Position numbers and translations under genes: made by a program. The notes below the pieces were generated by a model. The model made no database searches. It was given only the letters and a program-made list of their open reading frames with translations, and was not told the origin of the DNA. 32,611 nt of DNA, taken from Chitinophagales bacterium (GTDB taxonomy: Bacteria; Bacteroidota; Bacteroidia; Chitinophagales; Chitinophagaceae). The first letter of the stretch is position 1. The number at the start of each line of letters is the position of its first letter. Positions 1 through 32,611 of the stretch are shown here, piece after piece. Location of the stretch: NCBI GenBank assembly GCA_015655435.1, contig JAATFC010000292.1:1-32611 (forward strand), in the 5' to 3' direction.

Positions 1-2
1 GT

Positions 3-908
3 CTATGTATTTTGTTTATTCTGCCCCGACTATTGTCGGCTCAGAACAAGCAAGGTAAAGAGATTGTCTTTGTCAATAATGCGCAATATACACTCAACTT
101 ACAGGCAAAGGTACTTGCAGCTTTTGAGCAACAGAAACCGTTGATATTGTCACAGTTGCAGGAGGAAGAGCGTAAAAGTCTGAACAACAAGAACAAGGCT
201 TCCGTTTCCGGACTTGCAACACCTAGAAAAAAAGACTTAAGCTCGGCACAAGTATATCAGGAAAATCTCGCAAGTGTGTTCATGGTTGGGATGCTTTCTC
301 GTTCGGCATGGGATACAATGCCCCATGCCGAACTTATGGCAACAGCATACGCGATCAACAGCGATGGCGTGTTTGCTACCAATTATCATGTAATGAGACC
401 GCTGCTGAGTGCCTCTGTATCTTCGACCAGCCGCAAAGTCAATATAGACAGTAGTTTAATATTTATTATGGATGGTTCGGGAAATATATATTTTGTTGAC
501 AGTCTGCTCGCCTATAACCAGGCCAATGACGTAGCCTTGTTCCGTGCCAATACGCGAGGGCAGAAAACAATACCGGTTCGATTTGGCGATGGTGCTGCTG
601 TAGGTGAACAAGTATTCTGCCTTTCACATCCGGACAATAACTTTTACTATTTTACCGAAGGAATCGTTAACCAATATTATGAATACATACAGCCCCACTC
701 CTCCGAGCAACGTTATGCAATGAACATAAGTGCTGATTACGCGGTAGGGTCGAGCGGTGGTCCTATTTTTGACAGGCGAGGCAATCTGGCTGGGATGGTT
801 TCCCTGACGCGTGCAATCTATGCTGGATACAACCAGCAAGGCCAACAGCAGATGATTCTGAAACAGGCAGTTCCTGTATCCTACATTAAAAGCCTAATCC
901 AACAATGA
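3..908 (+). CDS. Secreted trypsin-like serine protease (5' end outside window)
   Basis: The reading frame is open to the left edge. The first visible residues are hydrophobic (LCILFILPRLLSAQ), which looks like the core and cleavage site of a signal peptide, so the true start is probably upstream of the window and the TTG at 12 is not the start. The catalytic triad of a chymotrypsin-fold protease (S1C/HtrA-like) can be assigned: His at 387-389 (NYHVM), Asp at 528-530 (NDVALF) and Ser at 753-755 in GSSGGP. About 75 residues of mostly polar sequence separate the signal from the protease domain. No PDZ domain follows, since the protein ends about 50 residues after the catalytic Ser, so it is not a full DegP-type protease. 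The stop overlaps the start of the next gene by 4 bases (ATGA), indicating co-translation. Expected location is the periplasm or cell surface; the substrate is unknown. Confidence 0.85.
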   Translation, partial: LCILFILPRLLSAQNKQGKEIVFVNNAQYTLNLQAKVLAAFEQQKPLILSQLQEEERKSLNNKNKASVSGLATPRKKDLSSAQVYQENLASVFMVGMLSRSAWDTMPHAELMATAYAINSDGVFATNYHVMRPLLSASVSSTSRKVNIDSSLIFIMDGSGNIYFVDSLLAYNQANDVALFRANTRGQKTIPVRFGDGAAVGEQVFCLSHPDNNFYYFTEGIVNQYYEYIQPHSSEQRYAMNISADYAVGSSGGPIFDRRGNLAGMVSLTRAIYAGYNQQGQQQMILKQAVPVSYIKSLIQQ

Positions 909-1999
909 AAGCATTCTTTATAACCGTTGTCCTATCGACGCTGCTTTCTTTTTCTTATGCCCAAACCGGAAACGGAGTTTCGTTCGTTTCCGGTAAGAGC
1001 TGGGAAGAGGTAAAGGTAATGGCAAAGGAACAGCACAAGAAAATATTCATCGACTGTTATACTACATGGTGTACTTGGTGCAGGTGGCTGGACAGAAAAG
1101 TGTATCCCAACGATTCCGTGGCAGCGGCCATTGGCAAAGATTACATTGCACTTAGGCTACAGTTTGATTCCTCACAGAAAGACGATGCGGAAATAAAGGC
1201 TTGGTATGCGACTACGCATCAATTTATCAACGACTACGGTATTACGAGTTTTCCGACGTTGCTTTTTTTGGACGCAGATGGCTCACCCATCACGAAAACA
1301 GTGGGCGTAGAGACAGAAAACTACATACAGAAATTTCTCGTGATGCTAGAAGATGTCAAAGCACCACAAAACCAGTATTATCATCTTTTGTCTCGATATA
1401 AAAATGGAGATAGGGGTGTCATCTTCTTAAGAAATTTTATCACGGCTGGCAATACGGCGGGAGAGAGGGAAATAGCAGGCGATGCTTACAGAAAATATCT
1501 GGATGAGAACCTAAAGAAGTATGATAGCGGAAATGTAAAGTTTATAGCCCAGTCGACCTATTCATCCCAAGACCCGTATTTTGATACTTTGGCCACTAAT
1601 TACGCTATTTATGATTCGGCGGTAGGCATTCCGTTAATGGGTGACAGGGTTTTGAATATCATTTTTCATGAAAAAGCCTATCCGACCGTTTTTTATGGAA
1701 AAGGTCAGATTCCCGACTATCACTATACACTTAATGAACCCAACTGGAATGTTCTTTTTGAAAAAATAAACAAGAAATACCCTAAGTGGGCGCGCGCAGT
1801 CATTGCCTATGGTAAGGTTTGTTTTTACGAAGACCAGGAACTTTGGGAAAAATGGTATGAATCTTTGCAGGTTTTTACCAAGCAGTATAGGCAGGTTATA
1901 TTGCCCGAAACGTTGAGTGACTATGCGAAAAAAATACGAAAAAATTTCAGCAAAGATTCCGACAAAATCCAATTTGCGAAACAGCTTGAAATACGTTGA
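905..1999 (+). CDS. Secreted thioredoxin-fold protein with CxxC
   Basis: Residues 1-19 form a signal peptide ending in SYA-Q. Residues ~25-150 resemble the thioredoxin_7/DUF255-like fold: a beta strand (KKIFIDCYTTW) leads into W-C56-T-W-C59, followed by a helix. A cis-proline candidate lies in TSFPTLLFLDADG. The C-terminal ~210 residues match nothing I recognise and contain no further CxxC. The ATG overlaps the stop of the upstream protease (ATGA, 905-908), so the two are translationally coupled. This suggests a joint role in envelope protein folding or quality control; that is an inference. The CxxC could make it a thiol reductase, isomerase or oxidase, which sequence alone cannot decide. 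It converges with the MutS-like gene, leaving 35 bases with no clear terminator. Confidence 0.8.
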   Translation: MKAFFITVVLSTLLSFSYAQTGNGVSFVSGKSWEEVKVMAKEQHKKIFIDCYTTWCTWCRWLDRKVYPNDSVAAAIGKDYIALRLQFDSSQKDDAEIKAWYATTHQFINDYGITSFPTLLFLDADGSPITKTVGVETENYIQKFLVMLEDVKAPQNQYYHLLSRYKNGDRGVIFLRNFITAGNTAGEREIAGDAYRKYLDENLKKYDSGNVKFIAQSTYSSQDPYFDTLATNYAIYDSAVGIPLMGDRVLNIIFHEKAYPTVFYGKGQIPDYHYTLNEPNWNVLFEKINKKYPKWARAVIAYGKVCFYEDQELWEKWYESLQVFTKQYRQVILPETLSDYAKKIRKNFSKDSDKIQFAKQLEIR

Positions 2000-2034
2000 A
2001 TGCACAGAGAGCAGGATAAACTTAGTTCAAAAAT

Positions 2035-3336
2035 TTACAGCCGCTCCAACTGATTGATGACTCCTTCCCTTTGTAGGATTAGGTAGCCAATACGGTCATT
2101 GCTAACACCTTCCCTAAGTTGATAGCTGAAATAAAGCTCACCATTATCATCATGTGTCTCAAAATAGCGGAAAGCTATATTGGGGTAGCCTTTGAGGTCT
2201 TCTTCAATCTCGTAAAGATGTGTGGAAAGCAGGAATAACGAATGGTTTACTTTTCGGAAACCCTCTATGACTGCAATACTGCAACGCATTGCATCGCGTA
2301 CATTGGTTCCCTTGAATAGTTCATCAATCAGAACCAGCCATTTTTTGTTGTCGGATATGCGTTCGACAGTGTCTTTTATGCGTTTTACTTCATTGAAAAA
2401 ATAACTTTCGCCTTGCAGGATATTGTCCGTTACCTGAATATTGCTGAACAGTCCGTCGAAGTAACATAGTTCCAGTTTTTTTGCCGGAACACCGATGCCA
2501 AGATGTGCCAGATATACGGAAAGTCCGACCGCCTTGATGAACGTGCTTTTGCCCGCCATATTGGCTCCTGTAAGAAAAAGGAAATTTTTCTCTTGAGAAA
2601 ATGATATGTTGTATGGAACTGGATTACGCAACAGTGGATGAAAAAGTCCCTCTGCTCGTAAAAAAGGCGCATCCGACTCTATGAAAGTAGGTAATTCGAA
2701 TTGGTGTTTCTGGTACGCTATTGCCAGACTCATCCATGCATCTAATATGCCAAAAGCCTGTAATGCCGATTGAATATCCGTTTTGTAAGTCTGCATCATG
2801 TAGCCAAGGTTGAGTTCCTCGGCTGCGGTTGTTTTTTCTTTCAAAAAAGACTGGAATTGGGTTTTGTCCAATACTCTTTTCAGTGCCAAAAGCGCGTGGC
2901 GGATAACGGGTAAGGAATCGACTTCCGTAAGCAATACATGCAACTCCTGGATACCTTTCAGAAAATCAATAAACTGCCTGACCGAATATTTTACAGCACC
3001 GAAACTATTGGTATTCAGCACGCGGTATATCGCAACGTTCATAGCATTGGCGGGATAAGGAATCGGGGCGATACGGCTATGGTAAAACTTGTCAATCAAT
3101 AACAACGTACCATTCGTAATTTTTTGTGGCCAGGTTGGGATCAATTGGGTAAAATGTCGGATGACTTGTTGTCGATCATTTATCTGCTGAATATTGTTCA
3201 TTGGCCTAGCCAGCAAATGTTGCAGTTGTTCCCGACCATAAGATGTCGTTGTATAGTTCAACAAATGAAAGACAGACTGCTCTTCCATTCTATTGAATAT
3301 TCCCAAATCATTGAGTGTCTGTTGGTCTATCTGCAA
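2035..3336 (-). CDS. MutS-like ATPase lacking the mismatch-recognition domain
   Basis: A 433-residue protein with the MutS-family core (helical lever/clamp plus ABC-type ATPase). Walker A is GANMAGKST (257-265), Walker B is WLVLIDE (333-339) followed by LFKGTN, and an H-loop candidate STHLYE starts near 371. It is about half the length of MutS (about 850 residues): the N-terminal mismatch-binding and connector domains are absent. No Smr nuclease domain is present, so it is not MutS2 either. Such short MutS-related proteins are common in Bacteroidota, and a role in mismatch repair should not be assumed. The start is a TTG (3334-3336): the N-terminus MQIDQQTLNDLGIF looks like the usual start of this family as I remember it, and I see no in-frame ATG just upstream. 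The next ATG is residue 17. Confidence 0.8.
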   Translation of the reverse strand: MQIDQQTLNDLGIFNRMEEQSVFHLLNYTTTSYGREQLQHLLARPMNNIQQINDRQQVIRHFTQLIPTWPQKITNGTLLLIDKFYHSRIAPIPYPANAMNVAIYRVLNTNSFGAVKYSVRQFIDFLKGIQELHVLLTEVDSLPVIRHALLALKRVLDKTQFQSFLKEKTTAAEELNLGYMMQTYKTDIQSALQAFGILDAWMSLAIAYQKHQFELPTFIESDAPFLRAEGLFHPLLRNPVPYNISFSQEKNFLFLTGANMAGKSTFIKAVGLSVYLAHLGIGVPAKKLELCYFDGLFSNIQVTDNILQGESYFFNEVKRIKDTVERISDNKKWLVLIDELFKGTNVRDAMRCSIAVIEGFRKVNHSLFLLSTHLYEIEEDLKGYPNIAFRYFETHDDNGELYFSYQLREGVSNDRIGYLILQREGVINQLERL

Positions 3337-3388
3337 AGAAATTAGGATTTATAAATGAAGAATTATAATTTTTAGTTTCAATTTAAAT

Positions 3389-4774
3389 CTATCCTCTATC
3401 AAACTTGAGCCGTTGTCCCTTAATAGATTCGTCAAACTGCCCTTTTCCATAAACCAGATGTCCACTGACAAAAGTATATTGGATACTTGAAGAGAAAACC
3501 GTTCCTTCCAATGGGCTCCATGCGCATTTGTACAAAAGATTTTCCGGCGTAACCGTGTAAGGTTTGTTCAGGCCCACCAATACCAAGTCTGCAAAATAAC
3601 CTTCACGGATATAGCCACGGTCTTTTATCTGAAAACAATCCGCAACGGAGTGACTCATTTTTTCCACGGCTTTTTCCAGCGTTATTTTTCCTTCCTTTAC
3701 ATATTGAAGCATCAATTGCAGACTATGCTGTATCAACGGTAACCCCGCAGCCGCGTTGTCATAGTTGGCATCAGGCAATAGTTCCAGTTTGCCATTGGAG
3801 TCGCGTTGATAACCTTTTTCCGAAAGGAGATGTGGCGCGTGGTCTGTCGCAATTACATCGATACGGTCGTCCAATAAGGCCTCCCACAATGCCGTACGGT
3901 CTTCGGCAGTCTTTACCGCTGGATTGCATTTTATCTGGTAGCCTTTTGTTTGATAGTCTGCATCCGAATAAGTCAAGTGATGGACACAAACTTCGGACGT
4001 TATTTTTTTGTCTTTCAAGGGGATTGTATTGGTGAACTGTGACAGTTCCAACGCGTCCGTTATGTGCAATATGTGCAAACGTGTTCCATGCTTTTTAGCC
4101 AAACCAATAGCCTTGGAGGACGACGCAAAACAGTTTTCAGCATTGCGTATTAGCGGATGGTCTTCGGGACGAAGGTGTCCGTTGCGCTCCGCAAAAATGC
4201 GCTTATAGTTTTTCTGGATAATGGATTGTTCCTCGCAGTGCGTGGCAATCAACATCTCGCTTCCTGCAAAGACTTTTTCCAAAATCTTCGGGTCGTCGAC
4301 CAACATATTGCCCATAGAGGAACCCATGAAAATCTTGACCCCGGCGATGTCGTTCTTATATTGGTTGGCTTCCAATATGTCTTCCAGATTGTCGTTGGAA
4401 GTGCCCATGTAGAAAGAATAATTAGCGAGAGAAGTTGCTTTTCCAATAGCATATTTATCTTCCAATAGTTGATGTGTCAGTGCCGGAGGTTTGGTATTGG
4501 GCATTTCCATAAAGCTTGTAACACCGCCCGCAACCGCAGCTTTTGCCTCCGTATATATATTGGCTTTTTGTGTCAGTCCCGGTTCGCGGAAATGTACTTG
4601 GTCATCAATTACGCCGGGAAGCAAGGTCAGTCCTTCCGCATTGATTTCCTTAATGTTTGTGGGGTTTTCGATGATATTGGCTATCTGTTCGATGCGTTGG
4701 TTTTTGATGCGGACGTCGCCGTAGAAGCGCAATCCTTCGTTGACTACCTGGGCATTTCTGATGATATATTCCAT
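3389..4774 (-). CDS. pyrC: Dihydroorotase (amidohydrolase superfamily)
   Basis: Catalyses reversible cyclisation of carbamoyl-aspartate to dihydroorotate, the third step of de novo pyrimidine synthesis, in the cytosol. I use the ATG at 4774 (MEYIIRNAQVV, 461 residues), because a longer frame back to 4831 would run through the divergent promoter region. Metal and substrate residues visible: DDQVHFREPG (57-66), K147 (GVKIFMGSS, the carboxylated Lys), H179 (THCEE), H237 (LHILHIT), D311 (ATDHAPH) and N93 (MPNT). The first His of the usual HxH pair is Gln (Q59). I believe this is shared by Bacteroidota homologues annotated as dihydroorotase, but cannot check. Hydantoinase or allantoinase is the main alternative; HFREPG and MPNT favour dihydroorotase. 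It is transcribed divergently from the HAD gene at 4830 with 55 bp between the starts. Confidence 0.85.
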   Translation of the reverse strand: MEYIIRNAQVVNEGLRFYGDVRIKNQRIEQIANIIENPTNIKEINAEGLTLLPGVIDDQVHFREPGLTQKANIYTEAKAAVAGGVTSFMEMPNTKPPALTHQLLEDKYAIGKATSLANYSFYMGTSNDNLEDILEANQYKNDIAGVKIFMGSSMGNMLVDDPKILEKVFAGSEMLIATHCEEQSIIQKNYKRIFAERNGHLRPEDHPLIRNAENCFASSSKAIGLAKKHGTRLHILHITDALELSQFTNTIPLKDKKITSEVCVHHLTYSDADYQTKGYQIKCNPAVKTAEDRTALWEALLDDRIDVIATDHAPHLLSEKGYQRDSNGKLELLPDANYDNAAAGLPLIQHSLQLMLQYVKEGKITLEKAVEKMSHSVADCFQIKDRGYIREGYFADLVLVGLNKPYTVTPENLLYKCAWSPLEGTVFSSSIQYTFVSGHLVYGKGQFDESIKGQRLKFDRG

Positions 4775-4789
4775 GTTGGCGACTTTGGT

Positions 4790-4797
4790 GCAAGGTA
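4790..4797 (-). promoter_or_regulatory. Candidate -7 box of the dihydroorotase promoter
   Basis: On the minus strand TACCTTGC lies about 15 bases before the ATG at 4774. It resembles the Bacteroidota -7 element TAnnTTTG but is one T short. No convincing -33 TTG is visible. Confidence 0.35.
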
Positions 4798-4818
4798 AAA
4801 CATGATGCGCTATTTGCT

Positions 4819-4826
4819 TACTTTTG
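4819..4826 (+). promoter_or_regulatory. -7 box of the HAD-hydrolase promoter
   Basis: TACTTTTG matches the Bacteroidota -7 consensus TAnnTTTG exactly. The ATG at 4830 begins only 4 bases after it, where transcription would be expected to start, so the mRNA may be leaderless. No good -33 TTG is present at the expected distance. Confidence 0.55.
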
Positions 4827-4829
4827 CAC

Positions 4830-5525
4830 ATGACTTATCAAAATATCTTCTTTGACCTCGACCATACAATCTGGGATTTTGAATCCAATGCAAAAGAGAC
4901 AATTCAAGAGGTTTTCAACCAAACAAATCTGCAAGAAAGAGGTATTCACGATTTTGATATTTTCTTTCAACATTATAGTGTGCACAACGCAAAACTTTGG
5001 GATTTGTACACCAAAGGCCGTGTCAAGCAGGACGTACTGAAATGGAAACGTATGTACTTGTCGATGCTGGATTTTAAGATTGCGGACGAGGCGTTGGCAA
5101 GGGAGATGGACAAACAATTCCTGACGATATTGTCCACAAAAAGTAAAGTGTTTCCGCATACGTTTGAGATATTGGATTACCTATTGGAAAAAAACTATCG
5201 GCTGCATCTTATCACTAACGGATTTGATGCGATACAGGCAGGCAAACTGAAAAGCAGCCGTTTGGATAAATATTTTGAAAACGTCGTAACTTCCGAGGCA
5301 AGCGGCAGCCTAAAACCTAAACCTGAAATTTTTGAATATGCGTTGAATGCCGCAAAAGCTGAAAAGCAATCCAGCATTATGATTGGTGATAATCAGGATG
5401 CAGATATAGCCGGAGCAAACAACGTCGATATCGACACCGTTTGGGTAAATCATATTGATGCAAAACAGATTGTCCCCTCGAAATATACGATTACGTCATT
5501 AAAGCAGTTGAAAGGAATATTGTAG
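4830..5525 (+). CDS. HAD-superfamily hydrolase, YjjG/YfnB-like nucleotidase
   Basis: A 231-residue HAD subfamily IA phosphatase. Motif I is FFDLDHTIWDFESN (nucleophile and general acid are the two Asp of DLD), motif II LITNGF, motif III Lys in KPKPEIF, motif IV IGDNQDADIAGA. The DHTIWDFE stretch and the overall length point to the YjjG/YfnB group, whose characterised members dephosphorylate (non-canonical) pyrimidine nucleoside monophosphates. The start is the ATG at 4830; a TTG two codons upstream lies inside the -7 promoter box and is unlikely. Divergence from dihydroorotase fits a pyrimidine-related role, but substrate range in HAD proteins is hard to predict. Confidence 0.8.
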   Translation: MTYQNIFFDLDHTIWDFESNAKETIQEVFNQTNLQERGIHDFDIFFQHYSVHNAKLWDLYTKGRVKQDVLKWKRMYLSMLDFKIADEALAREMDKQFLTILSTKSKVFPHTFEILDYLLEKNYRLHLITNGFDAIQAGKLKSSRLDKYFENVVTSEASGSLKPKPEIFEYALNAAKAEKQSSIMIGDNQDADIAGANNVDIDTVWVNHIDAKQIVPSKYTITSLKQLKGIL

Positions 5526-5603
5526 GCAACTACAATGGTTTATATAATAAAACAAATAACAACGATATAAAAAATACCATTTATGATTAATTACATTGAT
5601 ACA

Positions 5604-5632
5604 AGGTTTGTTAGTTTATTACTCATGCTAAC
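5604..5632 (-). repeat. Orphan-gene-associated motif, copy A
   Basis: Read on the minus strand: GTTAGC, 11 bases, ACTAACAAACCT. The outer GTTAG and the inner CTAAC form a short inverted pair. A second copy at 15997-16026 has the same GTTAGC and the identical 12-mer ACTAACAAACCT with a 12-base spacer. The TAG stop of the adjacent orphan gene lies inside this copy. Confidence 0.6.
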
Positions 5633-6218
5633 GTGGTGTAAAAACTACATACTTTGTTGTTTTACTAGACTTTAGTTTTTTTAAATATCGACTGCAGTTT
5701 TTGTGAATGAGCGTTAATTCATTAATTAGCGGGGTTAATTTAAATTCTTGTTTTTTGTCACCAAGTTGAAAAATAAATACCATTTCATCTTTTATAATCG
5801 CCCTGCGAATAAAGTATGAAGAGTTATCAAATAACTCAAATTCCTTTCTGTTTGAAACAACAGTTTCAATTATTCCTTTAAATTCTGTTGAGTTATTTAT
5901 ACAATAATCAAATTTTTCATCAATATGTGTTAAGTAATTTCGTGCTAATTTATTCTTCAAAGAAGAAGAGTCTTCAGTAACCATTAAAACTTTTTGCAAA
6001 TACGCTGTTCTTTCTCTCGCGGATATCTTATTAGAAAATATATACGATGAAATTATTGCGGCATTTGTCAAAGCTGTTTGAAGGTTGTACCAAATGCCTT
6101 TTAACTTATAGCTATATTTAATTTTAATTAATTCTTCAAATTCGCGGAAGTTAACCATAGAAAAATTACAATACATGAATACTTCCTCAACTAAAAGATA
6201 TTGCTGTTCAGTATTCAT
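5628..6218 (-). CDS. Hypothetical protein, AT-rich orphan gene
   Basis: I do not recognise this protein. It has 196 residues if it starts at the ATG at 6218 (MNTEQQYLLVEEVF) or 209 from an upstream ATG at 6257. No signal peptide or clear transmembrane helix; predominantly helical in appearance, rich in Lys, Asn, Ile and Phe, with a basic C-terminal tail. The DNA is visibly poorer in GC than its surroundings: three sampled 60-base lines (5701-5880) hold 51 G/C of 180, against 27 of 60 in a line of the neighbouring HAD gene. Its stop codon lies within the repeat motif at 5604-5632, a copy of which also flanks the other AT-rich orphan gene of this window. Both facts suggest horizontal acquisition. 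Function unknown. Confidence 0.6.
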   Translation of the reverse strand: MNTEQQYLLVEEVFMYCNFSMVNFREFEELIKIKYSYKLKGIWYNLQTALTNAAIISSYIFSNKISARERTAYLQKVLMVTEDSSSLKNKLARNYLTHIDEKFDYCINNSTEFKGIIETVVSNRKEFELFDNSSYFIRRAIIKDEMVFIFQLGDKKQEFKLTPLINELTLIHKNCSRYLKKLKSSKTTKYVVFTPR

Positions 6219-6386
6219 TTGAATGTTCTCGCCGTGTTTGGCATTATTACCAACCATATCGAAGGTTTTTTTGAAATTATACTAGGGAATAAATTATTGA
6301 TAATAACACCAAACAATAGAGATAGAAGAGTCCCGCGTTGGCACCTGCCACACTCGAGAAGAATAGTAAAAATAACCGAATGCAAG

Positions 6387-8636
6387 TTATTCTACCCGTA
6401 CTATTCTCAGATAATGAAGGAGTGCCTGATTGACCATTTTGCTATTCATATTCTCATTCTGTTTCCCGTAGGAAAGCGTGAGCGTATGCGAGCCCTTTGA
6501 TAGAGAAACGATAAGCGGGTTGGAAAATCCATGGTATTGCCACAATCTTAATCCTCTTTGCGGAAATACAAAAGTTCCGGCAGTATTGCCATCCACCAAT
6601 AGCGTTCTGTTAGCAGAAATATTGTCATCCGTCAACGTTCCGTTACCATTTGCATAGTCAAAGTCCAATATGTATTTTCCGGTTTCTGGAATATCGACCG
6701 AAATGCCCAGCGTGGTATTTTTGGATGTGGAAATTTCTATAGGATATTGTCCGGAAAGGTTTCGGATATCGGCAAACTGCGGACTGGATTCTTTTTGCGT
6801 AAGTGGCTGGATGATTTCAGTGTTAAGCGGATATATTCTTGCCGGTTCGCTGGCAAAGCTTTCAACGCCTGTGGCATCTACGGCAATTATTTGATATTCT
6901 GTATAAGTCTTCGCTTCAGGCACATCATAATGGTTACCGTTAATCGATCTGTCCGGAACCTGGTCAATCTTTATGCCGTTGCGCAGGATTTTATACGTAG
7001 CAGCATGCAGCACTTTTGTCCATGCCAGCGTAGTATTGGTAAACATGTATGCACTAGGCGTTTCCGGTGAAAAGATGACAGGAGTTTTCTTAATCTTTTC
7101 ATCCGAAAATCTGTCTTCCAATTGAATCTGGATAGTATGTGTGCCTTTTAGATTGGATTTTACGAAAGGTTCTGATTTTTTTCCATCAATGGAAAAAGAA
7201 GCTATTTTATTACCCGTTCCTTTGACCTCAATGTTCAGTATCGCTTGACGATAGCGGAAATTGCGCAATGATTTGTCCGTAGAAAATTGATTAGGAACAA
7301 AAGGATGAAATTCCAGTCTGTCTGACTCGAACTGCAAACCGAAAAATATGCGGTGCACGATGCTCAGGTTGCCAGCGATGCTCCACAACATATTGCTGGA
7401 ATTGGTCTGCGTATGAAAATCTCCGTCTTCCGCAATGAAATTTTCTTTGTTGGTGGCATATATTGCCGCTGCACGATATATTGTCGCTATGCTTTCTGTT
7501 ACATTGGCTTCACTACCGCTGACGGCAGAAGCCCACATCCAATAAGACTGTACGAAAGGCCAGACCGCATTGTTGTGATAAGGAGAAATATTGGCTATCT
7601 GAGGATAAATGCAGGGAATACCAAACGGTGTCTGTGCCACGGAATCCATGATGCTGCGAGCTTGTTTGGCATCGGCAATACCGAAGATGATACATAAAGC
7701 CTCGCCAAGTGATTCGGATTTGGTTGAAGCACTTAGGAATCCCCGACCATATAGGTATTGACCGTAATAGCCTTTTTCTGGTAGCCATAGATATTTGTTG
7801 ATTCCAGTTTTGATTCTTTCCGCTAAGGACTGAAAGCGAACTACATCTTCTTTCTCTCCCAATAGCGCTGCCATCTTGGAGGCAATCACACGCGCTTCAT
7901 AGTTGATGGCATTGGTGCCAAGGCACTCGGATATAGCAATATCCGCCGGCTGAGCCCATCTTGGATAGGTTTCTTCTCTCCAGTCAAGAAAAGAGGATTC
8001 GCCCTTGACCATTCCTGTAACCGGATTGACGACCAAAGCCTCATCCTGCTCTATGGTATTTTTGATGATTTGGTATGCTTCCGCCAGCCATGCCCTGTCT
8101 CCCGTGACTTTGTATATCTGCCATGCGGCTATTGTCCATACGATGCGATCCGTTGAAACTGGGTAGGAACCACCAGTTCCCGTATCTTGTATGATTTTAC
8201 CGTTTTTGGTTTTTTTCAACAGGCTCATTTTGCATATATCCGGACGCATATAGGACATAGCAAGCAATGTGCTGTAGCTGACATCCCGTGTCCATACACC
8301 TCCCCAGAGTTGCCCTGTACGCCATGTGCTGTCTTTTTCTATCAGGTTGGTCATCTCCTCCAACGCTAGATTGTATATGCCATCAGAGACGGGGATTCCT
8401 GATTGAAAACTGGGATACGCAGATAGATCTTTCTTCAAGGTCCAACTTGCAGGCTGTATTGGATAGTCCGTACGTATGCCATTGTAGTCTACGTTAGCGA
8501 CCCACTTGCTTTGCCTAACTTTGTCTTTCTCGATGGTAAAATATTCGGATTTGTATAAGGGCAAATCGGTGGTTTGGGAAAAAGCCGAATTGACACAAGA
8601 ACATAGTACTAATGCCAAACAGATTGGTTGCTTCAT
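6387..8636 (-). CDS. Secreted multidomain glycoside hydrolase (MGH1/GH63-like)
   Basis: A 749-residue exported protein. Residues 1-20 form a signal peptide (cleavage near AFS-Q). Residues ~70-460 look like an (alpha/alpha)6-barrel glycosidase of the MGH1/GH63 type: GGVWTRDVSYS with D118, a GGSYPVSTDR stretch with D163, FLDWREE near 217-222, and later GDFHTQTNSSNMLWS. I cannot assign the catalytic acid and base with certainty. A beta-rich linker follows, then a fibronectin-III-like segment at ~525-605 (TLAWTKVLHAATYKILRNG), then a galactose-binding/CBM35-like domain from ~615 to the end. No sus-type genes, regulator or transporter lie beside it, so it appears to work alone. Substrate unknown; alpha-linked glycans are plausible for the fold. 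Confidence 0.75.
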   Translation of the reverse strand: MKQPICLALVLCSCVNSAFSQTTDLPLYKSEYFTIEKDKVRQSKWVANVDYNGIRTDYPIQPASWTLKKDLSAYPSFQSGIPVSDGIYNLALEEMTNLIEKDSTWRTGQLWGGVWTRDVSYSTLLAMSYMRPDICKMSLLKKTKNGKIIQDTGTGGSYPVSTDRIVWTIAAWQIYKVTGDRAWLAEAYQIIKNTIEQDEALVVNPVTGMVKGESSFLDWREETYPRWAQPADIAISECLGTNAINYEARVIASKMAALLGEKEDVVRFQSLAERIKTGINKYLWLPEKGYYGQYLYGRGFLSASTKSESLGEALCIIFGIADAKQARSIMDSVAQTPFGIPCIYPQIANISPYHNNAVWPFVQSYWMWASAVSGSEANVTESIATIYRAAAIYATNKENFIAEDGDFHTQTNSSNMLWSIAGNLSIVHRIFFGLQFESDRLEFHPFVPNQFSTDKSLRNFRYRQAILNIEVKGTGNKIASFSIDGKKSEPFVKSNLKGTHTIQIQLEDRFSDEKIKKTPVIFSPETPSAYMFTNTTLAWTKVLHAATYKILRNGIKIDQVPDRSINGNHYDVPEAKTYTEYQIIAVDATGVESFASEPARIYPLNTEIIQPLTQKESSPQFADIRNLSGQYPIEISTSKNTTLGISVDIPETGKYILDFDYANGNGTLTDDNISANRTLLVDGNTAGTFVFPQRGLRLWQYHGFSNPLIVSLSKGSHTLTLSYGKQNENMNSKMVNQALLHYLRIVRVE

Positions 8637-8777
8637 AACGATTTTATAATAGAGATTGTATGAGATTGGGTCTGTAATATAAGGAAGAATTTTATTAACC
8701 CTATGAGCATCTAAGAAGGAAATAGGTTAATATTTTGTAAACTCAATAAAGTACTATTCACAATTCAAAAATCCATT

Positions 8778-9179
8778 CTATTTATACAAATCAATCCAAT
8801 GTCCCCTAAATTTTTCTTTTACATCATCCGGTAACGGAACGGATTTTTGTTGGGTAAAATCATAGTGTATCAGTACGGCTTTTCCTGTTGCGCTCAAAAC
8901 GCCATCTTGCCAAGCCTCGTTGTAGATTTCGTACGAACTGTTGCCGATTTTGGAAATATAAGTTCGGATTTCCACTTCTTTTTCCAACCGTATCTGTGCG
9001 ACAAAATCCACTTCTATATGTGCTACTATTGTATTCCACGTCTTATAGTCCATGGAGGGATGCATGATTTTCAGAACTGGATTGCGCGCGTGTTCAAACC
9101 AAACAGGTAAAACAGCATTGTTGATATGGCCACAAGCATCAGTGTCGCCAAAGCGGGGAGTTATGATTTCGCTAAACAT
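8778..9179 (-). CDS. Acyl-CoA thioesterase, hotdog fold (YbgC/4HBT type)
   Basis: A 133-residue protein, the usual size of single-hotdog thioesterases. The N-terminal RFGDTDACGHINN carries the Asp-containing active-site motif of the 4-hydroxybenzoyl-CoA thioesterase/YbgC family (D-x-D-x-x-G-H-x-N-N). It likely hydrolyses acyl-CoA thioesters in the cytosol; chain-length preference cannot be read from the sequence. It stands alone and is divergent from the M1-like peptidase gene at 9263, separated by 83 bases. Confidence 0.85.
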   Translation of the reverse strand: MFSEIITPRFGDTDACGHINNAVLPVWFEHARNPVLKIMHPSMDYKTWNTIVAHIEVDFVAQIRLEKEVEIRTYISKIGNSSYEIYNEAWQDGVLSATGKAVLIHYDFTQQKSVPLPDDVKEKFRGHWIDLYK

Positions 9180-9262
9180 ATTTTATTACCTCTTCAAAAA
9201 TTTTAAGAATGGCTCTAAGTTATCTTTTTTACCTTTAATCCGTCGAAAAATTAAATGAAAAT

Positions 9263-11143
9263 ATGTTGAAGAAAATATGCGTATTTACCGCGATGTTATT
9301 TGCCGGACAATCCTTCCTACAAGCGCAGGATCTCTATATGCCGCGCAATATCAAGAAAGCCTATGAAAACGGTACTCGGTCCATGGACGGAAAGCCGGGA
9401 AAAAATTATTGGCAAAACAAAGGCGTTTACGATATCAAACTAATGGCTTATCCGACGGAACGGAAAATGGAAGGTTTCGAGTCTATTCAATATACGAACA
9501 ATAGCTCCGATACATTAAAAACACTTACGTTACGCTTCGTCAATAATATACACAAGCCCACGTCTGCCAAGTCCGGTCCCGTGTCGTCTGACTTCTTGAC
9601 CTCGGGCCTGAAACTGAAAACCTGTATCATTGATGGCTATAAATATAAAATACCGGACGATGCGTTCTCAACAGTTTGCAATATCCGTCTAGCCAAGGCA
9701 CTGACTCCGAAATCTTTGTCCAATATACAGATCGAGTGGGGATATCCTCTTTCCATATTGAGCGGACGTGAGGGGATGTTAGATAGCACGACGATATATG
9801 CGGCGTATAGTTATCCGCGTGTCTCAGTGTATGACGACTATAATGGGTGGGATCGACTAGAACATTCGGATAGAGCGGAATTTTATAATGATTTCAATGA
9901 CTATAAAGTTTCCGTTTCTGCTCCCAAAAACTATATAGTATGGGGAACGGGCGATTTGCTCAATCCTGACGAAGTATTACAACCAAATGTGGCAAAGCGT
10001 TTAAAAGATTCTTATAGTTCTGATTCCGTGATTCATATTGCCAGTTTACCTGAATTATTGGCTAATAAAGTAACGGCTCAGAACGAATGGAACGAATGGA
10101 AATTTTCGGCAACTGATATTTCGGATGTATGTTTTGCGATTGGCAACCACTATGTGTGGGACGGTGCGAGTGTCGTTGTTGATGACAAGACCAATAGGCG
10201 CGTGAGTATGCAGGCTGCATACAATGATACGACAGTTGACTTTCCTCATGCCGTAAAATGGGGAACATACGCATTGCGGAGTTTTTCTACCAAATGGCCA
10301 GGCGTTGCATATCCTTATCCTAAGATGACTGCAGTGCAAGGACAAGCCGACATGGAGTTCCCTATGATGGTCAATGACGGCACCGTCGGAAAAGATTTGC
10401 GTTTTGCACAGATGTTGCAAGACCACGAAATGGCGCATACATATTTTCCTTTTTACATGGGAATCAACGAAACGCGCTATGCCTATATGGACGAAGGTTG
10501 GGCGACTACATTTGAATACTTAATTGGTATTGACGAATACGGCAAAGCCAATGCGGACAGCGTTTACAAAAACTTTCGTGTGACGCGGTATATCAATGAC
10601 CCATCAACAGAAGAAGACCAACCAATCATATTAATGTCGTCACAAGTATCAGATGCTGGCTATGGTAACAATTCCTACGGAAAAGCATCGCTTTCCTATC
10701 TCGCGTTGAAGGATATGCTGGGTGATAATCTGTTCAAAAAAGCATTGCATAACTATATGAACAACTGGAACGGAAAACATCCAATTCCTTGGGACTATTT
10801 CAACTCCATGAATACAGGAAACGGACAGAACCTGAACTGGTTTTTTCAAAACTGGTTTTTTACGAACAACTATATTGACTTAAAAATTAATGATGTCAAA
10901 ACAACTAAATCCGGCGCATCTGTTACCATTCAAAATATTGGAGGATTCGCGATTCCGTTTGATATAGTTGTAAAATATAGTGATGGTTCTGGTGAAAGAA
11001 TCCATAAAACTCCCGCAATATGGAAAGCCGACCAAGCAAAAACGACAATTGCTATCGCAAGCAAAAAGAAGATTAGTTCAATAAGTTTGGATGGTGGTTT
11101 GTTCATGGATGCGACACCTGCCAATAATACCAAAACATTATAG
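9263..11143 (+). CDS. Secreted M1-family (gluzincin) metallopeptidase
   Basis: A 626-residue exported protein with a signal peptide cut near residue 21 (FLQA-QD). The zinc site is complete: H388-E389-M-A-H392 followed 18 residues later by E411 (MDEGW), the HExxH-18x-E pattern of family M1. ADMEFPM (362-368) sits where M1 aminopeptidases carry the GAMEN exopeptidase motif, so substrate recognition may be altered. The N-terminal ~200 residues look like the M1 beta domain. The C-terminal ~90 residues (from ~535) form a beta-rich domain. It probably trims peptides in the periplasm or at the surface. The TAG stop is followed at once, in the same frame, by the TTG start of the globin gene. A weak -7-like TACCTTTA lies at 9230-9237. 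Confidence 0.85.
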   Translation: MLKKICVFTAMLFAGQSFLQAQDLYMPRNIKKAYENGTRSMDGKPGKNYWQNKGVYDIKLMAYPTERKMEGFESIQYTNNSSDTLKTLTLRFVNNIHKPTSAKSGPVSSDFLTSGLKLKTCIIDGYKYKIPDDAFSTVCNIRLAKALTPKSLSNIQIEWGYPLSILSGREGMLDSTTIYAAYSYPRVSVYDDYNGWDRLEHSDRAEFYNDFNDYKVSVSAPKNYIVWGTGDLLNPDEVLQPNVAKRLKDSYSSDSVIHIASLPELLANKVTAQNEWNEWKFSATDISDVCFAIGNHYVWDGASVVVDDKTNRRVSMQAAYNDTTVDFPHAVKWGTYALRSFSTKWPGVAYPYPKMTAVQGQADMEFPMMVNDGTVGKDLRFAQMLQDHEMAHTYFPFYMGINETRYAYMDEGWATTFEYLIGIDEYGKANADSVYKNFRVTRYINDPSTEEDQPIILMSSQVSDAGYGNNSYGKASLSYLALKDMLGDNLFKKALHNYMNNWNGKHPIPWDYFNSMNTGNGQNLNWFFQNWFFTNNYIDLKINDVKTTKSGASVTIQNIGGFAIPFDIVVKYSDGSGERIHKTPAIWKADQAKTTIAIASKKKISSISLDGGLFMDATPANNTKTL

Positions 11144-11521
11144 TTGAAAAAAGATATTCAAAATAGGGAAGATGTCACTTTATTGGTCGATACTTTTTAC
11201 GAAAAAGTAAAAGCCAATACTATAATCGGTCCGATATTCAACGATATCATAAATGTTGACTGGCAAACACATCTTCCCAAAATGTATAGTTTCTGGAGCA
11301 GTATCCTATTGGACGAGCATTCCTATTCGGGTAATCCGATGTCCGTACACATTCATATTGGAAGTCGAACTCCAATGACCGAAAAAGAATTTTCCGAATG
11401 GTTACGATTATTTAATCAGACGATCGAAGAATTGTTTGAAGGCTCAAAAACAGATGAAGCAAAAAACCGTGCGGCCAATATTGCAAGACTAATGCAGTAT
11501 AAGATTGAAAGGGGATTTTAA
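11144..11521 (+). CDS. Truncated haemoglobin, group III
   Basis: A 125-residue 2-over-2 globin. Residues matching group III landmarks: Tyr B10 = Y19 (TFYEKV), His43 in the E-helix region, the proximal His in NPMSVHIHI (H69 most likely), and Trp G8 = W86 (SEWLRLF). Members bind O2, NO or related ligands through haem in the cytosol; the physiological role varies. The start is a TTG that directly follows the TAG of the metallopeptidase gene, in the same reading frame. The resulting N-terminus MKKDIQNRED fits the family start as I remember it, and no in-frame ATG occurs before residue 47. Translation probably depends on ribosomes finishing the upstream gene. It converges with the GLPGLI gene, leaving 8 bases. 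Confidence 0.85.
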   Translation: MKKDIQNREDVTLLVDTFYEKVKANTIIGPIFNDIINVDWQTHLPKMYSFWSSILLDEHSYSGNPMSVHIHIGSRTPMTEKEFSEWLRLFNQTIEELFEGSKTDEAKNRAANIARLMQYKIERGF

Positions 11522-11529
11522 ATTAAGTG

Positions 11530-12426
11530 TTATTCTTCTATTTTCAGTTCTATGCTATTGCGGGGTTCATTTTTCTTTTTTTTCTTTGGATTGAATTCTC
11601 CATTACTGATGCGTGATCTCCCAACGGCTATATTCTTCTGCCCATTAAAAAATGCTTTGGGGTCTTTCTCAAATACTTCCATCATGGCATCGTATTCATT
11701 TTTGGTACAGATTGTTCCTTTAGACGGAATTCCAATAGTTGCATTATCACTATTTTTTGTAAAAGTATTGATGGCCACATAATATATCTGCCTTGTGTCA
11801 TCGTAAGCCTGTAGGATTATTCCAGGTAATCCCATAAGTGTACGTGGTCCGAAGGAACTTGGAATATCTGTTGTAAACCATGCTGTATAATGTCTTCCGA
11901 GCACATCTGCTGTAGCTTTCTGACAGGTAAATCCTAGAATGTTTTTGGTGGAATCATTGATACTCCAGTCTTCTTTTTTGGTTATATATTTTAATAAATA
12001 ATGATTATCAAACAGTTCTTCATGTTGGTATACATTGTTTTCATTGGAAAGAAATCGGGTTTTTGAAAGTTTGGAGTTATATGCCGGAAAAGGCTCTGTA
12101 TTTTTTGCACTTGGATCTTCCTTGGATTTACGATCTATAATGATAGAGACGGACGAGTCTAGCTCTCGCAATCCATTTAATCTATAATCTGAGAAATGTT
12201 GACTATACGACAAAGCCATGGTATCAATCTGTAAGCTGTCTATCCGAGTGGTGTCAGGTTTGTATATTTGTTGATATATAATGATACCGATAGTTTTTTC
12301 CGGATTTTTAATGTCGTATTTTCCTCCTACTTGCTTCAGATTCGCTACAAAATCCATATTGTATTGCGTATAACCGCAATAATTGAAAAGAAAGATTCCC
12401 GTCAATAAACCTATGAGTTTTAACAT
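11530..12426 (-). CDS. GLPGLI family secreted protein
   Basis: A 298-residue exported protein with an N-terminal signal segment (LIGLLTGIFLFNYCGYTQ). The family signature appears as GPRTLMGLPGIILQAYDD, preceded by LGFTCQKATADVLGRHYTAWFTTDIP, the conserved core of GLPGLI proteins (TIGR01200). The family is found in Bacteroidota, often in many paralogues, and has no established function. A run of eight T (lysine codons, on the minus strand) near 11576-11583 encodes part of a KKKKK tract near the C-terminus and could be prone to slippage. Cytoplasmic regulation or partners are not evident. Confidence 0.85.
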   Translation of the reverse strand: MLKLIGLLTGIFLFNYCGYTQYNMDFVANLKQVGGKYDIKNPEKTIGIIIYQQIYKPDTTRIDSLQIDTMALSYSQHFSDYRLNGLRELDSSVSIIIDRKSKEDPSAKNTEPFPAYNSKLSKTRFLSNENNVYQHEELFDNHYLLKYITKKEDWSINDSTKNILGFTCQKATADVLGRHYTAWFTTDIPSSFGPRTLMGLPGIILQAYDDTRQIYYVAINTFTKNSDNATIGIPSKGTICTKNEYDAMMEVFEKDPKAFFNGQKNIAVGRSRISNGEFNPKKKKKNEPRNSIELKIEE

Positions 12427-12566
12427 GACATTTTTTTATAACTAAAGAATTAATCATCAAATTACTAAATTAATTCTATCAAAAAAAGTTTTTCGAATAT
12501 ATTCAAAAAACAATACTACAATTTTTAGCATTCTTGCTCCTTTTTTCTCCTTAACTTGCAGTAGTT

Positions 12567-15425
12567 ATGGCAAAAAAAATGCAGGCAGCAACTCCAGATA
12601 TAGCGGAAGTAATCGAAATCATCGGCGCACGAGAACATAATCTAAAAGACATATCTCTCAACATACCCAAAAACAAACTCGTTGTCTTTACGGGAGTGAG
12701 TGGCAGCGGCAAATCGTCGTTGGCATTTGATACGATTTACAACGAGGGACAGCGTCGGTACATGGAGAGTTTCAGTGCCTATGCACGTCAGTTCATGGGC
12801 GATATGGAACGTCCGGACGTGGACAAGATTTCGGGATTGAGCCCTGTCATCTCCATCGAACAAAAAACAACCAACAAAAATCCACGTTCGACTGTCGGGA
12901 CGATTACGGAGATATACGATTTTCTGCGTTTGCTGTTTGCACGTATTGGCGAAGCGTATAGTTACAATACGGGTAAAAAAATGGTGAAATTCAGCGAAGA
13001 GGAAATCTTACAAAACGTATTTGAAAAATATGAAGGCGAAAAGATAAATGTATTGGCGCCGTTGGTTCGTGGACGAAAAGGCCATTATCGTGAACTGTTT
13101 GAAGATATTCGCAAAAAAGGTTTTCTGAAAGTGCGCGTGGATGGAGAGGTGAAAGACATCTCACCCAAAATGCGACTCGACCGCTACAAAATCCACGATA
13201 TTGAAGTCGTCATTGACCGCCTGCAAGTAACGGAAGACATGCGCGTGCGGTTAAGTCAAAGCATCCAACAGGCTTTGAAAATGGGCAATGACTTGGTATT
13301 TTTCCTGTTACAGGATTCGGGTAAATTAGTACAATATTCCAAACAACTGGTCTGTCAAGATACGGGTATTAGTTACGAAGAACCTTCTCCCAATTCGTTT
13401 TCGTTCAATTCGCCCTATGGAGCATGTTCACATTGTAAGGGTTTGGGTTCCGTGTATAGTATTGATCTGGAAGCGGTGATTCCCGACCGTTCGGTTTCTA
13501 TTGAAGATGGCGGTATTGCGCCACTGGGTGCGGAACGTGATGCGGGAATATTCCAACAAGTGAAACGTATTGCGAAAAAAAACGGTATCTCGCTCGACAA
13601 ACCGCTGTCTGAAATCCCACAGGAGAAAATCAATATTCTTCTTTTTGGCGACACAAATGCCAATACGGATTTGGAAATCGACATGGACGAGATTGTGACG
13701 GGCAATATGCACGGACAACCGTTTGAAGGTGTCATCCCGATGTTAAAACGATGGTTTTCCTCACAGGACAGTTCCAATTTTGTCAAAGAATGGGTGGAAA
13801 AATTCATGGAGCTCAGCACCTGCCCGACTTGTGACGGACAACGTTTACGCAAAGAAAGTCTTTGGTTTAAAATAGATGAAAAGAACATTGCAGAACTCAG
13901 CAATCTAGATTTGACCAAACTTGAAAAATGGTTTACCAATATTGAAAAAAGGCTTTCGAACAAACAAAATATTATTGCAAAAGACATATTGAAAGAAATC
14001 CGCGACAGGCTGGGATTCTTACTGAACGTGGGTTTAACGTACTTGACATTGAATCGTCCAACTAGAAGTCTTAGTGGTGGTGAAAGCCAACGCATTCGGC
14101 TTGCGACACAGATTGGTTCGCAACTACAGGGTATCACGTATATATTGGACGAACCTAGTATTGGACTGCATCAGCGTGACAATATGCGGTTGATAAAGGC
14201 ATTGGAAAATCTGCGCGACATCGGCAACAGTATATTGGTCGTGGAGCACGATAAAGACATTATGTTGGCGTCTGACTATCTGGTGGATATCGGTACGGGA
14301 GCTGGAAGGCTTGGCGGGGCTATCGTTGCGCAAGGTTCGCCAAAGGAAATCATGCAGGCAAAATCCGAAACTGCAGCTTATCTCAATGGTAAAAAAATGA
14401 TTGCCGTTCCGGCGAAACGCAGAAAAGGAAACGGTAATTTTATCGAAATAAAAGGAGCTGTGGGCAACAATCTGCAAAAAGTAAATGCTAAGTTTCCTTT
14501 GGGACAATTGATAGTTGTTTCTGGCGTAAGCGGTAGTGGCAAATCGACGTTGATAAACGAAACGCTTTATCCTATTTTGTCCCAATACTGCTATAAATCC
14601 CGTACCAAACCGATGCCTTATCAAAGTGTTTCCGGATTGGAAAACATTGATAAAGTAATCGACATTGACCAATCACCAATAGGGCGCACGCCGAGAAGTA
14701 ATCCTGCTACGTATTGTGGTTTTTTCACGGATATACGCACACTTTTCGCCGCCATTCCGGAAGCTAAAATAAGAGGTTATAGTGCCGGACGTTTTTCATT
14801 CAACGTCAAGGGTGGACGTTGTGATATGTGCGAGGGTGCAGGCATCCGAGTCATCGAAATGAACTTCTTACCCGACGTGCATGTTCCCTGCGAAAAATGC
14901 AACGGTCGTCGTTACAACCGCGAAACGTTGGAAATCCGCTATAAAGGCAAGTCCATCAGCGATATACTGGACATGACGGTGGACGAGGCGATTGATTTTT
15001 TCCAACCAGTTCCGTCCTTGTATCGTAGGATTAAAGTATTGCAGGATGTAGGTTTGGGTTATATTACTTTGGGACAGTCGGCCGTAACGCTGAGTGGTGG
15101 AGAAGCTCAGCGTGTCAAGCTCTCCACGGAACTAGGCAAAAGAGATACCGGACGAACTTTTTACATATTGGACGAACCAACGACCGGCCTACATTTCAAG
15201 GATATACAGTTGTTGCTGAATGTGGTGAACAAACTGGTTGACCGTGGGAATACCGTTCTGATTATTGAGCACAATATGGATGTAATCAAAGTGGCGGATA
15301 CGGTCATCGACCTCGGTCCGGAAGGTGGTAGCGGTGGTGGTAAAATACTATTCTCAGGAACACCAGAGCAGATGGTCAAAACTCAGGATGGTCCGACTGC
15401 CCAGTTTTTGAAATTGGAGTTGTAA
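12567..15425 (+). CDS. uvrA: UvrABC system protein A (excinuclease ATPase)
   Basis: A 952-residue, full-length UvrA, the damage-recognition ATPase of nucleotide excision repair that loads UvrB. Two ABC modules: Walker A GVSGSGKSS (43-51) and GVSGSGKST (~653-661); signatures LSGGESQR and LSGGEAQR; Walker B ILDEP in both halves. Zinc-binding Cys pairs are visible at C287/C290 with C419/C422, and at C752/C755 with C775/C778 (CEKC). The UvrB-binding and insertion regions are in place. Transcribed alone. An imperfect -7-like TAACTTGC (12552-12559) precedes the ATG by 7 bases, which would imply a very short leader. A 13-bp perfect inverted repeat follows the stop by 22 bases. Confidence 0.97.
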   Translation: MAKKMQAATPDIAEVIEIIGAREHNLKDISLNIPKNKLVVFTGVSGSGKSSLAFDTIYNEGQRRYMESFSAYARQFMGDMERPDVDKISGLSPVISIEQKTTNKNPRSTVGTITEIYDFLRLLFARIGEAYSYNTGKKMVKFSEEEILQNVFEKYEGEKINVLAPLVRGRKGHYRELFEDIRKKGFLKVRVDGEVKDISPKMRLDRYKIHDIEVVIDRLQVTEDMRVRLSQSIQQALKMGNDLVFFLLQDSGKLVQYSKQLVCQDTGISYEEPSPNSFSFNSPYGACSHCKGLGSVYSIDLEAVIPDRSVSIEDGGIAPLGAERDAGIFQQVKRIAKKNGISLDKPLSEIPQEKINILLFGDTNANTDLEIDMDEIVTGNMHGQPFEGVIPMLKRWFSSQDSSNFVKEWVEKFMELSTCPTCDGQRLRKESLWFKIDEKNIAELSNLDLTKLEKWFTNIEKRLSNKQNIIAKDILKEIRDRLGFLLNVGLTYLTLNRPTRSLSGGESQRIRLATQIGSQLQGITYILDEPSIGLHQRDNMRLIKALENLRDIGNSILVVEHDKDIMLASDYLVDIGTGAGRLGGAIVAQGSPKEIMQAKSETAAYLNGKKMIAVPAKRRKGNGNFIEIKGAVGNNLQKVNAKFPLGQLIVVSGVSGSGKSTLINETLYPILSQYCYKSRTKPMPYQSVSGLENIDKVIDIDQSPIGRTPRSNPATYCGFFTDIRTLFAAIPEAKIRGYSAGRFSFNVKGGRCDMCEGAGIRVIEMNFLPDVHVPCEKCNGRRYNRETLEIRYKGKSISDILDMTVDEAIDFFQPVPSLYRRIKVLQDVGLGYITLGQSAVTLSGGEAQRVKLSTELGKRDTGRTFYILDEPTTGLHFKDIQLLLNVVNKLVDRGNTVLIIEHNMDVIKVADTVIDLGPEGGSGGGKILFSGTPEQMVKTQDGPTAQFLKLEL

Positions 15426-15447
15426 AAGGTGAGCATTATTGGTAAAA

Positions 15448-15489
15448 ATGCAGACTATCTTAAGACATTTATGACGAGATAGTCTGCAT
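15448..15489. terminator. 13-bp perfect inverted repeat downstream of uvrA
   Basis: ATGCAGACTATCT (15448-15460) pairs perfectly with AGATAGTCTGCAT (15477-15489) across a 16-base loop, 22 bases after the uvrA stop. It may form a transcript-end hairpin, but no T tract follows, so classical intrinsic termination is uncertain. Confidence 0.45.
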
Positions 15490-15494
15490 GGGTT

Positions 15495-15517
15495 TCAAAC
15501 TACGGATCAAACTACGG
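15495..15517. repeat. Tandem 11-mer TCAAACTACGG x2
   Basis: Two identical copies of TCAAACTACGG (15495-15505 and 15507-15517) are separated by one base. A 7-bp inverted pair GCTGGAT/ATCCAGC (15517-15523, 15545-15551) follows immediately. Meaning unknown. Confidence 0.6.
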
Positions 15518-15565
15518 CTGGATGCTTTTTCAATTCCGACTTTAATCCAGCATTTTGCCAATACA

Positions 15566-15584
15566 ATGTTAGCGGTAGTGCTTT
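15566..15584 (+). repeat. Left arm of 19-bp inverted repeat around an orphan gene
   Basis: ATGTTAGCGGTAGTGCTTT matches the reverse complement of 16010-16028 with a single mismatch (G/A). Together the arms enclose a 463-bp unit holding the AT-rich orphan gene 15599-15943. The base composition and position suggest a mobile unit or cassette boundary; no clear target duplication is visible outside the arms. Confidence 0.65.
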
Positions 15585-15598
15585 TTATATATTGTTTT

Positions 15599-15943
15599 TT
15601 AATGATATTTTTCTAAAAGTATAATTGGAGTTTGGATTTCTCCGATCCATTCACTTGCTAAATATCCGTAATGATTTTTAAATTCTTCCAATTCAATTTT
15701 ATCAGGATTGTCAATTATCTTATTTTGGGGTTCGGTTTTCCAAAATTCATAACAATTATATACCTCAATCCATTTTAACTTTTCTCCAATATTTGCAACA
15801 ACAAACTCAACGGGATATTTTTTCAGAATTTCTTGGATTTCTTTTTGATTTAGTGTTTTAGTCTTTTTTGCATAAATTTCTTCAGAATCATTCCATAAAT
15901 TTTTGATTGGAATTTCAGTCACAATTTTACTTGAATAATCCAC
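15599..15943 (-). CDS. Small hypothetical protein, AT-rich orphan gene
   Basis: I do not recognise this 114-residue protein. It is acidic and aromatic-rich, with no signal peptide or membrane helix, and is probably a small soluble alpha/beta protein. It begins at GTG (15941-15943); a TAA stop lies two codons upstream in frame and the protein contains no internal Met, so this is the only reasonable start. The DNA is AT-rich (31 G/C in 120 bases sampled at 15661-15780). The gene is enclosed by a 19-bp inverted repeat (15566-15584/16010-16028), and a hairpin lies in its presumed leader. Size and isolation would fit a small immunity or defence-type accessory gene, but nothing in the sequence proves that. 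Confidence 0.6.
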   Translation of the reverse strand: MDYSSKIVTEIPIKNLWNDSEEIYAKKTKTLNQKEIQEILKKYPVEFVVANIGEKLKWIEVYNCYEFWKTEPQNKIIDNPDKIELEEFKNHYGYLASEWIGEIQTPIILLEKYH

Positions 15944-15969
15944 GACTTATTTTGATAATTTAAATTTTC

Positions 15970-15993
15970 AATCGATTTTGTTTAAAATCGATT
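15970..15993 (-). promoter_or_regulatory. Perfect 10-bp hairpin upstream of the orphan gene
   Basis: AATCGATTTT and AAAATCGATT pair perfectly across a GTTT loop. On the minus strand it lies 26 bases before the GTG start of the orphan gene and next to motif copy B, so it may be a leader hairpin or part of the recombination or mobility site. Confidence 0.45.
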
Positions 15994-15996
15994 TTG

Positions 15997-16026
15997 AGGT
16001 TTGTTAGTTAAAGCATTACCGCTAAC
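15997..16026 (-). repeat. Orphan-gene-associated motif, copy B
   Basis: Read on the minus strand: GTTAGC, 12 bases, ACTAACAAACCT. It shares the first six and last twelve bases with copy A at 5604-5632. Its GTTAGCGGTAATGCTTT part is also the right arm of the inverted repeat around the orphan gene. Confidence 0.65.
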
Positions 16027-16028
16027 AT
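16010..16028 (-). repeat. Right arm of 19-bp inverted repeat
   Basis: Reverse complement ATGTTAGCGGTAATGCTTT pairs with the left arm at 15566-15584, 18 of 19 bases. It overlaps motif copy B. Confidence 0.65.
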
Positions 16029-16221
16029 TATTATTGACGCAATATACTGATTTTAACCAATTTTTAAAATATTATCACAATGTATTGAAAGTCAAATATA
16101 TATGGTAATACAAAGAAGATGCGCATAAAGTATAATATTTTGTGTATTAGCGTATATAATACAAAAAACGCATTCTATCATTATAATCACAAACCCCAAA
16201 TATCATCTAAAAACTATTGCC

Positions 16222-16229
16222 TACCTTTG
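16222..16229 (+). promoter_or_regulatory. -7 box of the def promoter
   Basis: TACCTTTG is an exact match to TAnnTTTG and lies 24 bases before the ATG of def. The -33 region is not well matched. Confidence 0.55.
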
Positions 16230-16253
16230 CACTCCGAATAAAGAATTTTAGAT

Positions 16254-16829
16254 ATGATTTTATCAATAGTGGGTTACGGTTCGAATGTATTGAGGGAAAA
16301 ATGTGTGGATATTGACAAGAATTACGCTGATTTACCCAAACTGATTGCCGATATGTGGGAAACATTGTATGCCAGCAACGGCGTGGGTTTGGCAGCTCCG
16401 CAGATTGATCGGAATATTCGTTTGTTTATAGTGGACAGTGCGCAGATTTTTGAACATGCGGAGGATGGTGATGAAACTTACCCTGACAAACCGGGATTTA
16501 AAAAAGTATTCATAAACGCTCACATAGTCGAAAAGAAAGGAGATGAATGGCCTTACCAAGAAGGCTGTCTGAGTATTCCTGGAATCCGCGAAGACATTAT
16601 GCGCCCGGAAGAGGTGACGATTGAGTATATGGATGAAAATTTCCAAAAACATAAGGATACGTTTAATGGCATCACGGCCCGAATCATCCAACACGAATAC
16701 GATCATATTGAGGGAAAACTTTTCATTGATTACCTCAAACCTCTGAAACGCAAACTGATGGGACGCAAGCTGGACAATATTATGAAAGGGCAGGTCAAAG
16801 TGGACTATAAAATGAAATTTGCCAAATAA
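16254..16829 (+). CDS. def: Peptide deformylase
   Basis: Removes the N-formyl group from nascent proteins, a metal-dependent (usually Fe2+) cytosolic hydrolase. All three family motifs are present: GVGLAAPQ (43-50), EGCLS with metal ligand C105, and H147-E148-Y-D-H151. 191 residues, within the normal range. An acidic insertion (AEDGDETYPDKPGF) lies around residues 69-82. Start at the ATG 16254, 24 bases after a TAnnTTTG box. Transcribed from its own promoter just right of the orphan-gene unit. Confidence 0.96.
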   Translation: MILSIVGYGSNVLREKCVDIDKNYADLPKLIADMWETLYASNGVGLAAPQIDRNIRLFIVDSAQIFEHAEDGDETYPDKPGFKKVFINAHIVEKKGDEWPYQEGCLSIPGIREDIMRPEEVTIEYMDENFQKHKDTFNGITARIIQHEYDHIEGKLFIDYLKPLKRKLMGRKLDNIMKGQVKVDYKMKFAK

Positions 16830-16888
16830 TTAAGAGTTATATAGCAGCTTTTTGCTTATTTTTCGGGCGGAAAATCATCAAGCCCAAT

Positions 16889-17863
16889 ATGCAAAAATTT
16901 TGTTTTAGAAATATATTTTCGCAAAAGGGCAACATCTTTCGAGGTTTTGCCTTTTTTGTTTTTTCTAGTTTGTTTATCAATACTATAAACGCTCAGACGG
17001 ACACTACTATATTGGTGGAAAAGGATTCGCTGACTTTGCCAAGTGTTATAGTCCGCAGCGGACTCAATACAGGCTCGCTTTTACGGCGCATCAAACAGGA
17101 TTCCACTTTTTATAAAGCTTTCAAAACCTTACATGTCGTGGGTTACGTTGCAGACAACAACATCACGATGAAGGATAAAAAAGGAAGTCCTAAAGCAACT
17201 TACCAAAGTAAAATCAAACAAATCCGTTCAGGAAGTTGTCGTTCAATGGAGGTGCTGTCACAGCAGACGACTGGTGATATGCTGGACAAAAACGGTAAGT
17301 TCAACTATATGACGGGACAGATGTTTGCCGGACTTTTCCTAACGGAAGGCAAGGTATGCGGAGAGTCCAATATAGTAGGCAATATGCAGTTTGACTTTTC
17401 AGGGAAATCCGGTATTGACAAACATAAAGAGCAATTGAAAATGCTGTTTTTCAATCCTGGGCGAAAGATTCCGGGCATTCCTTTTATTGGCAACAAGTTG
17501 GACTTGTACGACGATAACGCAAGGGAAAAATACAATTACCGACTGGATACAGTCAACTTTTTCGGGCATTCAACCTATCGATTCTCCATCACACCCAAAC
17601 CGGACGCGGGCGGTATCGTGATTGACAATATGACGACTTGGTTTGATGCTGAGACATTGGATGTATTGGGTCGTACATACGCAATGAGTTACCATGCAGG
17701 GTTATATGGTTTTGACGTGAAGATGAATGTGCGCTTGTCCAATATAAAAGGCGTATTGGTGCCTGTCGATATGCAATATGACGGTAATTGGAGCGTGGTA
17801 CTGAAAGGTCGGGAAATCGGAACTTTCCATGCGAAACTATCAGATTTTGACATGAAAAAATAG
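16889..17863 (+). CDS. Secreted protein of unknown function (LolA-like core possible)
   Basis: A 324-residue exported protein. The hydrophobic signal segment (FRGFAFFVFSSLFINTINAQ) lies unusually deep, at about residues 18-36, after a polar start, so the true start could be a few codons in. The rest is a beta-rich region with repeated short strands. The part from ~235 (YRFSITPKPDAGGIVIDNMTTWFDAETLDVLG) has the pattern seen in LolA-like folds, and the protein at 21349-22551 has a similar segment (VYPVQFATIDS...GIILVDSATYAV). I know no function. It lies 59 bases after def on the same strand and may be co-transcribed. A strong bidirectional terminator follows. Confidence 0.6.
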   Translation: MQKFCFRNIFSQKGNIFRGFAFFVFSSLFINTINAQTDTTILVEKDSLTLPSVIVRSGLNTGSLLRRIKQDSTFYKAFKTLHVVGYVADNNITMKDKKGSPKATYQSKIKQIRSGSCRSMEVLSQQTTGDMLDKNGKFNYMTGQMFAGLFLTEGKVCGESNIVGNMQFDFSGKSGIDKHKEQLKMLFFNPGRKIPGIPFIGNKLDLYDDNAREKYNYRLDTVNFFGHSTYRFSITPKPDAGGIVIDNMTTWFDAETLDVLGRTYAMSYHAGLYGFDVKMNVRLSNIKGVLVPVDMQYDGNWSVVLKGREIGTFHAKLSDFDMKK

Positions 17864-17875
17864 CTGCTTGAGAGC

Positions 17876-17917
17876 AAAAAAGAGTTCAAACATATTTATT
17901 TGTTCAAACTCTTTTTT
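17876..17917. terminator. Bidirectional intrinsic terminator
   Basis: AAAAAAGAGTT (from 17876) pairs with AACTCTTTTTT (to 17917), with partial pairing of the inner bases. It ends in a T run on both strands and sits between the converging genes ending at 17863 and 17931. Confidence 0.8.
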
Positions 17918-17930
17918 CGGAATTAGTTTT

Positions 17931-19292
17931 CTAAAAACTAAACTGCACCCTTACGGTTGCAATCCCTTCCTTTTTCACGTTTTCATAACCAGGTATTGCG
18001 GTCTTTTCATTAATGGGTTTTTCGTACCAGAGTAGGATTTTCATGTAGTCGTTGAAGTAATGCAGAAATCCCGCGCCCCAGGTATCATAACGTACGTCCG
18101 CACTTGTAAATCCGCGAGTAGAATTGACCTGCAAACCTTTCACTTTTTTGTTGGGATCATACCAGTCATACTTCAATACGAGTTGATTGTCCCAACTTCC
18201 CAAATTTTGCAAAAGATAAAAATAAGCCCCGTCAAATTTCCTCGTTGTCAGCGGACCGGGCTTTCCCGATGCATCCAGAGGTAAAGTTCCTGGGGTTGAA
18301 GAAGAGGCGAGTGTTGCCGTCTGTTGTCCGAAAGCGTATTCGGCACGTAGTTCGGTCTGCCCTTTTTTCCCGTTGGGGAATACAATCTGAAAATCCACGT
18401 CACCATATTTGCGTGAAGCATTGCTGCCAATATTGCTGGCCAAAGAATCACCGCGCATTGTGTAAAAATCGCCTTGTCTTTGCGTAGTGAAAATCCTTGC
18501 GTTCTGACTGGTAATACCGCCAAGATAGCCGCTTATGCCACCGGATACACGTATATTGGATTTTCCTAGTTTCTGTTTTTTACTGCTGACACGCATGACG
18601 AAGTCCTTGTGGTTGTCGTATTCCATCGGACCTGTCAATCCCTGACCGTTGTAGATACCCATATCCACGGCTAGCCATTTCAGTTTGGATGTAGCTTTTC
18701 TAGGATTAAGACTCACCATGAAACCGAGGTCACGCTCCGTATTCATCAACGTCTGGGACATTCGTCCTCTTTCGGGAGCTTCCCGGTAGAAGGAAGAGTA
18801 CAGGACTTCGTGCCCGAATGGTCTTGCCATCATACCGATGGAGAAATGGAAGAGTTCGTATTTGTTTTCATAATAACGTCCCCAGAAATCACGGATATTG
18901 ACACCTTTTTCTGTTCCGTCAAATTGGAACAAGAAATACACGGAAGGCTTGCCGTCCGGTGTATAATGCGAAAAGTCCACACGCAATCGTCCGCGCCTTA
19001 GTCGAAAACGATTGTCAGAATAAGGTCCCCATTCTCCGCCCTGAAAAGTGTTGCCGTTGCCTTTGACCTGAGACAACTGGAACTGTGGTTGCAGGTAGCC
19101 ACTAAATCCTACATGGCTGAGTTTGTTGTAAAGCGCGAGCATATTGCGCCCCATGGATGTAGAGGTGTCAATCATGTCCGTCAATAGCCCATTGTTGTTG
19201 CGGGACATATTGGGAAGTTCGGTTTTCAGTTGGGCATTCAATAGGCAATAGCAAGAAAGAAGCAGCGTAGCCGTCAGTAAGATTTGTTTCAC
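17931..19292 (-). CDS. Outer-membrane porin, phosphate-selective O/P family
   Basis: A 453-residue exported beta-barrel protein: signal peptide (ILLTATLLLSCYCLLNAQ), N-terminal barrel start FSGYLQPQFQLSQ, then NRFRLRRGRLRVDFSHY, typical of OprO/OprP-like porins, alternating strands with aromatic belts, and a C-terminal Phe (VRVQFSF) as in outer-membrane barrels. It likely forms a diffusion channel for phosphate/polyphosphate or other anions; selectivity is not proved by the family name. It has a clear promoter of its own (19309-19341) and a shared terminator at its 3' end. No pho-type regulator or transporter is adjacent. Confidence 0.85.
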   Translation of the reverse strand: MKQILLTATLLLSCYCLLNAQLKTELPNMSRNNNGLLTDMIDTSTSMGRNMLALYNKLSHVGFSGYLQPQFQLSQVKGNGNTFQGGEWGPYSDNRFRLRRGRLRVDFSHYTPDGKPSVYFLFQFDGTEKGVNIRDFWGRYYENKYELFHFSIGMMARPFGHEVLYSSFYREAPERGRMSQTLMNTERDLGFMVSLNPRKATSKLKWLAVDMGIYNGQGLTGPMEYDNHKDFVMRVSSKKQKLGKSNIRVSGGISGYLGGITSQNARIFTTQRQGDFYTMRGDSLASNIGSNASRKYGDVDFQIVFPNGKKGQTELRAEYAFGQQTATLASSSTPGTLPLDASGKPGPLTTRKFDGAYFYLLQNLGSWDNQLVLKYDWYDPNKKVKGLQVNSTRGFTSADVRYDTWGAGFLHYFNDYMKILLWYEKPINEKTAIPGYENVKKEGIATVRVQFSF

Positions 19293-19308
19293 AAGTTCTG
19301 GTTTTGTG

Positions 19309-19341
19309 CAAAAATAGCCGAGATAGAAAAAGTTAAAGCAA
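19309..19341 (-). promoter_or_regulatory. Promoter of the porin gene
   Basis: On the minus strand: TTG (19339-19341), 22-base spacer, TATTTTTG (19309-19316, exact TAnnTTTG), with the ATG 16 bases further on. Spacing is within the range for Bacteroidota promoters. Confidence 0.6.
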
Positions 19342-19526
19342 TCTCCGTCGATAGATAAAGATACTTAACGATTTGATAATGTAGGACAAGAACCCGAAGT
19401 GAAAGACAAATGCGTAGGTTTCGTCTTTTTCATTCGCAGAATGAGTAATATTTTAACCTAAGTCATTTTTTCTTCTGGTAAAAGAATGCATATTTGTTGT
19501 CTTTAACGATTGTAAAAACTTGAAAT

Positions 19527-20408
19527 ATGGATTTTTCAGCAAAAATGTTACGCGACAATGCCCTAGCGGGAAAGGTAATCGTAGTTACCGGAGGCGGAAG
19601 TGGATTGGGTAAATCCATGACGAAATATTTCCTCGAACTGGGTGCTAAAGTCGCCATTACTTCCCGCGACTTGGACAAACTGAAAACGACAGCATCCGAA
19701 CTATCCGAACAGACAGGCAGCGAATGCCTGCCCGTGCAGTGTGACGTACGTTATATCGACCAAGTGGAAGCCATGCACCAATCCGTATTGGCACATTTTG
19801 GGAAAGTGGACGTTTTGCTCAATAATGCCGCAGGCAATTTTATTTCGCCTACGGAAAGATTGTCTGCCAATGCTTTCGATACGGTAATCGACATAGTGCT
19901 GAAAGGAAGCAAAAACTGCACTTTGACATTTGGCAAACACTGGATTGAGACAGGTCAAATCAATACGGTTATCCTCAATATAGTTACAACCTATGCCACG
20001 ACGGGTTCTGCATTTGTTGTTCCTAGTGCGACTGCCAAGGCCGGTGTATTGGCAATGACGCGCAGTCTTGCCGTGGAGTGGGCTAAATACGGCATCCGAA
20101 ACAATGCCATCGCACCTGGGCCTTTTCCTACAAAAGGCGCATGGGATCGCTTGCTGCCGGGCGACCTTCAGAAGAAACTCGACCCGGCCCAGAAAGTACC
20201 TTTACGACGCGTAGGCGACCATCAGGAACTTGCCAACCTTGCCGCATACCTTGTATCGGATTTTGCAGCCTATCTTAATGGAGAAGTTGTCACGATTGAT
20301 GGCGGTGAATGGCTGGAAGGTGCGGGAGAATTTAACTTCCTCGGCCGCTATGTGACCAAAGAGATGTGGGACATGATGGAAGCAATGGTGAAGGCGAAGA
20401 AGGGATAA
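19527..20408 (+). CDS. SDR oxidoreductase, DECR1-like 2,4-dienoyl-CoA reductase
   Basis: A 293-residue short-chain dehydrogenase. Cofactor motif TGGGSGLG (21-28), NNAAG (99-103). The usual YxxxK is missing; instead Y156, S167 and K171 stand in TTYATTG...VVPSATAKAGV. This spacing (11 and 4) equals that of the active-site Tyr, Ser and Lys in mitochondrial DECR1, and the surrounding sequence, including APGPFPTKGAWDRL, also resembles DECR1 as I remember it. It probably reduces 2,4-dienoyl-CoA with NADPH in unsaturated fatty acid degradation. It is unlike the FAD/FeS FadH of E. coli. It stands alone; the 3' end lies 6 bases from the converging regulator gene. Confidence 0.85.
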   Translation: MDFSAKMLRDNALAGKVIVVTGGGSGLGKSMTKYFLELGAKVAITSRDLDKLKTTASELSEQTGSECLPVQCDVRYIDQVEAMHQSVLAHFGKVDVLLNNAAGNFISPTERLSANAFDTVIDIVLKGSKNCTLTFGKHWIETGQINTVILNIVTTYATTGSAFVVPSATAKAGVLAMTRSLAVEWAKYGIRNNAIAPGPFPTKGAWDRLLPGDLQKKLDPAQKVPLRRVGDHQELANLAAYLVSDFAAYLNGEVVTIDGGEWLEGAGEFNFLGRYVTKEMWDMMEAMVKAKKG

Positions 20409-20414
20409 GAAAAC

Positions 20415-21185
20415 CTACAGTAAGCCCCACTCTACACATTTTCTGATAAGTTCCGAGCTATTCTTGGTTTGTGTTTTTCGTAAAATGTTTTTACGATGTG
20501 TCCGTATGGTATGGTTGGATAGCGAGCACAATGCTGCGATTTCCGGACTAGTATGACCAGTGGCAATATGCCTTAATATATCACGTTCCCGGTTGGTCAG
20601 ACTTTTTGGAAGGGCATCTGCCAATAGCCAGTCTTTGTAATGCATCTGGTGAAAGTCGTTGCGACTGCCGATGCCCGATACCAGTACCACATAGTTATTG
20701 ACCGGGGTCAGGTGCTGTATATTGGTGTGTATATTGATGGACTGCAGTAAGCGCCCTTCGCTGTTTTTTACGGATTGAATGGCTTGATGGTGGAACAGTT
20801 CGTATTTCCCGTTCCCCATGCGCATACGGAAACAATAACTGCTTTTGAGATTTAGCTTATGTTCCACTCCTATTTCTATCATCTTGTCTATAGTCATTCT
20901 TTCTGCTTGCATGACAAATGGAATGTCATCAGGGTGTACGAGGTCTATAATCTCCTTGAGATGCTGGGGTTTTCGTTCTAATCCATGCATATCCAATATG
21001 TTGTCGCTGCAATGCGAGAGTGTGCTGTCGGGTAGGTAGATGGCATAATGATAAAACCTTCCGACGGAAACCATGTCGGTAATAATCCGCTCTATCTGAG
21101 TAGTATTCTGGATTGTTTGGATATCGTTACTTAATAGATTTGGGTAGTCATTCCAAACGTTGTTAAGTACATGTTTCTTTGTCAT
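20415..21185 (-). CDS. PAS-domain LuxR-family transcriptional regulator
   Basis: 256 residues from the ATG at 21185 (MTKKHVLNN); a longer frame would need a TTG at 21212. The N-terminal ~170 residues resemble a PAS-like sensor (YHYAIYLPDS, LERKPQHLKEIIDLVHPDD). The C-terminal ~60 residues are a LuxR/GerE helix-turn-helix: LTNRERDILRHIATGHTSPEIA...HTIRTHRKNILRK. There is no receiver domain, so it is not a classical response regulator; the ligand or signal is unknown. It converges with the SDR gene and follows the secreted protein gene at 21349 on the same strand, 163 bases downstream of that gene's stop. Targets are unknown. Confidence 0.8.
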   Translation of the reverse strand: MTKKHVLNNVWNDYPNLLSNDIQTIQNTTQIERIITDMVSVGRFYHYAIYLPDSTLSHCSDNILDMHGLERKPQHLKEIIDLVHPDDIPFVMQAERMTIDKMIEIGVEHKLNLKSSYCFRMRMGNGKYELFHHQAIQSVKNSEGRLLQSINIHTNIQHLTPVNNYVVLVSGIGSRNDFHQMHYKDWLLADALPKSLTNRERDILRHIATGHTSPEIAALCSLSNHTIRTHRKNILRKTQTKNSSELIRKCVEWGLL

Positions 21186-21348
21186 TAAAAAAGCAATTAG
21201 GAGTAACCGCAACGAAAATACTGAGAAATACCGAAAAATGGGTATTGTTTTTTGTCATTGGGAATGTCAATTTTGAAAAAACTTTCTCAACCAAAAAGAA
21301 CAAAATGCAATTGTTGCAGAAAAGTCTGGACTATTTTCATAACAAGAA

Positions 21349-22551
21349 CTACCATCCAAGTTTGGATAACCAAGGATATTGTGACTGGAACGCATCGGTA
21401 TGGATAAGGTCCAATATCGATTTCCAGGATTCATCGCTTCCGGGTTTGTAAAAAGACTCAAGGGCCCATGACTGGTTGACCTGTTCCGAGGAGCTTATTT
21501 TTTTGACAGTATTGGTGCTTTCGGGATAAGCAATGACGTCAACGATGAAATCTAATTGGTGTTGTTTGTCGTTAAAGTTTTTTACCTGATATCCTTCCAT
21601 GTGAAAAGCGGACGGCTTCCATTTCTCTCCGTCAAAAGCGTAATCCATCTTGTCTTCCCTGAAATAATCAGAACCTTCATTTTGCTTAGATACAGCTTTT
21701 CTCAATGCCCAGTTTGTATGCCTGACGACCTGACAGACTGCATAAGTTGCGCTGTCAACCAATATGATTCCTTCGCTACCTTCTTTCGTACTGTCGATTG
21801 TCGCAAACTGAACAGGATAAACCATTCTGTTTTTGAATTTTATTTTGGACTTCAACTTGTAGGTAAAATTGTTCCATTTGGACGGGTCAATCATTGCATT
21901 TTTTGTAAAAACAATATCTGCTAAAGGCAAAGTGCTAAATGGATTGATAAAATACCAAGGCGGATTCTGATGGCGTTTTTTTTGTTCAACAGAGAAGTCC
22001 TTTAGCCTGTGTTTGTTTTGCAAAAGTCCAATGTCGAAAGTGTTGTTTTTCTTACCATATCCAGACATGTAAAATTTTAATTTAGCCATGTCGTATAGTA
22101 TGTATGCGGAGTCGTCGATAAGCACCTGACTGAACTGAATGGCATATTGATTGAATGGTTTGACGGGATAATTTATCGGAATGTTTTCACAGACTCTTTT
22201 TATGATGTCTTTTCCTCCGAAAGTGACGCTCACGCTTTGCAGAGAGGTGCGGCTAACGGACAAAAGTGTTAGGTATAAAAAAGAAGAATTGTCTACTTGC
22301 GCAAGATGCAGTTTATGAAACCCAGATGCCTCAATGTCAATACCGTTAGAGCGTAAGGATTCGGAAAGTACCTGGATGGAAAATACACCGAGCTTATCCG
22401 AATGCGTCTTGGTGTTTCCTATTTTGACAGTTGCGTTGGGAATAGGATAGAGTTGGTCGGCATCCACCAATTTTCCCTTGAGCCATACAGTGTCCTGCGC
22501 TGATACCGTTCCGGCAAAAAGTAAAAGAACAAAAATCAGAAAGCTTCTCAT
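21349..22551 (-). CDS. Secreted protein with carboxypeptidase-regulatory-like domain
   Basis: A 400-residue exported protein with signal peptide MRSFLIFVLLLFAGTVSAQ. Residues ~22-105 form a CarboxypepD_reg-like (transthyretin-fold) domain: LKGKLVDADQLYPIPNATVKIGNTKTHSDKLGVFSI. The remaining ~290 residues are a beta-rich domain of unknown function with a LolA-like stretch (VYPVQFATIDSTKEGSEGIILVDSATYAVCQV). It lacks the TonB-dependent receptor plug and barrel, so it is not a SusC-like protein. Similar two-part proteins are frequent in Bacteroidota and not functionally characterised to my knowledge. It lies just upstream of the regulator on the same strand. Confidence 0.7.
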   Translation of the reverse strand: MRSFLIFVLLLFAGTVSAQDTVWLKGKLVDADQLYPIPNATVKIGNTKTHSDKLGVFSIQVLSESLRSNGIDIEASGFHKLHLAQVDNSSFLYLTLLSVSRTSLQSVSVTFGGKDIIKRVCENIPINYPVKPFNQYAIQFSQVLIDDSAYILYDMAKLKFYMSGYGKKNNTFDIGLLQNKHRLKDFSVEQKKRHQNPPWYFINPFSTLPLADIVFTKNAMIDPSKWNNFTYKLKSKIKFKNRMVYPVQFATIDSTKEGSEGIILVDSATYAVCQVVRHTNWALRKAVSKQNEGSDYFREDKMDYAFDGEKWKPSAFHMEGYQVKNFNDKQHQLDFIVDVIAYPESTNTVKKISSSEQVNQSWALESFYKPGSDESWKSILDLIHTDAFQSQYPWLSKLGW

Positions 22552-22572
22552 AGTCCTAATTGTAGACTAAAA

Positions 22573-23334
22573 TTAATTCATTTTGAATGTTAATGCAGCA
22601 AAATCATCGACGCTCAACTGTTCTGCTCTTTTGTCAAAAATAGGGTCAGCCAATACTTCTGCAGAGAAGATGCTTTTCGTAGCATTGCGCAAGGTTTTTC
22701 GACGTTGGTTGAATGCGAGTTTGACTAAAGTAAACAATGACTTCTCGGTTTTTATATTGGCAAACTCGGTTCTTCTTTTCATGCGGATGACACCGCTCAT
22801 TACCTTTGGCGGTGGATTGAAGCTGATTGGAGGTACGTCAAATAAATATTCGACGGTATAAAAAGCTTGCGTCAATACGCTCGTGATACCATACACTTTA
22901 CTTCCCGGTCCGGCAGCAATACGGTCGGCGACTTCTTTCTGGAACATCCCGATACAAACAGGAACCTGCGTTTTCCATTCCAATACTTTGAAGACAATCT
23001 GCGTGGAAATATTGTATGGAAAATTACCCACGACCGTAAATTGTCCATCAAACGGAGCACTCATGTCCAATATGTCCTTATGGATGATTTTGTCAGCCAA
23101 TATTGGGTAGGTTTTGGTAAGATATTGGACTTTCTCGTCGTCCAATTCCACCGCCTTGAAATCCGTATTGGGTATTTCCAACAGATATTTGGTCAATGCA
23201 CCGCCGCCGGGGCCGACTTCCAATAGGGGAGAGTGTACGTCCTGTTGCAATGCGGCAACTATTTTTTGACAAATAGATTCGTCTTTCAGAAAATGCTGAC
23301 CTAGGGATTTTTTGAGCTTGAATGGTTGTGACAA
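22573..23334 (-). CDS. rsmA: 16S rRNA A1518/A1519 dimethyltransferase
   Basis: Dimethylates two adjacent adenosines in helix 45 of 16S rRNA, a late step of small-subunit maturation; loss gives kasugamycin resistance. 253 residues. KKSLGQHFLKD at the N-terminus is the family hallmark; the SAM-binding motif is LLEVGPGGGALT (from residue 37), and the catalytic motif IV is N104-F-P-Y107. It is the last gene of the minus-strand group surA-pdxA-epimerase-rsmA, 98 bases after the epimerase stop, and 21 bases before the next secreted-protein gene. Confidence 0.96.
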   Translation of the reverse strand: MSQPFKLKKSLGQHFLKDESICQKIVAALQQDVHSPLLEVGPGGGALTKYLLEIPNTDFKAVELDDEKVQYLTKTYPILADKIIHKDILDMSAPFDGQFTVVGNFPYNISTQIVFKVLEWKTQVPVCIGMFQKEVADRIAAGPGSKVYGITSVLTQAFYTVEYLFDVPPISFNPPPKVMSGVIRMKRRTEFANIKTEKSLFTLVKLAFNQRRKTLRNATKSIFSAEVLADPIFDKRAEQLSVDDFAALTFKMN

Positions 23335-23432
23335 AGAATAAAAGTAAAAAGTAAAGAATAAAAATCATATCGCAACTGATGTATATGGAAACTCGCGCCC
23401 TATGGTCGAAAACCAAATTAAAATCAGCATTA

Positions 23433-24299
23433 TTAGAAAAAATCAATAGACCAAATAGCACTGAACAGTTTGCCAGGAGACAGGGACAAAATGCCTTCTT
23501 TCTTGGTAATATCGCCCGAGGCCTCAACGTTGTCCGCAATGCCGTTCCATGGTTCGATACAAACAAAATCTGCATCTTTTGCACTCCAGATACCCATGTA
23601 TGGAAATTCGGAAAAGGAAACTGTCAATCCATGTGTGCCTTTGTCGCTTTTTAGTGTAATCTCGTTCGATTTTAAGTCCTTGAAAACCAAAGCATCTTTG
23701 TAAAAAAGTTCTTTTTTCAGTGGCAAGATTTTCGTGTCCTGAAGAAAGGGAACGGATTGCATAAGTGTTTGTCCGTTATTATCCAATGGATAAATATCCG
23801 TGTACTCATTTTGATTGAAATGAAGGACATAATCGTCAAAGGACAAATCTTTTTCCAACGGAACGTTGAATGCCGGATGCGCGCCAACGGAGAAATACAA
23901 ATCTTGACTGTCCGTATTTTTTACCGTATATTCTATATGCAGATGGCTTTCCTTAATCGTGTAGCGTACAAAAAACTGAAAGGAAAACGGATAGGCTTTT
24001 TTCGTTTCCTCCGTGTCGCCGATTCCCAATAGGACTGTACCGTCTTTCGGCTTTTCCAATATAGTGAAAACTGTGTCGCGTGCAAATCCGTGACGTCCCA
24101 ACGTGTAACTTTTCCCTTGAAAAGTATAGGTGTTGTCCTTCAGTCCGCCGACAATCGGGAAAAGAACGGGACTGTGCTTGCTCCAATATGCCGGGTCGCC
24201 TGCCCAGATGTATTCAAGTCCATCTGATTTTACGGACTGTATTTCCGCACCTTTTTCAGCGATTTGCAATTGTAGTTTTTCATTTTCTAACTGAATCAT
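23433..24299 (-). CDS. Aldose 1-epimerase-like protein (LacX type)
   Basis: 288 residues from the ATG at 24299 (MIQLENEKLQLQ); a longer start at 24350 would overlap the end of pdxA by 29 bases. Beta-sandwich galactose-mutarotase family: GRHGFARD (first His candidate) and SVGAHPAFNVPL, with the His of HPAFN as likely catalytic acid, match the LacX/YihR-like branch. It probably interconverts anomers of a sugar or sugar phosphate. The start lies 22 bases after the pdxA stop, so it is probably co-transcribed with pdxA. Its presence between pdxA and rsmA is unusual compared with E. coli. Confidence 0.85.
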   Translation of the reverse strand: MIQLENEKLQLQIAEKGAEIQSVKSDGLEYIWAGDPAYWSKHSPVLFPIVGGLKDNTYTFQGKSYTLGRHGFARDTVFTILEKPKDGTVLLGIGDTEETKKAYPFSFQFFVRYTIKESHLHIEYTVKNTDSQDLYFSVGAHPAFNVPLEKDLSFDDYVLHFNQNEYTDIYPLDNNGQTLMQSVPFLQDTKILPLKKELFYKDALVFKDLKSNEITLKSDKGTHGLTVSFSEFPYMGIWSAKDADFVCIEPWNGIADNVEASGDITKKEGILSLSPGKLFSAIWSIDFF

Positions 24300-24321
24300 G
24301 GCTCCGGATTTTGATGTAACG

Positions 24322-25410
24322 TTATTCGGATATTTTTTCGTCCACAACATTGCCCAATATCCTCGCGCTCATTTTACGCAAAGGATTGGCTCGGTCTTCT
24401 TCCCTCTGTTTCCTGTGTCGGATGATATCGACCGCCAGAAAGATGGACTCCAGCGTAGATTGTCCATCGGCAATGCCTTTTCCGGCTATGTCAAATGCCG
24501 TTCCGTGGTCGGGACTTGTGCGTACGACAGGCATGCCGGCCGTATAGTTGACTCCTTCGCCAATAGCCAAAGACTTAAACGGAATCAGACCTTGGTCGTG
24601 GTACATCGCCAATACCGCATCGAACTGTTCGTATTGGGCATGTGCAAAAAAACCATCGGCCGGATAAGGTCCAAAAGCAAGAATGTTGTTTTGTTTTGCT
24701 TCTTTAATGGCTGGTTTGATGATTGTTTCTTCCTCGTTTCCAATCAGGCCATTGTCGCCTGCGTGTGGATTTAATCCCAATACGGCTATTTTCGGTTTGG
24801 TGATTCCGAAGTCGGATTTCAGTGACTGATGGATGATTTTCAGCTTGCTGACTATTTTTTTCGCGGTAATTTCTTTGGCAATATCCTGCACGGGAACATG
24901 CTCCGTTACGACGGCAACTCGCATATTCTCGGCACACATGAGCATCACTACGTCCTGTAATCCAAATTCGTCACGCAAATAAGGCGTATGTCCTGTATAA
25001 GGGAAAGCCTCCGAATGGATGCTGTTTTTGTTGATGGGAGCTGTGACGATGGCGTCGATTGTACCGGCTTTCAGTTCGCCTACTGCATCCTGCAAAGACT
25101 TTAGGGCATATTGCCCCGCGATAGGAGATTCTTCGCCTGGAGTAATCGTTACATCCTCTTCCCAGCTATTGAAAATATTGACCTGCTTATTGCTTATACG
25201 TTCAAAATCCTTGATGATATTGAACGTAAAATTACTTTCTTGAATTGTTTTTTTATAAAAATTGACACATTTATTGTTCGCAAAAATAACCGGGGTGCAT
25301 ATATTGAGGATGTGGTTATCGCTCACGGCTTTGATGACTACTTCTAGCCCGATACCATTTAGGTCACCGCAGGTTAATCCAATCGTAGGTTTAAACAATT
25401 CTGTGCTCAT
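24322..25410 (-). CDS. pdxA: 4-hydroxythreonine-4-phosphate dehydrogenase
   Basis: Oxidises 4-phosphohydroxy-L-threonine in the DXP-dependent pathway of pyridoxal phosphate synthesis, with NAD(P)+ and a divalent metal. 362 residues. The three metal-binding His are visible: H171 (TEHVPVQ), H216 (NPHAGDNG) and H271 (MYHDQG), plus GDLNGIG near the N-terminus and RTSPDHGTAFDIAGKG. A terminator at 25459-25498 separates it from surA, so it likely has its own promoter; a weak TAATTTTA lies at 25429-25436. Followed by the epimerase and rsmA. Confidence 0.95.
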   Translation of the reverse strand: MSTELFKPTIGLTCGDLNGIGLEVVIKAVSDNHILNICTPVIFANNKCVNFYKKTIQESNFTFNIIKDFERISNKQVNIFNSWEEDVTITPGEESPIAGQYALKSLQDAVGELKAGTIDAIVTAPINKNSIHSEAFPYTGHTPYLRDEFGLQDVVMLMCAENMRVAVVTEHVPVQDIAKEITAKKIVSKLKIIHQSLKSDFGITKPKIAVLGLNPHAGDNGLIGNEEETIIKPAIKEAKQNNILAFGPYPADGFFAHAQYEQFDAVLAMYHDQGLIPFKSLAIGEGVNYTAGMPVVRTSPDHGTAFDIAGKGIADGQSTLESIFLAVDIIRHRKQREEDRANPLRKMSARILGNVVDEKISE

Positions 25411-25458
25411 GTCTTTATTTTAAGGACGTAAAATTAACTATAAAAAAATGTATTGAAT

Positions 25459-25498
25459 AAAAAAGCGCTGTCAATACAGTATTGGACAGCGCTTTTTT
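25459..25498. terminator. Strong bidirectional terminator after the SurA-type gene
   Basis: AAAAAAGCGCTGTC (25459-25472) pairs with GACAGCGCTTTTTT (25485-25498), and further inner bases can pair. The minus-strand T run lies on the pdxA side. It ends surA transcription before pdxA. Confidence 0.85.
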
Positions 25499-25516
25499 AT
25501 ATTATGTACGTAAAAA

Positions 25517-26938
25517 CTAGTTCGCAACTACTTGCTGACCATGTTCCAGTTCATCTGATACCTGTTGCCATGGCGTCAACGCAGGGCAACCTTGGGATGC
25601 GTTTTTGTCCAGATGGATATAGTACGTTGGTATGTGTCGTGCAATCCAGTCATTCATGACTCTCTCTTGTTTCAATTGAAGTGCACGAGCCGAAATCTTG
25701 TCGTAATCGTCTTTTAGATTTTCACGATGAGGTTCGCTTTTCGAACGCAGCAATACGATTCTTACAGCCGTTTTTGTTTGTCCTTTGCTGTCTTGGTTTT
25801 GGAATACTTGGGGTACACTGATGTCACCTGTATTCATATCCTTAACCGTTTTGTACAATTGTTGGTCAGTAATCTGGTCGTATGACACGCTGGTAGAACC
25901 GTCTGGACCCGTATAAGCGCCACCGGTATATTTACCTATATCATCATCGCCGAATACGCTTACCGCACCATTGAAGGTGATTCTTTTGTCCAATATCATT
26001 TTACGAACAGTTTCCATACTGTCCACCGTAATCTTGATGTCTGCATCACTGACCGGAGGAATCAACAACAAGTGCCTTACTACCGCATCATCACCGACAT
26101 GGCTGACCATCTGAATCAAATGCCAACCAAAAGCGGACTTGACAGGAGGGGAAACCTGACCATCTTTCAGACGGAAAGCGGCAGAGGTAAATGCTGGGTC
26201 AACCTGTTTGTTAAGACGGTTGAAATTGAACATACCACCAGACTCTTTAGCACCTGGTTCCTGAGAATATAATTTAACTAGGTCATCAAATTTTCTTTTG
26301 CCCGACTCGACCTCTTTTTTATAACCCAATAGTTGTTCCGTAATCAAATCTTCAACATCCTTATTCGATTTCGGATGCATGATTACTTGAGCAATCTCCA
26401 ATTGCGCTTCATAAAGGCGAAGGCTGTCTTTTGGAATAGAATTGTAATATGCTTCTACCTCCTCTGGTGTTATTTTTACACCAGCGACGATTTTCTGTTG
26501 CATGTTACCGGACATCATCTGCTCCTTGTATGCTGGACGCATGTCTTCACGGAACTGATAGATAGACTTTCCTGCCAATTGTTCAAACTGTTCACGCCCA
26601 TTAGCAGATGCAACATAGTTCCTAATTTGATTATCCAATTTTCCGTTAAGATCTTCTTCGGAAAAAGGTAAGGAATCTCGCTGTGCCTGAATCATCAATG
26701 CCTTACGTGTCAACATTGTTCTCAAAAATGCACATTCCGCATCCGGAGGTAAAGAGTTACCCATAGCCGGATCTTCATTACGCTTATAATCACGTATCGC
26801 ATTGTCGATATCCGATTGCAGGATAATATTGTCGCCAATCTGTGCAAGAATCTTGTCCGCCAGAATCTTCTGTTGCTGGGCATGACCTGAAATTCCTGCA
26901 ACCAACAGCATTGACAAACCTAAAAACGATTTTTTCAT
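25517..26938 (-). CDS. surA: SurA-type periplasmic chaperone/peptidyl-prolyl isomerase
   Basis: 473 residues from the ATG at 26938 (MKKSFLGLSMLL); an upstream ATG at 26947 is possible. Signal peptide to about residue 20 (GHA-QQQ). The SurA N-domain starts at LADKILAQIGDNIILQSDID (~25-165). First parvulin domain ~185-290 (YSQEPGAKESGGMFNF, SAFGWHLIQ), second, more divergent domain ~295-405 (VVRHLLLIPP). The C-terminus carries a short helix-rich tail with QGCPALTPWQQ. It helps outer-membrane proteins fold during transit. In E. coli surA is also followed by pdxA and rsmA. A TAATTTTG box lies 20 bases upstream. Confidence 0.9.
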   Translation of the reverse strand: MKKSFLGLSMLLVAGISGHAQQQKILADKILAQIGDNIILQSDIDNAIRDYKRNEDPAMGNSLPPDAECAFLRTMLTRKALMIQAQRDSLPFSEEDLNGKLDNQIRNYVASANGREQFEQLAGKSIYQFREDMRPAYKEQMMSGNMQQKIVAGVKITPEEVEAYYNSIPKDSLRLYEAQLEIAQVIMHPKSNKDVEDLITEQLLGYKKEVESGKRKFDDLVKLYSQEPGAKESGGMFNFNRLNKQVDPAFTSAAFRLKDGQVSPPVKSAFGWHLIQMVSHVGDDAVVRHLLLIPPVSDADIKITVDSMETVRKMILDKRITFNGAVSVFGDDDIGKYTGGAYTGPDGSTSVSYDQITDQQLYKTVKDMNTGDISVPQVFQNQDSKGQTKTAVRIVLLRSKSEPHRENLKDDYDKISARALQLKQERVMNDWIARHIPTYYIHLDKNASQGCPALTPWQQVSDELEHGQQVVAN

Positions 26939-26957
26939 AATTACCATCTCAGATAAT

Positions 26958-26965
26958 CAAAATTA
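26958..26965 (-). promoter_or_regulatory. Candidate -7 box of the surA promoter
   Basis: TAATTTTG on the minus strand matches TAnnTTTG, 19-20 bases before the ATG at 26938 and just beyond the infB terminator. No clear -33 TTG. Confidence 0.4.
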
Positions 26966-26982
26966 TGTTATGTAAAGATGAA

Positions 26983-27004
26983 AAAAGCCTTTTTCAAGGC
27001 TTTT
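26983..27004 (-). terminator. Terminator of the rimP-nusA-infB operon
   Basis: AAAAGCCTT (26983-26991) pairs with AAGGCTTTT (26996-27004) across a four-base loop. Read on the minus strand it ends in a run of six T. It lies 116 bases after the infB stop. Confidence 0.65.
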
Positions 27005-27023
27005 AACAAAAAATGTTTATGTG

Positions 27024-27114
27024 TTGTAAGTTAAAAGTTTTAGGTGGTACGTTTTTTCAAGAAAATATTAAAGCCTACTGTAAAAACTTATAACCTAAAA
27101 CTTAAGACCTACAA
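27024..27114. repeat. Large imperfect inverted repeat between infB and surA
   Basis: Arms 27024-27058 and 27080-27114 (35 bases each) match at 27 of 35 positions when one is reverse-complemented, sharing the core AAGTTTTAGGT. The inner spacer is 21 bases. It lies directly after the infB stop. Confidence 0.6.
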
Positions 27115-27119
27115 GCCTA

Positions 27120-30100
27120 TTACAACGTTCTTTTTACTTCTTCTTCTTGGTAAGCAACGATATTGTCTCCTACCTGCATATCCGTAAAGTTCTTGATTGT
27201 CAGACCACATTCGTATCCTTGAGCCACTTCTTTGACGTCGTCTTTGAAGCGTTTCAAACTACCCAATTCGCCGTATGCACCTTCGGTGCGTGGGTATACC
27301 AATATACCGTCGCGGAAGATTCTGATTTTGTTGTCTCTCTTCATCTTGCCTTCCAATACGTAACATCCGGCAACGGTTGCTTTGTCAAATTTGTAGACTT
27401 CGCGGATATCGACAGTAGCGACTTCCACTTCTTCCACTTTTGGTTCAAGCATACCTTCCATCGCGCTCTTGATTTCCTCAATAGCGTTGTAGATGATAGA
27501 GTAGCTACGTATCTGTACGCCTTCGTTGGTTGCCAATTTGGCTGCCTGTGAAGATGCACGAACGTTAAATCCGACGATGATGGCATCGGAAGCTGTCGCT
27601 AACAATACATCACTTTCCGAAATCTGACCGACTGCCTTAAAGATGACATTCACGACAATTTCTTCCGTAGAAAGTTTCTGTAAGGAGTCGCTCAACGCTT
27701 CGACGGAACCATCCACGTCACCTTTGATGATGATATTCAATTCCTTGAACGAGCCCAGAGCCAAACGGCGACCGATTTCATCCAAAGTAATGTGTTTACG
27801 TGTACGGAGACCTTGTTCGCGTAGGATGCGCGCTCTGGTCGTTGCTACTTCTTTCGCTTCGGACTCATCAGCATAAACCTTGAATTTTTCACCTGCCTGA
27901 GGAGCTCCGTTCAAACCTAAAATCTGTACCGGTGTGGACGGACCTGCTATTTCGATACGTTGGTTACGCTCGTTGAACATGGCTTTTGCACGACCATAGT
28001 ACTGACCGGAAACGATAAGGTCTCCTTGGTGAAGTGTACCATTCTGAACCAATATAGTTGCAACATATCCACGACCTTTATCCAAAGAAGCCTCAACGAC
28101 ACTACCTGTAGCTTCCCTATTTGGATTAGCTTGCAGGTTCAATATGTCAGCTTCCAAAAGTATTTTTTCCAAAAGAAGATCAACGTTTAATCCTTGTTTG
28201 GCTGATATTTCCTGGTTTTGGAAAGTACCGCCCCATTCTTCTACAAGAATGTTCATATTGGACAACTGTTCGTAAATCTTCGCAGGATTTGCGCCTTCTT
28301 TATCAATTTTATTGACGGCAAAAATCATCGGAACGCCAGCCGCCTGTGCGTGGCTGATTGCTTCTTTTGTCTGAGGCATTACCGCATCGTCGGCAGCGAT
28401 TACAATCACCGCAATATCCGTTACTTTGGCACCACGCGCACGCATCGCCGTAAAGGCTTCGTGACCCGGAGTGTCCAATACCGTTATTTTTCTTCCATTT
28501 TCCAAAGTCACAACATAGGCCCCAATATGCTGTGTAATACCACCAGCTTCTCCTGCGACCACATTGGCATTGCGGATGTAATCCAATAGAGAAGTTTTAC
28601 CGTGGTCAACGTGTCCCATGATTGTAACAATCGGCGAGCGTGGAGATAAGTCTTCTTCGCCATCCTCTTCTTCCTCTTCGGACTCAGTTTCATGCTCGTC
28701 CAAATCGATGAACGAAACTGTAAAGTTAAACTCTCCGGCTACCAACTCAATGACTTCCGCATCCAGACGTTGGTTGATGGAAACCATGATACCCAAGCTC
28801 ATACATTTGCTGATGATGTCGGCAAAGCTTACGTCCATCAGATTGGCCAACTCACTAACCGTAATGAATTCAGTTACATTAAGTACCCTGCTTTCACTCT
28901 GGTTATTCATTTCCGCTTCCATCTCCTGACGTCTTTCACGGCGATGTTTGGCTTTATTGTGTCTGCCAGATTTTCCGTTACCGCCGCCAGCAAGTTTGGC
29001 TTGCGTTTCGCGTATTTTTTCCTGTATTTTCTTTTGGTCTATTTCTTTATCTCCCTGTTGGCCGGTTTGTGGTCCTCGGTTGAAACCACCACGATTGTCC
29101 CTGAAATTGCCACCACCTCTGTTGTTGGTGTTGCCAGGTCGATTATTATTGCCTTGACGGTTTCCTCCTTGTTGGTTTCCACTAGGTCTATTGTTGTTGC
29201 TGCCTTGTCCAGGCTGTCCACCTTGACCTTGTCTGTTGAACGGAGGTCGGTTGCCACCCTGTCCCTGGTTAACTCCACCTCCAGATTGAGTTCTGTTGGA
29301 AGGCTGACCAGTTTCATTGCCTTTTTTGTCAATAGGGATACGTTTTCTTTTACGTTTTTCGTCCCTACTGATTTTTGGACGCGTGTCGCTGTCAACCGGC
29401 AATTCTATTTTACCTAAAATTTTTGGACCTTCAATCTTTTCAGCTTCAATCTTTGTGATGACAGCATCTTGATGGTCAGTAGCAGACTGTTCACTATTTT
29501 CATTCAACACGATTGTCTTTTTCGGTTGAGTGAACGTGTAAGGTTGTACCGGCGCTTTAGGCTGAGGTTGCGGTTTTGCGGGTTGCGCATTGCCTCCTGC
29601 TGGTTTATTGCCTTGCTTGTTGTCCTGAGGCTTAGGCTGGCTAACGGCAGGTTTTGGATTGCCTTTTTTAGGTCTTGTAGAAGAATCTATGGCGGAAAGG
29701 TCTATTTTGTCCAAAATTTTTGGACCTTCTATTTTTTCCGCTTCTATCTTAACCACATTGACAAATGCGTCTTCTGTCGAAGGCTCACTCTCTTTAGGTT
29801 TTTCTATTTCTTCCGTTTTTTGCAAAACAGGCTCTACTGCCTTAGGTTCTTCCACAGGAGCAGTGGCAACAGCTTCTACTACTTTCTTTTGTTCAACGGT
29901 TTCCGCTTTTACTTCTTCCTTTGGAAGTTCGGCTGCTTTAGCTTCTTCTTTATGTTCGGCTACTGGCGGAGTAGTAGTTATTTCTGGTTGGGCAATCGGT
30001 TGTTGCTCAACTATTGGAGTTGCCGTAGGGACAGCTTCTTCTTTCTTTTCGGGAACGATTACTTTCGGTTCGTCCTTGACTTCTACATCAACAGCCGATA

Positions 30101-30416
30101 CTGGTTGATCGTCATGCGCAGGCTCTACCGCCGATTCTGTCTGAATCGGCGTGATAGCCTTAATCGCATCATCTTTCTTCTTTTTTTCACCTTGTACACC
30201 TTTGGGTATCTCGATACGGTCTGCCTTGTCCTTGGCGACCTTGTCATCTGAGAACTGGTGTTGCAAGGCACGGTACATTGGCTCGCTTAGCTTTACATTG
30301 CCATTCAAGTCGTCTTTGCTAAAGCCCTTTCCTTCCAAAAACTCAACAAGGGTATCACGCCCAACATTGAACTCTTTGGCTGCTGCCAATAACCTTGGTA
30401 ATTTTAATTCTGACAT
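27120..30416 (-). CDS. infB: Translation initiation factor IF-2
   Basis: GTPase that places initiator tRNA on the small subunit and promotes subunit joining. 1098 residues, long for the family because of an extended N-terminus. Order: IF2_N-like helical domain (1-~55), Pro/Glu/Ala/Lys-rich stretch (to ~215), two copies of [13 protein letters not shown] (from residues 223 and 322), an Asn/Gly/Gln-rich region with RGG-like repeats (~375-460), basic region KHRRERRQE, second IF2_N (~510-560), then the G domain with G1 GHVDHGKT (601-608), DTPGHE and NKID, followed by domains II, III and IV. Third gene of the rimP-nusA-infB operon, 53 bases after nusA. Confidence 0.97.
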
Positions 30417-30469
30417 AAATATATTTAGCCGTAAACGCGTAGATTAAGTCTTGTTTAAATCTCCTTGTT

Positions 30470-31720
30470 TTACTCTTTTTCGAATTCTTCCTGTAGGATG
30501 CGTCGTACATCCTGTATAGTTTCTTTTTCCAAATCCGTCCTTTTTTCCAGTTCTTCTGCGGACAGATTCAATACGCTGTGTGCAGTGTCACAACCGATTC
30601 GCTTAAATTCGTCAATAACCCATTGGTCGATTTCATCGCTGAATTCCTGCAAATCTATATCATATTCTTCTTCTTCTCCTTCTTCCTCTTCACGGAATAC
30701 GTCAATATCGTAACCAGTCAGTTCACAAGCCAATTTTATATTGACACCTTTGCGTCCGATGGCCAACGAAATCTGGTCTGCCTGAAGGAAAACGTCGGCA
30801 TGCTTGTTTTCCGAGTCAATCTCCATAAAACTGATACGTGACGGCGTGAGAGAACGTTGGATAAACAACTGCAGATTTTCTGTATAGTTGATAATATCTA
30901 TGTTTTCGTTTTTCAGTTCACGTACGATACCATGGATACGGCTACCTTTCATACCTACGCAAGCTCCAACAGGGTCGATGCGGTCGTCGAAACTCTCAAC
31001 GGCAACCTTGGCTCTCTCGCCGGGTTCGCGGACAATCTTGCGGATAGTGATCAATCCATCGTATATCTCGGGTACTTCTATTTCCAATAATTTGGCAAGA
31101 AATTCCGGACTTGTCCTGCTAAGGATGATTACGGGCGTATTATTTTTAAGATCTACTCTGCGTATTACCGCACGGATATTTTCGCCTTTTTTGAAGAAAT
31201 CTTGCGGAATCTGTTCAGATTTTGGTAAAATTAGTTCATTGTTGTCTTCGTCCATCAACAAAACCTCTTTTTTCCAAACTTGGTACACCTCCGCGGAGAC
31301 AATATCTCCGATGCGGTCTTCGTATTTTTTCAGCAATACACTTTTTTTCAAGTCGCCAATACGGCTTGCCAATGTCTGCTTGGCTGCCAATATCGCGCGG
31401 CGTCCGAAGTCCAGCATATCCACTTCTTCGTACAACTCTTCACCAACCTCAAAGTCGGGTTCGCTCTTCACGGCTTCGGAATAAGCAACTTCTGCCAATG
31501 GGTCTTCGACTTCGTCGTCTTCTACAATCATTCGTCGTCTGAAAATCTCCAAGTCACCTTTTTCGGCATTGACGATAACGTCAAAGTTCTCATCACTACC
31601 GTATTTTTTCTTCAGAAGGGTTTTGAACACGTCCTCTACTACCTTCATCAGGGTTGACCTGTCAATGTTTTCGTCGTCCCTGAACTCTTGGAAAGCCTCA
31701 ATGAGGTTGATACTTGCCAT
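30470..31720 (-). CDS. nusA: Transcription termination/antitermination factor NusA
   Basis: Binds RNA polymerase and controls pausing, termination and antitermination. 416 residues: N-terminal polymerase-binding domain (1-~130), S1 domain (~137-200), KH domains with GMKGSRI (256-262) and IGRKGVNI (321-328), an acidic segment FREEEEGEEEEYDID (~342-355), and a C-terminal helix-hairpin-helix-like part (~376-416). It is shorter than E. coli NusA, having only one such C-terminal acidic/HhH part. Second gene of the operon, 46 bases after rimP. Confidence 0.96.
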   Translation of the reverse strand: MASINLIEAFQEFRDDENIDRSTLMKVVEDVFKTLLKKKYGSDENFDVIVNAEKGDLEIFRRRMIVEDDEVEDPLAEVAYSEAVKSEPDFEVGEELYEEVDMLDFGRRAILAAKQTLASRIGDLKKSVLLKKYEDRIGDIVSAEVYQVWKKEVLLMDEDNNELILPKSEQIPQDFFKKGENIRAVIRRVDLKNNTPVIILSRTSPEFLAKLLEIEVPEIYDGLITIRKIVREPGERAKVAVESFDDRIDPVGACVGMKGSRIHGIVRELKNENIDIINYTENLQLFIQRSLTPSRISFMEIDSENKHADVFLQADQISLAIGRKGVNIKLACELTGYDIDVFREEEEGEEEEYDIDLQEFSDEIDQWVIDEFKRIGCDTAHSVLNLSAEELEKRTDLEKETIQDVRRILQEEFEKE

Positions 31721-31766
31721 ATTTATTTTAATTTATAAAAATCCTAAAAAGTAAAAGAGCAGGCGC

Positions 31767-32237
31767 TTAGAACTGAATCTGTACAACTGCTTTTTTTATT
31801 TGGTCAAATGGTATTTCTTTTTGCTGCGTAACGGCTTTTTTCCCTTTTCCGGTCGTTACTTCCAATACCAGATTTTGTTCCGCAACATCTATCAGTTTGC
31901 CTGTTTCCGTCACGTCTTCAGCCAATGTCACTTCCAATAGACGACCTTTGTTCTTGATGTATTGCCTATGCAAAACCAACGGCGTATCGATACCGGGAGA
32001 GGAGACTTCCAATGAGAAATTGTCCGCCGGAAGGATGCCCGTTTCCTCAATGATGGTAGCCATCTTGCGGTTGAACTGGATACATTTTTCTATTGTGATG
32101 CCATTGTCGCCGTCCAGATAGACTTTGACATTGTTGGTAGGTTTGATTTTGATACTCACCAAGAAATATTGGGAGTCGTCCTTAATCACCTCGTTCGCAA
32201 TGCCTGCTAATTTTTCTAAAACAATATCTTCTGCCAT
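31767..32237 (-). CDS. rimP: Ribosome maturation factor RimP
   Basis: Needed for maturation of the 30S subunit. 156 residues, the normal size. N-terminal alpha/beta domain with VYLDGDNGITIEKCIQFNRKMA and FSLEVSSPGIDTPL (the SPG(I/L)DRPL-like hallmark), and a C-terminal SH3-like domain (GRLLEVTLAEDVTETGKLIDV). First gene of rimP-nusA-infB, with a strong promoter and a leader hairpin just upstream. Confidence 0.93.
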   Translation of the reverse strand: MAEDIVLEKLAGIANEVIKDDSQYFLVSIKIKPTNNVKVYLDGDNGITIEKCIQFNRKMATIIEETGILPADNFSLEVSSPGIDTPLVLHRQYIKNKGRLLEVTLAEDVTETGKLIDVAEQNLVLEVTTGKGKKAVTQQKEIPFDQIKKAVVQIQF

Positions 32238-32260
32238 GGTACGCTTGATAAAGAAAACAG

Positions 32261-32288
32261 AGAAGGGAACGTTTTGTCGTCCCCTTCT
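32261..32288 (-). promoter_or_regulatory. Leader hairpin in the rimP-nusA-infB transcript
   Basis: On the minus strand AGAAGGGGACG pairs with CGTTCCCTTCT: an 11-bp stem with one G-U pair and loop ACAAAA. It lies between the predicted transcription start (~32297) and the rimP ATG (32237), ending 23 bases before that codon. A moderately T-rich stretch (CTGTTTTCTTT) follows, so it could act as an attenuator. Confidence 0.55.
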
Positions 32289-32301
32289 GCTTTTCTCAAC
32301 G

Positions 32302-32333
32302 CAAAGTTAAACTAATTGTGGATTCTGTACAAA
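32302..32333 (-). promoter_or_regulatory. Promoter of the rimP-nusA-infB operon
   Basis: Minus strand: TTTG (32330-32333), 20-base spacer, TAACTTTG (32302-32309). Both elements and the spacing match the Bacteroidota primary sigma consensus, the best match in this window. Confidence 0.75.
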
Positions 32334-32407
32334 TAAATATCTTCGCAATTAGCAAAAGAAACAATGCTGCGTCATGCAATAGCAATGTTTCCCTAAAATC
32401 GAGATTC

Positions 32408-32611
32408 ATGTTTAAATATATATTTCTCTTATTTGTATTGTATATTGGTTATCAATTCGTTTTCAAATTGGTCTTGCCATTGTTTAGAGCAACATCTACA
32501 ATGCGCCAACAGGTCAATCAAATGAATGAACAGAGAAGGCAGTATGAAAATAAGGTCAACCAACAGCAAGCCCAATCCAATATAAATACCCAACCTCAGC
32601 CACAAAAGACA
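32408..32611 (+). CDS. Small membrane protein, DUF4834-like (3' end outside window)
   Basis: An open frame from ATG 32408 runs to the right edge (68 codons visible). Residues 2-27 form one hydrophobic transmembrane segment (FKYIFLLFVLYIGYQFVFKLVLPLF), followed by a polar Gln/Asn-rich tail (QQVNQMNEQRRQYENKV) of likely coiled-coil or disordered nature. The layout resembles the DUF4834 family of Bacteroidota; this is from memory and tentative. It is divergent from rimP, with 170 bases between the two starts. Confidence 0.55.
   Translation, partial: MFKYIFLLFVLYIGYQFVFKLVLPLFRATSTMRQQVNQMNEQRRQYENKVNQQQAQSNINTQPQPQKT

Follow-up and report, generated by a model that had tools for sequence, protein, structure and literature searches.

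The gene that lies between uvrA and def in the stretch of DNA analysed here (the window; 32,611 nt, the whole of contig C202 of G000, a MAG of 3.23 Mb in 387 contigs that is 82% complete) is very probably one cassette, carrying a single gene, of a Bacteroidota system for site-specific recombination that resembles integrons. The 20-nt inverted repeat that surrounds this gene represents the complementary ends of one integron-like cassette and not the ends of a transposon and, judging from sequence comparisons, the gene is in all likelihood a movable cassette seated at a docking site that recurs elsewhere in G000. The names of the flanking genes, uvrA (12567-15425, + strand) and def (16254-16829, + strand), are those of an earlier note made from the sequence alone. 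The features of the interval are the following.

15448-15489, + strand: 13-bp perfect hairpin, an inverted repeat just after uvrA and outside the cassette; likely a terminator
15513-15567, - strand: putative attC of 55 nt, between the cassette-end AAC and the GTT at 15512-15510, with a GCTGGAT/ATCCAGC stem; its 3' half looks degenerate
15565-15584, - strand: left arm, forming the R''-like 3' end of the cassette and complementary to its start, with G at position 11 of the reverse complement
15599-15943, - strand: cargo gene of 114 aa with a GTG start, from the ORF list
15970-15993, - strand: 10-bp perfect hairpin AATCGATTTT-GTTT-AAAATCGATT in the leader of the cargo gene
16010-16029, - strand: right arm, the cassette 5' end (R'-like), GTTAGCGGTAATGCTTT; the crossover would fall between G 16026 and T 16025
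16023-16043, - strand: attI-like core ATTGCGTCAATAATAATG^TTA, an exact match to the core pattern and in register with other leaders
about 16027-16165, - strand: attI-like leader, repeated in G000 beside other cassette starts according to sequence matches and alignment
16143-16163, no strand assigned: dyad TGTATTA-N7-TAATACA in the leader, partly kept in the leader alignment; possibly a recombinase binding site
16222-16229, + strand: TACCTTTG, read from the sequence as the probable -7 element of the def promoter, intact beside the leader, as the Bacteroidota promoter consensus would suggest

The two arms are complementary at 19 of 20 positions (95%) and lie 425 nt apart, and none of 1000 dinucleotide shuffles of positions 15426-16253 produced an inverted repeat of 20 nt with one mismatch or fewer. 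Short repeats arise easily in AT-rich intergenic DNA, so that a chance inverted repeat around an ordinary orphan gene might be considered; given the outcome of the shuffles and the recurrence of the pattern, with the same mismatch, at many cassettes, there is next to no probability left for it. The earlier note had described a 463-bp unit in which a 19-bp inverted repeat with one mismatch enclosed a single 114-codon GTG-started gene and a 10-bp perfect hairpin in its leader. The repeat is real but measures 20 nt, the mismatch is present but is a recurrent feature of the cassette class and not decay, and both the gene and the hairpin were found as described; the GTG start is further supported by an ATG seen by eye at the corresponding place in the homologues from G123 and G201. 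The size of the unit needs correction, as the functional unit is larger and adds the putative 55-nt attC (15513-15567) and the leader (about 16027-16165). Of the two identities that had been offered, the recombination cassette is retained; the non-autonomous mobile element, if by this a transposon bounded by terminal repeats is meant, is abandoned. The note also saw no reason for uvrA and def to be split by such a unit. These two genes do flank it, but their pairing is not a conserved one: the C-terminus of uvrA was not found near def in 29 other def loci of the family (flanks of about 1.5 kb, in some cases truncated where the contig ended), and uvrA was not found beside def in G001, a genome of the same genus as the window. 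For this reason, a comparison of the uvrA-def interval across relatives, which the earlier note had proposed in search of an interval without the unit, offers no usable edge. A direct repeat of CAAACTACGG with a spacing of 12 was observed at 15496-15517, at the border between the distal attC end and the uvrA side, and may be the trace of an earlier junction.

On the minus strand, the cassette of the window reads TTAGCGGTAATGCTTT...gene...AAAGCACTACCGCTAAC, continuing as ATTGTATTGGCAAAATGCTGGATT. When its ends are paired from 15568 and 16026, bases 1-10 match at all ten positions, base 11 is A/G, and the next three bases match again. Beyond its two places in the window, the full 17-nt arm has no further copy in G000, as expected if the arms are specific to each cassette, and a search of G000 that allowed up to three mismatches stayed at control level (19 matches including both arms, against 17 in the control). 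The arrays of G001 display the same anatomy in series. There, the genes are co-directional; GTT and a few further bases stand before each gene, the reverse complement of these bases stands behind it, and the order runs from the cassette end through about 122 nt of palindromic DNA to the next GTT. Each cassette start consists of GTTR and six or seven cassette-specific bases that are complementary to its own far end, and base 11 is usually a fixed mismatch, with A at the start and C at the end (A·C on the top strand and G·T on the bottom strand).

The co-variation of the ends was examined in 14 segments of G001 that were delimited by attC-like sequence alone (14 attCs of 121-124 nt). In these, a start agreed with its own end at 6.2 of 9 variable bases on average, against 3.9 between starts and ends of different segments, and none of 20000 permutations reached this agreement; the segmentation merged some neighbouring cassettes, which lowers the own-match mean and works against the result. 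Between 300 and 360 kb of G001, 13 of the 20 exact ten-base GTT/AAC pairs (150-3000 bp apart) carried A/G at base 11, and all 13 had a purine at base 4, which was not required there. Cassettes with A/G at base 11 are also present in contigs C77 and C214 of G000 and, with further differences, in C298. Stretches next to the recombinase genes of relatives contained a convincing A/G pair in 8 cases out of 20 (G009, G025, G035, G029, G005, G043, G048, and G054); several of the remaining stretches are very short, and the one A/G pair in the recombinase stretch of G001 itself is probably due to chance. To enter a larger set of 74 cassettes, from which G000 was left out, a pair of ends had to agree exactly over bases 1-10, have a purine as base 4, and show the A/G combination at base 11; among overlapping candidates the shorter span was kept. 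Because a purine was required in the selection, conservation of base 4 in these 74 cassettes is no independent result. Bases 12 and 13, which lay outside the selection, matched in 71 and 73 of the 74. The gene pointed in the array direction in 69 of 71 cassettes (longest ORFs of at least 50 aa), and the median cassette length was 690 bp. When 17 sequences of G000, namely the window and 16 further stretches, were scanned strictly, 6 of 27 pairs were A/G or G/A, and three of these 6 were accepted. A relaxed scan of the same sequences yielded 10 candidate A/G pairs, of which four were accepted (C202, C77, C298, and C214), and alone proves nothing because the A/T combination gave 7. For chains of cassettes, a reversed-sequence control was uninformative, probably because reversed attC stems form inverted repeats themselves; permutation of ends, the distribution of base-11 combinations, and upstream stretches served as controls instead.

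A search for other units sharing the arms, as the earlier note had proposed, was successful. Arms of the type GTTAGCGGTA(A/G) surround one unit each in C77 of G000 (760 bp), G009 (939 bp), and Flavobacterium enshiense (476 bp), and two units in the G001 array (515 and 553 bp); among these, a cargo was identified for the 515-bp G001 unit only, namely a member of the SUKH family. These comparisons bear on the possibility that the unit is a non-autonomous, MITE-like transposon whose terminal inverted repeats enclose a passenger gene. Such an element would likewise present a 20-nt inverted repeat pair around one gene with no transposase inside, but the arms vary between units while matching within each unit, both the A/G mismatch and the leader on one side only are seen repeatedly, the exact arm lacks a second copy in G000, and no target-site duplication is visible beside the arms of the window when the flanks are read by eye. 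A MITE-like origin is therefore considered very unlikely, and the transposon reading was rejected on the flanks without duplication, the cassette-specific arms, and the one-sided leader.

The putative attC sites fold into imperfect hairpins with a strand bias, as canonical integron attCs do. All of 24 circularised attCs had a negative fold z (median -5.79 against mononucleotide shuffles), and in 20 of them the bottom (G·T) strand was the more stable one. Their lengths fall into 53-55 nt (four sites), 111-186 nt (19 sites), and 360 nt (one site). Once circularised, the attC of the window has a folding energy of -19.5 kcal/mol; its 55 nt are comparable with the 53-55-nt attCs at L187 and L190, and window positions 15542-15578 resemble the attC at C77:5571-5608 (85% over 38 nt, E 0.0079). 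The terminal attC of the window is probably degenerate, since its distal half offers no partner for TTGGC, and the cargo gene may now be fixed at the uvrA-def locus. Structural imperfections of attC sites are described as marking the strand in integrons (PMC8946536), and by analogy the base-11 mismatch may do the same here. Gene-less hairpins of about 50 nt were also noticed inside attC regions of G001, near 312.06 and 328.7 kb.

A related leader is located directly before the cassette start at several loci. Window positions 16022-16162 match C142:925-1061 (74%, E 4.2e-16), and positions 16007-16055 match C298:13466-13513 (88%, E 4.6e-9). The leader directly precedes a cassette start in the window, C142, C298, and C77, and a related leader precedes two chromosomal arrays of G001; in C142 only the cassette start is present and no matching far end was found. 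The core pattern of the leader occurs at five places in G000 (two in the reversed control) and at three in G001 (one in the reversed control). In genomes other than these two it is no more frequent than in the reversed control, for which reason the leader sequence is regarded as lineage-specific and the core pattern as informative in the genus of the window only. The fifth match in G000 (C282:28427; L289, about 1501-1680) is followed by nested palindromes, GTTAGAGCGCAA...TTGCGCTCTAAC, with no evident gene. The third leader of G001 stands with one cassette on a plasmid-like contig of 30,333 bp (G001:C2:11229-11930, L290), the ORFs of which, as judged by eye, include ParA, a replication initiator-like protein, and a mobilisation-like protein; the family recombinase of G001 described below was found on C1 only and not on this plasmid-like contig.

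The two chromosomal leaders of G001 suggest where the insertion point lies. A gapless comparison gives 95 identical positions out of 101 as far as the junction, 21 out of 59 beyond it, where different cassettes begin, and 57 out of 100 in the stretch preceding this 101-position block. The junction is a clean edge on the cassette side, at a locus other than uvrA-def, and the crossover point is placed at G^TT because leader identity ends there. Inside the leader of the window, a stretch at 16118-16139 (+ strand), GATGCGCATAAAGTATAATATT, resembles dif sequence. Such a likeness would fit a pdif module of the Xer/dif type, mobilised by XerC and XerD, and G000 does encode two recombinases of Xer level. 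Yet not every other leader has kept the dif-like stretch, the ends are cassette-specific where a pdif module would have a constant 28-bp site, and a dedicated recombinase adjoins the arrays elsewhere, all of which make a pdif module very unlikely.

This recombinase was traced among 59 relatives with a profile built from an alignment of eleven sequences. Family members scoring above 300 bits were found in 24 of the 59 genomes and presumed XerC/XerD proteins scored at most 182 bits; the limits of the family are slightly blurred by intermediate matches of 190-255 bits, which are second copies or partial genes (G021, G009, G047, G012, and G045). The 82%-complete G000 yielded no family recombinase, its two matches (159 and 131 bits) being at the level of presumed XerC/XerD. 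G001 encodes one, at 525 bits, which stands alone and far from its arrays. Many of the 59 relatives encode a protein that matches both ends of the TIGR02249 model and not its middle. Downstream of several such genes, the leader and the cassette start can be read directly, and in G009 the first cassette behind the recombinase begins with GTTAGCGGTAA, which is the arm of the window itself.

Linkage between recombinase and cassettes was also apparent in a scan of named genomes, for which the best 80 of 591 confirmed recombinase loci were used. Up to 9 kb downstream of these 80 (397,410 bp), 46 of 63 exact pairs were A/G; upstream of them, in more DNA (536,756 bp), 3 of 24 pairs were A/G and 6 of 24 were G/A. 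Where at least 1 kb of downstream sequence was available among the best 80, an A/G cassette was present at 20 of 31 Bacteroidota loci and at 1 of 32 loci from other phyla, with phylum taken as given in the record titles; the other 11 Bacteroidota loci had no A/G cassette. The single exception outside Bacteroidota (L230) is in a Spirochaetota MAG, JARKUF010000008, and could reflect transfer or misbinning. For 18 of the 80 loci, a first cassette was detected within 450 bp of the recombinase match, at distances of 44-378 bp. Cassette-bearing loci among the best 80 included those of Flavobacterium enshiense, F. aciduliphilum, Algoriphagus ornithinivorans, Winogradskyella ursingii, Seonamhaeicola aphaedonensis, Algibacter onchidii, and a Rufibacter. 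The named relatives of the recombinase family suggest that G000, too, belongs to Bacteroidota. A total of 140 plasmid records matched the recombinase, three of which were examined for cassettes. Plasmid 1 of Rufibacter tibetensis carries the recombinase followed by seven small genes and a thioredoxin-family gene in the same direction, with two A/G cassettes; the plasmids of Chryseobacterium oryzae and Flagellimonas marinaquae had no A/G cassette behind the recombinase.

The array-linked enzyme is distinct from integron integrases. From the box I arginine to the box II motif it spans 88-94 residues in 25 array-linked recombinases, compared to 131 in the IntI proteins of G052, L251, and L255, and is thus about 40 residues shorter in this region. 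The closest solved structures to one member are the XerC-like 4a8e of P. abyssi (130.7 bits) and IntI4, 2a3v (109.7 bits), and three array-linked recombinases score 202-225 bits against NF040815 (cut-off 220). In three recombinases scanned with Pfam, the SAM-like domain starts at residue 82-87, which indicates an extra N-terminal stretch. A quick tree of 86 rows, with several very long branches and two reference rows (one of them, L149, probably in the wrong frame), placed IntI (L037, L251, and L255) apart from the array-linked rows with a support of 100 and did not resolve the array-linked recombinases as one clade. TIGR02249 itself exceeded its cut-off in 1 of the 59 relatives, namely G052, a genome of the same order in which it detects a true integron integrase (L037, G052:C40:3592-4530, 422-428 bits), and in neither G000 nor G001.

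These data address the possibility that the unit is a canonical integron cassette stranded without its integrase, as a single-attC or CALIN-type remnant of an IntI integron. The layout is the same, with an attI-like leader, co-directional single-gene cassettes, a palindromic attC, and a bottom-strand bias, and a genome of the same order (G052) does encode true IntI. However, the canonical attC core is given as GTTRRRY/RYYYAAC (PMC7370490) and the window end is GTTAGCG, with GTTRRRY fitting only 7 of the 74 related cassettes; likewise, the array-linked enzyme is the shorter one that stands apart from IntI in the quick tree, and TIGR02249 points to G052 alone. The IntI-specific additional domain is named as the defining trait of an integron integrase (PMC9668308). 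The canonical integron was accordingly rejected as a candidate, its layout fitting and its defining enzyme domain and R' motif not, and a stranded canonical cassette is judged unlikely.

The cargo of the window offers few clues to function. Its protein belongs to no Pfam, NCBIfam, or PADLOC family, had no plasmid match at E 0.01, no PDB match better than E 1, and a best PHROG match at E 0.16, and its predicted structure (pLDDT 45) was not usable. Among the 59 genomes, which include G000, the sole other homologue (45% identity) lies inside a cassette array of G001. A wider search of 394 genomes of the family returned matches in six, namely G000, G001, G123, G201, G100 (partial), and G326 (weak); no clear cassette ends were seen by eye near the gene in the stretches read from G123, G201, G100, and G326. 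This sporadic spread fits transfer, but a single homologue, that of G001, supports the cassette reading. Ten cassette proteins of G001 comprised Macro, TIR, two SUKH (SMI1/KNR4), DUF1877, DUF2695, a sub-threshold Muted, and three without a family; from the TIR and SUKH families, we presume defence or immunity roles for some of the cargo. The TIR-domain and macro-domain genes of the G001 array are at L034:14152-15009 and L034:10352-10882, respectively. Rfam detected nothing in the window and only one tRNA in the 40 kb containing the G001 array.

Taken as a single cassette of an integron-like system, the unit suggests the following mechanism. A cassette (TTAGCGGTAATGC...gene...GCACTACCGCTAAC and a short attC hairpin) would have been inserted through recombination of its folded attC, probably as a single strand, with the attI-like leader, which precedes def and is oriented away from it. 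In the circular cassette, the arms would adjoin the attC stem and lengthen it by about 17 bp. The single mismatch in this extension, G·T in one strand and A·C in the other, would distinguish the strand that takes part in recombination. The array-linked recombinase is the probable agent of cassette movement and would be an IntI/XerA-like tyrosine recombinase without the integron-specific insertion, the gene for which lies, in many relatives, directly upstream of leader and array. For the genus of the window, we infer action in trans on several dispersed leaders, because no family recombinase was found in the 82%-complete G000; G000 presumably has, or had, such an enzyme. More broadly, it seems reasonably likely that these loci belong to a widespread second class of Bacteroidota integrons, left out by current definitions, that would lack the IntI insertion, carry hairpin ends co-varying from cassette to cassette and a G·T-marked strand, and in some genera operate with one recombinase acting in trans on several dispersed attI platforms, a plasmid included, such that a housekeeping locus beside a leader could turn into a cassette port.

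Should the system work as its anatomy suggests, a reservoir of cassettes (macro-domain, TIR, and SUKH-type genes and many orphan genes) has been overlooked, integron-like recombination needs no IntI-specific domain, and it becomes directly testable what single-strand cassette recombination requires of the enzyme and of the hairpin. Integrons have already been reported from Bacteroidota. IntegronFinder 2.0 names a single complete Bacteroidetes integron, in Salinibacter ruber, following earlier finds of integrase-only In0 elements; integrases without recognised attC sites would be expected if the attCs of the Bacteroidota cassette class go unrecognised. At least one earlier survey selected integrases by the IntI insertion, which is missing here (PMC2426708). 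A CAT-domain insertion is elsewhere stated to be incompletely conserved in an integron-like subgroup of tyrosine recombinases (PMC8138268), and relatives of the array-linked enzyme may therefore have been grouped there. In the open-access literature, to which the search extended and which leaves most subscription papers outside its scope, no title or abstract opening described such Bacteroidota arrays.

Compared to known systems, the one described here is very likely an integron variant, distinct in its recombinase and in the rules of its sites. As in a sedentary chromosomal integron, its leader offers a fixed point of insertion, its cassettes mostly hold one gene each and point the same way, its attCs are imperfect palindromes, GTT stands at the crossover, and its cargo comprises orphan genes and some that are defence- or immunity-like. 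Unlike an integron, the Bacteroidota cassettes end in GTTR and co-varying bases instead of GTTRRRY and have a recurrent base-11 mismatch, their recombinase, which has no IntI insertion, is encoded upstream of the array and runs in its direction, and the genus of the window has several leaders per genome with no adjacent recombinase. The cassettes of G000 and G001 resemble CALINs in having no adjacent integrase, and differ from them in that the loci examined (the leader of C214 aside) have an attI-like leader of their own and in that their attCs are not of the canonical type. The recombinase, finally, is akin to the simple XerA/XerC-like tyrosine recombinases, among which are its nearest solved relative and which its NF040815-range scores recall, and is set apart from them by the extra N-terminal stretch before the SAM-like domain and by its linkage to cassette arrays.
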